Origin: Schaalia sp. 19OD2882
Lineage (GTDB): Bacteria > Actinomycetota > Actinomycetes > Actinomycetales > Actinomycetaceae
Assembly: GCF_018986735.1 (NCBI RefSeq)
Contig: NZ_CP065521.1
Location: 2,232,001-2,296,000 of the forward strand
Reading direction: 5' to 3'
Length of the DNA: 64,000 bases
Under the pieces are notes generated by a model that was not told the DNA's origin, made no database searches, and saw only the letters and a list, made by a program, of their open reading frames with translations. The translations under genes and the position numbers were made by a program. This document shows positions 1-64,000 of this stretch, piece by piece. The stretch's first letter is position 1. The number at the start of each line of letters is the position of its first letter.

Positions 1-1382
1 GCGGGCCACAGTGCGGCGACGAGGCAGATGAACTGGGGCACCACCAAGGAGCCGACCAGGACCAGGGTCGAACCGGCCGACAGGGGAACTCCCAGGCGCT
101 CTGCGGCGAACCATGTGGCCAGGAAGGTTCCGATGAGGGAGGTCAGGCCGCACAGGACACCGGTGATCGCGCCGAAGGCCGTGACCATCGCGAATCTGTC
201 CGCTGGGCGTGCGCCGATCGTCGCCATCAGGGCGAGGCTGGGGTTCATGACGCGTTGGAAGGTGAAGAACACGGGCATGGCCAGCAGGACCAGCTCGGTG
301 AGGTAGAGCAGCAGCGAGATCGCCAGGACCACGGCTCGCCCGGCGCCCCGTGTCTGGCCGTCCAGGACCTCGACGAACCTGGGGACGATGTGGGTGCTGG
401 GACCAAGGACGGCCCGGCCGCCGGTGTCGGCAGAACCGACAGCGCTGTCGGAGGCCGTGGAGTCCGCGGTGGTGGAGGCGCGCGGCAGGGCGTTTTCGGG
501 GTCCCCGGCCCCGTCGGGCACCGCACGGGAGACCACCCCGTACCCGTGGTCGTTGAAGACCCGAACGTTGTCCCAGGTGACATCCGTATCACCGACCAGC
601 AGCCACGAGGTTTGGCGTTGTGAGGTGGGAGAGTCCCCGGACACGGGGATGGTGCCCACACCGACCACCACTGTCGAATCACCGGCGGCGATGCCGACGA
701 TGCGGGCGTTGACGCGAGTGGTGGCGCTGTCCTGGGCGCCCGTGCGCACCACGAGTTGCACGGTGGCCCCCTGCTGGAGCCCCCAGCGTTCAAGGAGGTC
801 GCGCGGGACCAGTGCCTGCCAGGCGGAAAGCTCGTCAGCGCACGGCGGGGCGAATCCCAGCAGGTCGGGGCGCCTGACCTGGACGACGGGCACCTCCACG
901 CGCTCTCTTCGCCTCTCCAGGGGAAAGACCCTGACCTGGTTGAAGCGGTCCACGCGCAGGGGCTTGACGCCCGGCGGGGACATTCGGGCGACGTCCTGGC
1001 GCGCGTGGTCACGTTCGGAGACGAAGGCCATCGGATCGAGCGGCTCCCTGGAAGGACTCGTGTCCTCGTGTCGCCCCGCCCTCGTGTGCCCCCCACGAGG
1101 ACGCACCTCCATGCCGAGCATGTCCTGGTCGACCGGCCCCAGGGCGGTCCTGGTCGCCACGGCGCGCACACTCGGATCCGGGCCGAGGATCTGGGTGAGG
1201 TGGTACTGGTCCGAATCCAGCATGACTGCGACATTGACCACCGTCAGGGTGATGACCACCGGCAGTGAGATGACCAGGACGACGATGCCCAACCAGCCGG
1301 GACGCTGCCCTGCCGCGCGCAGGGCCAGACGCAGCGCAATGGCGATCCTGCCCCAGGTCAGTGTGCCGACGCCCCGTCGCAC
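1..1382 (-). CDS. ABC transporter permease, FtsX/MacB-like (3' end cut by window edge)
   Basis: Membrane subunit of the ABC transporter whose ATPase lies just upstream. Reading the minus strand from a GTG at 1382 gives an uninterrupted frame of about 460 codons to the window edge. It starts VRRGVGTLTWGRIAIALRLA. Near residues 30-55 there is one transmembrane segment (WLGIVVLVISLPVVITLTVV). A large extracytoplasmic domain of roughly 300 residues follows, then three further hydrophobic segments (around AVVLAISLLLYLTELVLLAM, then ITGVLCGLTSLIGTFLA and LVLVGSLVVPQFICLVAAL). One helix, a big external domain and a helix cluster is the FtsX/MacB plan. The GTG lies 4 nt beyond the ATPase stop, so the genes are coupled. 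The substrate cannot be read; lipoprotein or peptide export are family possibilities. The C terminus is missing because the window starts here. Confidence 0.75.
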   Translation of the reverse strand, partial: MRRGVGTLTWGRIAIALRLALRAAGQRPGWLGIVVLVISLPVVITLTVVNVAVMLDSDQYHLTQILGPDPSVRAVATRTALGPVDQDMLGMEVRPRGGHTRAGRHEDTSPSREPLDPMAFVSERDHARQDVARMSPPGVKPLRVDRFNQVRVFPLERRRERVEVPVVQVRRPDLLGFAPPCADELSAWQALVPRDLLERWGLQQGATVQLVVRTGAQDSATTRVNARIVGIAAGDSTVVVGVGTIPVSGDSPTSQRQTSWLLVGDTDVTWDNVRVFNDHGYGVVSRAVPDGAGDPENALPRASTTADSTASDSAVGSADTGGRAVLGPSTHIVPRFVEVLDGQTRGAGRAVVLAISLLLYLTELVLLAMPVFFTFQRVMNPSLALMATIGARPADRFAMVTAFGAITGVLCGLTSLIGTFLATWFAAERLGVPLSAGSTLVLVGSLVVPQFICLVAALWP

Positions 1383-1386
1383 GATG

Positions 1387-2106
1387 TCATTCCCCGAGCA
1401 GGGCGCGCACGTCGTCCGCACCCGTGCAGTCGATGATCCGCCCGTCACGCAGGAACAGGGTCCGGTCCGCCCAAGCGGCGAAGCGGGCCTCGTGTGTGAC
1501 CAGCAGTCCGGCGGCCCCGGCGTCCACGTGGTCGCGCATGAGGACCATCACCTGGTCCCCGCCGGCCAGGTCGAGGGCGCCCGTGGGTTCGTCTGCCAAA
1601 AGCAACGACCTCTGTCCGACCAGGGCACGGGCAATGGCGGCCCTTTGTGCCTGGCCGCCGGAGAGTTCGTCGGGGAAACGGTGGCAGAGGTCGCCGATGC
1701 CGACCGCCTCCAGGGCACTCAGTGCTGCTTCCATCGCCTCGGCTGACGGTGTCCCGTCGAGTTCCAGGGGCAGGGCGACATTCTCCGCCGTGGACAGGCC
1801 CGGAAGCAGATTCGCCTCTTGGAAGACGTATCCGACCGAGCGTCTGCGCACGCGGGCGCGGTCGTGCTCCGACATGGCGGTGACGTCCTCGCCTCCCAGC
1901 CACACGCGCCCTTCGGTGGGGATCTCCAGGGAGCCGGCCACGTGCAACAAGGTCGACTTTCCGGACCCGGAAGGGCCCATGACGGCCAGGAGTTCTCCGG
2001 CGCGCAGGGTCAGGTCGACTCCTGACAGAGCCCGCACCTGGGTGGGGCCCCGTCCGTGGACGTGTCCCACGCCCTCCAGACGGAGGAGCACCTCCGAGGA
2101 GGTCAT
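1387..2106 (-). CDS. ABC transporter ATP-binding protein, LolD/MacB type
   Basis: Cytoplasmic ATPase of 239 residues that powers the adjacent FtsX-like permease. It shows Walker A (GPSGSGKST, about residue 45), a Q-loop (YVFQEANLLPG), the signature LSGGQAQR, Walker B with catalytic Glu (LLLADEPTGALD) and a switch His (VTHEARFA). The motif spacing and small size match the LolD/MacB/YknY branch, which acts with FtsX-type permeases rather than as an importer. The start ATG overlaps the stop of the PadR gene by 4 nt (ATGA at 2103-2106), so regulator, ATPase and permease are one transcription unit. All catalytic residues are present. Confidence 0.9.
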   Translation of the reverse strand: MTSSEVLLRLEGVGHVHGRGPTQVRALSGVDLTLRAGELLAVMGPSGSGKSTLLHVAGSLEIPTEGRVWLGGEDVTAMSEHDRARVRRRSVGYVFQEANLLPGLSTAENVALPLELDGTPSAEAMEAALSALEAVGIGDLCHRFPDELSGGQAQRAAIARALVGQRSLLLADEPTGALDLAGGDQVMVLMRDHVDAGAAGLLVTHEARFAAWADRTLFLRDGRIIDCTGADDVRALLGE

Positions 2107-2693
2107 TTCACCCCGGCAACTTCACGAGTCTCGGCCACACGGCGACCCTTGGCGCGGGCGAATGCCGCGCGGCGGGCGACTTCGGCCACTGCGCCGGACT
2201 CGACGTGGTCGAGCCAGTTGAGTTCGGCCTCGAGTTCGAAGACGTGGCGTTCCAGGATGAGCTTCCACGCAAGTTCGGAGTCGTCGGCGGAGGCCTTGAG
2301 CCTGGTGAGGTCGCGCAGGGTCTGGACGCTGGCGCGACGCTGGGCCTGGATCATGGCGGTGACGTCCACCGTCGGGTCGGCGGCCACCACGGCCAGCTTC
2401 ATGACCAGCTCGTCACGGTCGGGGCGCTCGCGCAGGACCGGCGTCGACCACCACTCATCCAGTTCGCGACGCCCTTCGGCGGTGAGTTCGAAGACTTCGG
2501 AGTCACGTCCGGAATTGGTCTCTCCATGGGAGCTGACGAATCCGTCGCGCTCCAGGCGCTGCATCGTCTGGTAGACCTGTCCGATGTTCAGTGGCCATGC
2601 CCCGCAGGTCTGCTCCTCGAACATTTGCTTGAGGCGGTAGACGCCTGACGGCTGCTGACAAACGAGGGCGAGCAGGGCATTACGGACGGACAT
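2103..2693 (-). CDS. PadR family transcriptional regulator
   Basis: Winged-helix DNA-binding repressor of about 196 residues. The N-terminal part (MSVRNALLALVCQQPSGVYR, then IGQVYQTMQRLERDGFVSS) is a PadR winged helix with its characteristic recognition helix. The C-terminal half is a helical dimerisation region typical of PadR/Vir proteins. The ATG at 2693 was chosen because AGGAGAG precedes it by about 7 nt and because it begins at the conserved helix; a longer in-frame start exists at 2768 but has no ribosome site. It is the first gene of a regulator-ATPase-permease operon and is divergent from the exporter at 2933. PadR proteins usually repress neighbouring transporter genes and are released by a drug or phenolic ligand; that role here is inferred. 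Confidence 0.85.
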   Translation of the reverse strand: MSVRNALLALVCQQPSGVYRLKQMFEEQTCGAWPLNIGQVYQTMQRLERDGFVSSHGETNSGRDSEVFELTAEGRRELDEWWSTPVLRERPDRDELVMKLAVVAADPTVDVTAMIQAQRRASVQTLRDLTRLKASADDSELAWKLILERHVFELEAELNWLDHVESGAVAEVARRAAFARAKGRRVAETREVAGVK

Positions 2694-2823
2694 CAGGACT
2701 CTCCTCAGGAGTGGGCGGCTGCTTTTGTGTGAGGGGGCACGCGGCGCATCCGGCCGTGTACGTTGCACAGCATATGTGCTGGACAGGCATGCCCCCTACA
2801 AAATCCCGCTCTTGTATGAACAC

Positions 2824-2836
2824 TCACTCTGAGTGA
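2824..2836. promoter_or_regulatory. Candidate PadR operator in divergent promoter region
   Basis: A perfect short palindrome, TCACTC-T-GAGTGA, lies in the 240-bp gap between the PadR gene (minus) and the exporter gene (plus). A TTGACT hexamer that could serve as a -35 box for the plus-strand exporter begins a few bases downstream. The placement would let one dimer control both directions. The assignment to PadR rests on position only; its arms do not match the ATGT/ACAT pattern of well-studied PadR sites. Confidence 0.4.
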
Positions 2837-2932
2837 CATTGACTCACCCCGGCGGCGTAGTGTTGGTGTGGTCCAGCGTTTGCCCGCCCCAGCAACCGCA
2901 CAGTCCTGCCCTTTTCCCCGAACGGAGAACAC

Positions 2933-4711
2933 GTGCTCTGGAGATTCACACGCCAGTACATGAGCACCCGCTGGGTCGAGGTCCTCATGGTCCTCGCCCT
3001 GCAGGTGGCAGCCACTGTGGCCGCCCTCGAGCTGCCCGGTCTCAACGCCCGCATCATCGACGAGGGCGTCGCCAAGGCCGACACCGAGACCATCTGGCGG
3101 CTCGGAGTGTGGATGCTGCTGCTCACCCTGGGTCAGGCCGTGGCCACCGCCATCGCCGTGTTCCTGGGTTCGCGCATCTCGATGGGCATGGGCGCATGGC
3201 TGCGACACAGGATCTTCACCCACGCCCAGGAATTCTCCGCACAGGACATGCGCCACTTCGGCGCAGCCTCATTGGTGACACGTTCGACCAATGACGTCCA
3301 ACAGGTCCAGATGGTGGTCCTCATGGCTTTTGCCATCATGGTCCAGGCACCCATCATGGGCATTGGCGGACTTTTCATGGCCGTACGCCAGGACGCGAAA
3401 CTCTCCCTGCTGTTCCTCGTGATGATTCCCGTTCTGGCCCTACTCATCGGAATCCTCATGCGATTCCTGGGCCCGCAGTTCGCCCTGCAGCAGACACGCA
3501 TCGACCAGATGAACACGGTCCTGCGTGAGGAACTCACGGGCGTGCGCGTCGTGCGCGCATTCGTGCGTCAACCCTTCATGGCCCAGCGCTACACCGACGC
3601 CAACGACGCCCTGAAGAAGGTCGCAATGACCATCGGCGCCCTCTTTGCCCTCATGTTCCCCCTGGTGGGACTGGTGATCTCCGCCTCCAACATCGCGGTC
3701 ATCTGGTACGGCGGGCACCTCATCGACACCGGCGACATGGAAGTCGGCTCCCTCTTCGCCTTCATCAACTACGTCGGCATGATCTTCATGGCGGTGATGA
3801 TGTCGTCGATGATCTTCATCATGGTGCCGCGCGCGGCCATTGCGGCCACCCGCGTGGGTGAGGTCATCGACCACGAACCCTCCGTCCGCACCCCGGCCTC
3901 GCCGGTGGTCCCCCAGGACGCCACCTCGGGCCCGAGCGCCCCGGACAAGAACGGACGAGGGCGGTGGACCTTCTCCTTCGAGGACATGTCCCTGCAGTAC
4001 CCGGGGGCCGAGGACCCGGTGCTCTCCGGCATCGACCTGACCCTGACCCCCGGCACCACCACGGCCGTCATCGGCTCGACCGGGTCCGGCAAGACCACGC
4101 TGGTGAATCTGCTGCCGCGCCTCATGGACCCCACAGGCGGGCAGGTGCTGGCCAACGGGGTTCCGGTGGACGCCATCGACCTGGACCTTCTGCGCTCGCG
4201 GATCGCCATGGTCCCCCAGAAGACGCACCTGTTCTCCGGGACGATCGCCTCGAACGTGTCCGGGGTCGAACACCCCGACGCGGTCCAACGCGAGCGCGTG
4301 GCGTGGGCGCTGCGCGGGGCCCGGGCCAGCGAATTCGTCGACCGTCTCGACCTGGGCATCGATTCACCCGTGGAACCGGGCGGCAAGAACTTCTCCGGCG
4401 GCCAGCGTCAGCGCCTGTCCATCGCGCGCGCCCTGTACCGTGACGCGGACCTGTACATCTTCGACGACTCCTTTTCGGCCCTGGACGCGGCCACCGACGC
4501 GGCCCTGCGCCGCTCGCTGCACGAATACACGGGACGGGCGGCCGTCCTCGTCGTCGCCCAGAGGGTCGCCTCCATCAAGGACGCCACGACGATCATCGTC
4601 CTGGAGGACGGGCGGATCGTGGGACGCGGCTCGCACGCACTGCTGCTCGGCACCTGCAACACCTACCGAGAGATCGTCGCCTCCCAGAAGAAGCAGGAGG
4701 ACGCAGCATGA
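2933..4711 (+). CDS. Heterodimeric ABC exporter subunit with degenerate ATP site
   Basis: Half-transporter of 592 residues: six transmembrane helices (about residues 15-310) followed by a nucleotide-binding domain (about 345-585). The NBD has Walker A GSTGSGKTT, Q-loop VPQKTHLFSG and canonical signature FSGGQRQRL. Walker B reads LYIFDDSFSALD, with Asp where the catalytic Glu is expected, and the switch region reads VVAQRVASI, with Gln instead of His. This half therefore carries the inactive Walker side of an asymmetric exporter of the LmrC/BmrC kind. The GTG start at 2933 follows GGAG by about 7 nt. Its stop overlaps the next gene's start (ATGA), so the two halves are made together. A multidrug or peptide substrate is likely but not shown. 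Confidence 0.9.
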   Translation: MLWRFTRQYMSTRWVEVLMVLALQVAATVAALELPGLNARIIDEGVAKADTETIWRLGVWMLLLTLGQAVATAIAVFLGSRISMGMGAWLRHRIFTHAQEFSAQDMRHFGAASLVTRSTNDVQQVQMVVLMAFAIMVQAPIMGIGGLFMAVRQDAKLSLLFLVMIPVLALLIGILMRFLGPQFALQQTRIDQMNTVLREELTGVRVVRAFVRQPFMAQRYTDANDALKKVAMTIGALFALMFPLVGLVISASNIAVIWYGGHLIDTGDMEVGSLFAFINYVGMIFMAVMMSSMIFIMVPRAAIAATRVGEVIDHEPSVRTPASPVVPQDATSGPSAPDKNGRGRWTFSFEDMSLQYPGAEDPVLSGIDLTLTPGTTTAVIGSTGSGKTTLVNLLPRLMDPTGGQVLANGVPVDAIDLDLLRSRIAMVPQKTHLFSGTIASNVSGVEHPDAVQRERVAWALRGARASEFVDRLDLGIDSPVEPGGKNFSGGQRQRLSIARALYRDADLYIFDDSFSALDAATDAALRRSLHEYTGRAAVLVVAQRVASIKDATTIIVLEDGRIVGRGSHALLLGTCNTYREIVASQKKQEDAA

Positions 4712-6609
4712 GCGGCGGACCCCACGGCCGTGGAGCCGGAATCGACCCCACCCAGCGTTCGGCGAACTTCGTGCCGACCCTGCGCCGCCTCGTCGGCGAG
4801 CTGGGCCCCGAGAAGTGGCGGGTGGGTCTTGGCCTGGTCTTCACCGCTGCGGCGGTGGTCCTGTCCGTCCTGGCCCCCAAGGTCCTGGGCAAGGGCACCG
4901 ACCTCATCTTCGAGGGCGTCATCGGTCGCGTCATCGAGCAGTTCCCGTCCAAGCAGGCGGCCGTGGAAGCCATGAAGGCGGCCGGCCAGGACGAGATGGC
5001 CACGATGCTCGCAGCCATGAACGTCACCCCCGGTGCCGGCATCGACTTCGCCGCCCTGGGGAGGATCGTCCTCATCGTCATCGCCCTGTACCTCGGGTCG
5101 GCGCTGCTCAGCTGGATCACCGGCATGGTGCTGCGCACGGCGGTGCAGAACACCGGGTGGCGTCTGCGCGACAAGGTGCACAGGAAGATCGAGTCCCTGC
5201 CCTTGTCGTACTTGGACCGCTCCTCTCGCGGCGACCTCATGTCGCGTGTGTCCAATGACGTCGACAACGTCACCCAGGTCCTCAACCAGACCCTGTCGCA
5301 GTTCTTCCAGTCGATCCTCACGGTCCTCGGCATCCTCGGGATGATGGCGTCGATGTCGCTCGGCCTGACCGGCTTGGCGATGGTCGTCCTACCTGTGGGC
5401 ATGGTGGTCGTCGGCGTACTCATGTCGCGTGCGCAGCCGCAGTTCAAGGCCCAGTGGAAGTCGACCGGCGACGTGTCGGGCGTGGTGGAGGAAGCCATGT
5501 CCGGGCACACCGTGGCCGCCCTGTACGGGTTGGAGAAGCGCTTCACCGACGACTTCAACCGTTCCAACACGGAGCTCTACGAGTCCTCCTTCAGGGCCCA
5601 GTTCGTCTCCAACCTGGTGATGCCCATCATGAACATGGTCTCCAGCGCCTCCTACGTCATCGTGGCGGTCGGTGGAGGCCTCATGGTCGCCCAGGGCGCG
5701 ATGAGCCTGGGTGACGTGCAGGCTTTCATCCAGTACTCGCGCCAGTTCACCCAGCCGCTGGGCTCGCTGGCGTCGATGGCGAACATGTTGCAGTCGGGTG
5801 CAGCCAGCGCCGAACGCATCTTCGAGTTCCTCGACGCCCCCGAGATGGACGAGGACACCGGCACGGCCACCGTCGCCCAGCCCGTGCGCGGCCGCATCGT
5901 CTTCGACCACGTGCACTTCTCCTACGTGCCGGGGGAACCCGTCATCAAGGACCTGTCCCTGACGGTCGAGCCAGGTCAGATGGTGGCGATCATCGGGCCG
6001 ACGGGCGCCGGCAAGACGACCCTTGTCAACCTGCTCATGCGTTTCTACGAGTTGGAGTCGGGCAGCATCACCATCGACGGGGTCGACATCCGCGACATGT
6101 CGCGCGACGAGTTGCGCGGCCACATGGGCATGGTCCTGCAGGACACGTGGCTCTTCGACGGCACCATCGAGCAGAACATCGCCTTCGGCCGCGACGGCGC
6201 CACCCACGAGCAGGTGGTCGAGGCCGCGAAGGCCACCGCCGTGGACCGCCTGGTGCGTCAGCTGCCGGAGGGCTACGAGACGATGGTCGGCGACGAGTCC
6301 GACGCCCTGTCGGCCGGCGAGCGTCAGCTGGTGACGATCGCCAGGGCCTTCATCTCCGAGCCGGACCTGCTGATCCTGGACGAGGCGACCTCGTCGGTGG
6401 ACACCCGCACCGAGGTCCTGGTCCAGCGGGCAATGGACCGCCTGCGTCACGGGCGCACGGCCTTCGTCATCGCCCACCGCCTGTCCACCATCCGTGACGC
6501 GGACCTCATCCTGGTCATGGAAGAGGGCGATGTGGTGGAGACGGGCCGCCACGAGGACCTGCTGGCCCTGGACGGGGCGTACGCGCGTCTGTACCGCGCC
6601 AGCGTGTGA
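4708..6609 (+). CDS. Heterodimeric ABC exporter subunit with canonical Walker B
   Basis: Partner half-transporter of 633 residues: transmembrane domain at about residues 25-350, NBD at about 390-625. It has Walker A GPTGAGKTT, Q-loop VLQDTWLFDG, Walker B LLILDEATSSVD with catalytic Glu, and switch His in VIAHRLSTI. Its signature is LSAGERQLV rather than LSGGQ. Pairing its intact Walker motifs with the intact signature of the upstream subunit gives one working ATP site. Pairing its altered signature with the altered Walker B of the upstream subunit gives one degenerate site. This is the arrangement known for TM287/288 and BmrCD. The first transmembrane hairpin contains an extended loop near residues 65-110. 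A hairpin follows the stop codon. Confidence 0.9.
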   Translation: MSGGPHGRGAGIDPTQRSANFVPTLRRLVGELGPEKWRVGLGLVFTAAAVVLSVLAPKVLGKGTDLIFEGVIGRVIEQFPSKQAAVEAMKAAGQDEMATMLAAMNVTPGAGIDFAALGRIVLIVIALYLGSALLSWITGMVLRTAVQNTGWRLRDKVHRKIESLPLSYLDRSSRGDLMSRVSNDVDNVTQVLNQTLSQFFQSILTVLGILGMMASMSLGLTGLAMVVLPVGMVVVGVLMSRAQPQFKAQWKSTGDVSGVVEEAMSGHTVAALYGLEKRFTDDFNRSNTELYESSFRAQFVSNLVMPIMNMVSSASYVIVAVGGGLMVAQGAMSLGDVQAFIQYSRQFTQPLGSLASMANMLQSGAASAERIFEFLDAPEMDEDTGTATVAQPVRGRIVFDHVHFSYVPGEPVIKDLSLTVEPGQMVAIIGPTGAGKTTLVNLLMRFYELESGSITIDGVDIRDMSRDELRGHMGMVLQDTWLFDGTIEQNIAFGRDGATHEQVVEAAKATAVDRLVRQLPEGYETMVGDESDALSAGERQLVTIARAFISEPDLLILDEATSSVDTRTEVLVQRAMDRLRHGRTAFVIAHRLSTIRDADLILVMEEGDVVETGRHEDLLALDGAYARLYRASV

Positions 6610-6613
6610 GTGC

Positions 6614-6637
6614 GGGCGGCGCGTGGGCGCTCCGCCC
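6614..6637 (+). terminator. Hairpin after ABC exporter operon
   Basis: GGGCGG (6614-6619) pairs with CCGCCC (6632-6637) four bases after the exporter stop, with a further GCG/CGC pairing inside. It is followed by TTGTCG rather than a strong U tract. A second inverted repeat (CTCCCG/CGGGAG) lies about 30 nt downstream. These probably end the exporter transcript before the aldo/keto reductase gene. Confidence 0.5.
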
Positions 6638-6701
6638 TTGTCGTGCACGCTGCTGCTCCTGACTCCTCCCGGTGGGGCGGGAGCCGCCATAGGGTTGGCG
6701 C

Positions 6702-7550
6702 ATGAGCGCCGACCTGATTCCCTTCCTTCCGCTGGCCACCGGAGCGACCATCCCGCAGCTGGGTTTCGGCACGTACAAGGTGGCTCCCGAGGAGGCCTTC
6801 GACGCGGTCACCACGGCCCTGGAGCTCGGCTACCGGCACGTCGACACGGCGCAGATGTACCGCAACGAGGCCGAGGTGGGCCTGGCCATCGAGGCCTCTC
6901 CCGTCCCTCGCGAGCAGGTCTTCCTCACGACGAAGCTCGACAACGCCAATCACGAGGCCGATGTGGCGCGCCGGTCCTTCGAGCGTTCCCTGGAGGACTT
7001 GCGCACGGATCACGTCGACCTGTTCCTCATCCACTGGCCGCTGCCCACCTTGTACGGCGGGGACTTCTTGGCGTGTTGGCGGGTGTTGGAGGAGTTCCAT
7101 GCCGATGGGCGCGCGCGGGCGATCGGCGTGTCGAATTTCCAGCCGAGCCACCTGGAGCAGATCCTGGCCGGCTGCGATGTGCCGCCCATGGTCAACCAGG
7201 TCGAGGCGCACCCCTTCATGGCCAATGGCGCGGTCCACGACTTCGACGCCGCCCACGGGATCCTCACCGAGGCGTGGTCGCCTCTGGCCAGGGGCCGGGC
7301 GGTCACGGACCCGACATTGGGGCGGATCGGTCGGGCGCACGGGGTCAGTGCCTCGCAGGTGGCGTTGAGGTGGGCGATCCAGCGCGGTGACGTGGTCTTC
7401 CCCAAGTCGGTGCACCGTGGACGTCAGGTGCAGAACCTTGACGTCTTCTCCTTCGTCCTGTCCGAGGACGAGGTCGCCCTCGTCGGATCCTTGGACGAGG
7501 GCGAGGCGGGTCGCTGCGGCTCCCACCCCGACACGATGAATCGCCTGTGA
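6702..7550 (+). CDS. Aldo/keto reductase
   Basis: Cytosolic NADPH-dependent oxidoreductase of 282 residues that reduces aldehydes or ketones. The four catalytic residues of the family are visible. Asp and Tyr lie in GYRHVDTAQMYRNEAEVG (about residues 46-63), Lys in VFLTTKLD (about 78) and His in DLFLIHWP (about 110). The C-terminal cofactor segment VVFPKSVHRGRQVQNL is typical of the AKR5-type 2,5-diketo-D-gluconate reductase-like group, which includes methylglyoxal reductases. Length is normal for the family. The physiological substrate cannot be deduced. A dispersed repeat locus follows the stop codon by about 50 nt. Confidence 0.92.
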   Translation: MSADLIPFLPLATGATIPQLGFGTYKVAPEEAFDAVTTALELGYRHVDTAQMYRNEAEVGLAIEASPVPREQVFLTTKLDNANHEADVARRSFERSLEDLRTDHVDLFLIHWPLPTLYGGDFLACWRVLEEFHADGRARAIGVSNFQPSHLEQILAGCDVPPMVNQVEAHPFMANGAVHDFDAAHGILTEAWSPLARGRAVTDPTLGRIGRAHGVSASQVALRWAIQRGDVVFPKSVHRGRQVQNLDVFSFVLSEDEVALVGSLDEGEAGRCGSHPDTMNRL

Positions 7551-7601
7551 CCCCTCCTTCCCCTCTCTCCCCGGCTCCTTCCCCTCCTCCCATTTTGCCG
7601 A

Positions 7602-7680
7602 GATTCGTCCTGGACGCCCGGAAGGACGAATCTCACGAAATGACGGACGAATCTCACCGATCGACGGACGAATCTCGCGG
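7602..7680. repeat. Dispersed 21-bp-period GACGAATCTC repeat, locus 1
   Basis: A perfect 10-bp inverted repeat (GATTCGTCCT at 7602-7611, AGGACGAATC at 7623-7632, 11-nt loop) is followed by copies of GACGAATCTC spaced exactly 21 bp apart, ending at about 7680. Related loci occur at 36756, 40291, 53269, 58153 and 58756. The block sits between two plus-strand genes and is not coding; the frame that crosses it reads as low-complexity Asp-Glu-Ser repeats. Confidence 0.8.
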
Positions 7681-7709
7681 GGTGGGTGGGGGCGTGGGAG
7701 ACTTCCCCG

Positions 7710-8561
7710 GTGACTCTCCTTGCCGTTGCCCTCGCCTTCGCGGCACTGGTCATCGTCGTGCACACGGTGTTCCAACTGGCCCATCTGGCTCTGATCTCCA
7801 CCGGCCACCCGTGGTACATGGCCCAGCTGCGCGCCCGCAGCGCCCAGCACCTCACCCAACTCGGACACCGCCCCGAGGCCTTCACCCAGCGGCTTCGACG
7901 CCACGTGATGTCCACGTTCAATGTGCCCTTTTCCGCGGCCGACCGCGAATACCGCCTGCGTGAACGCATCGCTGGACTGCACCGACAGGTCAGCGCCCAC
8001 CCGCCCGAAGTCGCACGCCAGGAATGGATGCAGGCCACCGGCGCCCTGGCCCGCCTGACCGGACACGAGGTGCCCGCAGGGATCGAGGAGCACGTCCGCC
8101 AGGAAGTCGCCGCCGCCATGGCGGCGCACCCGGGCCAGTTGAGCGGCGCCGCCGCACCCACCTCGACGGACCTGGACATCCTGGCGCGCCTGCGCATGAG
8201 AACCGGCCAAGTGGCTTGGCTCCTGCGGCGCCCTTCGGTCGAGGCCCGGCCTCCTCTGGCGTTCGTCCTCGGCCCCTTGGCGGACCTGCTCGACCACGCC
8301 GGACGCGGGACGACGGTCGGGCTGTTCATCGGATTGTCGATGGCTTTGGCCCTGAAGGATCCTCTGGCCACCCCGGTGGCGGCAGTGCCCCTGGTCGGCA
8401 CTTTGGCGGGGGCGCTCGGGTACTCGTTGCGGCTTGCGGTCGTCCTGGAGCCCGAACGACCGTGGCGGGCCGCCGCCAAGGCCTTGGCGTGGTTGGTGCT
8501 GGCACTGGTCTTGTTCACCTTCCTCGCGTGGCGGCTCATGTCAGGCGCGCCTCTTTCGTGA
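7710..8561 (+). CDS. Putative membrane protein of unknown function
   Basis: No family was recognised. The protein has about 283 residues with an N-terminal transmembrane helix (LLAVALAFAALVIVVHTVF). A soluble, mostly helical middle (about residues 35-190) follows. Three hydrophobic stretches lie near the C terminus (TTVGLFIGLSMALAL, AVPLVGTLAGALGYSL and LAWLVLALVLFTFLAW). The GTG at 7710 was chosen because GGGAG lies about 9 nt upstream and the hydrophobic helix starts at once; a GTG at 7686 in the same frame is possible. The gene begins just after a dispersed repeat block and is followed closely by an ACT-domain gene on the same strand. Confidence 0.6.
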   Translation: MTLLAVALAFAALVIVVHTVFQLAHLALISTGHPWYMAQLRARSAQHLTQLGHRPEAFTQRLRRHVMSTFNVPFSAADREYRLRERIAGLHRQVSAHPPEVARQEWMQATGALARLTGHEVPAGIEEHVRQEVAAAMAAHPGQLSGAAAPTSTDLDILARLRMRTGQVAWLLRRPSVEARPPLAFVLGPLADLLDHAGRGTTVGLFIGLSMALALKDPLATPVAAVPLVGTLAGALGYSLRLAVVLEPERPWRAAAKALAWLVLALVLFTFLAWRLMSGAPLS

Positions 8562-8609
8562 GGCGGACGAATGTGCGCCGAGGGCGCAGTGGCGGCTATG
8601 GTCATCGGC

Positions 8610-9020
8610 ATGCCGACGATGTCCGAACTCGACCAAGCCCTTGCCACTTTGGATCCCACGCTGGAGGGCTTCTACGCCTTTGCCTTGGTCGACGAGGTGC
8701 CGGAAGGGTTGAGACCCTTCGCCGTCATCCCCGACCGGGACGAGTGGACCGTGGTCCTGGACGTGGACCAGGCGCGTGAGAAGGGCCTGCCCACCGACGA
8801 GGTCTACGCGAAGGTTTCCCTTGGCCTGACCTCGGCGCTGGCGGCGGTCGGCGTGACCGCGTCCATCGCGCAGGTCCTGTCCTCACGGTCGATCACCGCC
8901 AACTTCATCGCCTCGAACAGGACCAACCACCTCTTCGTCCAGAAGGACCGCGCCCAGGAGGCACTGTCCCTTCTCTCCGAGTTGGGTCGAAGCGCCCGCG
9001 GCTGGCTGCCGCAGGTCTGA
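8610..9020 (+). CDS. ACT-domain protein (ACT_7/CASTOR-like)
   Basis: Small protein of 136 residues. The segment VYAKVSLGLTSALAAVGVTA, followed by SSRSITANFIAS and then NHLFVQKDRAQEALSLL, resembles the paired ACT fold (ACT_7/CASTOR type). Those proteins have a fold that binds amino acids or other small effectors. There is no fused catalytic domain, so a stand-alone sensor role is inferred. The start is uncertain: ATG at 8610 or 8619 fit best, while an earlier in-frame ATG at 8571 would add a poorly conserved leader. It ends about 85 nt before the convergent flavin reductase gene. Confidence 0.7.
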   Translation: MPTMSELDQALATLDPTLEGFYAFALVDEVPEGLRPFAVIPDRDEWTVVLDVDQAREKGLPTDEVYAKVSLGLTSALAAVGVTASIAQVLSSRSITANFIASNRTNHLFVQKDRAQEALSLLSELGRSARGWLPQV

Positions 9021-9104
9021 CCTCCCGTTTCCCGCAGACACCCGCCGCGACGAGTGCGCCGAGCCGGCTGGTCCGGCCCGGCGCCTTCTCCTCGGCTCGC
9101 CCGC

Positions 9105-10367
9105 TCAGTGGCGCGCGCTGGAGCGCGCGTAGGGGCGCGGCAGCCCCGCAGGCTCGCCCAGCGCCGCACCCGCACGCATCCGCGAGCGCCACGCGAGCAT
9201 GAGCATCGGGTCGCTGAGCAGGGGCCGCCCGACCTCGACGATGTCCGCGCTGCCGTCAAGGATGATCTGTTCGGCCTGCTCCGGTGAGGTGATGAGTCCG
9301 GCGGCACTGACCGGCACGGGCGCCGTCCCGCCCGGCCCTGCGGCCGCCTCGTGCAGGGCGGCACGCACGGCCCGCGCGGCGAAGACCTGGTAGCCGGGCC
9401 CCGCGGGCACCTTCGCGTCGGCCACATTGCCGCCGGTGGAGACGTTCAGGACGTCCGCCCCGTCCCCCACCAGCAGCACGCCGAGGGCGCAGGTCTCCTC
9501 AAGGGTCCATCCCGGGCGGCCGTCACTCGGATACTCCTGCATCCAGTCGGTGGCGCTCAGACGCACGGCCAGCACCCCGTCGGGCACGGCGGCGCGCACT
9601 GCGCGCACGACCTCGCGCAGCAGACGCGTGCGGCCCTCGAAGTCGCCGCCCCACCGGTCCTCGCGCCGGTTGGAGGCGGGCGAGAGGAACTGGTGCATGA
9701 GGTACCCGTGGGCCCCGTGGATCTGGACGCCGTCGAATCCGGCTTCGACGGCGCGGCGCGCGGCGGCGGCGAAGGCCTGCGGGAGTGCGGCGACCTCGGC
9801 CTCGTCCAGGGCGCGCGGGACGTTCCATCCGGGTGCGAAGGGGAGGGCGGAGGGTGCCGGCACCTGCCAAGCACCCTCCTCGGGTCGTGCGGGACGCTCC
9901 CCCAGGTCGTACTCCATGACTGTGGAGCCCTTGCGTCCGGCGTGGACCAGCTGGACCAGGGCCAGGGCGCCGCCCGCGTGGATGGCGTCGGCCACGCGGG
10001 CAAAGGCGGGGATCTGCGAGTCGTCGTGCAGGCTCAGGCAATTCACCGAGATTCGTCCTTCGGGCACCACCCCGGTGGCCTCGACGACCACTGCGCCGAC
10101 GCCGCCCATGGCGTGTGAGCCGTAGTGGATGACGTGGAAGTCGGTGGGGCGGCCCAGGTGGCCCTCCCCCGAGCGGCGGGCGCCGATCCAGCTGGGGGCG
10201 GCCCCATCGGTGGACGGGGCCGCATCCGCCTCCGTGGACGAGGCAGGTGCCGCGCCCTGGTCAACGCCGGAAGATGCTTGATAGGTGCACATGGGAGGCA
10301 TCCACACGCGCGTGGGACTTGTCGAAGGGCCAACGGACACTGGGGTGAAGAGGCGACTGCGGCTCAT
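9105..10367 (-). CDS. NADH:flavin oxidoreductase, old yellow enzyme (YqjM-like)
   Basis: FMN-dependent ene-reductase of 420 residues with a TIM-barrel fold. The N terminus (SRLFTPVSVGPSTSPTRVWM, then PPMCTYQA) carries the active-site Cys of the thermophilic-like YqjM class. FHVIHYGSHAMGGVGAVVVE, LVQLVHAGRK, and GFDGVQIHGAHGYLMHQFLS with NRREDRWGG supply the substrate and FMN contacts. The C terminus (ADIVEVGRPLLSDPM) is the phosphate-binding end of the barrel. Between residues about 32 and 70 is an Ala/Ser/Asp-rich insertion that is absent from typical members, which run straight from CxYSA to the (D)xHxxHYG strand. The in vivo substrate is unknown. Confidence 0.9.
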   Translation of the reverse strand: MSRSRLFTPVSVGPSTSPTRVWMPPMCTYQASSGVDQGAAPASSTEADAAPSTDGAAPSWIGARRSGEGHLGRPTDFHVIHYGSHAMGGVGAVVVEATGVVPEGRISVNCLSLHDDSQIPAFARVADAIHAGGALALVQLVHAGRKGSTVMEYDLGERPARPEEGAWQVPAPSALPFAPGWNVPRALDEAEVAALPQAFAAAARRAVEAGFDGVQIHGAHGYLMHQFLSPASNRREDRWGGDFEGRTRLLREVVRAVRAAVPDGVLAVRLSATDWMQEYPSDGRPGWTLEETCALGVLLVGDGADVLNVSTGGNVADAKVPAGPGYQVFAARAVRAALHEAAAGPGGTAPVPVSAAGLITSPEQAEQIILDGSADIVEVGRPLLSDPMLMLAWRSRMRAGAALGEPAGLPRPYARSSARH

Positions 10368-10443
10368 GTGACGAGCTTATTCCTTCAGCACCACCACCTT
10401 CAGAGATCCCAGCCGGAGACTTTGCCCTCGCTAGACTTGGGGC

Positions 10444-11763
10444 ATGTCCAAGCAGCGCCCCTCGGCCGACTCCGCCATCCACAGATTGGCGGATGGAACC
10501 GTCAAACAGAGGAATCTGCTGACCGGAACCGAGGTGTGGACCGTGCCCGGGCGCGGACACCGCCCCCTGCAACCCGCCGGCGAGCAGCCGACCCCCATCG
10601 ATCACACCCGCGACGGTCACCACTGCGCCTTCTGCGAGTCCCGCTACCTGGAGACCCCGCCCGAGAAGGCCCGTCTGGTGCGCGATGCCGACGGCTCGTG
10701 GCGCGAACTCACCGGACTGCCCGCCGAGCACTTGGACGACACGGTGGCCGAATTCCGCCGCATCCCGAACCTGTTCGAGATCGTCTCCTACAACTACTGG
10801 CTCCTCAACCACGGGCACGTGCCCTCCGAGGCCGAGCACCGCCGCATGGCCCAGTACTTGGCGTCCTCGCAGGGTTATGACCACGTGTTGGGGGTGGTGC
10901 GGGCGCGCCTGCGCGCCTCCGGGATGGACCAGGCGGACTTCGCCGCACTGTCGGACTCGGACCTGCTGCGCCAGGCCAACGGGTTCTTCTCCGGCGGGCA
11001 CGACCTGATCATCGGCAGGCGCCACTTCGTCGACGGCGCCCAGGACTCCTCACAGCTGGCTTCCTCGGGCACCTTGAGCCCCGAGGAGCACCACCAGTAC
11101 ACGGCTTTCACGGCGCGTTCCATGGCCGACCTGTACGGGTTGGACCCTGCGGTGCGCTACGTGGCGACCTTCCAGAACTGGCTGAAGGCCGCCGGGGCCT
11201 CCTTCGACCACCTGCACAAGCAGCTTGTGGCCATTGACGACCATTCGGTGCAGACCCAGGCCGAGTTGGATCGTCTGCGCAAGGACCCGGACATCTACGC
11301 CGAGATCCTCAAGGTGGCGGCCACCCGGAAACTGCTGGTCGCCCAGAACGACCACGCGGTGGCAATGGCGGGCTTCGGGCACCGTTACCCGACGTTGGCG
11401 GTGTGGCCCCTGCACGCCCCGCGCAACCCGTGGGAGGTCGACGAGGAGGTCATGCGCGCCACCTCGGACCTGCTGCACGCCATGCATGCGGCGACAGGCT
11501 CCGGGGTGCCCTGCAATGAGGAGTGGTACCACCGTCCGCCTGACATGGAGGTGCCGATGCGCTGGCGGATCCTGCTCAAGTGGCGGATCTCGACGATCGC
11601 CGGCTTCGAGGGCGGGACCCGCATCTACCTGAACACCTTGGACCCGTGGGCGGTGCACCAGCGCGTGTTGGAGAGCCTGACCCGGATGCGCGAGGCGGGC
11701 GCAATCGCCCCGATGCGCCTGGGCGAGGAGTGCCGGGTCAGCCCCGACCTGTTGCGCGACTGA
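10444..11763 (+). CDS. DUF4921 protein, GalT/HIT-superfamily-like
   Basis: Cytosolic protein of 439 residues resembling the actinobacterial DUF4921 family. It has a CAFCES zinc-knuckle-like motif near residue 62 and a histidine motif SFDHLHKQ (H-x-H-x-Q, about residue 256). The latter matches the active-site triad of galactose-1-phosphate uridylyltransferase and other HIT enzymes. NYNYWLLNHGHVPSEAEHRR-like text near residue 120 and the pair EEWYHRPPDMEVPMRWRI also look GalT-like. A nucleotidyl transfer or nucleotide phosphorolysis activity is therefore plausible, but no substrate is known. The start ATG has the flavin reductase gene divergent about 75 bp upstream. Confidence 0.75.
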   Translation: MSKQRPSADSAIHRLADGTVKQRNLLTGTEVWTVPGRGHRPLQPAGEQPTPIDHTRDGHHCAFCESRYLETPPEKARLVRDADGSWRELTGLPAEHLDDTVAEFRRIPNLFEIVSYNYWLLNHGHVPSEAEHRRMAQYLASSQGYDHVLGVVRARLRASGMDQADFAALSDSDLLRQANGFFSGGHDLIIGRRHFVDGAQDSSQLASSGTLSPEEHHQYTAFTARSMADLYGLDPAVRYVATFQNWLKAAGASFDHLHKQLVAIDDHSVQTQAELDRLRKDPDIYAEILKVAATRKLLVAQNDHAVAMAGFGHRYPTLAVWPLHAPRNPWEVDEEVMRATSDLLHAMHAATGSGVPCNEEWYHRPPDMEVPMRWRILLKWRISTIAGFEGGTRIYLNTLDPWAVHQRVLESLTRMREAGAIAPMRLGEECRVSPDLLRD

Positions 11764-11819
11764 GGCTGAGGCCTGCGGGAGGAGGGCGGACCTGTCGCGC
11801 CCCGCACCACCGGGGGCGG

Positions 11820-13061
11820 TCAGGAACGCGGGAGAGCCTTCCAGGCCTCGATGAGGCCCGCCACGGTCTTCGGATCGTTCTCGCCGGCCTCCAGACCCGC
11901 CGCGTCGGCGGTGGGCGCCAGGAACCATCCTGCGGGACTCTCCGCATCGACCTGGGCCAGTGGGGCCGCCCAGCCAGTGCGGCCGATGAGGGCCTGACCG
12001 GCGTCCTGCGTGAGGGCCGTGAGGAAGGACGTGGCACCTGCGGTGTTGGAGGCCCCCTCGAGCAGGGAGGCTCGCAGGGTGCGCGCCAGGCAGGTGCCGC
12101 CGATGACGGCTGCCGTGGTCTGGGCTCCCGAGGCGTCACCGGCACGCACGAGCAGCGACTGGGTGCCGACGATGATCGGCCTGGAGCCTTCAGCGGGGAT
12201 CGAGGGGTCCTCGACGACCGGGTGAGTGCGGGAACCCGACTGGGCGGACTGGGCGCCCTCGCCCCCGTCCCCTGCGGCCAACGCCCAGTGGGTGTCGCGT
12301 GTGCGCACGTAGGCGCCACCCGTCCAGGCGTCCAGGGCGCGGTCGGCGTCTCCCTGGACGATCCTGACTCCCTTGGCGCCCAGGTCCGCGACGAAGGCGG
12401 CCGCCTCCTCCCCCTTGACCTTGGCCAGGTACTGGGCGAAGGCTCGCCCTTCGGCAAAGTGTTCCGGGTCGGGCACGGCCAGCAGTCCTGCGCGGTCGGA
12501 TTGTGCCAACTCGTCCAGGTTTGTCGGCATGGCCGCACCATTGGCGGAGAACCACGACAGGTCGGCCACTGCGCACACGTCATCGCGCCCGTAGGCCAGT
12601 GCGGCGGGGGCTCCCGCCAGCTCCGTGTCCTTCACAGGTGTCACGTCCTGGGGGGCGGTTCCGGGCAGTGCGCCGTCGGCTGCGGCAGCCAGGGTGTCAG
12701 CGTCATCCATGCCGACCATGACGTCGGCGCGCCCTCGCGCGTCGGCGGCGGAGGCCACGGCGACCGGCACGAGCGTGTACCCGGAGGCGTCCTCGAATGC
12801 GGAGACGAATGAGGCGGGCAGGGGATGGCCGAGTGGGTGTGCGACGCGCACCTGGCCCGAGCCCCTGGGCAGGGACAGGGCGGCCTCGGCGGCGCCTGAT
12901 TGTCCGGATTCGCCGGTGTCGACGCGGGCCGACTGGGCGGCGAAGGGGTCGTCGAAGGGGGAGGCGCCCTGGCCGGCTGCGGGTGTGCACCCGCCCAGGA
13001 GTGCGGCTCCAGTGGCAAGGAGCGCGATCGCTCGCACGCGAATGGTGCCGGAGGTGCGCAT
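11820..13061 (-). CDS. ABC transporter substrate-binding lipoprotein (solitary)
   Basis: Secreted lipoprotein of 413 residues. The signal peptide ends in a lipobox (LLATGAALLGGC, Cys at about residue 25) followed by a low-complexity linker. The body (VRVAHPLGHPLPASFVSAFE, DVMVGMDDADTL, PAALAYGRDDVCAVADLSWF) has the periplasmic-binding-protein type II layout of the thiamine/iron(III)/spermidine group. The GRDDVCAVADLSWF region recalls thiamine-binding ThiB-like proteins. No permease or ATPase gene lies nearby, so its transporter must be elsewhere or it is an orphan receptor. The ATG at 13061 is preceded by AAGGGA. No riboswitch was found upstream. Confidence 0.75.
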   Translation of the reverse strand: MRTSGTIRVRAIALLATGAALLGGCTPAAGQGASPFDDPFAAQSARVDTGESGQSGAAEAALSLPRGSGQVRVAHPLGHPLPASFVSAFEDASGYTLVPVAVASAADARGRADVMVGMDDADTLAAAADGALPGTAPQDVTPVKDTELAGAPAALAYGRDDVCAVADLSWFSANGAAMPTNLDELAQSDRAGLLAVPDPEHFAEGRAFAQYLAKVKGEEAAAFVADLGAKGVRIVQGDADRALDAWTGGAYVRTRDTHWALAAGDGGEGAQSAQSGSRTHPVVEDPSIPAEGSRPIIVGTQSLLVRAGDASGAQTTAAVIGGTCLARTLRASLLEGASNTAGATSFLTALTQDAGQALIGRTGWAAPLAQVDAESPAGWFLAPTADAAGLEAGENDPKTVAGLIEAWKALPRS

Positions 13062-13279
13062 GTGTTTCCCTTCGATGGACTGGGGCCAGTCTAGATTCCG
13101 TGGGCCCCTTGGAGGTGGGCCGGCCACGGCGTGCCCGCCTGAGCGGGATCCTCCCAGGACGAGGGCGGGGCGGCCACCGTGCAGAGTCTGCGACGATCCT
13201 GCGCCCAAAGGCGCTGGTGGTGCATGATGGACGCCGTGGCCCTGGGTGGCCCGGCCGACATGAGCGAAGGAGAACGATC

Positions 13280-13528
13280 GTGGACATCGGGTGGAAGATC
13301 GCCAGCACCGGCGCAGTCGCGTTGTCGGCCCTGGTCGCCGGGAAGATCGTCGAGGTCGCCTGGCGTGGCATCACGGGCACCGACGTGCCCGGCGACGATG
13401 ACGACACCGACCTCATCGCCTTGGTGGCTTTCGCCGCCGTGTCCGCGGGTGTGGTGGCCGTGGCGCAACACTATGCGCTGCGCCGGGCACGCAAGTGGTA
13501 CGGCCCGGAGCGCATCACCGCGGGCTGA
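13280..13528 (+). CDS. DUF4235 small membrane protein
   Basis: Membrane protein of 82 residues that starts at GTG 13280, with AGGAGA about 8 nt upstream. It has one helix near the N terminus (STGAVALSALVAGKIVEVAW) and a second after an acidic loop (LVAFAAVSAGVVAVAQHYAL), ending in a basic tail. Length, the G-W-K start, the DD-rich loop and the RRARKWYG end match the actinobacterial DUF4235 family, whose function is unknown. Confidence 0.8.
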   Translation: MDIGWKIASTGAVALSALVAGKIVEVAWRGITGTDVPGDDDDTDLIALVAFAAVSAGVVAVAQHYALRRARKWYGPERITAG

Positions 13529-13577
13529 ACCCGGTCCGGCCCGCCCCTGCCGGGTGCGTGCCCCTCGTCCCTCACCG

Positions 13578-13937
13578 TCACAGGAGCGGAAGGTGGGCCG
13601 ACAGGTCGGTCCGCTCGCCCGAGGCGGCCACCGCGTTGGCGGTGACGGCCTCGTCCCAGGTGAGCACGCCGGTGGCCAGTTGCAGCCATGTGTGAGGGTC
13701 GGTCTCGACCACGGCGGGCGGTGTTCCGCGGCGGTGGCTGGTACCGGTGAGGATCTGGACGGCGCCCGCAGGCGGCACACGCACTTCGACCGCACGTCCT
13801 GGATGCAGGGCGCCGATTTCTTCAAGAGTCCACCGCACGGCCGTGAAGAGCGGAGCGCGCGGGGTCTCGCGCCCCAGGCGTCTCCACTGGTCCAGGGCTG
13901 CGGCGCCCTCCTGGTCACTGACTCGTCTTCTGGCCAC
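13578..13937 (-). CDS. Sterol-carrier-like protein (SCP2 family)
   Basis: Cytosolic protein of 119 residues. It matches the short actinobacterial 'sterol carrier family protein' pattern. The N-terminal helix (ALDQWRRLGRETPRAPLFTA) is followed by the strand pair RAVEVRVPPAGAVQIL. The lipid-pocket edge VVETDPHTWLQLATGVLTWD is the most diagnostic stretch of the fold. Members bind hydrophobic ligands or act as folding partners; no ligand can be inferred. It is convergent with the DUF4235 gene. Confidence 0.7.
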   Translation of the reverse strand: MARRRVSDQEGAAALDQWRRLGRETPRAPLFTAVRWTLEEIGALHPGRAVEVRVPPAGAVQILTGTSHRRGTPPAVVETDPHTWLQLATGVLTWDEAVTANAVAASGERTDLSAHLPLL

Positions 13938-14031
13938 CGGCCCAGCGTAGGCGGGACCGGTGGCCAGGACGTGTCGAAGCCGGGGTGTGGGGCCCGGTGT
14001 GCTTGGCAGGAGTCAGCCCGCCACCGCCCGG

Positions 14032-15561
14032 TCAGTCGGCCTGCCCGTCAACCTGCACCGTGGAGCCCGCCCCGGCTTCCACTTGGCGCCGGTCGACCTC
14101 CTTGTAGAAGCAGCCGATCCCCGTGAGCGCCAGGACGGGCGCCACGATGAAGTTCGTGATCTGCAAGAACATGAAGGGAAGGTAGTCGGCGTAGGCGACA
14201 CCCAGTGTGGAGACCATGAAGATGCCGGTGGTCGTCCACGGAAGCATCGGCTCGATGAAGGTTCCGTAGTCCTCGATGGAACGCGACAGGACCTTGCGGG
14301 GAATGCGCGCCTCGTCGTACTTCGGGCCGAAGGCCGCGCCGACGATGAACGACGTCGCGTACTGGTTCGAGCTGAATCCGTTGACGAAGGCCGCGGAGAT
14401 CAGCGAGGCCAGGATCGTGCCGGGCCGCGAGCGGATCGCGTGGAAGGCCTTGCCCACCACGGTGCCCATGGCGTCGATGACGTCCAGCGCGCCGATGAAC
14501 ATGAAGACGCACAGGGTGATGAGCACCGCCGAGGCCATCGAGTACAACCCGCCGCGTGAGACGATCGCCGTGGCCTGCTCGTTCAGCGTCACACCTTGGC
14601 CCAGCATCTCCGGCTTGAAGCCGTTGACCAGCGTGTCCACGACGTTGGCGAAGGACTGGCCCTGCGCGAACAGGGCCACCAGGGCGGCGGTGAGGATCGA
14701 CAGGAAGAGGGTCGGCAGCGGGGGTTTGCGCCAGGCGGCACCGATGATGACCACGAGGATCGGCAGCAGCGGTCACACGCCGAAGGAGAAGGCTCCGGAC
14801 AGTGAGTCGGCCGTGGGGCGCGTCAGGGCGTCGACGTCCGCGTGCCCGGTGGCGGGGACCATGAATCCGGCGATGCCGTACAGGACGGCGGCCACGATGT
14901 ACGAGGGGCCCGTCGTGTTGACCATCGACCGGACGTGGTCGTAGACGGGCACACCGGCGCCCATTGCCGCCATGTTGGTCGTGTCGGACAGGGGCGAGAT
15001 CTTGTCGCCGAAGTAGGCGCCGCCGATGATGGCGGCCGCCAGCAGACCCAAGTGTGCGCCCGTGGCGGTGCCCACGGCGACGAGGACGACGCCGATGGTT
15101 CCTGCAGAGCCCCACGAGGTGCCTGTGGCCAGCGAGAACACCGATGTGATGAGGAAGGCGACCAGGTAGATCCATGCGGGGTTGACCACCAGCATGCCCC
15201 AGTAGACGAGCATCGGGATGGTGCCCGAGGCGGTCCAGGATCCGATGAGGATGCCGATGGCCATGAGCATCCAGATGGCGGCCAGGGCGGTGCGGGTGCG
15301 CTCTCCCATCTTGACGGTGATCTCGTCGAAGGTGTGGCCGAGGCTGAACAGCAACAGCCAGGTGCACAGGGCCGCCAGGGAGAAGGTGAATTCCAGCGGC
15401 CAGGACGGCAGTTTGAAGACCAGGGGGCCGATGACCATGCCCCACAGGATCAGGGCGACCAGCAGGAGGATCGGGGCCAGCGCGTGCCAGAAGCGCACGG
15501 GTCGTCTTTGACGCGCGGGGGCTTCCTGTTCGGATTCGATGACTGTTTCGGTGGTGCTCAT
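14032..15561 (-). pseudogene. nhaC: NhaC-type Na+/H+ antiporter gene with in-frame TGA
   Basis: The frame that starts at ATG 15561 (AAGGAA upstream) encodes an NhaC-family Na+/H+ antiporter. A cytosolic head is followed by helices around ALAPILLLVALILWGMVIGP, a conserved core GTSWGSAGTIGVVLVAVGTA and ISPLSDTTNMAAMGAGVPVY. It stops at a TGA (14773-14775), directly after FSFGV. The same frame then runs without a break for about 245 more residues (PLLPILVVIIGAAWRK, GGLYSMASAVLITLCVFMFI, SSNQYATSFIVGAAFG), giving about 509 codons, normal for NhaC. The TGA differs from TGG by one transition. Two separate proteins are possible but unlikely, because NhaC needs both halves. It lies downstream of a fucosidase gene with two similar stops. 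Confidence 0.75.
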
Positions 15562-15725
15562 GGGGATTCCTTCACTGCAGGGGTGTCGTGTGCGGATGTG
15601 GTGTCGGACAGGGGCGGTGAGGGGGTCTCTGAGGGAAGGCCGGGGTCGGGCTCCGGCGGGGTGACGAAGACGGGGTGACGAGGGCGGGGCAGGTGCGATC
15701 GCGCCCTCGTCGGGTGTTCACCTGC

Positions 15726-17162
15726 TCATGAGGTCTGGGCGCAGGTCAGGTCGACTCGCACGACGGCAGGGCAGCCGTCGGCGCGAGGGGCGGGAGTTTG
15801 GAGGAAGAGAATTGCCCCGCCCTCGTCCCCGGTGTTGGCGGCGCCGGCAGCGGCCGCGCCCCGCTCCGTCCGGATCCGCAGGGGCTCGCCCGAGGTCAGG
15901 TCGACGGCGCCGGTGACCCCCACGCCGGCGGGTGCCTGCAGACGCAGTCCGCGCTCCCCTGCCCCCGCCTGGGCTTCGACGAAGAGGTACAGGGTCGAGC
16001 CCGTCAGGCGGGAATCTGCCGGGCTCGGGCGAGTGAGGGTCGGGTGGACCCCTTCGGGCACGCTCCAGCCTGCGGCCACTGCGCTTGCGTGGATGCCGGG
16101 GCCGGCCACGTCCATCCACGCCCCGATCTGGAGCAGCCTTTCCTGCTGGATGACGGGGATGCGTCCGTCGGCGGTGGGGCCGACGTCCAGAAGGAAGTGC
16201 CCGCCTTTGGCCACGGTCTGGGCGATGAGGGCGGTCAGTTGGCCGGCGGTGGCGTAGTCCTCGATGTTCTCGGCGCGGTTGTAGCCGTATGAGCCGCCGA
16301 TGGCTCGCGACTCCTCCCACGGGTGGGCGCTGCCGAAGCCGTCGACGTCCTGGTATTCGGTGGAGTAGTAGTCGCCGTGAACTCCGGGCATGCCGACGTG
16401 GATGCGGTCGTTGACCACCACCTCGTCCCTGTTGCGGGCCTCGGTGTACAGTCATGTGAGCAATTCGCGGGTGCGCGTGTACTCCTCGCTGCAGTCCCAC
16501 TCGCCGCCGTCGGTGAAGATCAGGCTGGGCCGGTAGCGTTCGTTGAGTTCGCGCCACTGGGGGTGCAGGATCTGGTCGGGGTAGGCCTCGGGGTCGATGC
16601 CGAATCGGCGCGCGTCGGCCTCGGGGATGAAGTGTTCGCCGTTCATGCGCCGACTGGTGTGGGTCTCCCACTCGATGATCGAGTAGTACAGGCCCATGCG
16701 CATTCCGGCTGCGCGCACCGCGTCAGCCAGTTCGCCGACCAGGTCGCGGCATGGGCCCACGTCACCGGAGTTCCAGCCGACCTTGTGGGGGTTGTCGGTG
16801 GGCCACAGGCAGTAGCCGTCGTGGTGCTTGCTGGTCAGGACCACGTAGCGCGCTCCGGCTCGCGCAAAGAGGTTCGCCCATCGGGCCGGGTCGAAGAGTT
16901 CGGCGGTCAATGCGGGGGCGAAGTCCCGGTAGGTGGCGTCCCCGTAGTGGGCCCGGTGGAATTCGCCGTCCCAGTTGCGGTAGCGCCCGTAGACGGAGGC
17001 GTAGTACCACTCGGCGTAGGAGCCGAAGCGTTCGGGTGACAGGGAGCGCTAGGCGGGCACGGAGTAGACGCCCCAGTGGACGAAGATCCCGAAGCGGTCG
17101 CGCAGGAACCATTCGGGGCAGGGGCGTGCATCGAGTTGGCTCCACGATTGGGGTTCGCTCAT
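15726..17162 (-). pseudogene. GH29 alpha-L-fucosidase gene with two in-frame stops at conserved Trp codons
   Basis: The frame from ATG 17162 (AAGGAG upstream) to 15726 spans 479 codons and encodes a glycoside hydrolase family 29 alpha-L-fucosidase. It is interrupted by TAG at 17049-17051 and TGA at 16452-16454. The N terminus reads [14 protein letters not shown], then TAG, then RSLSPERFGSYAEWYYAS. The middle reads VLTSKHHDGYCLWPTDN. The nucleophile region is SLIFTDGGEWDCSEEYTR. ELLT is then followed by TGA and LYTEARNRDEVVVNDRI. GH29 members (for example human FUCA1, VPAW and LSWLYND) have Trp at both stop positions. No frameshift is present and the frame is otherwise intact. There is no signal peptide, so it would have been cytosolic. 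Decay, recoding or sequence error are all possible. Confidence 0.85.
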
Positions 17163-17322
17163 GGGTGCTCCTTCGAACCGGGTCCGGGGTGGTGGGCGGC
17201 GTCGTGATGAGGGCGGGGCGGGTTCTTGTCGACTGGTCGGGCCGCATGCGCGTCCCGTGGTCGGTGGCGCATGGCCACTGATTGGCCCTGGGGGCCGGGC
17301 ATCGGGTAGTCTTGGCCGCCGA

Positions 17323-17412
17323 GGTGACGTGTCCGAGCGGCCGAAGGTGCAGCACTCGAAATGCTGTGTGGTGTCAAAGCCACCCTGGGTTCGAATCCCA
17401 GCGTCACCGCCA
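17323..17412 (+). tRNA. tRNA-Ser (anticodon CGA), CCA encoded
   Basis: Ninety-nucleotide cloverleaf. The acceptor stem GGTGACG pairs with CGTCACC (17402-17408); discriminator G and CCA are encoded to 17412. The anticodon stem CAGCA/TGCTG carries loop CTCGAAA, giving anticodon CGA, which reads UCG. A long variable arm follows, as expected for a class II serine tRNA. The T arm contains GGTTCGAATCC. Confidence 0.95.
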
Positions 17413-17417
17413 AGTGG

Positions 17418-17454
17418 ATCCCGCGATGCCGACGAATTGTCGGGGTCGCGGGAT
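17418..17454 (+). terminator. Terminator hairpin after tRNA-Ser
   Basis: ATCCCGCGA (17418-17426) pairs with TCGCGGGAT (17446-17454), and an inner CCGAC/GTCGG pairing extends the stem. It starts 5 nt after the tRNA CCA end and is followed by TCTTCG. The convergent GntR gene ends about 50 nt further on. Confidence 0.75.
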
Positions 17455-17508
17455 TCTTCGTTGCGCCCGCTGTGGCGTGACAGGGCCGGCTTTCGGTTTT
17501 GCGCCCTC

Positions 17509-18264
17509 TCATGAGGGCCCCTCGGCTGCACGATCCCCATCTGTGGCCCGCCGGAACAGGTGAGGACTCGGGTGCAGGGCCTGCAGCCAGTAGCGGGTCG
17601 CGCGCACGTGCTCCATCGCCAGGGAACGCGCGCACGTGGGATCCCGGTCGATGACGGCCCGGGCAATGCGCAGGTGGGACTGGTCGCTGGAGGACTTGAC
17701 GCCTTCGTCCAGGCCGGCGCCATGAATGTCGAAGTCCTTGCCGCGCGAGCGGATGATCTCCGACAAGGTGGCGCTCATCGGGTCGTCGGCGCCGCCTCCG
17801 ATCGCGTCATGGAAATGCGAGTCCATGTCCTGGGCGGCCGGTGAAGGTGGTGTCCGTGAGAGTTCCTCGGCGATGTCGAGAAGTTCTCGGGCGCCGTCGG
17901 AGTCCATGCGTGCGGCGGCCAGGGCGGCCAAGTGGCCTTCGAGCAGTTCACGCAACCCCAGTAGTTCCAGGTAGGAGTCCAGGGGAAGCAGGGGGACCAC
18001 GGCGGCGAATCCGCTGAAGACGTGCGGGGCGGACAGGTCCGTCAGACGAGGGCGGCGCCCGTTGCCGGTTTCGAGTACACCCACTGTGGCCAAGGTCTGC
18101 ATGGCTTCACGTAGCGAGGGTCGTGACACCCCGAGTTGGGTGCACAGGTCGGCTTCGCTGGGCAGGACGTCGCCCGCATGCAGGTCTCCCTCGGCGATCA
18201 TCCGGCACAGGCCTTCTCTGGCGACGTCCACGGCTCCCATGCGAGTGAGATTACTCACTCGCAT
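17509..18264 (-). CDS. GntR family regulator, FadR subfamily
   Basis: DNA-binding regulator of 251 residues. The N-terminal winged helix ([40 protein letters not shown]) is the GntR signature. The C-terminal all-helical FCD domain (about residues 90-235) contains HFHDAIGG and [16 protein letters not shown], which supply Asp/His ligand residues for a metal or organic acid effector. Two starts are possible, ATG 18264 and ATG 18240; neither has a clear ribosome site. A GACAAT hexamer ends about 5 nt before the 18264 ATG on the coding strand, so a leaderless mRNA is possible. Target genes may be the broken fucosidase/NhaC pair downstream or the gene itself; this is inference from position. Confidence 0.85.
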
Positions 18265-18267
18265 GGG
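18236..18267. promoter_or_regulatory. 14-bp perfect palindrome over the GntR start codons
   Basis: CCCATGCGAGTGAG (18236-18249) and its exact complement (18254-18267) are separated by ATTA. Both candidate start codons of the GntR gene lie in the arms. It may be an autoregulatory operator or, in RNA, a hairpin that hides the start. Confidence 0.6.
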
Positions 18268-18270
18268 TGA

Positions 18271-18346
18271 TTGTCAGACGATTGCTGGAAGTTTCAGAGG
18301 GAATCTCAGTGCGTGAGCGTCAGATCAGGGCTTTTGTCTGACGATT
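18271..18346. promoter_or_regulatory. Two FadR-type operator half-matches upstream of GntR gene
   Basis: TTGTCAGACGATT (18271-18283) and TTGTCTGACGATT (18334-18346) differ at a single base, the central one, and both contain the TnGTCnGACnA core used by FadR-subfamily regulators such as LldR and PdhR. They are 63 bp apart, centre to centre (six helical turns), and lie just upstream of the GntR gene, so autoregulation with looping is plausible. Confidence 0.6.
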
Positions 18347-18394
18347 TGCCGATGGGTGGCTTCCGGGCGTCAGACACACAAGTGCGGGACGGCC

Positions 18395-18934
18395 TCAGAG
18401 TTCCTTGAGGCGCAACAGGATCTGGCCTGTGTCCTCGATCTTTGCGCCGGTGCGGCGACGGTAGGCGCGCACTGCTTCGAGCACCTCTCCCTGTCGCACC
18501 AGATCCGCCTCGCGCCGCTCCAGTGGCGGCAGGATGCGTCGAGGTTGGGCCTTGGCTGCGGCCTCGCCCTCGTCAACGCGGCCGACGGGGGACGAGGTGT
18601 CGGGGGCCGGCACGGTGGCGCCAGTGGCCGGAGCGTAGTTGTCCAGGCCGGGCAATTCGCCCTCGAGGCGCGCCAGCACCTCAAGGGCGCGCAAACGCAT
18701 GGTCGCCTCGATCATTCCGCAGCCCAAGGTCCTGTTCAGACGCTCGACGGCGTCGATCTTGCGGCCTCTGGCAATGGTGACCAGCAGGGCCTTTTCGATC
18801 ATCCTGCCTTCGGGCGTGGCGCGCAGCTGCGCGCGTGTGTCCTCCGCGCGGCGAATGGTCTCCCTGTCGACGCCGGGAACGTGCCGGAATCTCCACCACG
18901 CGTCGGCATGAATTCCGGGGTATTCGGTAGTCAT
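18395..18934 (-). CDS. Hypothetical protein with L7/L12-like helices
   Basis: The protein was not recognised. It has 179 residues, is soluble, and has a Pro/Ala-rich linker at about 110-135. Two stretches (LLVTIARGRKIDAVERLNRT, then LVRQGEVLEAVRAYRRRTGA) each have the pattern of the ribosomal L7/L12 C-terminal helix-turn-helix (x-I-A-x-G-x-K-I-x-A-I-x-x-x-R-x-x-T-G). Similar repeats occur in small actinobacterial proteins of unknown role. It is a single-gene unit between the GntR gene and the BCCT carrier; the ATG at 18934 is the first in frame. Confidence 0.55.
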   Translation of the reverse strand: MTTEYPGIHADAWWRFRHVPGVDRETIRRAEDTRAQLRATPEGRMIEKALLVTIARGRKIDAVERLNRTLGCGMIEATMRLRALEVLARLEGELPGLDNYAPATGATVPAPDTSSPVGRVDEGEAAAKAQPRRILPPLERREADLVRQGEVLEAVRAYRRRTGAKIEDTGQILLRLKEL

Positions 18935-19277
18935 GGGAACGATGTTACGTCTGTGAACCCTGTGGTTGTCCAGACAGTATCAAGTGGTCCGGGAATTCAC
19001 GTGACTCACACACTTTCGCACGCTCAAATCACCGCCCGTGACCTGCGGTTTCGCAGGCCCCTTCCGGCGACCCCGCGACAAGTGTGGCGAACCTTTCTCG
19101 ACAAGGTTGCCTGTTTTGAGCGGCTGCACCCCGGTCAAGTCCCATGACACCTCGATGCCACCCCGACCTGTCGCGGACTTGCGCACGGCAGCGGTTGCGA
19201 CGAAAGTTGAACGCAAGGAGTCCGTCCTCGTCCCCGATCGGGACGGCGAGGCCCTGCCACTGCCCTCGGAGGTGCCG

Positions 19278-21233
19278 ATGCCGTCCCGCGCCCACATGCG
19301 CCACGGTGACGCCCCTGCGCCCTCCCAGCGGCCGACCACCACTCGCGGTTTCAGGGCGAGCCTCCGTCAACGTCTGCGGACACGACCGCGCGCCGGATTG
19401 CAGGTCAATGTGCCGGTCTTCCTGACCGCCGCGGCCCTCATCATCGCCGTCGCCACAGCCGCCATCATCGCTCCCATGCAGGTCGCGGGCGCTTTCGGGA
19501 TCGCGGTCGCCTGGGCGGGACGCACCTTCGGATCCTTCTACATCCTGCTGGCCACCACGGTCCTGCTTCTGGTGCTCACCCTGGCGCTCAGCCGATGGGG
19601 GCGGGTGCGCCTGGGCTCGGACACCTCGCGTCCGGAATTCTCCACCGGAGCGTGGGCGGCCATGCTCTTCGCCGCAGGCATCAGCACCGACATCATGTTC
19701 TACGCGGTGGCCGAGCCGATCGCCCAGTACATGGCGCCCCCCGACCCCTCGCACGCGCAAAGCATCGACGCCGCCCGTGAGGCCGTGGTACTGACCCTGT
19801 TCCACTACGGGCTGCACGGCTGGGGTCTGTACGCGCTGCTGGGAATGGCGTTGGCCTACTTTGCCCACAGGCGTGGCCGCCCCTTGTCCGTTCGCGAGCC
19901 GCTGCGGCCCCTGCTGGGCCGACACGTCGACGGGCCCATGGGACACGCGGTGGATGCTGCGGCGCTGGTCGGAGGCGTCTTCGGCATCGCCACCTCGCTG
20001 GGCATCGGCATCGTCCAGTTGAATGTGGGCCTGGAACTGGTCCTGGGCCTGCCCAGCGGTGTGGCCACACAGATCGGCCTGCTGGTCGTCGGAGTGACCA
20101 TGGCAGCACTGTCGGCCGTCTCCGGTGTGGCCAAAGGCGTGAAGGTCCTGTCCGCGGTGAATGTCTACTTGGCGGCCACCTTGGCCGCGTGGGTCCTGGT
20201 GACCGGGCGCACCACTTTCCTCATTGACGCTGTCGTCCAGAATCTGGGGGATTTCGCGCGCTTGTTCCCGGCCCTGTCGTTGGAGACCTACGCCTGGTCA
20301 CGGCCCGACGATTGGTTGAACTCGTGGACCCTGTTCTTCTGGGCGTGGTGGATCACATGGGCGGCTTTCGTCGGCCTGTTCCTGGCGAGGATCTCTCGCG
20401 GGCGGACAATTCGCCAGTTCGTCCTGGGCTCCCTGTCGATTCCTTTCGCCTATGTCGTCATGTGGGTGGGGGTGTTCGGGAATTCGGCGCTGGAACTGGT
20501 CCTGGGCCCGGGGGCGCTCGGGGGCATGGGGGCTTCCGGGGGTTCCGGCGCTTCGGGAGCTGTCGACAGCTCGGGTGCCGTCGACGCTTCTGGGGCAGCC
20601 GTCACCGCCGGCGCATTGGGCGGTGCCGGCAAGGAGTTCGCCGACACGGTCATGGCCAGGCCTGAACAGGGCATCTACCTGCTGTTGCAGCACTTCCCCG
20701 GCGCACCGGTGCTGATCCTGTTGGCTGTGGCCGTGGGATTGCTGTTCTACGTCACCAGCGCAGACTCCGGGGCCTTGGTCATGGCGGAGTTGTCCACCCG
20801 CCAGGTGGCCGGCCCCGTCTGGGGCGGGGACCAGGGCGGGGCCACGGACACGGGATTGGCGCGCTCTGAGCGCTCTGCTGAGTTTGCGGGGGACGGGATC
20901 GGCACCGAGGGGGTGGGTGCACTCGCGGACGGGGCCGACGCCGAAGGGGTGGGCGCACTCGCGGACGGGGCCGACGCCGATGGGGTGGGCGCACTTTCGG
21001 ACGACTCGTCCGGATTCGACGCGATGGCCGTGCCCGTCGAATCCCAGGATCCTCCCCGCAGGTTGAGGATATTCTGGGCAGCCGTCACTGGAGTACTGAC
21101 TCTGGCAATGCTGCTGGCGGGCGGCATTCCGGTCCTGCAGGCGGCGACGGTTGTCATGGCGTTGCCCTTCAGCTTCGTGGTCATCGCTGTGGCCGTCGGC
21201 CTCGTGAAGGAGCTCCGCAAACAGGAAGGCTGA
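19278..21233 (+). CDS. BCCT transporter, choline/BetT-like
   Basis: Twelve-helix betaine/carnitine/choline carrier of about 651 residues in the cytoplasmic membrane. The substrate-site helix reads MLFAAGISTDIMFYAVAEPI, close to E. coli BetT (GIDLMFFSVAEP) and unlike the GMGIG motif of Na+-coupled betaine carriers, so proton-coupled choline uptake is favoured. The Trp-rich helix 8 appears as WTLFFWAWWITWAAFVGLFL. An Ala/Gly/Ser-rich external insertion lies at about residues 415-450, and a cytosolic segment after helix 10 holds three 12-residue repeats. ATG 19278 was chosen because GGAGG lies 5 nt upstream; the frame stays open to 19038. It probably supplies choline for osmoprotection. Confidence 0.85.
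   Translation: MPSRAHMRHGDAPAPSQRPTTTRGFRASLRQRLRTRPRAGLQVNVPVFLTAAALIIAVATAAIIAPMQVAGAFGIAVAWAGRTFGSFYILLATTVLLLVLTLALSRWGRVRLGSDTSRPEFSTGAWAAMLFAAGISTDIMFYAVAEPIAQYMAPPDPSHAQSIDAAREAVVLTLFHYGLHGWGLYALLGMALAYFAHRRGRPLSVREPLRPLLGRHVDGPMGHAVDAAALVGGVFGIATSLGIGIVQLNVGLELVLGLPSGVATQIGLLVVGVTMAALSAVSGVAKGVKVLSAVNVYLAATLAAWVLVTGRTTFLIDAVVQNLGDFARLFPALSLETYAWSRPDDWLNSWTLFFWAWWITWAAFVGLFLARISRGRTIRQFVLGSLSIPFAYVVMWVGVFGNSALELVLGPGALGGMGASGGSGASGAVDSSGAVDASGAAVTAGALGGAGKEFADTVMARPEQGIYLLLQHFPGAPVLILLAVAVGLLFYVTSADSGALVMAELSTRQVAGPVWGGDQGGATDTGLARSERSAEFAGDGIGTEGVGALADGADAEGVGALADGADADGVGALSDDSSGFDAMAVPVESQDPPRRLRIFWAAVTGVLTLAMLLAGGIPVLQAATVVMALPFSFVVIAVAVGLVKELRKQEG
20910..21005 (+). repeat. 36-nt tandem repeat inside BCCT gene
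   Basis: Two complete and one partial copy of a 36-nt unit encode GVGALADGADAE, GVGALADGADAD and GVGALSDDSS. The DNA copies are almost identical, so copy-number change by slippage is possible and would stay in frame. Confidence 0.8.
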
Positions 21234-21957
21234 GACCACTGCGTCACCTCTCCCTCTGCACCCCCCACGCCCCTGATTCCACCCCCCGATTCCGCTCCCC
21301 TATTCCGCACACAATGTGATGGTCACCCAGGACGCCATCAGCGCGTGGTCGCAGGTCAAAGTGTTCTTCGGGCCGTAGGGAGCGCCCAAATCCTGCGCAT
21401 TGTGTGCGAACTGCCCGGCGGCGCAATAGCGTGTGGCGCCGTTCGGAGAAGAATGCCGACGATTTCCCTTTGATCGATCTCGAAATTCCGACTCGACGCT
21501 TGGTGACACCTGTGCATTTCACAAGGCGGGCACATCGATGTTTGACCGCACGTTGTCGATCGGGGTGTCACGATCGACCGACTCGGGTGAAGTTAAGCAT
21601 CCCAAGGCGAGAAAGGCTCATGCATGATCGTCCAAGCTCGCACGCGACGAGCCGAGGGCTGAATGCTCGATCAGCATGTCGCCGTTGACCAACATCTGCT
21701 CACGCCCCCTTACACGAGATCGACCGCACGCCGCCGGAAAGCAATCAGATAATCGCACTTCCCATCCGAGTCATTCGGAGCAAGGTGACTCACTCATACT
21801 CGGATCGGTCCGCAGGCGCTCTATTTCCGCGAATTCAGGACGTAGACACTGAGCAGCAACGGCGCCTGGATCCACGATTTGACACATGCTTCCCTGTCTC
21901 CGCTTCCAACTGACGATGGCATCGAGAAGTCCGCCCAAGTCAACGCAATCAATGCGT
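21234..21957. other. Gene-free stretch between BCCT gene and distal end of CRISPR array
   Basis: No supported gene was found in about 720 bp. The composition is visibly more AT-rich than the flanks. Short open frames here have no ribosome site or recognisable product. No degenerate CRISPR repeats or transposase remains were seen. Confidence 0.6.
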
Positions 21958-23432
21958 CCCTCAATGAAGCGCAGCCCCCGAAGGAGCTGCAACTGCCAGC
22001 AGCGGGATCCCAGAGCGGACACTGATTCGCCCCTCAATGAAGCGCAGCCCCCGAAGGAGCTGCAACGACCCACAAAGGCGCGGTGTCCGACTCCAGGATG
22101 CCCCCTCAATGAAGCGCAGCCCCCGAAGGAGCTGCAACATGACCGTGAATGAGTGCATCGGGAGTACTGTGAATCACCCTCAATGAAGCGCAGCCCCCGA
22201 AGGAGCTGCAACCCGGTCGCATGGTCGGTTGGGCGACGGACACCGGCCCTCAATGAAGCGCAGCCCCCGAAGGAGCTGCAACTCGTGACCGTCGATGAAG
22301 AGGCCGGCGTGGCCGGCGAACCCTCAATGAAGCGCAGCCCCCGAAGGAGCTGCAACCGAGGCGGCGCTCCAGTTCCTCGTTGGAGACCGTCAGCCCTCAA
22401 TGAAGCGCAGCCCCCGAAGGAGCTGCAACCGGGCACGGTGGCCGTCACCGATTGGGTGTCCGCCCCTCAATGAAGCGCAGCCCCCGAAGGAGCTGCAACT
22501 CGCCACGCCCAGGTGCGCGAGCTTCTGCCTGCCCTCCCCTCAATGAAGCGCAGCCCCCGAAGGAGCTGCAACCTCCCACAGCATCCGGTACCACTCGCGC
22601 TGCACCGCCCCTCAATGAAGCGCAGCCCCCGAAGGAGCTGCAACTGCCGGCGCCGTCGTCGTCGACCTGCCGTCGGACCACCCTCAATGAAGCGCAGCCC
22701 CCGAAGGAGCTGCAACTCGCGCGTCTGCCTGCCAGTAGGTTGCATCATCGGCCCCTCAATGAAGCGCAGCCCCCGAAGGAGCTGCAACCAGGCGGTAGGC
22801 CCCGTTGTGCCCCGACAAGATCACCCCTCAATGAAGCGCAGCCCCCCGAAGGAGCTGCAACAGCGCGACGGGCCTCACTGCCATGAAGAAGCGATCCCCC
22901 TCAATGAAGCGCAGCCCCCGAAGGAGCTGCAACAACGCGAACATGGCGCCCCAGGCGGCGTCGATCTTGCTCCCTCAATGAAGCGCAGCCCCCGAAGGAG
23001 CTGCAACAAGCCCACAGATTCGGTCCACCTTCTCCTGGTCGAGCCCTCAATGAAGCGCAGCCCCCGAAGGAGCTGCAACGCGGCCGTCGATGCGTCCGGC
23101 GAGGTGCTTAACCACCCTCAATGAAGCGCAGCCCCCGAAGGAGCTGCAACTCCGCGGCGACGCGGGGCAGGGAGTTCCTGCTGGGCCCTCAATGAAGCGC
23201 AGCCCCCGAAGGAGCTGCAACGTCAGGTTCAGCACGCCGCCCTCCTCGACCTGCGCCCCTCAATGAAGCGCAGCCCCCGAAGGAGCTGCAACATCCGTCT
23301 ACTACAGGGCATCAGACGCCCTATGGCCCTCAATGAAGCGCAGCCCCCGAAGGAGCTGCAACATTCCTGATCCTCCGCGAGCGCGTGAATGTTCGCCCCT
23401 CAATGAAGCGCAGCCCCCGAAGGAGCTGCAAC
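21958..23432 (-). CRISPR. CRISPR array, 21 repeats of 36 bp and 20 spacers (type I-G)
   Basis: Repeats start at 21958, 22031, 22103, 22177, 22247, 22321, 22394, 22464, 22537, 22609, 22681, 22753, 22825, 22898, 22972, 23044, 23115, 23186, 23257, 23327 and 23397. Spacers are 34-38 bp. On the minus strand, the likely crRNA strand, each repeat begins GTTGCAGCTCC and ends TTCATTGAGGG. Twenty repeats are identical; the one at 22825-22861 has one extra C in the C run and is 37 bp. The repeat folds as GCAGCTCC-TTCG-GGGGCTGC, an 8-bp stem with a UUCG loop. Orientation is set by the cas genes, which are all on the minus strand and end at the leader (23433-23609). The newest spacer is therefore next to 23397 and the oldest next to 21958. 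Confidence 0.97.
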
Positions 23433-23609
23433 CGTCCCTCGAATATACCGCAACCTGCCACCGTTTCCCCATCGCCTTGCGAGAGCTCCGGTCAGGTGAT
23501 CCCCGCGTAGAAACGGGCAACACGAAGACGAGGCCGTCAGCCCCGTCTTCTCTGGACAAACTGGGGGCGAGCGCTGCCCGGAGAGGGGCGCAGGACCGGA
23601 GCGCTCGCT
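23433..23609 (-). promoter_or_regulatory. CRISPR leader with promoter-like TATATT
   Basis: This 177-bp stretch lies between the cas2 stop and the first repeat. On the minus strand a TATATT hexamer (23442-23447) sits about 9 nt before the first repeat. No good -35 box is visible at 16-18 bp. It is the expected place for both array transcription and spacer insertion. Confidence 0.6.
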
Positions 23610-26548
<2,939 letters not shown>

Positions 26549-26552
<4 letters not shown>

Positions 26553-29215
26553 TTCCCTTCCGAGGAAATCGTGCAGTCAGCAGCCCGGAGAACAGCCTCC
26601 AAATACGCCACACCCCAGTGGCCCCATCTGCGGTCAGTCCTCGCAATCAGCGATTCCCATTCGCCCTCGCCGACGAGTTCGTTGAGCGCAGCCATGTACA
26701 TTGGGCCGGCGGTTTGCGGATCGTGATCGAAGATCGGGCGTCCTCGTCCATGGCTGGTTCCGATCAAGCGCGTGACAAGATCGCGATCTTCGGAAGCCAG
26801 CGGATCCCTGTCCTTCACCCAGTAGGCAGCAGCTGAAACCAACTCGTGGCGCCAGCCTGAGGGCAGACCAGAACCCATCAATGCATGCCACATCTCACGA
26901 CGACTACGCATACCACTCTTCGCCAGCGGCGTAAGAACCGCCCGGTCATGCTGTCCCAACAACCGCTGGAATCGGTGGTCCTCCTTACCGACGTCATGCC
27001 AAAGGCCCGCCTTGCCCAGAAGCGCGGCACACGAAGCATCCATTCCGATCGCTCCCGCGAGCTCGGACGCACGGCGGGCCACATCTGTGTTGTGTTCGTC
27101 GAGCGGAACCGCCGTATGGCGAGAGATGCTCGACGCTTCGTCAGTGTCGGACTCGACGCATTCATCCTGGCGAAGGACAATCCATGCTGGCCCGCAGGCG
27201 TCGTCCCATGCTGGCGGCAGGTTGACGATCCCTCCCAAGCGTTCCTGGATCTCACCGGCATCCAGACCGATGAACGACTCCAGTTCATCAGGGTCTGTGA
27301 TGACGGTGGGCCTCGACGGATGGTCGGCAAATGGGACGGGCACTCCAAGTTCCCGTCCCGTGTCGACGGCGACGCCTTCGGTCAGAAATCCGACCGACGA
27401 GTCGAGTACAAGGATGTCACCTGGTTGCAGTACCCGTGCAGCTGCATCCGGCCCCTCGATGAGGCAGGTTTGCCAGTGCGGCACCGCTGCGCCGGTGCGC
27501 CAAAGTACCGAATGCTCCAAGGGAGCACCGTCAGCTCCTGCAAGCTTGGTGACGATGGTCCGCAGGGTGCCGATCTCCGCGGGATAAACCTCGTCATCGA
27601 TGGGGGGCACCTCGGTGAGAAGTGTCTCGCATCCGATCGAGTCGAGGGACTTCGGCAGGTCACGAACCACGACGCCAACACCTTCGACGTCCGGCTCCAG
27701 ATCGTCCCGCAACCACAGGTCAAGGTCGGGTTCGACGACCAGGTGCTGTGAGGTTCGCGACCACAGCGCCACGTCCCAGGGCTCCGGACGCTGCCAAAGA
27801 ACCCTCCGACGTTCATCGGGCGAGGGCGGAGCTTCACAGACGGACAAGGGAGAAATGCTGCCCGAGGCTTCGTGTTCACACACCCAGGAGCGGGCATCCC
27901 GAAGGTCGGCAGCTCGGTAGGGCAGCAGGTCTTTGCGGATTTCGGTTCGAGTATCCGGTCCGACCACCACAACAGGTCCGCGAGGTCGTAGGCCCATACG
28001 GTTCACTCGACCTGCGCGTTGTGCCAATGCACTCCCCGAAGCCAGTTCTGTCACCAGGGCAGCCAGATCCAAGTCGACGCCGACTTCAACTGTCTGTGTG
28101 GCGACAAGAACATCGATGTCAGCTGAGCCTTCTGTGGTGAAGAGACCGGGCGTGGAGTTCCTCAGCGCTTTGAGATCCCACGGCCTCATGCGCCCCACCC
28201 AAGTGGCACACCGAAGCCCCTTCTTGCGCAGTTCGGCGGCAAGGGCAACCGCAGAAGCTACTCGGTTGACGATGCACCCCACTGTTCGTGATCCATCGGG
28301 CGCCCACTGCTTGGCCAACTCGACTTGGGCGATCACATGCCCGACAATGAAATCTCGGTAGTCCTTCGAGAGTTTTCCACTGGCGGGCCATGTGACCGTC
28401 GGCGCGTAAGTGACGGCTTTCGAGGCACACACTCGTGCACGGAGGCGGGGATCAGCGTCAAGACGACTGCGCGTGACACCAATCGGCCGCTCTGGCGATC
28501 CGGTCGGGGTGGCTGTCATTTCGACGACTTGCAGACCGGGGACACCGATCAGCTCCGCCCCACTTTGCGAAAGCTCAGTCGCTCGCTTGGCGGTCACGAG
28601 GATCTGGCGGGAGAGGTGCGCCTCGTCGATGACCACAGCCGCATCCAGAGCGAGGAGTCCCGCCAAGCGCGGTCGCGCGAACTCCGAGGCGCCGTAGGAG
28701 CGGAACAACAGACTGGATGCCCACATCGCGGGGGTCATGCACAGGACTGCGCACGCTTCAGGTGCGTCGAGCCACCGGCGGTCGATTGCGGCTGCGCCAC
28801 GCATCACAGTGGACACCAGAGGCTGACGATTCTGTGCCCCTTGGGGGCGAAGGGAAACGAGCGCGTCTCGAACTCGCGTGAGGATCCCATCAGTTTCGAC
28901 GGGCTCTTCGAGAAGTTCTTGGATACGAGTGACGCGGTCCGCATGGGCGTCAGTCAAGGCGCGTCGGTTGACGACAATCGCCAGTCGACGAGGCACACGC
29001 GCACCGGTGCCGCAAGCTGCAAGCGCATTGGCAAAAACATGAACCTCAACCACGGACGACTTTCCAGAGCCGGTAGGAGCTGCAATCTGGTCGGGCCACA
29101 TGCCAGTGGATGAGACCTCTCGGAGCAGGTCTTCCTGCCAGACGAATGGGCGGGAACCCCCGTGAATCGCGGCGAAAAAGTCACCGAACTCATCAATTGC
29201 AACCACAGGCTTCAC
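26549..29215 (-). CDS. cas3: CRISPR-associated helicase/nuclease Cas3 (GSU0051 type)
   Basis: Interference nuclease of 888 residues with the helicase first and the HD domain last, the order used in type I-G and opposite to most Cas3. It shows Walker A APTGSGKSS (about residue 46), motif II VVIDEAHLS (about 195) and motif III TATPTG. The second RecA domain has VATQTVEVGVDLDLAALVTE and QRAGRVNRMG (motif VI). The HD nuclease has GLWHDVGKEDHRFQ near residue 755, followed by helices ending at about 880. Cas3 unwinds and degrades DNA after Cascade binding. The start overlaps the csb2 stop by 4 nt and the stop overlaps the csb3-like start by 4 nt. Confidence 0.93.
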
Positions 29216-30759
29216 CTCTCCATTCCTCGCACGAATTCGGCCGGGACGTCAATGGGGACAAGGAGGCCTCCACCCAGGTGGCGGCTCTGCCCGATTGCCA
29301 CAAGCTCTTGTTCCCCGAAAAGACGTCCCGCGTCAATCTGCGCTATGTAGGGTTGAGCGACCATCCCTTGTGGCATACGGTGAGCGTAGGCTGACGGGTG
29401 CTTCACGACCCTGTGGTACATCACGACTCGCGGGCCCTTCTCACGAACGCGATCGACAAGCGTTCGGTATCCCGCCGAGCCCTTGGACACTGGGCCCAGT
29501 TCATCCCTCCACACGAAACCCAGTGAGAGCATGATGGCGTCTTCGAAGGTCCATTCGCCCCTCTGACGCGTCACTTCGGGCACGGCAACCGGCGTGGGCG
29601 ACCATAGCCGAAGAGAGCCCGGATTGCACGGTTTCCAGAATGTCGAGGCTGACACCAGCTCGTCATGCGGTCGCAGCCGAAGTGCACCCCACCGACTGCG
29701 TAGCCGAGTCATCCCCGCGAACGCAGTGAAGACTGCACCCAAGTCATCACTGGTCATCCCTCCTGGCAACATGACGAGGAAAACACCCGAGATACCTTCG
29801 TCCAGGAGAACCTGCGATCGGTTGAGAAGAGAGGCCGGCAGGTACTGGATCGCGATCCTGTTCGCAGGAAGCGGAACATCGAGATCGTAGTGTCCGGTGA
29901 CGATCGCTGGAGCATCGTTGCCGATGCGAGAGATGAGAGCCTTGTGGAAGGCAACACACCAGTCAAGACGTTGCTCCGAAGGAATGCTCGAACCTGCTGA
30001 GTCGACCGACATCACGAGGGCGTCACGCCAGGGTGATGAACCATGCGTCAGGATTGTCGTGTTGGGACCATAGCGACGAAGTTCGACGCCTTTTGTCGAA
30101 ACCGGAAAGACTCTCACGGCTTCCGCTTGATTCATCTTGTCGTCACTCGCAGATGGGGCCTCCGTCGGTCTCTCCTGAGCGTGGAGTTCTTCAAGCACGC
30201 GCATGCGGCCTTCAACCGGGACAGGAATCTGACGTCCACCAGTGGAGAAGGCCGTTGCGTCTGGGTCCCACACCCAGTTCGGTTCCATCTCTGTGACCTC
30301 GAGGATGACTGGGCTGTCCATTTCACCCAAGTGAGGGACATCCTCGCAAAGGACGGCGAGCGTGTCACGGACGCGGTCGGACATCCCGCTCCATGTCCAC
30401 CCGACCGCGCCATGGACAGCCATGCCATCCGATATGGCCTTCGAAGCCTTCTTGGGCTCCTTCCCATTCTTGAAGGCACCAGTGTATCGGTAGGAAACAA
30501 TTGTCTGCCGGTCTTCTCCGACTGGCATGGTTGCAGGAAACAGGAGACCCTCTGGAGAATGCCCCTCGAGCCATGCCAGAGCTTCGAGGGCCTCGGCAGA
30601 GGCTTGACCATCGGGCGTGGCACTGCTTCCCGTGCAGGCCGCACTGAACAATGCGGAAAACAGGCGGACTGGCGTCGGAAATGGGTCGGGACTTCCGTCT
30701 GAGGTATGACCATGGTACACCCCCAACGGGAAACGAGCCTGGATTCCAATAGACGGCAT
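29212..30759 (-). CDS. csb2: Csb2, Cas5/Cas6-type subunit (GSU0054 family)
   Basis: Cascade subunit of 515 residues. The N terminus MPSIGIQARFPLGVYHGHTS with PTPVRLFSALFSAACTG is the diagnostic Csb2 start: a Cas5-like ferredoxin fold with the PxPxRLxxAL motif. The C-terminal half (WGALRLRPHDELVSASTFWK, PRVVMYHRVVKHPSAYAHRM, SRHLGGGLLVPI) is the Cas6-like domain; the glycine-rich LGGGLL loop near the end matches RAMP proteins. The family joins Cas5 (5'-handle capping) and Cas6 (pre-crRNA cleavage) in one chain, which explains why no separate cas6 is present. A conserved His for cleavage is probable but not assigned. The stop overlaps cas3. Confidence 0.88.
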   Translation of the reverse strand: MPSIGIQARFPLGVYHGHTSDGSPDPFPTPVRLFSALFSAACTGSSATPDGQASAEALEALAWLEGHSPEGLLFPATMPVGEDRQTIVSYRYTGAFKNGKEPKKASKAISDGMAVHGAVGWTWSGMSDRVRDTLAVLCEDVPHLGEMDSPVILEVTEMEPNWVWDPDATAFSTGGRQIPVPVEGRMRVLEELHAQERPTEAPSASDDKMNQAEAVRVFPVSTKGVELRRYGPNTTILTHGSSPWRDALVMSVDSAGSSIPSEQRLDWCVAFHKALISRIGNDAPAIVTGHYDLDVPLPANRIAIQYLPASLLNRSQVLLDEGISGVFLVMLPGGMTSDDLGAVFTAFAGMTRLRSRWGALRLRPHDELVSASTFWKPCNPGSLRLWSPTPVAVPEVTRQRGEWTFEDAIMLSLGFVWRDELGPVSKGSAGYRTLVDRVREKGPRVVMYHRVVKHPSAYAHRMPQGMVAQPYIAQIDAGRLFGEQELVAIGQSRHLGGGLLVPIDVPAEFVRGMER

Positions 30760-31982
30760 CAGACATCCTCTTCGCCGTCAGTGTCACCTGCAGCCGCAAG
30801 AACAGCGCGATTTCCCTCGACGACAAGGGTTACACCTTGCCACTGCAGGCCAGCATGCTCTTCAGCGTAGGCAAGGGTCTTCGCAAACAACTCATCTGCC
30901 TGGGCAATGGTCATTGGCGCGAGTTCGAGCTTGTTCCCGTACCGCTGGTCAAGAGTGACAACCGAGGGACCGGCCTCGACCAAGTCACAATTGGCACGAA
31001 GGAGCAACTCGGCATCAGAACGCGCCAAAGCGTCCAGCGCCAGAGCAGCAAGAACCATGCGACAGGCGACATCACCTTCAGGAGTGGCAGAGCCGAATCG
31101 CAGGTTTCGCAGAGCGGCGAAGCTGAGAACATGGGAGCGAATGATCGAGCGGCACGTCACCCCACCGAGTTGACCGAGCGTCGGCGGGAGCCCTCCAAGG
31201 CCTAGGTGAGCTGACTTGCCTCTTGAGCCAGTAATAGTCTTGTAGGTCTTTTCAGAGAGCTCTTCCTTCTGCTGGTCGGCAATGGCAGTGAGATCCTTGT
31301 GCGACAGGTCAATTTGCGCTCCCAGAGGATCAATCCTGGCTCCACCGCGCATCGATTGGTTCTCGATAGCGGACCCCTCTTGGTCTGCAAGGATTCCGAT
31401 GATCTCCCCGACAAGGATGCTTCTGTAGCGTCCCTGATGGCTTTTGCGTAGCGCATCCCAACCTCCGAAGATGAGTGTCACCGGACTGGTTTCGATCAGT
31501 GCTCGGGCGTCACCCACTGTCGCATCGCGCAGGGCTCGATAACGAGAGTCCTTCGTTGCTGACTGCCCATCGATCGCGCCCGCGCGAATCTGACCATCAA
31601 AAGCTCGGTGCGGAAGATCGAGATCGGTGAGTGTCGGACCGTTCTCGTATTCGAGCCGGATACGTGGAATCCGAGCCAGCAATGGGTCCCCTGCTGCGAT
31701 TGCCGCCGAAAGTGCAGCCTCGCATCGGTTGTTCTGAGACTGCTTCGAGTCGATGAGGACGACTTTGACAGGCAGGCCTTCGTGGAAACGTCGCTCGTAG
31801 GCGAACACCGGCTTGCCTTTCTTGTCCTTCTCGTCCTTGTGCGAGAACTTCGCCGGTGCGACAGATGCGTGGGGTCCGGCAGCTGGCTCGAGCGGAGTCA
31901 CCGAGGTGAGCACACTCGCACCTCCCGGACTGCAGGCCTCATGAAGCTGGTCGAAGCTGATGACTGAGGTGGTGGTGGACAT
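30759..31982 (-). CDS. csb1: Csb1, Cas7 backbone subunit (GSU0053 family)
   Basis: Cas7-family protein of 407 residues that polymerises along the crRNA to form the Cascade backbone. Recognisable Csb1 features are the N-terminal KFSHKDEKDKKGKPVFAYER, VVLIDSKQSQNNRCEAAL, LDLPHRAFDGQIRAG, TLIFGGWDALRKSHQGRYRS and CRSIIRSHVLSFAALRNLRF. The ATG at 31982 has AAGGAG 7 nt upstream. It is the first gene of the cas operon and its stop overlaps the csb2 start by one base, so all six cas genes are coupled from here to cas2. The codon choice and base composition are less GC-rich than in the flanking genes. Confidence 0.92.
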   Translation of the reverse strand: MSTTTSVISFDQLHEACSPGGASVLTSVTPLEPAAGPHASVAPAKFSHKDEKDKKGKPVFAYERRFHEGLPVKVVLIDSKQSQNNRCEAALSAAIAAGDPLLARIPRIRLEYENGPTLTDLDLPHRAFDGQIRAGAIDGQSATKDSRYRALRDATVGDARALIETSPVTLIFGGWDALRKSHQGRYRSILVGEIIGILADQEGSAIENQSMRGGARIDPLGAQIDLSHKDLTAIADQQKEELSEKTYKTITGSRGKSAHLGLGGLPPTLGQLGGVTCRSIIRSHVLSFAALRNLRFGSATPEGDVACRMVLAALALDALARSDAELLLRANCDLVEAGPSVVTLDQRYGNKLELAPMTIAQADELFAKTLAYAEEHAGLQWQGVTLVVEGNRAVLAAAGDTDGEEDV

Positions 31983-32142
31983 GTGAACTCCTTTTCGAGA
32001 TGGTCGCTCGTGCCGAGCACGTCACATGCTATAGATGGCCACCCACATCTGTGATCGGAACTGAGAACGGAAAGCCATCCGTCTTTTGTGGCAGGCGTTT
32101 CCGCAGGTGGCCGTGCGTCGCCATGCGAGCAGGTCCAGCAGT
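31983..32142 (-). promoter_or_regulatory. Upstream region of the cas operon
   Basis: This 160-bp gap holds the only likely promoter for csb1-cas2. On the minus strand a CTATAGC stretch (around 32029-32035) could be a -10 box; no convincing -35 is seen. No palindrome or riboswitch was recognised. Confidence 0.35.
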
Positions 32143-33129
32143 TCAGGACCTTCGACCACCCTCATCCGAATGGGACACTCGTTGCACGATTGCGTCCAGG
32201 ACCTCCTGCGGGACCGCAAGCAGGTCGGCCACCGTCCGCAGATCCTGGCGTTCTTCGACTGAGAGCTCACCGTCGCGCATGGCGGCCGCCGCCAGTTGCG
32301 ACACGTAGGTGCGGTGCAGGCTCTCCGCCCGAGTCCGGTCGACGTCGCATTCCCGCGCCAACTCCACCAGCGCCTGCTCCTCATGCGCCGACAAGTGGCG
32401 GTCGAGCAGCGCCCGATCCAACAGATCCAAGTACTCGGCCTCGCCTCCGAAGACGATGTCCCCGGGGAGCCTTTGGACCATGCGCGCCAGGAAGTGCACG
32501 TGTTCTTCCGGGGCGGCGCCCCTGTGACGGCACGCCGGGTGGGTCGCGGGCTCATTCACAGACCATTCGGTCACGGCGGGTGCACGGAAGGGCATGTCGA
32601 AGAATGCGCGTGACGGCTCGGAGCTGATGAAGGTGCTGAGCAGTTCGGCTGTCGCCTGCGCATCATCGCCGGCGCAGTGGGCGTGGTCGATGCGGATGCC
32701 CATCTGGTCGCACAGGGCCCCGAGCCTGCGGCTGGGCGAGGGCAGGTATCGGCTGGACAGTCGCATCGTGCACAATCCGTCACTGAAGTACGTGGGGTGT
32801 GGCGGGCGTCCCGCCCGTTGGAACTCCGTCGTCAGGAAAGCGGCGTCGAATGCCAGGTTGTGTGCGACCGGCACCGTCCCGGACAGGCGCCAGGCGACCT
32901 CGTCGGCAATCTCTTCGAAGCGCGGTGCCTCCAGCACATCCGCCGCGCAGGTTCCGTGCAGGCGGGTCGCACCCAGGTCCCGATCGGGATTGACCAGGGT
33001 TTCCCAACGCTCGCCGATCGTCCCGTCCCGGTCGACGGTCACGAGGGCGATCTCGGTGATCCGGTCATGACGGCGCGCGTACAGTCCGGTCGTTTCCACG
33101 TCGATGACGGAGAAGACTTGTTGGCCCAT
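32143..33129 (-). CDS. DEDDh exonuclease with C-terminal TerB-like domain
   Basis: Protein of 328 residues. The N-terminal half is a DnaQ/epsilon-type 3'-5' exonuclease: Exo I VIDVETTGL (residues about 8-16), Exo II AHNLAFDAAFLTTEF, Exo III His/Asp in HCAGDDAQATAELL. The C-terminal half (about 215-325) is helical with ALLDRHLSAHEEQALVELAR and MRDGELSVEERQDLRTVADL, a TerB/tellurite-resistance-like pattern seen in other actinobacterial exonucleases. ATG 33129 follows AAAGGAG; the open frame to 33246 has no site. It lies directly upstream of the cas operon on the same strand. DEDDh nucleases are known to trim prespacers in other CRISPR systems, so a link is possible but unproven. Confidence 0.85.
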   Translation of the reverse strand: MGQQVFSVIDVETTGLYARRHDRITEIALVTVDRDGTIGERWETLVNPDRDLGATRLHGTCAADVLEAPRFEEIADEVAWRLSGTVPVAHNLAFDAAFLTTEFQRAGRPPHPTYFSDGLCTMRLSSRYLPSPSRRLGALCDQMGIRIDHAHCAGDDAQATAELLSTFISSEPSRAFFDMPFRAPAVTEWSVNEPATHPACRHRGAAPEEHVHFLARMVQRLPGDIVFGGEAEYLDLLDRALLDRHLSAHEEQALVELARECDVDRTRAESLHRTYVSQLAAAAMRDGELSVEERQDLRTVADLLAVPQEVLDAIVQRVSHSDEGGRRS

Positions 33130-33376
33130 GAGAGCTCCTTTGCCGATGGACACTTCCATTTTGCCCGGATGTCGCCCGCCTGAGCCACACCACGCGCCAC
33201 TGTCACCGGCTCGAAGGTGAATCCGCACCACGCAGCCGCTGGCCACAGATGGTCAGTACGTGGGCGGCCTCGGCCGAGGTCGAATCCCCAATGCGTCGTC
33301 ACAGGCGGGCCGCAGGCCGGGCGCGGCGCCCCGAGGACGAGGGCGGGGTCGGCCAGGACTCAGGGCACGTGAAACA

Positions 33377-33410
33377 GCGGGTCCCGACGCCATCTGGCGA
33401 CGGGACCCGC
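33377..33410 (-). terminator. Terminator of the FMN reductase gene
   Basis: GCGGGTCCCG (33377-33386) and CGGGACCCGC (33401-33410) form a perfect 10-bp stem with a 14-nt loop, flanked by GAAACA and TGTTTC, which extend the pairing. It lies just downstream of the FMN reductase stop codon on the minus strand; the final U-rich part is short (TGTTTC). Confidence 0.75.
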
Positions 33411-33432
33411 TCGGTGTTTCAGTCAGAGCCAC

Positions 33433-33972
33433 TCAGGCGCGAAGCGCCTCGACGAAGGCGGTGATCGCAGCCTTGACCCGGGCCTGCATCTCGGCGTCGG
33501 TGATGCGGCCGTCCTCGCCGAACTGGTCCTTCTGGACGAACAGGCCGATCTCGGCGGCGTCCACGGGCTCGGCTTCGATCTGGCCGAGGATCTCCTTGAG
33601 GTGCTCGCGGGCGGTGGCGCCGGCACGCGGAGAGATGGCTGCGGAGGCCACCAGAGTCTTCTTGCCGGACAGGGACTTCTCTCCCCACGGGCGAGAGATC
33701 CAGTCAATGGCGTTCTTCAGGACGCCGGACACGGACTTGTTGTACTCCGGGGTCAGGACGATCAGACCGTCGACTCCCTCCAAGGTCGTCTTCTTCTCGC
33801 GGGCCAGAGGCAGGAAGTTCGCGTCGTCGTCGGCGTTGTAAATCGGCAGGTCGGCGATCGTCACCTCGACGAAGTCGACGCCCTCCGGGGCATCCGCGAT
33901 GAGAGCGCCGGCCAGGCGACGGTTGAGGGAGTCAGCGGCGGTCGAGCCGACGATGTACGCGATTGTGGTCAT
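33433..33972 (-). CDS. NADPH-dependent FMN reductase family protein
   Basis: Flavodoxin-fold oxidoreductase of 179 residues. IAYIVGSTAADSLNRRLAGA is the FMN phosphate loop. LIVLTPEYNKSVSGVLKNAI followed by DW is the family signature that contacts the isoalloxazine ring; Val replaces the usual Pro. KKTLVASAAISPRAGATA and a C-terminal amphipathic helix complete the fold. Members reduce quinones, chromate or azo dyes and relieve oxidative stress. ATG 33972 was chosen with AAGGGA upstream. A perfect 12-bp palindrome 35 nt upstream suggests repressor control. Confidence 0.87.
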   Translation of the reverse strand: MTTIAYIVGSTAADSLNRRLAGALIADAPEGVDFVEVTIADLPIYNADDDANFLPLAREKKTTLEGVDGLIVLTPEYNKSVSGVLKNAIDWISRPWGEKSLSGKKTLVASAAISPRAGATAREHLKEILGQIEAEPVDAAEIGLFVQKDQFGEDGRITDAEMQARVKAAITAFVEALRA

Positions 33973-34312
33973 TGGGTGTCCCTTCATCTGCCACGAACCG
34001 TGGCGCTTGAACGTTCAACTAACAGCGTAGGCTGTGCGTGCAAGCAGGACAATCCAGGGGTTCGTGCTCTGCACCACACAGAAGGTCCCAACCCGGGCGC
34101 TCCAGCCACGTACGGCTGCGTCCTCTCCCCCGACAAGGGGATCATTCGGGCTCTGCGCACCTGCTCGCGCTGCAGTCATCCACCCGTCGCGCTCCCCCGA
34201 CGCACAGTCGGCCACGCGACCTGAGGGGACGCTCCGCCCCGGCCTGCATCCGCACCGGTCCAGATGGCGCCCGGCCGAGCCGGACGGGCACAGCCGACAG
34301 CTCTCCCGGCCT
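33973..34312. promoter_or_regulatory. Intergenic region with palindrome TTGAACGTTCAA
   Basis: No gene was found in these 340 bp. A perfect palindrome TTGAACGTTCAA lies at 34007-34018, and an inverted repeat CCACG-aac-CGTGG at 33991-34003, both between the FMN reductase start and its likely promoter. The rest, up to the purL stop codon, shows no structure that can be assigned. Confidence 0.5.
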
Positions 34313-36682
34313 TCAGAAGCGCGAGCGCAACGGCCTCTCCGTCAGTTCACGCAGATCCTCGACCGAAGTCACCCAGCCCGCACCATTACCGAGCTCATGC
34401 AACAAGTCCGCGCCGCCGACCACCAGCAGGTCTCCGCCAGTGACCCCCAGACGCTCCACGGCCACACCCTCGGCCTGGGCGGCAGCGATCACCGCAGAGG
34501 CGGCACCCTCATGAACAGCCACCAGGGCCCGCGCCTGCGACTCGGACAAGAGCACCTCGAAGTCGCTCAGCCCCTCCGCAGCACCCAGGCTCGTCACGTC
34601 GAAGGACCCACCCACGCCGAAACGCAGGACCATGTCGACCAGGGACTGGAGCAGCCCACCGTTGGACAGGTCGTGGGCGGCGCGCACCAGCGGGCGGCCG
34701 TCCGGCCCGTCCACCGCGGACAGGGCCCGCACCACGTTGCCCAAGGCGACCTCCGCCGCCAGGTCCACCTTGGGAGGGACCCCACCCAAGTGCCGGTGGC
34801 AGATGCGCGCCCACGCCGAACCATCCAGCTCCGCCCTGGTCGTGCCCAGGGCGAAGACCGCCAGTCCTTCCTCGGTGAAACCGGAGGGGTTCGCGCGGCG
34901 CACATCCTCCATGACACCCAACATGCCGACCACAGGGGTCGGGTTGATGGACGAGTCCGGCCGGCCCTTGACCGTGCCGGAGGAGTTGTAGAGCGACACA
35001 TTTCCACCGGTCACGGGGATGCCCAGCTCGACGCAGCCGTCAGCCAGGCCCGTCATGGCCGTCACCAGCTGCCACATGGCGTCAGTGTCCTCCGGGTTGC
35101 CGAAGTTCAGGCAGTCGGTGACGGCCAGCGGCTCGGCGCCGACCACGGCGACGTTGCGGTAGGACTCCGCCAGCGCCTGCTTGGCTCCCTCGGCGGGGTC
35201 GAGTTTGGTGTACCGGCCATTCGCATCCGTCGACAGGGCCACCCCCAGGCCTGTGGCTTCGTCGACGCGAACCACGCCGGCGTCATCGGGTTGAGCCAAG
35301 GCGGTGTTGCCCTGGACGTAGCGGTCGTACTGGTCGGTGACCCACGCCTTCGACCCCTGGTTGACATCGCCCAGAACGGCACCGATCAGCGATTCCAGCT
35401 CCGCGCCGGTGGTCGGGCGCGGCAGGCGGTCCGTGGAGTCGGCAACCAGCGCGTCCTGCCAGGTCGGTCGCGCGTAGGGCCGGTCGTAGACGGGGCCCTC
35501 GTGGGCGACACTCTTCGGGTCGACCTCGACGATGCGGTGTCCGAAGTGGTCGATGGTCAGCACCCCGTCACCCGTCAGGTGCCCGATGACCGAGGCCTCC
35601 ACGTCCCACTTGTCGATGATCGCGAAGAAACGCTGCTTGTCCTCGGGGGTGACGATGGCCATCATGCGTTCCTGCGACTCGGACATGAGGATCTCGCCGG
35701 CGGTCAGGGTCGGGTCACGCAGCAGGACCTTTTCCAGGTCGACGTGCATGCCGGAGCCGCCGTTGGAGGCCAGCTCCGAGGTCGCGCAGGAAATCCCTGC
35801 CGCCCCCAGGTCTTGGATGCCTTGGACGACGCCGGCTGCGAACAGTTCCAGGCAGCATTCGATGAGGACCTTCTCCATGAACGGGTCGCCGACCTGCACG
35901 GAGGGGCGCTTGGCCGGCATCCCGTCCTCGAAGGTCTCCGATGCCAGGATCGACGCGCCGCCGATGCCGTCACCGCCGGTGCGCGCACCGAAGAGGACGA
36001 CCAGGTTGCCTTCGCCGGTGGCGTTGGCCAAGTGGATGTCCTCATGGCGCAGCACACCCAGACACAGGGCGTTGACCAGCGGGTTTCCCTGGTACGAGGG
36101 GTCGAATTCGGTCTCGCCGCCAATGTTTGGCAGGCCCAGGCAGTTGCCGTAGCCGCCGACACCGGAGACGACTCCGTGGACCACACGCGCGGTGTCCGGG
36201 TGGTCGGGTGCGCCGAATCGCAACTGGTCCATGACGGCGACGGGCCGCGCGCCCATGGAGATGATGTCACGCACGATGCCGCCGACGCCGGTGGCGGCGC
36301 CTTGGTAGGGTTCGACGAAACTCGGGTGGTTGTGGGACTCGACCTTGAAGGTGACGGCCCAGCCGCCGCCGATGTCGACCACTCCCGCATTCTGTCCCAT
36401 GCCGACCAGCAGGTGGCGGCGCATCTCATCGGTGGTGCGCTTGCCGAATTGTTCGACCAAGTGCTTCTTGGAGGACTTGTAGGAGCAGTGCTCGGACCAC
36501 ATGACCGAGTACATGGCCAGTTCGGCATTGGTGGGGCGACGTCCGAGGATCTCGCAGATGCGCTGGTACTCGTCCGCCTTGAGGCCGAGTTCGGCCCAGG
36601 GGATGTCCTTGTCGGGAGTTGCGGCGGCGTCCTCGACGGTGTCGGGCAGTTCTCGGGGCTGGGTGGGGGCGTCGGTGCTCAT
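34313..36682 (-). CDS. purL: Phosphoribosylformylglycinamidine synthase subunit PurL
   Basis: Catalytic large subunit (about 789 residues) of FGAM synthase, purine step 4: FGAR + ATP + glutamine-derived ammonia to FGAM. It is the small form that needs PurQ and PurS, both encoded upstream. It shows the N-terminal [20 protein letters not shown], the ATP-site [37 protein letters not shown] and C-terminal [15 protein letters not shown] 36682 is preceded by GGAG; an open frame to 36844 passes through a repeat block and has no site. It is the last gene of purD-purC-purS-purQ-purL. The 176-bp gap before it holds a dispersed repeat. Confidence 0.95.
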
Positions 36683-36755
36683 GTGTGCTCCGTATGTGGT
36701 GCGGCGGCGTTGTGGTCGGTGTCGGTAGGACGAGGGCGCGGCCTCGCCCCTTCCG

Positions 36756-36818
36756 TGGGATTCGTCGGTGCTTTCGTTGGATTCGTCCGTCGATCCGTGG
36801 GATTCGTTCTTCGTGTTC
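36756..36818. repeat. Dispersed 21-bp-period repeat, locus 2
   Basis: Three units of about 21 bp, each with GGATTCGT or its complement ACGAATCC, lie between purQ and purL. Unit sequence is related to the loci at 7602, 53269 and 58756. It is a non-coding interruption of the purine operon. Confidence 0.75.
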
Positions 36819-36858
36819 GGCGGACCCACTCCTGCGGCAAGCACGCGAGGCGGCAGCG

Positions 36859-37569
36859 TCAGCCCGCGAGGGCGGTGAGGACCGAGGCGAAGATCATCAG
36901 GCCTTCGGTGCCCGCGTGCCCGCCGCTGACCCCGGCCTCGTCCACGGCCAGCGGCCCGAAACCGGGTTCGACCGCGTGCTCCGGGTGGGGCATGAGGCCG
37001 ACGACGTTCCCGCGCGCATTCGTCACACCCGCGATGTCGTTGGCGGACCCGTTCGGGTTCATGTCGACGTAGCGGAAGACGATGCGACCCTCGCCCTCAA
37101 GGCGCGCGAGTTCCTCGGGCGCGGCCTGGAAGTTCCCCTCGCCGTTCTTCAGCGGCACGGTGAGCAGCTCACCCGCCTCGAAGAGGTTCGTCCACGCGGT
37201 TTCGGCATTGTCCACGCGCAGCACCTGGTCACGGCAGAGGAACTTCTGGTGGTCGTTGCGGATCAGGGCGCCGGGCAGCAGATGTGCTTCGGCCAGCACC
37301 TGGAAGCCGTTGCAGATGCCCAGGACCGGCATGCCGGCCTCGGCGGCGCGCACGACCTCGGTCATGACGGGGGCGACGGCGGCGATGGCCCCGCAGCGAA
37401 GGTAGTCCCCGTAGGAGAAGCCGCCGGGGATGACCACTGCGTCGACTCCGCGCAGGTCGTGGTCCTTGTGCCACAGGGCCACGGGCTCGGCCCCGGCCAG
37501 ACGCACGGCGCGGGCGGCGTCGCGGTCGTCCAGGGTGCCCGGGAAGGTGATGACTCCGACCGTGGTCAC
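36859..37569 (-). CDS. purQ: Phosphoribosylformylglycinamidine synthase subunit PurQ
   Basis: Glutaminase subunit of FGAM synthase, 236 residues, class I amidotransferase. The nucleophile Cys is in [11 protein letters not shown] (about residue 87) and the His/Glu pair in [11 protein letters not shown] (about 200). The oxyanion strand reads [17 protein letters not shown]. It releases ammonia from glutamine for PurL. The GTG start at 37569 overlaps the purS stop (GTGA), so these two are coupled; a longer frame is not preceded by a ribosome site. Confidence 0.95.
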
Positions 37570-37832
37570 TGGGCGGCTCCGTCCTCGGGCAGGGCCTCGA
37601 CGCGCACGACGTCCTCGATGATGGGGTTGGACAGGACTTCTTCGGCCGCGCGGCGAGCGTCGGCCAGCAGGGCCTCGGTGACCGGGCCGTCGACGCTCAG
37701 GTGGAAGCACTTGCCTTGGCGCACTGCGGTGAAGGCGTCGATGCCCAGGCGCGGCAGGACGCTGCCGACGGCCTTGCCCTGGGGGTCCAGGATCTCGGGC
37801 TTGGGCATCACTTCGACGATGATTCGTCCCAC
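37566..37832 (-). CDS. purS: Phosphoribosylformylglycinamidine synthase subunit PurS
   Basis: Small bridging subunit (88 residues) that holds PurQ and PurL together and forms the ammonia passage. It has the PurS features [16 protein letters not shown] and the dimer strand [12 protein letters not shown]. It is followed by purQ with a GTGA overlap and preceded by purC after an 89-bp gap. Confidence 0.93.
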
Positions 37833-37920
37833 GGGGGTCTCCTTGTCGGGTGCGGGTCCGCTGGCTGCGGGGGGTGGGCGGGTGGTTCGTGGATTGTCGG
37901 ACGAGGGCGCGGCAGGTCCT

Positions 37921-38844
37921 TCAGAGCGCCGGTTCGGCGCCGGTGAGGCGGCGGAAGGCTTCGAGGTAGCGCCGGCGGGTGGCCTGGACGACCTCGTCGG
38001 GGAGCGAGGGCGGCCGCTGGCCGGAGGAGGGCTTCCAACCCGAAGCCGGGGAGCACAGCCAGTCGCGCAGGTACTGCTTGTCGTAGCTGGGGGTGATGCG
38101 GCCGGGCTGCCAACGGTCGGCGGGCCAGAAGCGGGAGGAGTCGGGGGTCAGGATCTCGTCGCCCAGGACCATTTGGCCCGAGGTCGCATCCAGTCCGAAC
38201 TCGAACTTCGTGTCGGCCAGGATGATCCCGCGTTCGGCGGCAATGGAGGCGGCGCGCTCGTACAGGGCGATGGACAGGTCGCGCACGGTGCAGGCCAGGT
38301 CCTCGCCGACCATGTCGACGACCTTGCCGAAGGAGATGTTCTCGTCGTGTTCGCCCAGCTCCGCCTTCGCTGCGGGGGTGAAGATCGGGTCGGCCAGCTT
38401 CGAGGCCTCCACCAGGCCTTCAGGCAGGCCGATGCCGCACACGGACCCGGTCTTCTCGTACTCGGCAAGGCCGGAGCCGGTCAGGTGGCCGCGCACGACA
38501 CATTCGACGGGCACCATCTCCAGTGCGCGGCACACGACGGCGCGACCTGCCACCTGCTCGGGCACTTCCGCCAAGGCGCCGTCGCCCCCGCGCAGCAGGT
38601 GGTTGGGGACAAGGTCGGCCACTTGGTCCATCCACCAGATGGCCAGTTGGTTGAGGATCTTGCCCTTGTCGGGGATCGGGGTGGGCATGACGAAGTCATA
38701 GGCGCTGATCCGGTCGGAGGTGACCATCAGGTAGCGATCCGGTGCGGCGCCGGAGGCGATCGCGTCGACCGGGGCGTAGATGTCCCGGACCTTCCCGGAG
38801 GACACGTGCTCCCATCCGTCGATCAGCTGGTGTGCGTCACTCAT
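37921..38844 (-). CDS. purC: SAICAR synthetase PurC
   Basis: Phosphoribosylaminoimidazole-succinocarboxamide synthase of 307 residues: CAIR + aspartate + ATP to SAICAR, purine step 7. The N-terminal SSGKVRDIYAP is the ATP-loop. PVECVVRGHLTGSGLAEYEK and ADTKFEFGLDATSGQMVLGD, followed by EILTPDSSRFW, are family signatures. Length fits the longer actinobacterial and yeast-type form. ATG 38844 has GGAGG upstream. It lies between purD (24 bp upstream) and purS. Confidence 0.95.
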   Translation of the reverse strand: MSDAHQLIDGWEHVSSGKVRDIYAPVDAIASGAAPDRYLMVTSDRISAYDFVMPTPIPDKGKILNQLAIWWMDQVADLVPNHLLRGGDGALAEVPEQVAGRAVVCRALEMVPVECVVRGHLTGSGLAEYEKTGSVCGIGLPEGLVEASKLADPIFTPAAKAELGEHDENISFGKVVDMVGEDLACTVRDLSIALYERAASIAAERGIILADTKFEFGLDATSGQMVLGDEILTPDSSRFWPADRWQPGRITPSYDKQYLRDWLCSPASGWKPSSGQRPPSLPDEVVQATRRRYLEAFRRLTGAEPAL

Positions 38845-38867
38845 TCGCGTGTCCTCCCCGTTCGGGT

Positions 38868-40193
38868 TCAGGCCTGGAGGCGGGCCGGCCAGGTGGCGAT
38901 GTCCCGTCGGTACTGGGCGCCGTCGAAGTGGATCAGGTCGACGCCCTCGTAGGCGGCGGCCCTGGCGGCTTCGACGGTTGCGGCGCGGGCGGTGACGTCC
39001 AGGACGCGTCCGCCCGAGTTGACGAGGATCTCTTCGGGTTCGACTCCGCAACAGTTGCCTTCACCGGCGCCCTCGGTGCCGATGAGTCTGGTCTTGGTCC
39101 CGGCGTGGATGACGGTGACTCCGGGCAGACCTTCGGCTTGGTCGACGCCGGTGATCTCTTCGCCTGTGCGCAGCGTGCCGGGGTAGCCGGCCGATGCCAT
39201 GACGACGGTGACGGCGGCGTCACTGGACCACGTGGGGGCGGGCACTTGGGCCAAGGTTCCGGTGGCGGCCGCGTGGAGCAACTGCGCCAGCGAGGAGTCC
39301 AGCCGTTCGAGGACCACCTGGGTCTCCGGGTCGCCGAAGCGGACGTTGAATTCGACGACTCGGGTGCCTTTGCTGGTCAGGGCCAGTCCACAGTAGAGGA
39401 GGCCGACGAAGGGCGTGCCGCGTTCGGCCATGTGGCGCACGGTGGGCACCGCGACCTCGGCGACGACCTCGGCGACCAGGTCTTCACGCAGCCAGGGCAG
39501 CGGGCTGTAGGCACCCATGCCGCCGGTGTTGGGGCCCTCGTTGGCGTCGAGCAGCCGCTTGAAGTCCTGCGCCGGCACCAGGGGGATCACGTCGGTACCG
39601 TCGCACAGGCAGAACAGGGAGACTTCGGGGCCGTCCAGGTAGTCCTCGATGACCACGGCGCCGCCCTCGCGTTCGACGCACGCGCGGGCGTGTTCGCGGG
39701 CTGCTTCGCGGTCCGCGGTGACCACGACTCCTTTGCCTGCGGCCAGGGCGTCGTCCTTGACCACATGGGGTGCACCCAGGTCATCCAGTGCGGCGTCCAC
39801 CTGTTCCATGGTGGTGCACGTGTGCGAGCGCGCAGTGGCCACTCCGGCCCGGTTCATCGCCTGTTTGGCGAAGGACTTCGAGGCTTCGAGTTGGGCGGCG
39901 GCCCTGCTCGGCCCGAAGACGGGGATCCCTGCGGCGCGAACGGCGTCGGCAACTCCGGCGGCCAAGGGGGCTTCGGGCCCGATGACGACCAGGTCCGCAT
40001 TCTCCCGGGTGGCCAGGTCGGCCACCGCGGCCGGGTCAAGGGCGTCGAAGGGGACGGGGTGGCCCAGAGGGTCGATTCCCGGGTTTCCCGCCTGGACGAC
40101 GAGGTCGACCGGGTTCGTGGTGTCGGATGTTCGGACGAGGGCGCGGGCGAGGGCGTGTTCACGTCCCCCGTTTCCCACCAACAGGACCTTCAC
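38868..40193 (-). CDS. purD: Phosphoribosylamine-glycine ligase PurD
   Basis: GAR synthetase of 441 residues: phosphoribosylamine + glycine + ATP to GAR, purine step 2. It begins MKVLLVGNGGREHALARAL. The central ATP-grasp domain has PHVVKDDALAAGKGVVV and PNTGGMGAYSP. The C terminus has EFNVRFGDPETQVVLERLDS, the metal and ADP site. It is the first gene of the minus-strand pur operon, with a 140-bp upstream gap that includes one dispersed repeat hairpin. No purine riboswitch was seen. Confidence 0.96.
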   Translation of the reverse strand: MKVLLVGNGGREHALARALVRTSDTTNPVDLVVQAGNPGIDPLGHPVPFDALDPAAVADLATRENADLVVIGPEAPLAAGVADAVRAAGIPVFGPSRAAAQLEASKSFAKQAMNRAGVATARSHTCTTMEQVDAALDDLGAPHVVKDDALAAGKGVVVTADREAAREHARACVEREGGAVVIEDYLDGPEVSLFCLCDGTDVIPLVPAQDFKRLLDANEGPNTGGMGAYSPLPWLREDLVAEVVAEVAVPTVRHMAERGTPFVGLLYCGLALTSKGTRVVEFNVRFGDPETQVVLERLDSSLAQLLHAAATGTLAQVPAPTWSSDAAVTVVMASAGYPGTLRTGEEITGVDQAEGLPGVTVIHAGTKTRLIGTEGAGEGNCCGVEPEEILVNSGGRVLDVTARAATVEAARAAAYEGVDLIHFDGAQYRRDIATWPARLQA

Positions 40194-40290
40194 GCTCCCA
40201 GCCTAACCGGTGGGCGAGGCAGCCACGAACCCTGCCCTCGTGGCGAGACCGCTGGCGCCTCGTGCCGAAATCCGAGGCGCCACATGCCCA

Positions 40291-40321
40291 GATTCGTCCT
40301 GAACGCACCGAAGGACGAATC
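40291..40321. repeat. Dispersed repeat hairpin, locus 3
   Basis: GATTCGTCCT (40291-40300) and AGGACGAATC (40312-40321) pair perfectly around the 11-nt loop GAACGCACCGA. The same arms and a related loop occur at 7602-7632, and a similar form at 53269. It lies 12 bp beyond the stop codon of the BCCT gene and may end that transcript. Confidence 0.75.
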
Positions 40322-40333
40322 TGGCGGGACCGG

Positions 40334-42274
40334 TCACTTCTTCCTTCGCCTGCCCAAGGGGGAGGACGGGCCCTTCGGCAGGCGCGGGATCCACGAGCTG
40401 CGCGGCGAGGTGAACATCGGGATGTCCGGCGCCTTCGCGCGACGCCGGTGGCTGCGATCCACGGTGTGTTCGACCAGCGAGGTGATGCGTTCGCGCAGCA
40501 GCGCCCTCTCGGCGCGCATCGTCAGCTGGTGCTCGTGGTCGAAGGCTTTCGTCATGGACACACAGGTGGACACCATGACCACCGAGAATGGCAACGCCGT
40601 GAGGATCGACAGCACCTGCAGGGCGCTCAGGCCGTCGGTGACAGCCCCTTGGGAGGCGCCGACCCACAGCAGCAGAGCCGCGATCCCTCCCTGCAGTCCG
40701 GCCCACAGCAGGCGCAGCGCCAGAGGCGGGTTGTGGGAGCCGTTGGCGGAGAGCATCCCCAGGACGAAGGACGCCGAATCGGAGCTGGTGACGAAGAAGA
40801 CGACCAGCAGCACCATGAACAGGCCGGTGAGCACTGGGCCACCCGGCAGCAGGTCCGCGACCTTGAACAGGGCCGTCGTCGTCCAGCCCGGGGTGGCGGT
40901 CAGGCCGGCGCCGTGCATTTCGTGCCACAGGGCCGTGCCTCCCAGGATGGAGAACCACAGGAAGGTGAGCAGGGTGGGCACCAGCAGCACGCCGGTGACG
41001 AACTCGCGCACGGAACGTCCGCGGGAAATGCGGGCGATGAACACGCCGACGAAGGGCGACCAGCTCATCCACCATCCCCAGTAGTAGGTGGTCCAGCTGC
41101 CCAACCAGGCCTCACCGTCCCCGCCTTGGTAGGGCAGGGTGCGGAAGGACATCTGGATGAAGTATTCGACGTACTGTCCGATGGTCTGGACCAGTTCACG
41201 CAGGATGAACAGGGTGGGTCCCAGCACCAGCATGGCGACCATGAGCAGCCCGGCCAGGACCAAGTTGGCGTTGGAGAGGAACTTGATGCCCGCGTCCAGG
41301 CCCGAAGCCACCGACAGGGCCGCAAGCGCAGAGATGACGATCACGACGATGACGAAGACGATGGGCGAGGATGTCACCAGACCCAGGAATTCCATGCCCG
41401 AGGTGAATTGGGTGGCCCCGAACCCCAGCGAGGTGGCCACTCCGAAAAGGGTTCCGACCAGCGCCGTCACGTCGATGAGGTCACCCAGCCAGCCGCGTAC
41501 GCGCTCTCCCAGCAGAGGTTCCAGGACCCACCGGAGGGAAACCGGCCGACCGCGGCGGTGGCTCATGTAGGCCACTGCCACACCGACGACCACGTAGATG
41601 GCCCAAGCCGACAGGCCCCAGTGCAAGAAGGTGGTGGTCATTGCGGTTTGGGCGACATCGGCGGGCGAGGACGCGTCGGTGCCGGGCGGGGGCACCGTGT
41701 AGTGGCTCAGTGGTTCGGCCACTCCCCAAAAGACCAGGCCGATGCCCATACCTGCGGCGAAGAGCATGGCGAACCAGCTGGTCCGGGAGTAGGTCGGCTC
41801 TTCGTCATCGGGCCCCAGCGTGATGTCGCCGAATCGGGAAACGGCCAGGAACAGGGCGAATGCGACGAAGCCGACGACGATCAGTGTGTAGTACCACCCG
41901 AGTGAGTTGATGACGGTGGCGGAGGTCGCCTGGAGCAGGTCCTTCATCCGGTGGGGCACCAGCAGGGCAGGCGCCAGGAAGAGGAGGACCACGACGGTCG
42001 CCGCGATGGCGACCCTCCAGTTGACGGGCGCTTCCGCAGCCGCGTCGACGGACTCGGGTTGGTCGGGGTTCACTGACGGGGCCGGGGCCTGGTCGTCGCC
42101 TTGATTCGGGGACGAGGCCGGGGCCGTCACCGGATCGGGGGTGTTGCCATTCGGCGGCGCGGGAAGGTCGGGGTGTGTGCGCGGGTCGGGGCGCTCTGCT
42201 GCTGGAACCGGGGTTTCCTCTTCAGGTGCCAGAGCGGCAAGGAGGGGGTTCACGACACGGTCGGGCGAGCTCAT
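40334..42274 (-). CDS. BCCT transporter, Na+-coupled betaine type
   Basis: Twelve-helix carrier of 646 residues for glycine betaine or related osmolytes. The sodium- and substrate-site helix reads MLFAAGMGIGLVFWGVAEPL, the GMGIG form of BetP/OpuD. The Trp-rich helix 8 reads WTTYYWGWWMSWSPFVGVFI, including the WWxSWSPF aromatic box. An N-terminal cytosolic extension of about 85 residues is rich in Pro, Asp and Ala, and the C-terminal tail is basic (SLVEHTVDRSHRRRAK); such tails act as osmosensors in BetP. It contrasts with the choline-type carrier at 19278. It is an apparent single-gene unit. Confidence 0.92.
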   Translation of the reverse strand: MSSPDRVVNPLLAALAPEEETPVPAAERPDPRTHPDLPAPPNGNTPDPVTAPASSPNQGDDQAPAPSVNPDQPESVDAAAEAPVNWRVAIAATVVVLLFLAPALLVPHRMKDLLQATSATVINSLGWYYTLIVVGFVAFALFLAVSRFGDITLGPDDEEPTYSRTSWFAMLFAAGMGIGLVFWGVAEPLSHYTVPPPGTDASSPADVAQTAMTTTFLHWGLSAWAIYVVVGVAVAYMSHRRGRPVSLRWVLEPLLGERVRGWLGDLIDVTALVGTLFGVATSLGFGATQFTSGMEFLGLVTSSPIVFVIVVIVISALAALSVASGLDAGIKFLSNANLVLAGLLMVAMLVLGPTLFILRELVQTIGQYVEYFIQMSFRTLPYQGGDGEAWLGSWTTYYWGWWMSWSPFVGVFIARISRGRSVREFVTGVLLVPTLLTFLWFSILGGTALWHEMHGAGLTATPGWTTTALFKVADLLPGGPVLTGLFMVLLVVFFVTSSDSASFVLGMLSANGSHNPPLALRLLWAGLQGGIAALLLWVGASQGAVTDGLSALQVLSILTALPFSVVMVSTCVSMTKAFDHEHQLTMRAERALLRERITSLVEHTVDRSHRRRAKAPDIPMFTSPRSSWIPRLPKGPSSPLGRRRKK

Positions 42275-42367
42275 TTTTGCCTTTCATTGACGCATTCAAT
42301 TCCTCACCATAGGGGGAAGCGGCTGTTTCGGCATCTTGAGCAGTCCTGGGCGTGGGCGGACACGGGT

Positions 42368-42401
42368 GTGGCCCGGACCCCCGTGTGGGGGTCCGGGCCA
42401 C
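42368..42401 (-). terminator. Strong hairpin A after adhesin gene
   Basis: A perfect 15-bp stem: GTGGCCCGGACCCCC (42368-42382) and its complement (42387-42401), with a GTGT loop. No long U tract follows. Confidence 0.75.
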
Positions 42402-42420
42402 GTCACAGCGCCAGGCTCAC

Positions 42421-42460
42421 CGGCAGGTCACGGGCCGACTCACCGGCCCGTGACCTGCCG
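42421..42460 (-). terminator. Strong hairpin B after adhesin gene
   Basis: A perfect 17-bp stem: CGGCAGGTCACGGGCCG (42421-42437) and its complement (42444-42460), six-base loop, 10 bp past the adhesin stop codon. Together with hairpin A it should stop or protect the transcript. Confidence 0.8.
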
Positions 42461-42470
42461 AGCGAGGGCG

Positions 42471-45400
42471 TCACTTGCGGTTGCGGCGACGAAGCGCCAA
42501 GGCGATGCCGCCACCCACCAGCGCCACGCCGGCAACAGCCAGGATCACTCCCGTGGCGGAACCGGTCACCGGCAGCTTGGACTCCTTGGCAGGCGGAGCA
42601 ACCGGCGGCACGGACTTCTTGACGAAACCGAAGTCCAGCGTCATGTCCTTGTCGCCGTCCTTGGGCAGCAGGACGGAAGTCTCCTTGCCCGTGGACGAGT
42701 CCCGATCGCGATCGCCCGCACCGGCCTTGGTCGGCTCGTACCCGTCAGGACCCTTGGTCACCGTCACCGTGTACTTCTTGCCCACCGGCAACTTCGAGAA
42801 CTCGTAGTAGCCGTTGCCGTCAGTGAGCACCGGGCCCACCGGGTTGCCCTCGACATCGACCACGGGATTGCCCGCATCATCGGTGATGGACAACTCCACA
42901 CCTTCGATACCCGGCTCACCCGCATCCTGGATGCCATTGCCGTTCTCGTCGAACCACACGTAGTCACCCACCGTGACCTTGCCGCGCGGGGTCTTCGCAT
43001 GCCACTCGTCACCATCGGTGACGGGTTCACCCGAAGAGACACCCACACCGCCCACGGTCACACGGTCCGCGTGAGTCATGTCCGTGCCCATGGCCGCCAG
43101 GTTCGCGCTGCACGTGTACTTCTGGCCGACCTTGAGCACCGACGCGGGATCGAAGGTGACCACACCGTCGACGGCCTTGACGGTGACGCCGTCAAGCGTG
43201 CACGACAGGTCCACCAGCGACGGACCGTCGGTGGCGACGTCGGCGAAGGTCAGCTTCACCAGATCCTCATTCGACGTGTTCACCACATCGAAGGTCACCG
43301 CGGTCGCCTCAGCGGCACCCACCGGCACCGCCGACTGCACGGTGTCCGCGTCGCCCGTGGCAAGCGAACCCGAGTACTTCTCCACGTCAATGCCCGGCTT
43401 GGCCTTGACGTACCCGAAGTCGAGAGTCAGGTCCTCGGCCCCGTCCTGGGTCAGATCCGTCGACTCGGCCTTGCCGGCCACGGCGGAGGAATCCTTGTCG
43501 CGACCGCCCTGGCCGTCCTTGGTCGGCACGAATCCCTGCGGAGCCGTCACCGTCACCACGTAATGCACGCCCGCAGGAAGAACCTCCAGACCCTCGAAGA
43601 GGTAATGACCCTGGTCATCGGTCTTCGTCGTCACAGAAGCATCCGTGCCGTCGAAGTTGCGCACAGGCAACCCATCGGAACGCGAAACCTTCAGCTCCAC
43701 GTCCTTGATCGGCACATCGGACCCATCCTGCACGCCATCACCGTTGACGTCCTCCCACACGTAATCGCCCACAGCGACCTTCGCCTTGGGGGGCAGCGCG
43801 TGCCAGGTGTCGGAGTCGGTCAGCGGCTGACCGCCGGCAACAGGAGTGGCCGACACGGTGGCAGTGTCCTGGTGCGCCTCGGTGATCGTCGGAAGCGTGC
43901 CCGAGCACTGGAAGGACGCCTGCGGCGTCAAGACGATCGTCGGGTCGATGCCGTCGCCGGGATACTCCTTCCCGCCGACCTTGCACACGATGTCGGTCAG
44001 CGCGGCCCCTGCGTCGGTGGCGTCAGTGACCACCAGCTTGTTGAGCTCGACCTCGCCGGTGTTGGTCACCGTGAAGGTGACATTGGTCGGCGCTCCACGC
44101 TCCACGGTCAATGCCTGGTCGGCGGAGTCACGGTCACCCGCGGGCTGGTTCGTCGGCTGACCACCCGTCAGATCCGGCTTGCCGGCAGCATCGAACTTCA
44201 CACCCTCCCAGGTGCCGTCATACTTCTCGATGTCGATCCCCGGCTTGCCGGCCTTCTTGAACCCGAAGTCCAGCGTGAGGTCCTCGGCACCGTCCGCCGT
44301 CAGATCGCTCGACTCGGCCTTTCCGGCCTCAGCCTCGGAATCCTTCGCCCGGTCGCCACCCTGCTTGTCCTTCACCGGCTCCAGTCCGGCCGGAACCGTC
44401 GTCTTGTCGATGGTCACCACATAGTGCGTACCGGCAGGCAGGACCTGCAGATTGTCGAAGAGGTACTTGCCGGAGGCGTCGGTGGTGGTGGTCAGCTCCG
44501 CGCGGGCCGAACCGTCCGCATTGTTCACCGGAGCACCGTCGCTGCGCGAAATGGACAGCTTCACATTCGGGATCGGCTTGTCGCCCTCACCCTGGACGTG
44601 GTCCACGGTGCCGGAGGTGCCGGCGTCCTCCCACACGTGGTCGCCCACACGCACGGCGGCAACCTTGGTCGCCTTGTTGGTCAGCTTGACCGCCGTGACC
44701 TTCTGGTCGGCGATGGTGAAGGTCTTCTTGTCAAAGACCGGGGTTCCCCAGGTCACCGGCGCGGCCGGGCTCACGCCATTCGGATCCTCGGACAAGGTGA
44801 CCTCGGTACCCAAAGGAATGGTCACGTTCGGATCGAAGTAGACCGACTTTCCTGCCTGGACCATGAAGGTGCCGTGGCCGTGGATGCCATCGGCATCCAT
44901 CGTGAAACCTGCCGGCGGCTGCCACACGGGGTTGTACGTGTTGTAGTGGTAGGGCAGCATGAAGTCGACCTTCACAGGGAACTTCGCATTCGCGTCGACC
45001 TTCGCCGCGCCGTCACCCTCGATGAACTTCTGGACCTTGAAGGTGCCGTAGCCGGGCTCCATGTTCACGGTGATCTCCACCGTGTCCACGTAATAGGAGG
45101 TCGACGTCACGGTCTTGTCCAGGCCTTCAGCGGAGATGGTGTTCGAGTAGACGACGCCGGGTTTGGCGGCCTCGTCGAACTTCACCGGAAGGGTCAGATC
45201 CATGTTCGCCGAGGGCGGGAAGGGACCTGTGATCTTCACGTCAATGTCGGTCGGCGAATTCTCGATCAGTTCGACGTTCCACCCGGGCACCTGGGTGCCG
45301 TTCTCAAGGCTCCAGATCTGCTGGTAGTCCTGTGGGTTGTCCTGCCGTCCCGCGATCCGCAGCTTCGCATCGCCCGCGCGGGCCGGATTGAACTTCTGTC

Positions 45401-46157
45401 CGGGCGCCATGACGTCGTGCAGGACCAGGGTCGAGACGGAGCCATCGGTTTTGATGGTGCCCGCGGGCTTGACGTTGTCACGCATGTAGTCGGTACCGAA
45501 CTTGATGACCCACGTGTTGTCCACGGTGTCCTTGGTCAGGACATTGTTGATCCACTTCACCAGGGTGACGGGTCCCCACTTCTCGAGGGCGATACCACCG
45601 GTGCCGGGCAGGTCGACGTCGACGAGCTTGCCGTTGAGGTTGAACTTCGCGGTCTCACCGGCGTGGTTCTTGACCGCGGTCAGCAGCATCGAGTTGGTGC
45701 CCGTGAAGTTGCGGAAGCCCGCGTTGTAGAGGTTCTCACCCTCCTGGTTGAAGGTGCAGACCATCTCGGACCTCAGGGTGACGCACTCGCCGACCACACG
45801 GTCCACGCCACCGGCGTCGCGGGTGGTCATCTTGTCCGTACGCGGATAGCCGCGGAAGTTGAAGGGGTCGGGCAACCCGATCCTGAACGACGCGCCATTG
45901 CCGATGGCCGCCGTGGAGGCGTCCCAGTTGACGACCAGCTTGGCCACGTTCCACTGGACCAGCTGCTCATCCTTTTCGACGTTCCCGTCGAAGTCGGACT
46001 TCACCAGCTTGACGACATTGAGACTGATGTTGACATCGTCTGCGGCCCGTGCAGCCTGGACTGTGTAGGCCCCGACCATGGTCAGAGCCAATGCCAGGGT
46101 GAGCAACAGGGCTCCGATCTTGCGCCATGGCGCCTCTTCATCCAATCTGGGCCACAT
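42471..46157 (-). CDS. LPXTG-anchored SdrD-like surface adhesin
   Basis: Cell-wall protein of 1228 residues. It has a signal peptide (WRKIGALLLTLALALTMVGA, cut after about 40). An N-terminal adhesion region (about 45-480) includes Ig-like strands such as EITVNMEPGYGTFKVQKFI. Three SdrD B-like repeats begin VRVGDHVWEDAG, VAVGDYVWEDVNGDGVQDGS and VTVGDYVWFDENGNGIQDAG. They contain calcium-loop Asp/Asn/Gly motifs and alternate with two DUF11-like repeats. The end is the sortase signal: KLPVTG, a hydrophobic helix, and the tail RRRNRK. It should be linked to peptidoglycan by sortase A or D and mediate host or partner adhesion. ATG 46157 has AAGGAAG upstream. There is no adjacent sortase or pilin gene. 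Confidence 0.9.
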   Translation of the reverse strand: MWPRLDEEAPWRKIGALLLTLALALTMVGAYTVQAARAADDVNISLNVVKLVKSDFDGNVEKDEQLVQWNVAKLVVNWDASTAAIGNGASFRIGLPDPFNFRGYPRTDKMTTRDAGGVDRVVGECVTLRSEMVCTFNQEGENLYNAGFRNFTGTNSMLLTAVKNHAGETAKFNLNGKLVDVDLPGTGGIALEKWGPVTLVKWINNVLTKDTVDNTWVIKFGTDYMRDNVKPAGTIKTDGSVSTLVLHDVMAPGQKFNPARAGDAKLRIAGRQDNPQDYQQIWSLENGTQVPGWNVELIENSPTDIDVKITGPFPPSANMDLTLPVKFDEAAKPGVVYSNTISAEGLDKTVTSTSYYVDTVEITVNMEPGYGTFKVQKFIEGDGAAKVDANAKFPVKVDFMLPYHYNTYNPVWQPPAGFTMDADGIHGHGTFMVQAGKSVYFDPNVTIPLGTEVTLSEDPNGVSPAAPVTWGTPVFDKKTFTIADQKVTAVKLTNKATKVAAVRVGDHVWEDAGTSGTVDHVQGEGDKPIPNVKLSISRSDGAPVNNADGSARAELTTTTDASGKYLFDNLQVLPAGTHYVVTIDKTTVPAGLEPVKDKQGGDRAKDSEAEAGKAESSDLTADGAEDLTLDFGFKKAGKPGIDIEKYDGTWEGVKFDAAGKPDLTGGQPTNQPAGDRDSADQALTVERGAPTNVTFTVTNTGEVELNKLVVTDATDAGAALTDIVCKVGGKEYPGDGIDPTIVLTPQASFQCSGTLPTITEAHQDTATVSATPVAGGQPLTDSDTWHALPPKAKVAVGDYVWEDVNGDGVQDGSDVPIKDVELKVSRSDGLPVRNFDGTDASVTTKTDDQGHYLFEGLEVLPAGVHYVVTVTAPQGFVPTKDGQGGRDKDSSAVAGKAESTDLTQDGAEDLTLDFGYVKAKPGIDVEKYSGSLATGDADTVQSAVPVGAAEATAVTFDVVNTSNEDLVKLTFADVATDGPSLVDLSCTLDGVTVKAVDGVVTFDPASVLKVGQKYTCSANLAAMGTDMTHADRVTVGGVGVSSGEPVTDGDEWHAKTPRGKVTVGDYVWFDENGNGIQDAGEPGIEGVELSITDDAGNPVVDVEGNPVGPVLTDGNGYYEFSKLPVGKKYTVTVTKGPDGYEPTKAGAGDRDRDSSTGKETSVLLPKDGDKDMTLDFGFVKKSVPPVAPPAKESKLPVTGSATGVILAVAGVALVGGGIALALRRRNRK

Positions 46158-46481
46158 ACTTCTTCCTTCCTTGCAGCACTGTGTGGGCAGGTTCTTTCCG
46201 CGAGTCGACCAGCGGCTGTCACGGCCTTCGGGCACAGTCGACTTAGGCACCCGAGCGACCCTATGCATTACTCGCCAATCATGCAACCATGCACTTTGCT
46301 TTCAAGTAACCATCAATCTGCGAGAACGCCCCTCAATACAATTTCTTGGATTGATCTTGTCGCCTTTGAGAAGAATTTGCAACTCTCAAATCCGGATGCG
46401 GCTGATTCCGAGCCCGCCGCCGCGTCTCCCACCGGGCATTTCGCCCCACGGACAGCACCCCACGGACAGGGGCCGACCACC
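46158..46481 (-). promoter_or_regulatory. AT-rich upstream region of adhesin gene
   Basis: No gene was found in 324 bp. Around 46280-46410 it is far more AT-rich than its surroundings, as a promoter would be. On the minus strand TTGAAA and CATGAT are 16 bp apart (about 46279-46307), a possible -35/-10 pair for the adhesin gene. Confidence 0.4.
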
Positions 46482-46590
46482 GCATCTTGAGCAGTCCCGG
46501 GTGCCGGCGGGCACGGGCGCAGGCGGTCACAGGCGAGGCCCGGGCCAGGTCACGCCGGGTTCACCGGTAGGTCACGGACCTACTCGCCGG
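46482..46590. repeat. 3' element copy 2, downstream of lipoprotein gene
   Basis: Diverged copy of the element at 42331-42460, starting GCATCTTGAGCAGTCC. It includes a 7-bp hairpin GTAGGTC-ACG-GACCTAC (46567-46583) that contains the stop codon of the lipoprotein gene. Confidence 0.7.
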
Positions 46591-47317
46591 CCCGCCCTCG
46601 CCCCCTGCCAGACGCAGCCGCCCGGCTGGTGCCGCCTCGCCACAGGACCCACGCCAACGCCCCCAACAGCGCGCAGACCCCCAGCCCGGCTCCCAGGAAC
46701 ATCCATGTACGTCCGGTCGACGAACCCTCCGCAGTGGAGATCTCCACGTCCTGGACCAAGGTGTCCACTCCCTCCAGGTGAACCGTGGCGCCCTCCACCC
46801 GGCCGGCACTCGCACGCAGGATCGGGGCGGGCATGGTGACACCAATGCGGACATCTGCCTCCACCCCTGCTGCAGTCAGCGCCGAGGCGTCCAACCCGTC
46901 GTCCGCGAGCCCCTCCGAAAAGGGCAGGATCAGCGTGTAGTCACCTTTGGCGACGTCAGCGCTCCACCGAGGGCGCCCGGACTGGCCGTCCCATTTCGCC
47001 TCGACCAGGTTCACCTTTCCCGAGGCCGTGCAGCGCAGTTGGGAGGAGTCCTCGACCTCGGCGACCTCAAGGGTGCCGGTGGGCAACCATTCGCCGACCG
47101 TGCCGTCAATGACCTGCTGGCAGGTGGGTCCCGGCCCGTCGATGAGATCCCTGTCAATGCCGATGTCCACCTTGAGGTCGGCGAGTCCGTCTGCGCTGAT
47201 CCCCATTCCGACCTGCAGTGAGCAGCCCGCCAAGGAAATGGCCACGGGCAGGGCGAGGGCGGCCAGCCGGCCTGCGGGAGCCGCAGGGACCAGGGGCATC
47301 AGGGTCTTCAGGGGCAT
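46580..47317 (-). CDS. LppM-like lipoprotein with C-terminal membrane anchor
   Basis: Protein of 245 residues. The signal peptide ends in a lipobox (AISLAGC, Cys about residue 32). The mature part starts SLQVGMGISADGLADLKVDI, then holds a beta-rich domain (VEAKWDGQSGRPRWSADVAK) with two Cys. A transmembrane helix follows (WMFLGAGLGVCALLGALAWV) with a basic tail. The order of lipid anchor, LppM-type domain and helix resembles actinobacterial LppM proteins, which are linked to phagosome or surface functions in mycobacteria; that role is not shown here. ATG 47317 has AAGGA close upstream. It is downstream of pckG, separated by a terminator. Confidence 0.7.
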   Translation of the reverse strand: MPLKTLMPLVPAAPAGRLAALALPVAISLAGCSLQVGMGISADGLADLKVDIGIDRDLIDGPGPTCQQVIDGTVGEWLPTGTLEVAEVEDSSQLRCTASGKVNLVEAKWDGQSGRPRWSADVAKGDYTLILPFSEGLADDGLDASALTAAGVEADVRIGVTMPAPILRASAGRVEGATVHLEGVDTLVQDVEISTAEGSSTGRTWMFLGAGLGVCALLGALAWVLWRGGTSRAAASGRGRGRAGE

Positions 47318-47388
47318 GGTCCTTCTTTCGGTGGTCGGAGGAGGGCGAAGGGCACCGCCCACCGTAGCCTTCCTGCCGACAAATGGGC

Positions 47389-47426
47389 GGAGCGGGGGTG
47401 GAGGACATGTCCCCCACCCCCGCTCC
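47389..47426 (-). terminator. Terminator of pckG
   Basis: GGAGCGGGGGTGG (47389-47401) pairs with its complement (47414-47426), and the inner GGACATGTCC also pairs, making a long hairpin between pckG and the lipoprotein gene. There is no long U tract, which is common in high-GC actinobacteria. Confidence 0.75.
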
Positions 47427-47490
47427 GGGAGTCGGCTCACCTCATGCGCAGTGCCCGCCGCCAGGGCGGGCACCGCCGCAAGGCCGTGCT

Positions 47491-49326
47491 TCAGGCGCGC
47501 GCCGCAGCGATACGCTCGCGGAACTTCGCCAGCTGCTCGGTGATGGCGGCAGGCAGCTTGTCGCCGAACTGGGCGAAGTACTCCTCGGTGTCGTCCATCT
47601 CAGCGGCCCAGGCATCCGGGTCGATCTCGAAGAGCTTGGCCCACAGGGTCTCGTCGATGTCGAGGCCCTCAAGGTTGAAGTCCTCGAACTTCGGGTAGCG
47701 GCCGGTGATTCCGTCCACAGTGTCCACCTCGCCGGCGGCGCGACGCACGATCCAGTCCAGGACGCGCGAGTTGTCGCCGTAACCCGGCCACATGAACTTG
47801 CCGTTCTCGTCCTTGCGGAACCAGTTGACCTGGTAGACCTTCGGGAACTTCTCGCCCAGCTCGGCCTGCATCTCCAGCCAGTGGCCCCAGTAGTCGGCCA
47901 TGTGGTAGCCGCAGAAGGGCAGCATGGCGAAGGGGTCGTGGCGCAGCGAACCTGCCTTGACGTCCGTGGCGGCGGCGGTGACCTCAGAAGCGACCGAAGC
48001 GCCGATGAAGACGCCGTGGGCGGCCTCGTACTGCTCGGCAACCAGCGGCACGTTGGTGGCGCGGCGGCCGCCGAAGAGGATCGCGTCCACCGCGACACCC
48101 TGGGGGGCTTCCCAGTCGGGGCAGATGATCGGGCACTGCGAAGCCGGGACGGTGAAGCGGCTGTTCGGGTGGGCGGCCTTCTCGCCGGACTCGGGGGTCC
48201 AGTCCTTGCCGTGCCAGTCGATGAGGTGAGCCGGGACCTCGCCGTCGATGCCTTCCCACCACACGTCACCGTCGTCGGTCAGGGCGACGTTGGTGAAGAT
48301 GGAGTTGGCCTTCATGGTCTCCATGGCCATCGGGTTGGTCTCGTAGGAGGTGCCCGGTGCCACACCGAAGAAGCCGGCCTCGGGGTTGATGGCGTACAGG
48401 CGGCCGTCGGGGCCAGGACGCATCCAGGCGATGTCGTCGCCCACGGTCTCGACCTTGTAGCCGGGGATGGTCGGCTGCAGCATGGCCAGGTTGGTCTTGC
48501 CACAGGCCGAGGGGAAGGCAGCGGTCACGTGGAACTGCTGGCCCGTGGACTCGCGGGTCAGACGCAGGATGAGCATGTGCTCGGCCATCCAACCGTCGCG
48601 CTTGGCCATGGTCGAGGCGATGCGCAGCGCGAAGCACTTCTTGCCCAGCAGCGCGTTGCCGCCGTAGCCCGAGCCGTAGGACCAGATCTCGTTGGTCTCG
48701 GGGAAGTGGGTGATGTACTTCTCCTCGTTGCAGGGCCACGTGGTGTCGGCCTGGCCGGGCTCCAGCGGGGCGCCCACGGAGTGGACGGCGGGAACCCACG
48801 GCTTGCCTTCGGCAATGAGGTCCATGGCGGCCTTGCCCATACGGGTCATGATGCGCATGTTGCACACGACGTAGGGGGAGTCGGTGATCTCGATGCCCAG
48901 CTGCGAGATCGGGCCACCCAGGGGACCCATGGAGAAGGGGATCACGTACATGGTGCGGCCCTTCATGGAGCCGGTGAACTTCTCCTTGAGGGTCGCCTTC
49001 ATCTCGACCGGATCCGCCCAGTGGTTCGTCGGGCCGGCGTCCTCTTCCTTCTCCGAGCAGATGAAGGTGCGCGACTCGACGCGTGCGACGTCCGAGGGCA
49101 GCGAGCGAGCGAGGAAGGAGTTGGGGCGCTTTTCCTCGTTGAGCTTGGTGAACACGCCCTGCTCGACCATGAGCGAGGTCAGACGGTCCCACTCGGCGTC
49201 GGAGCCGTCGGAGAACTCGATGGCGTCCGGGGTGGTGAGGGCCGCGATCTCGGCAACCCAGGTGAGGACATCTTCGGGAGCGTTCGCCGGAGCGGCCGCA
49301 CGCACATCCTGTTCGGTCACGGACAT
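47491..49326 (-). CDS. pckG: Phosphoenolpyruvate carboxykinase (GTP)
   Basis: Enzyme of 611 residues: oxaloacetate + GTP to PEP + CO2 + GDP, at the junction of the TCA cycle and gluconeogenesis; in anaerobic actinobacteria it can also run in the carboxylating direction. The P-loop and active-site Cys are in [15 protein letters not shown] (about residue 270). The metal site is in [12 protein letters not shown] and the nucleotide region in [32 protein letters not shown] is typical of the GTP class. ATG 49326 has AGGAGG upstream. It is divergent from the phosphate-uptake pair. Confidence 0.97.
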
Positions 49327-49674
49327 TTTGCCTCCTGAGGCATTCGGTGGAACTGGGCGCAACCTGCGCCCGTGGTCTACGCATCAATGATGACCGATCG
49401 TCATGACAATCGCGAGGGTTGTTGGTCCTGACCGCAGATGTGCGCCATGGCACACACCCGCACATCCGCCCTCGCCAATCAGTCCGCCACACCCACGGAA
49501 TTCCCGGCAAAACGCCCCGAGATGGGCGACCTCGGTCCCGCCCGCACCGGCCTTGGCACCCCGCCCACGGCGCCGCCCGACAAGACGGGACCATGGGGAG
49601 TGTGAGGACTTCGCGAATTGCCCTAACCTGTACCTGTTTGCACACTCCTCGACACACTCACCTGGAGGTCCATC
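49327..49674. other. Divergent intergenic region pckG / DUF47
   Basis: No gene was found in 348 bp. An imperfect palindrome with ATGAC and GTCAT arms around CGATC lies at 49389-49403, close to pckG. GGAGG precedes the DUF47 GTG start. Nothing else could be assigned. Confidence 0.5.
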
Positions 49675-50304
49675 GTGCGCATTCGCAAGTCCGGAGAATC
49701 CTCTTTCTTCGACATGTTCACCGATCAGGCCCAGCATCTCGTCACCGGCGTCGGCCTGCTGGCGTCGATCCTCGAAGCAGCACCGGACCAGCGTGGAGAC
49801 CTGCGCAAGCAACTCCACGAGGTCGAGAACCAGGGCGACGAGATCAACCACGCGATCACCCAGCGCATCAACCAGTCCTTCGTCACCCCCTTCGACCGTT
49901 CCGACCTGGGCCTGCTGGCCTCCGAGTTGGACGACTGCATGGATCTCATCGACGAAGCCGGGGACTTCATCGTCCTGTACGACATCGGCCAGATTCCGGA
50001 GGATGTCGCCACCCTTCTCACCGAACAGGTCGACGTCCTGACCCGCTGCGCCGAACAGACGGCGCGCGCAATGCCCGGACTGAAGGACCCCGCCGGCCTG
50101 CGTGACTACTGGGTCGAGATCAACCGCCTCGAGAACGAGGGCGACCGGGCCTTCCGTCACACGCTGACCACTCTGTTCAACTCCGGCATGGACCCGATCA
50201 CGATCATCAAGCTCAAGGACGTCATCGAGGTGCTGGAGCGCTGCGCCGACGCCTTCGAGAACTTGGCGAACACCGTCGAGACCATCGCGGTCAAGGAGTC
50301 CTGA
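49675..50304 (+). CDS. DUF47 PhoU-like phosphate transport accessory protein
   Basis: All-helical cytosolic protein of 209 residues of the DUF47/PhoU-like group. It begins RIRKSGESSFFDMFTDQAQH and contains the metal-binding motif regions EVENQGDEINHAI (about 55) and EINRLENEGDRAFRHTL (about 145), the two E-N-x-G-D repeats of PhoU folds. It almost always accompanies PiT carriers, as here, with the pit gene 5 bp downstream, and is thought to limit phosphate flux. The GTG start has GGAGG about 8 nt upstream. Confidence 0.9.
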   Translation: MRIRKSGESSFFDMFTDQAQHLVTGVGLLASILEAAPDQRGDLRKQLHEVENQGDEINHAITQRINQSFVTPFDRSDLGLLASELDDCMDLIDEAGDFIVLYDIGQIPEDVATLLTEQVDVLTRCAEQTARAMPGLKDPAGLRDYWVEINRLENEGDRAFRHTLTTLFNSGMDPITIIKLKDVIEVLERCADAFENLANTVETIAVKES

Positions 50305-50309
50305 GGACG

Positions 50310-51371
50310 GTGGACCTCAATCTCGTCCTCGTCGTCCTGGTCATCGTCATCGCACTGGGATTCGACTACACGAACGGCTTCCACGACGCGGCGAACGCCA
50401 TCGCGACCTCCGTGTCCACACGCGCACTGACCCCGCGCGTCGCACTGCTGATGGCCGCCGTCATGAACATCATCGGCGCCCTTTTGGGCACCGAGGTCGC
50501 CAAGACCATCGGCAAGGGGATCATCGACATCTCCCACTTCACCGCCTCAGCCGACTTGGCCATGCAACGCGAGGGGTTGGTCATCGTCCTTGCGGCATTG
50601 GTCGGAGCCGTCACGTGGAACCTCATCACATGGTGGTTCGGACTGCCATCCTCGTCCTCGCACGCCCTAATCGGCGGCCTGGTCGGTGCGGGCCTGGCGT
50701 CGGGCACCACCGTCCTGTGGGGAGGCATCGGCGCCCAGGTCATCGTCCCGATGTTCCTGTCCCCGCTGATCGGCTTCGTCGTCAGCTACCTTCTGATGAA
50801 GGTGCTGCTGGCCGCCTTCGCGCGCTTCGCCTACCACAGGACCATGCGACGCTTCCGCATCGCGCAGACGATCTCGGCGGCCGCCATGGCCTTGGGGCAC
50901 GGTCTGCAGGACGCCCAGAAGACCATGGGTGTCATCGTCATGGCGCTGGTCGCAGGCGGCTACGGTGCACACCATGACATCTTCGACCCGGTGACCAACG
51001 AGATGACGGTTCCCCTGTGGGTCAAACTGGCTGCCGCCGGCGCGATCTCCCTGGGCACCTACTCCGGCGGATGGCGCATCATGCGGACCCTCGGCCGCAA
51101 GATGATCGACCTTGACCCGGCGCGCGGCTTCGTTGCCGAAACCGTGTCGGCCTGCGTCCTTTACCTGTCGGCCTTCGCCTTCCACGCGCCCATCTCGACG
51201 ACCCACACGATCACCTCCGCGATCCTCGGTGTGGGGGCGACCCGTCGCCTGTCGGCGGTGCGCTGGGGCGTGGCAGGCAACATCGTCATCGCCTGGTTCC
51301 TCACGCTTCCCGCAGCGGCCGCGGTTGCGGCGATCATCTTCGTCATCATCCACGCCCTCGTCGCCGTCTGA
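50310..51371 (+). CDS. pit: Inorganic phosphate transporter, PiT family
   Basis: Low-affinity, ion-coupled phosphate carrier of 353 residues. The duplicated PiT signature is visible: FDYTNGFHDAANAIATSVST near residue 17 and LSAFAFHAPISTTHTITSAI near residue 290. A third conserved block is LPSSSSHALIGGLVGAGLAS. About ten membrane helices are apparent. The GTG start lies 5 bp after the DUF47 stop, so both are one operon. Uptake would feed the polyphosphate kinase encoded about 3.5 kb away. Confidence 0.94.
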   Translation: MDLNLVLVVLVIVIALGFDYTNGFHDAANAIATSVSTRALTPRVALLMAAVMNIIGALLGTEVAKTIGKGIIDISHFTASADLAMQREGLVIVLAALVGAVTWNLITWWFGLPSSSSHALIGGLVGAGLASGTTVLWGGIGAQVIVPMFLSPLIGFVVSYLLMKVLLAAFARFAYHRTMRRFRIAQTISAAAMALGHGLQDAQKTMGVIVMALVAGGYGAHHDIFDPVTNEMTVPLWVKLAAAGAISLGTYSGGWRIMRTLGRKMIDLDPARGFVAETVSACVLYLSAFAFHAPISTTHTITSAILGVGATRRLSAVRWGVAGNIVIAWFLTLPAAAAVAAIIFVIIHALVAV

Positions 51372-51404
51372 TCGAAGGCGGTCGGACAGACAGTGGAGGA
51401 ATCA

Positions 51405-52016
51405 ATGCGGTGCGGCGCCCTCGTCGGTGACGAGGGCGCCCGCGCAGGCCGGGCTCTCCTGCCCCGTCGGCGCCCCGGGCCCGTCATGGGCGTGGTCGCC
51501 GCCTGCTGTCTGGCCCTGCCCCTGGTGCTGAGCGGCTGCGGCATCACGCCGGCCCTGGCCCTCAAGGTCGGCGACTGTTTCTCGCAGCCGGAGAATGCGG
51601 CTGCCCTGACCCTGGAGGGCAGAAGCTGCGAAGCGGCGCACGACGGCGAAGTCTTCGCGGTCATCGAATTGGACCAGCCGGCCCCTGCCGATCTCGCGCC
51701 TTCCGGGCCGGTCGGCACCGACCCCGCCGACTCCCCCGCCTCCCAGTCGCGGGTGGACGGCGCCCAGAGCGTTCCACTGATTCCCGACGGAGCCGCCCAC
51801 CCCGGAGGCGCAGTGCTGGACACCCTGGCCACCCGCCTGTGCGACGCCGCATTCGAGCCCTACGTGGGCACGGCGCCGGAGGACTCGACGATGGACGTCG
51901 CCTGGTTCAAGCCGAGCAAGAACTCCTGGCTCCGCGGGGACAGGAGCATCACGTGCTTCGTGCATTCCGCGGACGGGTCACAACTGGTGGGATCGGTTCG
52001 CGGCTCCGCCCAGTGA
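51405..52016 (+). CDS. Septum-formation-domain lipoprotein
   Basis: Lipoprotein of 203 residues. The lipobox is LALPLVLSGC, with Cys at about residue 43 after a long basic leader. The domain begins LKVGDCFSQP, continues GRSCEAAHDGEVFAVIELDQ and later TRLCDAAFEPYVG and SITCFVHSADGSQLVGSVRG. The Cys pairs and the H-D-x-E-V-F core match the Septum_form family of actinobacteria, which is named for a septation gene product but has no proven activity. ATG 51405 has GGAGG 5 nt upstream. A GTG at 51393 in the same frame is a less likely start. Confidence 0.7.
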   Translation: MRCGALVGDEGARAGRALLPRRRPGPVMGVVAACCLALPLVLSGCGITPALALKVGDCFSQPENAAALTLEGRSCEAAHDGEVFAVIELDQPAPADLAPSGPVGTDPADSPASQSRVDGAQSVPLIPDGAAHPGGAVLDTLATRLCDAAFEPYVGTAPEDSTMDVAWFKPSKNSWLRGDRSITCFVHSADGSQLVGSVRGSAQ

Positions 52017-52054
52017 CGAGATCATGGCGCTGTGCGGTCCCGAAGTCGGGCGCA

Positions 52055-52070
52055 GGGGCCTCCGGGCCCC
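52055..52070. terminator. Short hairpin between convergent genes
   Basis: GGGGCC (52055-52060) pairs with GGCCCC (52065-52070) around TCCG, midway between the convergent lipoprotein and MutT1 genes. It is a weak candidate for a two-way terminator. Confidence 0.4.
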
Positions 52071-52102
52071 GTCGCCACCGCCGGCCCATTTCCGCGTGAG
52101 CC

Positions 52103-53179
52103 TCAAGACTGGCCCAGCACGTCCTTGGTTCTCGTCCCGTGACGTTCCACCCACCCGACCTCGACCTCGTCCCTTCCATTGCCGTGGACCACGTGCACCA
52201 GCAGCATCTCCGCAGTGCACAGCCACGGGGAGGCGTCCGGGTAGGCCAAACGCAGGGGCGAGGGCGTGCGAGCGAGCAGCGGCGCCATCAGCGACGGAAT
52301 CCCGGGGCGGTGGACGCACAGGGCGATCGGCTCCGCCCCGGCGAGCAGCAGCGAGTGGACCAGGGCCACCGCGGGCGCGGTGTCGGCGACCATCGCGTCC
52401 TCTGTGAGTTCCGGGGCCACGTCCACGCGCGCACCGGAGAGCTGTTGCCACGGGCCGAGGGTGCGCGTGCAGCGAAGCCACGGCGAGCAGACGGCCCGTT
52501 CGATCCCGAATGCGGACAGGAGGTCGACCAGGTCGAGCGCCTGCCTGGAGCCCAGGCGCGTGAGCGGGCGGGTGTCTTCGTCACCCGTCCACGCCGCGCG
52601 GGAGACGGCCTTCGCGTGGCGGACCACGGCCAGCGTGGAGGTGACCAGGCGCCCCTGTGCGGCGCGGGTGGTCAGTTCCGAAAGCAACCTGCGGTCACCG
52701 CGGCGGGTGAGCAGGGAGTCCGCTCGGCGGGTGCCCACCCAGCGGGTCTGGTCGATCTCGCGTGCGGAGGCCGTGGTCACGGGGCGGCGGGTACGCAAGG
52801 CGATGGCGCCCGGGCCGTCCTCGCCCTCCAGGCAGGCCGGTAGGACCGTCCCCACCCAGTAGTGGACTTCCTTGGTCTGGCCCGATCCCAACCGATAGCG
52901 CTGTGTGGTCAGCGGCGACCCGAGGCGCACGGCCACGCCGGTCTCTTCTTCGACCTCGCGCACGGCGGCCTGGACCAGGGGCTCGTTGGCTTCGGCCTTG
53001 CCCTTGGGCCACGACCAGTCGTGGTACTGGGGTCGGTGGACCAGCAGGACCTCGATGTCGGCGGGGTCGATCCGCTCACCCACCGATGCCTGTCGCGTCT
53101 GGTCGCGAAATCGCCAGACGAGGGCGCCCGCAGCGCGGACGAGGCGCGAGGGGATCGGAGCGGGACGGGTTCGAGGCAC
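52103..53179 (-). CDS. mutT1: MutT1-like Nudix hydrolase fused to histidine phosphatase
   Basis: Protein of 358 residues with two domains. The N-terminal Nudix domain (about 12-150) has the full box from GKAEANEPLVQAAVREVEEE to TGV. The C-terminal histidine phosphatase (about 180-350) has the nucleophile motif VVRHAKAVSR (RHG-type, with Ala) and a second catalytic His in ALCVHRPGI. The same fusion in mycobacteria cleaves 8-oxo-dGTP and diadenosine polyphosphates and so guards against mutation. It lies next to ppk with a repeat locus between. Confidence 0.9.
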   Translation of the reverse strand: MPRTRPAPIPSRLVRAAGALVWRFRDQTRQASVGERIDPADIEVLLVHRPQYHDWSWPKGKAEANEPLVQAAVREVEEETGVAVRLGSPLTTQRYRLGSGQTKEVHYWVGTVLPACLEGEDGPGAIALRTRRPVTTASAREIDQTRWVGTRRADSLLTRRGDRRLLSELTTRAAQGRLVTSTLAVVRHAKAVSRAAWTGDEDTRPLTRLGSRQALDLVDLLSAFGIERAVCSPWLRCTRTLGPWQQLSGARVDVAPELTEDAMVADTAPAVALVHSLLLAGAEPIALCVHRPGIPSLMAPLLARTPSPLRLAYPDASPWLCTAEMLLVHVVHGNGRDEVEVGWVERHGTRTKDVLGQS

Positions 53180-53268
53180 GTCCCAAGGTTACCGGGAGCA
53201 TCAGACCCCGCGCACCGCCCTCGTCGCCACCGGGCTTCGTCGCCGCCCTGGCCTGGGCCCCTTCCTAC

Positions 53269-53330
53269 AGACTCGTCCAAAACGCACTGAAGGACGAATC
53301 TCGCGGAACGACCGACGAATTTCGCGGGAA
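53269..53330. repeat. Dispersed 21-bp-period repeat, locus 4
   Basis: An imperfect inverted pair (AGACTCGTCC and AGGACGAATC, with AAAACGCACTGA between them) is followed by GACGAATTTCGCGG about 21 bp later. The layout is the same as locus 1 and it lies just downstream of the ppk stop (minus strand). Confidence 0.75.
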
Positions 53331-53358
53331 AGGGAGGGGCGGGGAGGGCGGCTGGAGG

Positions 53359-55779
53359 TCAGCGGCCGATGACCCGGGAGGAGGCCTCCGCCATGAGGTC
53401 GGTCTGGATGTCATCCAAAGGCGTCCCGTCCTTGGCCACCGAGTTGCGGCGCCACTGGCCGTTCTTGCGCAGCGCCCACGAGGCCGTCCTCGACGAAACC
53501 CCACGACGCACCAGATCGGCCAGGAACGCCACCTGCTGCGGATCGGCGATACGCACCAAGGCCTCGACCCGACGGTCCAAATTGCGGTGCATGAGGTCAG
53601 CCGACCCGATCCACACCTCCTCCTCGCCGACAGGGCCGAAAGCGTAGATCCGCGAATGCTCCAAGTAGCGCCCCAGGATCGACCGCACCCGCACATTCTC
53701 CGACAGGCCGGGCACTCCCCCACGGATCGCGCAGATCCCGCGCACCAAGACGTCGACCTTCACCCCGGCCTGGGAGGCCCGGTAGATCGCATCGATCACC
53801 CTCTCGTCCACGACGGAGTTGACCTTGATCCCGACCCACGCCTCCAGACCCGCCTTCTTGCGCGCAATCTGGCCCTCGATCCTCTCGATCAAGCCGTCAC
53901 GGATCGACAGGGGAGCCACCAGCAGACGGTGGAAGGTCGACCGCGGCGCATACCCCGAAAGCTGGTTGAACAATCGGGTGAGGTCCTGGGCCACATCACG
54001 GTCGCAGGTGAGCAACCCCAAGTCCTCGTAGCCGCGCGCCGTCTTCGGGTGGTAGTTTCCCGTACCCACGTGGCAGTAGCGGCGCAGGCCATCGGCCTCC
54101 TGGCGCACCACCAAGGACAACTTGCAATGCGTCTTCAGACCCACCATGCCGTAGACCACGTGCACGCCGGCCCTTTCCAACTTCCGAGCCCACTCAATGT
54201 TGGCCTCCTCGTCGAAACGCGCCTTGATCTCGACGATCGCCACCACCTGTTTGCCGGAGCGTGCCGCCTCGATCAGCGCCGACACGATCGGCGAGTCGCC
54301 GGAGGTGCGGTACAGGGTCTGCTTCATCGCCAGCACATTCGGGTCGCGAGCCGCCTGGGAGATGAACGCCTGGACCGAGGTCGCAAAGGAGTCGTAGGGG
54401 TGGTGCAGCAGCACGTCGTGCTGGCGGATCTGGGCGAAGATGTCCCCCGCCCTGGCCGATTCGAACTCGGCCAGACCCGCCGCAGTCACCGGAACGTACG
54501 CCGGGTACTTCAGGTGCGCGATGTCCAGGTCGTGCAGGACGTTGTTGAGCGTGAGATCCAGCGGCGCAGGAAGGACGAACACGTCGTCCCGGGTGATCTC
54601 CAGCTTCTCCAGCAGGAAGTCCAGGACGAAGGAGGAAACCGTGTCCTCGACCTCCATGCGCACCACCGGACCGAACTTGCGACGCAGCAGCTCTTCCTCC
54701 ATGGCGGTCAGGAGGTTCTCGGCGTCGTCCTCTTCGACCTCCAGGTCCTCGTTGCGGGTGACGCGGAAGGCGTGCGCCTGGACGATTTCGACACCCGGGA
54801 AGAGGTGCTCCAGGTGCGCGCGGACCACCTCCTCCAAGGTGACGAAGGTGGCGCCACCCTTGCGAGCCACGTAGTCCTCCGCATTTCCGCCGGTGGCGAC
54901 CACGTCCACGTTGATGAGGCGGGGCAGCGACTGCGGCACCTTGACGCGCGCGAAGTGGAGCTTGCCGGACAGCGGATTGCGCACCACCACCGCCAGGTTC
55001 AACGAGAGCCCGGAGATGTAGGGGAAGGGGTGCGAGGGGTCGACCGCCAAAGGGGTCAGCACCGGGAAGATCTGCCTGCGGAAGTACCGGGTGAGAACGC
55101 TGTGCTGGTCCTCGGACAGTTCCGACCAGGCGCGCAGGTGGATGCCTTCGGCTGCCAAGGCGGGCAGAACGAAGGACTGGAAGGCTTGAGCCTGACGCGC
55201 GGTGAGTTCACGTGTGCGCGCCTGGATGCCGTCCAGGACCTGGCGCGGCTCCAACCCGGAAGCTCCGGGCTTGGCGATTCCGGCGGCGATGCGCCGCTTG
55301 AGCCCGGCCACGCGCACCATGAAGAACTCGTCGAGGTTCGAACTGAAGATCGCCGAGAACCACGCGCGCTCCAACAGCGGCAGGGTCTCGTCCTCGGACT
55401 GTTCCAACACCCTCTGGTTGAAAGCCATCCACGAGATCTCGCGATCCGCGAAGCGCCCGGCCGGCAGCGGCTCGTCCTCGCCCAGAGGCACCGAGGTGTC
55501 GACCTGCAGATTCAGGGCCGGCAGGATGCGTTCGCGAGGGGCGGCGTCATCCTCGTACTCGGCGTCCTCATGTTCGACGCCCACCAGCTTCTCGTCGTCG
55601 GCGCGCACGAAGAGTTCGTCGGCGCGGGCGGGTTGGACGGAGGCGGTGACGCGCTCGCCCTCGGCCGAGCCCTCGGACCCGACCGTTTCACCGGCGTTCA
55701 GGGCAAAGGCGTTCTCCTCCGGCTCCGCGCCGGGTCCGGGCCAGGATTCGTCGGGGGCGTGGAAGACGGGCTCGGACAT
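53359..55779 (-). CDS. ppk: Polyphosphate kinase 1
   Basis: Membrane-associated PPK1 of about 806 residues that makes polyphosphate from ATP. The N-terminal catalytic head has [20 protein letters not shown] and [17 protein letters not shown]. The core contains [20 protein letters not shown] and [20 protein letters not shown]. The autophosphorylated His lies in [13 protein letters not shown], and the second in [10 protein letters not shown]. About 95 N-terminal residues are acidic and Ala-rich, longer than usual for PPK1 (about 690-720). ATG 55779 was chosen with AAAGGGAG upstream. A MutT1 gene next door is common in actinobacteria. Confidence 0.95.
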
Positions 55780-55882
55780 GGGCTCCCTTTCTGGTCGTGC
55801 CCTGCGGGTTGCGTGGGGCGGGCGCTCCACTGGGGACGAGGGCGGGGCCGGCGGCGTCACACGCTTGGGCCCGGCCCGCGTT

Positions 55883-56518
55883 TCAGTCGAGTGTGCCCGA
55901 TGCGGCCAGCACAGCCGCCCGGTCCAGCTCTTCGGCGGTGCGCAGCAGAGCCTTGGCCCTGGTGGTCACCGGGTGCGCCAATGGGTCGGCGGGGTCAAGG
56001 ATCCACGCCGCCCCATGGGTTTCACCTGCGGCCAGCACGCGCATGATCCGCGCGGCAGAGGCGATGACGCGCTCCAGGTCGTCCTCGGTGCGCTCACCTC
56101 GCAGCAGGGCGTCGACCTCGCCGATGACGAGGGCCGGAGGATCGCAGGTGAGCGGCCCCTCCTGCCCGGAGCCTTGCAGGGCGGCCACGCCTTCGGCGAA
56201 TCGCCGGTCGACGAGGGCGGTGTCCCGGCGGTGCCATTCGGACAGCAGCCACAGGCGCCACAGGGCGCCGGGGAGTGTGAACTCGGGGCTGCGCGACCAC
56301 ATGTACGAGACGACGTCCACGCCCTCGTCGGTGATGGTGGCACGCAGGCGGGTGACGGCTTCGGGACCGAATTCCTCGTCGCCCACGCCGAGCAGTGCCC
56401 ACGCGGAGGTGTGCGCCAGGGCAGCGCCTTCTGCCGGGTCGACATCGCCCACGATGGCGTCGGCCGCATCGGGCGAAAGCATCGCCGGCCTGCGGGGGTG
56501 GCTCCTGTGGTCGGCCAT
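55883..56518 (-). CDS. Conserved hypothetical protein upstream of ppk
   Basis: No function is recognised. It is a soluble, mostly helical protein of 211 residues. Conspicuous stretches are [40 protein letters not shown] followed by LLSEWHRRD, and [20 protein letters not shown]. The pattern suggests an actinobacterial family. No catalytic motif, signal peptide or membrane helix is visible. It precedes ppk on the same strand with a 100-bp gap, so the two may be co-expressed, and it is divergent from tRNA-Lys. Confidence 0.6.
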
Positions 56519-56596
56519 GGTGTCTGCCTTCCGCCAAGTCTCCTACAATGGTCCATGGCCCTTCGGGGCCGGTGCAGGAAACCCTGCACATGAGAA

Positions 56597-56668
56597 GGGC
56601 CTATAGCTCAATGGTAGAGCAGCGGACTTTTAATCCGTGGGTTCTGGGTTCGAGTCCCAGTGGGCCTA
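56597..56668 (+). tRNA. tRNA-Lys (anticodon UUU)
   Basis: A 72-nt cloverleaf. The acceptor GGGCCTA pairs with TGGGCCT (56661-56667, with G-U pairs) and A is the discriminator. The D arm is GCTCAATGGTAGAGC, the anticodon arm GCGGA-CTTTTAA-TCCGT gives UUU, and the T arm contains TGGGTTCGAGTCCCA. The 3' CCA is not fully encoded (CCG follows). Confidence 0.95.
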
Positions 56669-56873
56669 CCGTCGGCCCGCGCTCACCCATGGCGCAACCC
56701 ACCGCGCGTTGGATTTCACTGTGTTTGAGTGTGCGCCCGGCCCTCGACCCGGCGTAGCCTCGTCACAGACCATCCGCGCGCCCGGGCCCCGCCCTCGCCC
56801 CTTGGACGAGCCATTCCTGGAAGCGACGCGGTTCGCGATCCCCGCCCCAGACGCGGGCACGCCCGAGGACTTG

Positions 56874-58139
56874 ATGACTCACTCACCTGAACACGATGCG
56901 CCCGCCGACTCCCAGGTCGGTTCCCGGACCGCCCGCGGCGTCACAGCAACCTTCTTGGCCGCCCTGGCGCTGCAAAACGCCATCGGACCCTTCGCCACCG
57001 ACATGTACACCCCTGCATTTCCGCAGGTCACACAGGATCTGGCGACCACGTCGGCGCTCATTGGGCTGACCATCACCACCTTCTTCATCGGCTTCGGCTC
57101 CGGGCAGGTCATTGGCGGCGGAGTGTCCGACCAGGTCGGCAGGCGCTGGCCGATCCTGGCCGGCGGCACGGTGGCCGTACTCGGCTCGCTGGTGTGTGCG
57201 ATCGCGCCGAACATCTGGGTGCTGCTCGCCGGCCGGTTCCTCCAGGGCTTCGGCGGCGGTGCGGCTGCAGCCGTCGGCAGGGCGATCCTCACCGACGTGG
57301 CGCGCGGCAACACGCTTGCGCGGACGATGTCACTGCTGCAGGCGATCGGTGGCTTGGCGCCCATGCTCGCGCCGGTCCTCGGCGCCCTCATCATCGAACA
57401 CTTCCCGTGGAGGGTGGTCTTTTGGACCCTGGCGGGCGGAAGTGCCCTCATGGTGGTTTCGGCGTGGATGTGGACCTGGGAGTCCCTGCCTGCCGAGCAG
57501 CGTGGTCAGCGCGGCGGCTTGGTCGAGTTCGTCTCCGGTCTGGGGCACGTGCTGCGCGAACGCACCTTCGTGTCCTTGATGTTCACCAGCGCTTTCAGCT
57601 TCTTCTGCCTGTTCGCATACATCTCGAACTCGAGCTACGTGTTTCAGGAGACGCTGGGACTGAGCGCCCGAGCCTACTCGTTCATCTTCGCAGGAAATGC
57701 TCTGCTCTCGACGCTGGGAGCGCTGGTGAACATCCGCCTGGTGGGGCGTTTCCAGCCGCGCACGCTCATCCTGGCGGGTTTGACGGTGTCCATGGCTGCG
57801 GTGGTTCTGCTTGTGGTGTCCGTGTTCGCGCTGGGTACACCTTTGATCGCCGTGGCGGTCGGTTTTGCGTTGCTCATGGCCGCACAGTCCTTCGTCTTCG
57901 GCAATGCTGCGGCGCTTGCCCTGGGCTCGGTGCGCGAGTGGGCCGGGACGGCGTCCGCGATCCAGGGGCTGGTGCAGGCCCTGGCAGCTGCTGTCTCGTC
58001 ACCGTTGGCAACAGCGGGTGGAGCGGATCCTGCGCCGATGACGTGGGTGATGGTGGCGGGGATCTGCTTGGCCTGCGTGGCCTTCGCCTTCCTGCCACGC
58101 CAGAGCAGTCCGAGCGGGTCGCGCCTCCCCACCGACTGA
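56874..58139 (+). CDS. MFS transporter, Bcr/CflA drug-resistance family
   Basis: Twelve-helix proton antiporter of 421 residues in the cytoplasmic membrane. Helix 1 with ATDMYTPAFPQVTQDL is the Bcr/CflA signature. The loop 2-3 motif GGGVSDQVGRRWPILAGGTV is motif A of the major facilitator family. The DHA1 motif C lies in GLAPMLAPVLGALI. Family members export bicyclomycin, chloramphenicol or sulfonamides; the present substrate is unknown. ATG 56874 has GAGGA just upstream; the frame stays open back into the tRNA-Lys gene, which excludes earlier starts. A dispersed repeat follows the stop. Confidence 0.9.
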   Translation: MTHSPEHDAPADSQVGSRTARGVTATFLAALALQNAIGPFATDMYTPAFPQVTQDLATTSALIGLTITTFFIGFGSGQVIGGGVSDQVGRRWPILAGGTVAVLGSLVCAIAPNIWVLLAGRFLQGFGGGAAAAVGRAILTDVARGNTLARTMSLLQAIGGLAPMLAPVLGALIIEHFPWRVVFWTLAGGSALMVVSAWMWTWESLPAEQRGQRGGLVEFVSGLGHVLRERTFVSLMFTSAFSFFCLFAYISNSSYVFQETLGLSARAYSFIFAGNALLSTLGALVNIRLVGRFQPRTLILAGLTVSMAAVVLLVVSVFALGTPLIAVAVGFALLMAAQSFVFGNAAALALGSVREWAGTASAIQGLVQALAAAVSSPLATAGGADPAPMTWVMVAGICLACVAFAFLPRQSSPSGSRLPTD

Positions 58140-58152
58140 ACCCCGCCCTCCC

Positions 58153-58195
58153 CGCGAGATTCGTCCGTCCCTTCGTGAGATTCGTCCGTCCTTCC
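58153..58195. repeat. Dispersed 21-bp-period repeat, locus 5
   Basis: Two units, GAGATTCGTCCGTCC, are spaced exactly 21 bp apart. They are in the orientation opposite to the direct repeats of locus 1 and start about 15 bp after the MFS stop codon. Confidence 0.8.
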
Positions 58196-58755
58196 GCCTT
58201 CGAGGGCGAGGGCGGGGCCGCGAGTGCGTGAAGAACACCCCCACTGTCACCCTCGACGAGCATTTCGCCCCGAAACCCCCAATTTCCGCGCCGAGTGTGA
58301 CATCGGGGGACAAAAGACGGCAAGAGGTGGCCAAAGACCAAGTGGCGATGGCCCCACGGCGGACGAGCCGGCGCAGCCCACAAGCACAGGGCCCGCGGAG
58401 AAGGCCAGTCCTTGACCAAGACCCCCACCAGCAGGCTTGAGCCCGTTCCCACCGACGCTGCAGCCCCCTGGTGACATTGCAACTCCCCTGCTGATGCTGC
58501 GACTCCCCTACCGACGCTGCACCGTCGGCAGCAGGGTCACAACGTCGGCACCAATACAGCACCGACGGCTTGGTCACACCCCGAACAAGGGTCTTCGACG
58601 ACCAGATCATCGCCCACGCCAACACCCCACGAAGAGCATTCGACGAAGAACTCACCAGGCGCGCCCCCCTGCCACACGCCACACCTCGCGACAGGCACAC
58701 CACCGCGCCTCCACCGCCGAGCCGAACAGAGGCATCTCGACCACAGGCCGCCGAA
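58196..58755. other. Gene-free stretch between two repeat loci
   Basis: No supported gene was found in about 560 bp. It contains loosely repeated GATGCTGCGACTCC / GACGCTGCA-type segments around 58450-58540 and no ribosome sites. It may be a decayed gene or mobile-element remnant, but nothing can be identified. Confidence 0.5.
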
Positions 58756-58836
58756 GACCGAATCTCACGGTGGGATGGACGAATCTCACGAAGGGACGGA
58801 CGAATCTCACGAAGGGACGGACGAATCTCGCGGAGA
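58756..58836. repeat. Dispersed 21-bp-period repeat, locus 6
   Basis: Four units of GACGAATCTCAC spaced 21-22 bp apart, the two middle units identical. It is the longest simple block of the family in the window and faces locus 5 in the opposite orientation. Confidence 0.85.
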
Positions 58837-59002
58837 GGTTGGGAGAGGTGGAACCAGGGGTGCGCGTGGATCTGCACAAACCCAGGAGATGTTACTAATG
58901 AGACTACTGTCGATTGGTGGTCGACAAACCCAAGAAGTTAGACTCTACGGACTATTTCAGAAACCACCGTGATCGACGCGCCACCTTCGAAAGAGGTCCC
59001 AC

Positions 59003-60835
59003 GTGTTACCACCCCAGCACCTGAATCCCGGACATGGCAGGTCCGGGGCAAAGGGGCGTGCGGGTCACACGGAGGGCCCCACCAACGCATCCTCCTCACG
59101 GTCGACACCGACACGGGCTGAGGGAAACGCCCCCACCTCCACGCCCGTTCCAACACCTGTTTCATCTGCGGCACCAACATCGAGCCCCCGCCGGATCGCC
59201 AAGCCCGTACGCGCGCCCTCCTCCCTTTCCGCACGTGACGCCACACCGTCGCCAGCACCCGCGCCCGCTGACACTTCCGCTCAATCCCCCACGGCGGCAC
59301 CTCACCAGGGCTCCGACACAGCCCTGCCCCGTGCCCAGCGCGCCGCTCGACCTCATGACGAGGAACACCCCTCGCACACCGCCAGTGCGGCGCACCTAGC
59401 TCCTTCCCACAGCCGCCGCGCTGGGCTCGCCGCGGCCGTCCTCGTCACATCGCTGGCCGCAATGGTGGGAGTCGGCCTGCTGCAAGTCGGAGACGCCCAC
59501 GCGCGCGCAATGCCCGGAGTCCATGTGGCCGACGTCGACGTCACGGGCCTGACCGAGGAAGAGATCGTGCGCACCCTGGACGCCCGCTTCGCCGGTCGCT
59601 CAGTGGACGTCGAGGTGGACGGACACTCCGTCGAAGTCTCCCTGACGGATCTCGGAGTCGTCGTGGACACACGAGCAACTGCCCGCGCCGCACTGTCGAC
59701 CTCGACCCCCTTGTGGAACGCAGTCATGGCGGACTCTGCCGCTCCAGTGACGGTTCCCCTGGTGACAAGCGTTGACGCTCGCGTCGCCGAGGCCCCCTCC
59801 GTCATCGACAAGGCGGTGACCACGGCGCCCACCGATGCCGAGGTGCGCCGTTCCGCGTCCTCGGGCGACTTCGAGGCGAGCCCGGGAAGTCCGGGACAAC
59901 GCGTGGACCCGATCGAATTGGCCGAGCAGGTGCAAAGCGCCCTGTCGGCCTCACCCGCGCAGGAGCCTTTGCGCGTGAGCGCCACCCCGCGCCCCACACC
60001 GCCGGCCGTGACCACCGCTGAGGCGCGCGCCGCCGCCACCGCTGCCAACACCCGCCTGGCCCAGGAGGTGACGCTGGCCGCCGATGGCCGCAAGTGGACG
60101 GCTGAGGCCCATGTGAAGGCCACATGGTTGAAGGTCGTCACCATCGACAGTCAGCCCACACTGAGCGTCGACCGCGCGCAGGTGCGCACCTGGGTCGACC
60201 AGGTGGCCGACCGTTTCGCCCTGCCTCCGGTTTCGGAGGTGGTCAATGTCGACGAGGCCGGCAAGGTCTTGGAGAAGTTCCGGCCCGCACGCCCCGGCAA
60301 GACCATCGGCCAGCGCGATGCCCTGGTGTCGGCGATCGAGACGGCCTTGTTGCAGGGCACTCCGCTGGCCGCTGAGATGTTCGTCGAAGAGGTGCCCGCT
60401 GCCACCGAGAACCGTGTCGTGTCGGCGGGTCCGGAGCGTTTCGCCCACGCGGCCCGCCCGGACGAGAAGTGGATCGACGTCAACCTGGCAGAGCGCACGA
60501 TGACCGCCTACGTCGGCACCTCGCAGGTGCACGGCCCGGTCGCGATGAATGACGGCGGACAGGGCCACCCGACGGTCGAGGGCACTTTCAAGATCTACCA
60601 CAAGATGCGGGTCCAGGACTTGGGCTGCAGTTCCGGCTACGACTGGTGCGTGCCGCAGGTGCCGTGGATCTCGTACTTCGAGGGCGACTTCGCCATCCAC
60701 GCCGCCCCGTGGGCGCACACCTTCGGTCTGGGCAGCGGCCTGGAGTCCCACGGGTGCGTGAACGTGCCGGTGGAGGACGCCAAGTGGATCTTCGAATGGG
60801 CGCCGGAGGGCACCGTCGTCGTCTCGCACCGGTGA
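59003..60835 (+). CDS. L,D-transpeptidase with peptidoglycan-binding region (YkuD)
   Basis: Cell-wall cross-linking enzyme of 610 residues. A Ser/Thr/Pro-rich cytosolic stretch of about 135 residues precedes a signal anchor (GLAAAVLVTSLAAMVGVGLL). The outside part has a PG_binding_4-like region (HVADVDVTGLTEEEIVRTLD and a second similar block near residue 385). The YkuD catalytic domain follows: WIDVNLAERTMTAYVGTSQV, then the active site HGCVNVPVEDAKWI, with Ser-His before the catalytic Cys. Such enzymes make 3-3 cross-links and resist many beta-lactams. The GTG at 59003 follows GAGG. Another unusual trait is the disulfide-capable loop LGCSSGYDWCVP. Confidence 0.9.
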   Translation: MLPPQHLNPGHGRSGAKGRAGHTEGPTNASSSRSTPTRAEGNAPTSTPVPTPVSSAAPTSSPRRIAKPVRAPSSLSARDATPSPAPAPADTSAQSPTAAPHQGSDTALPRAQRAARPHDEEHPSHTASAAHLAPSHSRRAGLAAAVLVTSLAAMVGVGLLQVGDAHARAMPGVHVADVDVTGLTEEEIVRTLDARFAGRSVDVEVDGHSVEVSLTDLGVVVDTRATARAALSTSTPLWNAVMADSAAPVTVPLVTSVDARVAEAPSVIDKAVTTAPTDAEVRRSASSGDFEASPGSPGQRVDPIELAEQVQSALSASPAQEPLRVSATPRPTPPAVTTAEARAAATAANTRLAQEVTLAADGRKWTAEAHVKATWLKVVTIDSQPTLSVDRAQVRTWVDQVADRFALPPVSEVVNVDEAGKVLEKFRPARPGKTIGQRDALVSAIETALLQGTPLAAEMFVEEVPAATENRVVSAGPERFAHAARPDEKWIDVNLAERTMTAYVGTSQVHGPVAMNDGGQGHPTVEGTFKIYHKMRVQDLGCSSGYDWCVPQVPWISYFEGDFAIHAAPWAHTFGLGSGLESHGCVNVPVEDAKWIFEWAPEGTVVVSHR

Positions 60836-60907
60836 GGGTGTGGGCTTCCTTCCGGCGAGGGCGGAGCCGCTGACTGACGAGGACGAGGGAGCGCTGCCCG
60901 AGCCGTC

Positions 60908-62533
60908 TCACACGAACGGCATCATGTCCACCCAGCACGCCTGTGGGCCGCCGGCTTCATGGTCCTGGAGGCGCCTCAGGTGCACGATCCCATCGGCACA
61001 CCGCCTCACCAGTTCCGGGTCGTGAGTGATGACCAGGACGACGGCACCACGCGCGGCCAGACGTCGCAGGCGGTCGGCGACAGCTGCCAGGTGTGCGGCG
61101 TCGACTCCTGAGGTCGGTTCGTCCCACACGTGGATGTGCGCCCTGCGGGCCAGCGCCGAGGCGACACAGAGGCGCTGCTTCTGCCCACCCGAGAGTGCCT
61201 GCGGGTGCCGATGGGCCACCTCGGCCAGGTCGAGGTCACGCAGCAGCAAGTCGACGTCCACGTCGTCGGCCGCCCCAAGGGCCACTTCAGCGCGCACGGA
61301 GTCGGCGAAGAGCTGCCGGTTGACATCCTGCATGACGAGGGCGGAGCGGGCGCGTCGGGCGCGCGCCCGCAGGCGACGTCCGTCGATCGACACTTTTCCG
61401 CGGCGGGCTTCGGCCAGGCCGGTGAGGACTCGCGCCAACGTGGACTTTCCGGCGCCGTTGACGCCGACAAGGGCCGTCACTGCTCCGGCTGGCAGCCGCA
61501 GGTGGTCGATGTCGAGCACCGGCCGCCCGGGGTGGCCGTGGCGCAGGCCTTCGACAACCAGGTCGCCGCACCGTGGGCGCGCATCACCTTGTCGCGGCAC
61601 CGCGAGCGCAGGTGCCAGTGGGTCCGACAGTGAGCGCAATCCGAGTGCCCGGCGGTCGGCCCGGCCCATGGCGAAGAAGGCCTCGCCCGTCCATTCGTGT
61701 GTGATCCTGCCTCCTGCCACGCGGAGCACCCGGTCGGCCAGGCCGCGCAGGAAGTGCAGGCGGTGTTCGGCGACGACGATGGTCGCCCCCTGATGTTTGA
61801 GCCGGCAGATCGCGGCACTGACGTGTGACAGGGCTGCGGGTGACAGGTTGGAGGTCGGCTCGTCCAACAGGACCACTGGCGTGCCCGCGACCAGGGCCTG
61901 GGCGCAGGCGACCTTCTGCAGTTCTCCGCCGGAAAGATCCGCCAGTGGGCGTTCGAGCAGGTCGGAGACTCCCATCTGAGAGGCGGCGTCTGCGACTTTG
62001 GCCAGGAGGCCACGGGGTTCTTCGCCCAGGTTCTCGCCTCGGAAGCAGAGTTCGTCGTGCACGTGGGTGGTGAAGAACTGGGTTCGCGGGTTCTGGAAGA
62101 CGGTGGTGCTGACCCGGGCGGCCGCCGCCAGGCCTCCTGCAGTCATGTCCTGTGCGGCGACATGGACGCTGCCGTGCAGGTCTCCGCGGTGGAAGTGCGG
62201 GGCCAGCCCGTTGAGCAGGCGCAGCAGGGTGGTCTTTCCTCCTCCGCTGGGGCCGCACAGCAGGGTGAGGGTTCCGGGGGCCAGGACGAGGTCGATGTCG
62301 CTGACTCCGGGCTCACCGGCGGTGTGTGGGTGGCCGGTGGGCCCGTCGACCGGGCTCGATCCGTCGGCCGTGCCCGCCTTTCCTGCCCCCGTCCCGGCCT
62401 CCGGTCGTGGCGTTGCCCATGCGGCAAGGTGCGTGGCGCCCGTCGAGTAGCGGAAGGACACCTGGTCCAGACGAACCGACTGCCCGCCCTCGTCTTGAGG
62501 CGTGGGTGCAGCGCCCGGATCATTCGGCGTCAC
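60908..62533 (-). CDS. ECF transporter ATPase, fused double domain (EcfA-EcfA')
   Basis: Cytosolic motor of an energy-coupling factor importer, 541 residues, two ABC domains in one chain. First domain: Walker A GPSGGGKTT, Q-loop VFQNPRTQFF, signature LSGGELQK, Walker B VVLLDEPTSN. Second domain: GVNGAGKST, VMQDVNRQLF, LSGGQKQR, IHVWDEPTSG. All catalytic residues are present. In many bacteria these are two genes. GTG 62533 overlaps the stop of the T component (GTGA). Between the first strand and Walker A lies an unusually long Gly/Pro-rich insertion (about residues 30-70). Confidence 0.9.
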   Translation of the reverse strand: MTPNDPGAAPTPQDEGGQSVRLDQVSFRYSTGATHLAAWATPRPEAGTGAGKAGTADGSSPVDGPTGHPHTAGEPGVSDIDLVLAPGTLTLLCGPSGGGKTTLLRLLNGLAPHFHRGDLHGSVHVAAQDMTAGGLAAAARVSTTVFQNPRTQFFTTHVHDELCFRGENLGEEPRGLLAKVADAASQMGVSDLLERPLADLSGGELQKVACAQALVAGTPVVLLDEPTSNLSPAALSHVSAAICRLKHQGATIVVAEHRLHFLRGLADRVLRVAGGRITHEWTGEAFFAMGRADRRALGLRSLSDPLAPALAVPRQGDARPRCGDLVVEGLRHGHPGRPVLDIDHLRLPAGAVTALVGVNGAGKSTLARVLTGLAEARRGKVSIDGRRLRARARRARSALVMQDVNRQLFADSVRAEVALGAADDVDVDLLLRDLDLAEVAHRHPQALSGGQKQRLCVASALARRAHIHVWDEPTSGVDAAHLAAVADRLRRLAARGAVVLVITHDPELVRRCADGIVHLRRLQDHEAGGPQACWVDMMPFV

Positions 62534-63240
62534 GAAGGCACCTCCCACCCCGTCACTCGCAGCACCACCAGCCCCGCGCACAGCGCCGCCACCACCAGGT
62601 CGCCGACACCCAAGGCCAAAGGGGCCACGCTGGTGCGGGAGACGCCCTGGCCAAGGCCACGCAGCATTGCCGAGGCGGCCAGGTCGTCCGACATGCGAGT
62701 GGTGGAGGCCAGCATCGGCACCAGCACGTGTTCGGCCATGCGCACGGGGTGGGCCAGTACCGACAGGGGTGAGGAGGCGAGTCCGCGCAGGCGCATCGCA
62801 TCCGCGATTGCGCGCAGCTCCCTGACCAGGACGGGGGCGAAACGCAGCATCACGGCAAAGGGGATGACCACGTGGCGCGGTGCGCGCATCCGCTCAAGTG
62901 CGGCGGCCAAGTGGCCGACCCTGGTGGTGGCCACGACCCAGTAGGCCAGTCCCGCACCCACGGAGAATCGGGTGAACCAGAATCCGAGAGCCGCACACAG
63001 GGTCGGGCCCCATCCCACCCACATGAGGGGTGCCGCCAGGTAGGCGCTCGCCCATGCGGCGCTCCACAGGCACCATGCGCCCAGGTGCGCCCATCGGATG
63101 GCACCCGTGGCGGCGCCGGCGGCCAGCAGGGTGGTCGTCACGGCTCCGGCCACCAGTGTGAGCAGGAAGCTGCCTTTTCCCATGACCAGCGCATTGACCA
63201 GCAGCAGGGCCAGCAGTTTCGTGCGCGGATCGACCCTCAC
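62530..63240 (-). CDS. ECF transporter transmembrane component T
   Basis: Membrane scaffold of 236 residues that joins the ATPases to the S component. It begins VRVDPRTKLLALLLVNALVM, the usual EcfT D-P-R-T-K start. It contains several helices and ends with the coupling-helix motifs RELRAIADAMRLRGLASSPL and LAASAMLRGLGQG, the A-x-R-G repeats that dock on the ATPases. GTG 63240 overlaps the stop of the S gene (GTGA). The order S-T-A on one transcript is a dedicated (group I) ECF layout. Confidence 0.9.
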   Translation of the reverse strand: MRVDPRTKLLALLLVNALVMGKGSFLLTLVAGAVTTTLLAAGAATGAIRWAHLGAWCLWSAAWASAYLAAPLMWVGWGPTLCAALGFWFTRFSVGAGLAYWVVATTRVGHLAAALERMRAPRHVVIPFAVMLRFAPVLVRELRAIADAMRLRGLASSPLSVLAHPVRMAEHVLVPMLASTTRMSDDLAASAMLRGLGQGVSRTSVAPLALGVGDLVVAALCAGLVVLRVTGWEVPS

Positions 63241-63881
63241 AGCAGTCCGGCGCGCGCGAAGTGACGGTCGATGACCCGCATGGCCATCCATGCGGCGCCG
63301 ATTCCGACCAGGCAGACGACGACTTGGAAGAGGATGAGGTTCGTGGGGGTGAAGACCTGTTCCATGAGCATCCGGTAGTCGTGGCCCTGGCGTTTTTCGA
63401 TGCGTTCGAAGAATGCGGTGGAGCCCAGGACGACGGGCAGCAGGGGCGCGATGGTCCAGAATTGGAAGACGCCGTAGGCGACCCACACGTGGGGGCGTGA
63501 GGCGTGACGGCCGGCTCGCAAGATGAGGTCCGCGGCCAGGCCGCACAGTGCGGCGACCACCACGGTGGCCCAGAACTGGCCGAGCAGCACCATTGCTCCT
63601 CCGACGACGGTCCCCAGCAGTGTCATGGCGAACATGTGGGGTGTGCGCGCCATGAACAGGATGACAACGGTGGCGTTGACCAGGGTGCCCACGAGGATGC
63701 CCGCCAAGTGCAGGGGCGGTGAGATGAAGCCGATCAGGGCGGTCAGGAAGAGGATGACGAAGTAGATTGCGGCGAAGATTCCGACGTTGACCAGGGCGCG
63801 GGCGTTCAGGGCGCTCGCAGGGCGCTCGGCCTGCGGGCGTGTGGGGGTCGGCGTGGCGGGTGGGGTCGGGGAGGTGGACAT
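63237..63881 (-). CDS. ECF transporter S component (MptD/Trep_Strep-like)
   Basis: Substrate-binding membrane protein of 214 residues. After a Pro/Thr-rich head of about 25 residues there are five or six helices (NVGIFAAIYFVILFLTALIG, LVNATVVILFMARTPHMFAM, TLLGTVVGGAMVLLGQF, VVVAALCGLAADLILRAGRH). Its pattern resembles the MptD/Trep_Strep S components, whose ligand is unknown. None of the classic vitamin signatures (ThiT, BioY, RibU) is visible. ATG 63881 has GGAG upstream. It is the first gene of the ECF operon. Confidence 0.75.
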   Translation of the reverse strand: MSTSPTPPATPTPTRPQAERPASALNARALVNVGIFAAIYFVILFLTALIGFISPPLHLAGILVGTLVNATVVILFMARTPHMFAMTLLGTVVGGAMVLLGQFWATVVVAALCGLAADLILRAGRHASRPHVWVAYGVFQFWTIAPLLPVVLGSTAFFERIEKRQGHDYRMLMEQVFTPTNLILFQVVVCLVGIGAAWMAMRVIDRHFARAGLL

Positions 63882-63978
63882 CGGTGCTCCGGGGACGAGG
63901 GCGGGCGGCGGTGGGATGCCACCGACAACGTTCCGAGGATGGCGCATGAGGCGTGTCCGACACGCCGTTTCTTGACGA

Positions 63979-63998
63979 TCATGACTCAGGTGTCATGA
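63979..63998. promoter_or_regulatory. Inverted repeat upstream of ECF operon
   Basis: TCATGAC (63979-63985) and GTCATGA (63992-63998) are perfect complements separated by 6 bp, about 100 bp before the S-component start. It is a plausible operator, possibly for the substrate-responsive regulator of the ECF module; the window ends here. Confidence 0.4.
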
Positions 63999-64000
63999 AA

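What the first reader, a model, noticed from the sequence alone, without database searches (positions are those of the whole stretch)
14773..17051. Three in-frame stops at Trp codons in two neighbouring genes
TGA at 14773-14775 splits an NhaC gene; TGA at 16452-16454 and TAG at 17049-17051 split a GH29 fucosidase gene. Both GH29 stops fall where the family has a conserved Trp (VPA-W and LT-W-LY), and each stop differs from TGG by one G-to-A transition on the coding strand. There are no frameshifts and both frames are otherwise intact over about 480-510 codons. All other genes in the window are free of stops. The cluster fits very recent decay of a fucose/Na+ locus, directed or strand-biased C-to-T change on the plus strand, stop-codon recoding as Trp, or error.
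Basis: partly seen in the sequence, partly recalled or inferred. Interest (0 to 1): 0.7.

Follow-up and report, generated by a model that had tools for sequence, protein, structure and literature searches.

The report
Ordinary decaying sugar-use gene pair
Two neighbouring bacterial genes, one for releasing the sugar fucose and one for a transporter, carry three premature stop codons that look like normal recent gene decay and not like a change of the genetic code.

Summary
The three in-frame stops are real and correctly placed: TGA at codon 263 of an NhaC-type transporter gene; TAG at codon 38 and TGA at codon 237 of a GH29 alpha-L-fucosidase gene. The title is wrong for one: both GH29 positions are Trp in 8 of 8 same-genus orthologues, but the NhaC position is Trp in 0 of 20 same-genus homologues (17 Leu, 1 each Met, Phe, Thr). 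The genes form a module, intact in 8 of 34 other genomes of the genus, with an FCD-GntR regulator beside it in some other genera. Recoding is contradicted: TGA ends 774 of 814 sampled ORFs, none of 49 tRNAs reads a stop, and the one tRNA-Trp is genus-typical with a five-pair anticodon stem. No regional C-to-T burst is visible. Similar in-frame stops occur elsewhere in the half of the genome examined, one of them at a conserved Trp of an ABC permease beside another GH29 gene, and in the sister species. Trp codons supply 70 of 115 transition routes to a stop in three genes examined. Best reading: ordinary recent pseudogenisation of one operon. Assembly error cannot be excluded without reads.

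The parts
15726..17162 (-). GH29 alpha-L-fucosidase pseudogene (478 codons plus stop if read through)
   Evidence: PF01120 E=6.4e-98, residues 5-354; nearest solved sequences are alpha-L-fucosidases; 8 same-genus orthologues without internal stops in the tblastn alignments
17049..17051 (-). in-frame TAG, GH29 codon 38
   Evidence: Trp in 8 of 8 same-genus orthologues
16452..16454 (-). in-frame TGA, GH29 codon 237
   Evidence: Trp in 8 of 8 same-genus orthologues and 34 of 34 distant homologues
14032..15561 (-). NhaC-type Na+/H+ antiporter family transporter pseudogene (509 codons plus stop)
   Evidence: PF03553 E=1.1e-43; TIGR00931 366.4 bits, just under its cut-off of 370; 8 same-genus orthologues at 67-78% identity
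14773..14775 (-). in-frame TGA, NhaC codon 263
   Evidence: Leu 17, Met 1, Phe 1, Thr 1, never Trp, in 20 same-genus homologues
17509..18264 (-). open FCD-type GntR regulator, possible regulator of the module
   Evidence: PF00392 and PF07729; FCD-GntR genes stand next to GH29 and the NhaC-type gene in L068 and L066
17323..17412 (+). tRNA-Ser(CGA) between regulator and GH29; a neighbour, not a suppressor

Best explanation
The GH29-NhaC module is an ordinary recent pseudo-operon. The lineage lost selection for this alpha-fucoside cassette and point changes put premature stops into both genes. Ribosomes should stop at codon 38 in the fucosidase and at codon 263 in the transporter, so neither full protein is expected. 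Trp codons are frequent victims because each has two transition routes to a stop and these genes are rich in Trp. Shown: the stops, the uninterrupted orthologues, the normal decoding machinery, similar stops elsewhere. Inferred: loss of function, loss of selection, that the two genes form one operon, and the order of events (the fucosidase may have decayed first).
For: Module without stops in 8 of 34 other genomes of the genus, the same 8 for both genes. GH29 departs at 16 of 191 columns invariant in the other eight, relatives at 1-5 of 178-182; some departures hit residues invariant in 34 of 34 distant homologues, positions 287 and 322. Standard decoding: 49 tRNAs typed, no UCA, CUA or UUA anticodon; no tRNA-Sec over cut-off; three RF-1-domain genes; TGA ends 774 of 814 ORFs; tRNA-Trp matched at 100% in 29 of 35 genomes, 16 of them over the full length, with a 5-bp anticodon stem. 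Other nonsense-interrupted genes in the own genome: ABC permease in L189, rearranged GDPD in L214, and a probable frameshift in L238. The sister species has an interrupted MFS-like gene (the MFS score is just under its cut-off) and a probable frameshift in L259. Of 115 transition nonsense routes in GH29, NhaC and the permease, 70 are at Trp. Shulgina and Eddy 2021 (PMC8629427, passages seen) say, of yeast genomes, that in-frame stops in pseudogenes arise mostly by transitions from codons such as UGG.
Against: No frameshift or deletion is in either gene. NhaC shows no relaxed constraint (4 of 246; relatives 0-10 of 242-252). At positions conserved in distant homologues the own GH29 departs at 8 of 109, within the relatives' 5-11 of 110, and its terminal branch is the longest of the nine, so part of its excess is plain divergence. 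The codon branch model gives no raised omega on the own branch, but the fitted branch length sits at its bound, so the test cannot date the stops. Three of three informative stops at Trp is not very likely if transversions count as much as transitions (0.008). No conspecific strain and no reads were available.
Confidence: 0.87

Rival explanations
1. Sequencing or consensus error at the three positions of a single-contig assembly.
For: No reads or conspecific genome could be inspected. The NhaC gene shows no relaxation.
Against: Errors confined to two adjacent co-oriented genes are unlikely. Of 86 sister-to-own protein pairs 9 were flagged; after setting aside 6 by eye as end effects or other-frame matches, only these two genes have internal stops, plus one probable frameshift elsewhere. 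GH29 carries further unusual replacements.
Confidence: 0.08
2. Stop-to-Trp recoding or efficient suppression, by a suppressor tRNA or a UGA-reading tRNA-Trp.
For: Two GH29 stops and one ABC permease stop sit at Trp positions.
Against: TGA ends 774 of 814 ORFs. No suppressor anticodon among 49 tRNAs. One tRNA-Trp(CCA) of genus-typical sequence with a 5-bp anticodon stem and, by my own position count, no G24A; a 4-bp stem and G24A are the features that PMC13092985 ties to UGA reading (passages). The NhaC stop is not at a Trp position, and one stop is TAG. RF-1-domain genes present.
Confidence: 0.02
3. Local or strand-biased C-to-T hypermutation hit this stretch.
For: Both GH29 stops fit G-to-A on the coding strand, and all five in-frame stops recognised in the own sample lie in minus-strand genes. 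Three of three stops at Trp has probability 0.008-0.067 over transition weights 1-4.
Against: Third-position A is not raised (77th, 30th, 9th percentile). A uracil-DNA-glycosylase-family gene and a NucS gene are present in open frames. The NhaC change is not a simple G-to-A from the relatives' state. If only transitions count, three of three at Trp has probability 0.23 (70 of 115 cubed).
Confidence: 0.03

Closest known systems
Nonsense pseudogenes of bacteria, recent operon decay
   Same: Premature stops in otherwise intact frames, two genes of one module hit, uninterrupted orthologues in related species
   Different: No indel in either gene; one gene shows little other relaxation; otherwise no difference seen
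UGA-to-Trp reassigned bacteria (Mycoplasma, Zinderia, seen in passages; Hodgkinia recalled)
   Same: In-frame TGA at some conserved Trp positions
   Different: TGA is the main stop here, tRNA-Trp is standard, no UCA anticodon, one stop is TAG and one is not at a Trp position
GH29 / NhaC-type / FCD-GntR cassettes of Tessaracoccus massiliensis (L068) and a Brevibacterium MAG (L066)
   Same: Same order of GH29 and NhaC-type transporter, FCD-GntR gene next to them
   Different: Those frames are open; the regulator there is divergent from GH29, here it is co-oriented with a tRNA-Ser between

Membership tests
nonsense pseudogene | premature in-frame stop relative to uninterrupted orthologues | tested here: met
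nonsense pseudogene | relaxed constraint elsewhere in the gene | tested here: inconclusive
   GH29 16 of 191 private departures (relatives 1-5 of 178-182) but NhaC 4 of 246; branch omega saturated
nonsense pseudogene | no functional protein product | not testable with these tools
   needs proteomics or an enzyme assay
UGA/UAG-to-Trp recoding | tRNA able to read the stop as Trp | tested here: not met
   49 tRNAs, none with UCA, CUA or UUA; tRNA-Trp(CCA) genus-typical, 5-bp stem
UGA/UAG-to-Trp recoding | codon rare or absent as terminator | tested here: not met
   TGA 774 and TAG 34 of 814 ORF ends
UGA/UAG-to-Trp recoding | in-frame stops line up with Trp | tested here: not met
   true for GH29 and the ABC permease, false for NhaC; GDPD unclear
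selenocysteine recoding | tRNA-Sec gene | tested here: not met
   RF01852: 9 weak matches, none over cut-off
GH29 alpha-L-fucosidase (sequence family) | PF01120 domain | tested here: met
   E=6.4e-98 with stops read through

The most novel reading that the evidence does not exclude
Low-level, context-dependent read-through of these stops still makes a little full-length fucosidase and transporter, so the module is throttled and not lost. The stop in a second GH29 locus (the ABC permease) would then point to one shared down-regulation of fucoside use.
Probability: 0.02. Interest if true: 0.6.

Novelty: new member of a known kind. Interest (0 to 1): 0.12.

Why it matters
It matters little beyond annotation: the two genes should be marked as pseudogenes and not as recoded genes. 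The finding shows why stops at conserved Trp codons are a weak sign of recoding in Trp-rich genes of GC-rich genomes. With the interrupted ABC permease beside a second GH29 gene it hints that this lineage is losing some alpha-fucoside use.

Tried and rejected
Suppressor tRNA and tRNA-Sec: none. UGA-reading tRNA-Trp variants: features absent. Branch-specific omega: the own branch hits its bound, uninformative; the same model gives a transition/transversion ratio of only 1.25-1.32, which taken at face value would put three of three stops at Trp near 0.01. Relaxation test on the ABC permease: uninformative, because own and G017 are both long branches (12 of 197 and 13 of 199) and the other 15 show 0 of 186. 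In that test the comparison set for each relative includes the own sequence with its stops left out. Regional C-to-T burst: no sign.

Stop scan: 44 own and 8 sister hits scored 5 or more. The frames around 24 own and 4 sister hits were printed; the rest were judged from the 25 residues on either side. Most were set aside by eye as in-frame neighbouring genes or antisense frames, with no formal rule; hits scoring 4 to 5 (63 own and 14 sister hits at 4 or more) were not gone through outside the window. Sister-to-own pairs: 9 of 86 flagged, 6 set aside by eye. Own-to-sister: 6 of 98 flagged, 3 were stops at alignment ends or in poor extensions, of the 3 split alignments one looks like a frameshift in the sister (L259, about 9646-9649), the other two look like flanking-frame matches. 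The GDPD stop could not be assigned: of 7 distant homologues covering it 4 have Arg and 3 a gap. The table flags one TGA in the sister's GH29 hit and that one in a distant NhaC homologue of G013; the tblastn alignments show none. Literature: four searches (listings and abstract starts) showed no report of these genes; PMC7872956 mentions only the NHAc group, not NhaC (passages).

Full report
What is there. Translation of the minus strand confirms TAG at 17049-17051 and TGA at 16452-16454 inside a GH29 frame (15726-17162) and TGA at 14773-14775 inside an NhaC-type frame (14032-15561), with both frames otherwise open. Pfam assigns Alpha_L_fucos (6.4e-98) and Na_H_antiporter (1.1e-43) across the stops. 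NCBIfam's NhaC model scores 366.4 bits against a cut-off of 370, so the transporter's substrate is open.

Where it lies. 

Relatives. Of 35 genomes searched (own included), 9 hold the GH29 orthologue (63% identity or more) and the same 9 hold the NhaC orthologue (67% or more). The tblastn alignments show stops only in the own copies; some GH29 alignments cover only residues 3-351 to 5-399. The '1 TGA' that one search prints for G004's GH29 hit was not found in the tblastn alignment. At the two GH29 positions all 8 other orthologues have Trp. Among 34 more distant homologues Trp stands in 26 of the 33 that cover codon 38 and in 34 of 34 at codon 237. Eleven less related GH29 genes of the same genus keep Trp at 38 but have Leu (8), His (2) or Tyr (1) at 237. 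At the NhaC position none of 20 same-genus homologues has Trp: Leu 17, Phe, Thr and Met once each; the 8 orthologues have Leu in 6, Phe in 1 and Thr in 1, with a Trp two codons further on in 4 of them. So the claim of three Trp-to-stop transitions holds for two of the three stops.

Module. In Tessaracoccus massiliensis (L068) and a Brevibacterium MAG (L066) GH29 and a Na_H_antiporter-family gene are adjacent and an FCD-GntR gene lies beside them. In A. culturomici (L064) the pair is adjacent too, but no such regulator was seen in its 4 kb upstream (a crude ORF pick). In the window the FCD-GntR regulator at 17509-18264 is open, with a tRNA-Ser(CGA) between. Two stops in one gene and one in the other are what decay of one functional unit would give.

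Recoding test. All 49 tRNA matches in the genome were typed by ARAGORN: none has a stop-reading anticodon, and there is one tRNA-Trp(CCA). No tRNA-Sec match passes its cut-off. Three RF-1-domain proteins are encoded; naming them RF1, RF2 and an ArfB-like protein is my inference. TGA ends 774, TAG 34 and TAA 6 of 814 mechanically picked ORFs. The tRNA-Trp gene is matched at 100% identity over 66-76 of 76 bases in 29 of 35 genomes (16 over the full length) and at 96-99% in the other 6. It folds with five pairs in the anticodon stem, and position 24 is G by my count, so it lacks the 4-bp stem and G24A that PMC13092985 (passages seen) links to UGA reading. Recoding is contradicted.

Is it unusual in this genome? 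I examined 1.264 Mb of 2.564 Mb (49%). The stretches were picked partly around tRNAs and GH29 loci and partly at even steps. Besides the three, the scan found in-frame TGA in a carbohydrate ABC permease (L189:10674-11618, beside another GH29 gene) and in a GDPD gene fused to a truncated amino-acid permease start (L214). The permease stop is at a position that is Trp in 16 of 16 close orthologues. Of 86 sister-to-own protein pairs, only NhaC and GH29 had internal stops after 6 flagged pairs were set aside by eye, and L238 had a probable frameshift. In the sister's 400 kb an MFS match (32.5 bits, cut-off 33.4) spans an in-frame TGA in L253, a frame with a DUF1801 domain in L250 has a TAG outside the matched domain, and L259 looks frameshifted. 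Such events look ordinary in this group.

Why Trp? In GH29, NhaC and the ABC permease 70 of 115 one-step transition routes to a stop are at Trp codons; none of 228 transversion routes is. Three of three informative stops at Trp has probability 0.23 if only transitions count (my arithmetic), 0.067 at transition weight 4, 0.029 at weight 2 and 0.008 at weight 1. This leans at most towards a transition-rich mutation spectrum; the permease was found in a stretch fetched for its GH29 gene, and the pattern was noticed before it was tested. Shulgina and Eddy (PMC8629427, passages) state the same effect for pseudogenes in yeast. Third-position A is not raised, so no local C-to-T burst is visible. A uracil-DNA-glycosylase-family match (partial, positions 7-75 of 141) and a NucS match are present in open frames.

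Constraint. GH29 has 16 private replacements at 191 columns invariant in the other eight; each relative has 1-5 at 178-182. NhaC has 4 of 246, within the relatives' 0-10 of 242-252. The own GH29 branch is the longest terminal branch (0.39 on the joint topology, next 0.37), so part of the excess is plain divergence. At positions conserved in distant homologues the own count is 8 of 109, relatives 5-11 of 110, though the own changes include two residues invariant in 34 of 34 homologues. The codon model with the own branch fixed at omega 1 fits worse than one omega (-9135.54 against -9108.13 for GH29, -9599.11 against -9577.48 for NhaC), but the own branch runs to its bound when omega is free, so synonymous change is saturated. 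Together this fits a long functional past and a recent loss, the fucosidase perhaps first; it does not date the stops.

Verdict. An ordinary, probably recent pseudo-operon of alpha-fucoside use. Error in the assembly remains possible and needs reads.

Noticed in passing
L189:10674-11618 (G000:C1:2071673-2072617, minus): Carbohydrate ABC transporter permease with an in-frame TGA at a position that is Trp in 16 of 16 close orthologues, beside a second GH29 gene.
   Followed up: yes
L214:12543-13472 (minus): GDPD-family gene fused in frame to a truncated amino-acid permease start and interrupted by a TGA; A. culturomici matches only its C-terminal 57 residues.
   Followed up: partly
L238:10647-11977 (minus): Probable frameshift in a gene matching a sister ORF in two frames.
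   Followed up: no
41021-41115 (minus): ARAGORN calls a 95-base tRNA-Pro(GGG) that is absent from the Rfam tRNA matches of the genome, which has a tRNA-Pro(GGG) at 1291420; probably a false call.
   Followed up: partly
L253:12281-12925, L250:1611-2579 and L259 about 9646-9649 (A. culturomici): Sister-species frames with an in-frame stop, an MFS-like transporter (match spans the stop) and a protein with a DUF1801 domain, and a probable frameshift in L259.
   Followed up: partly
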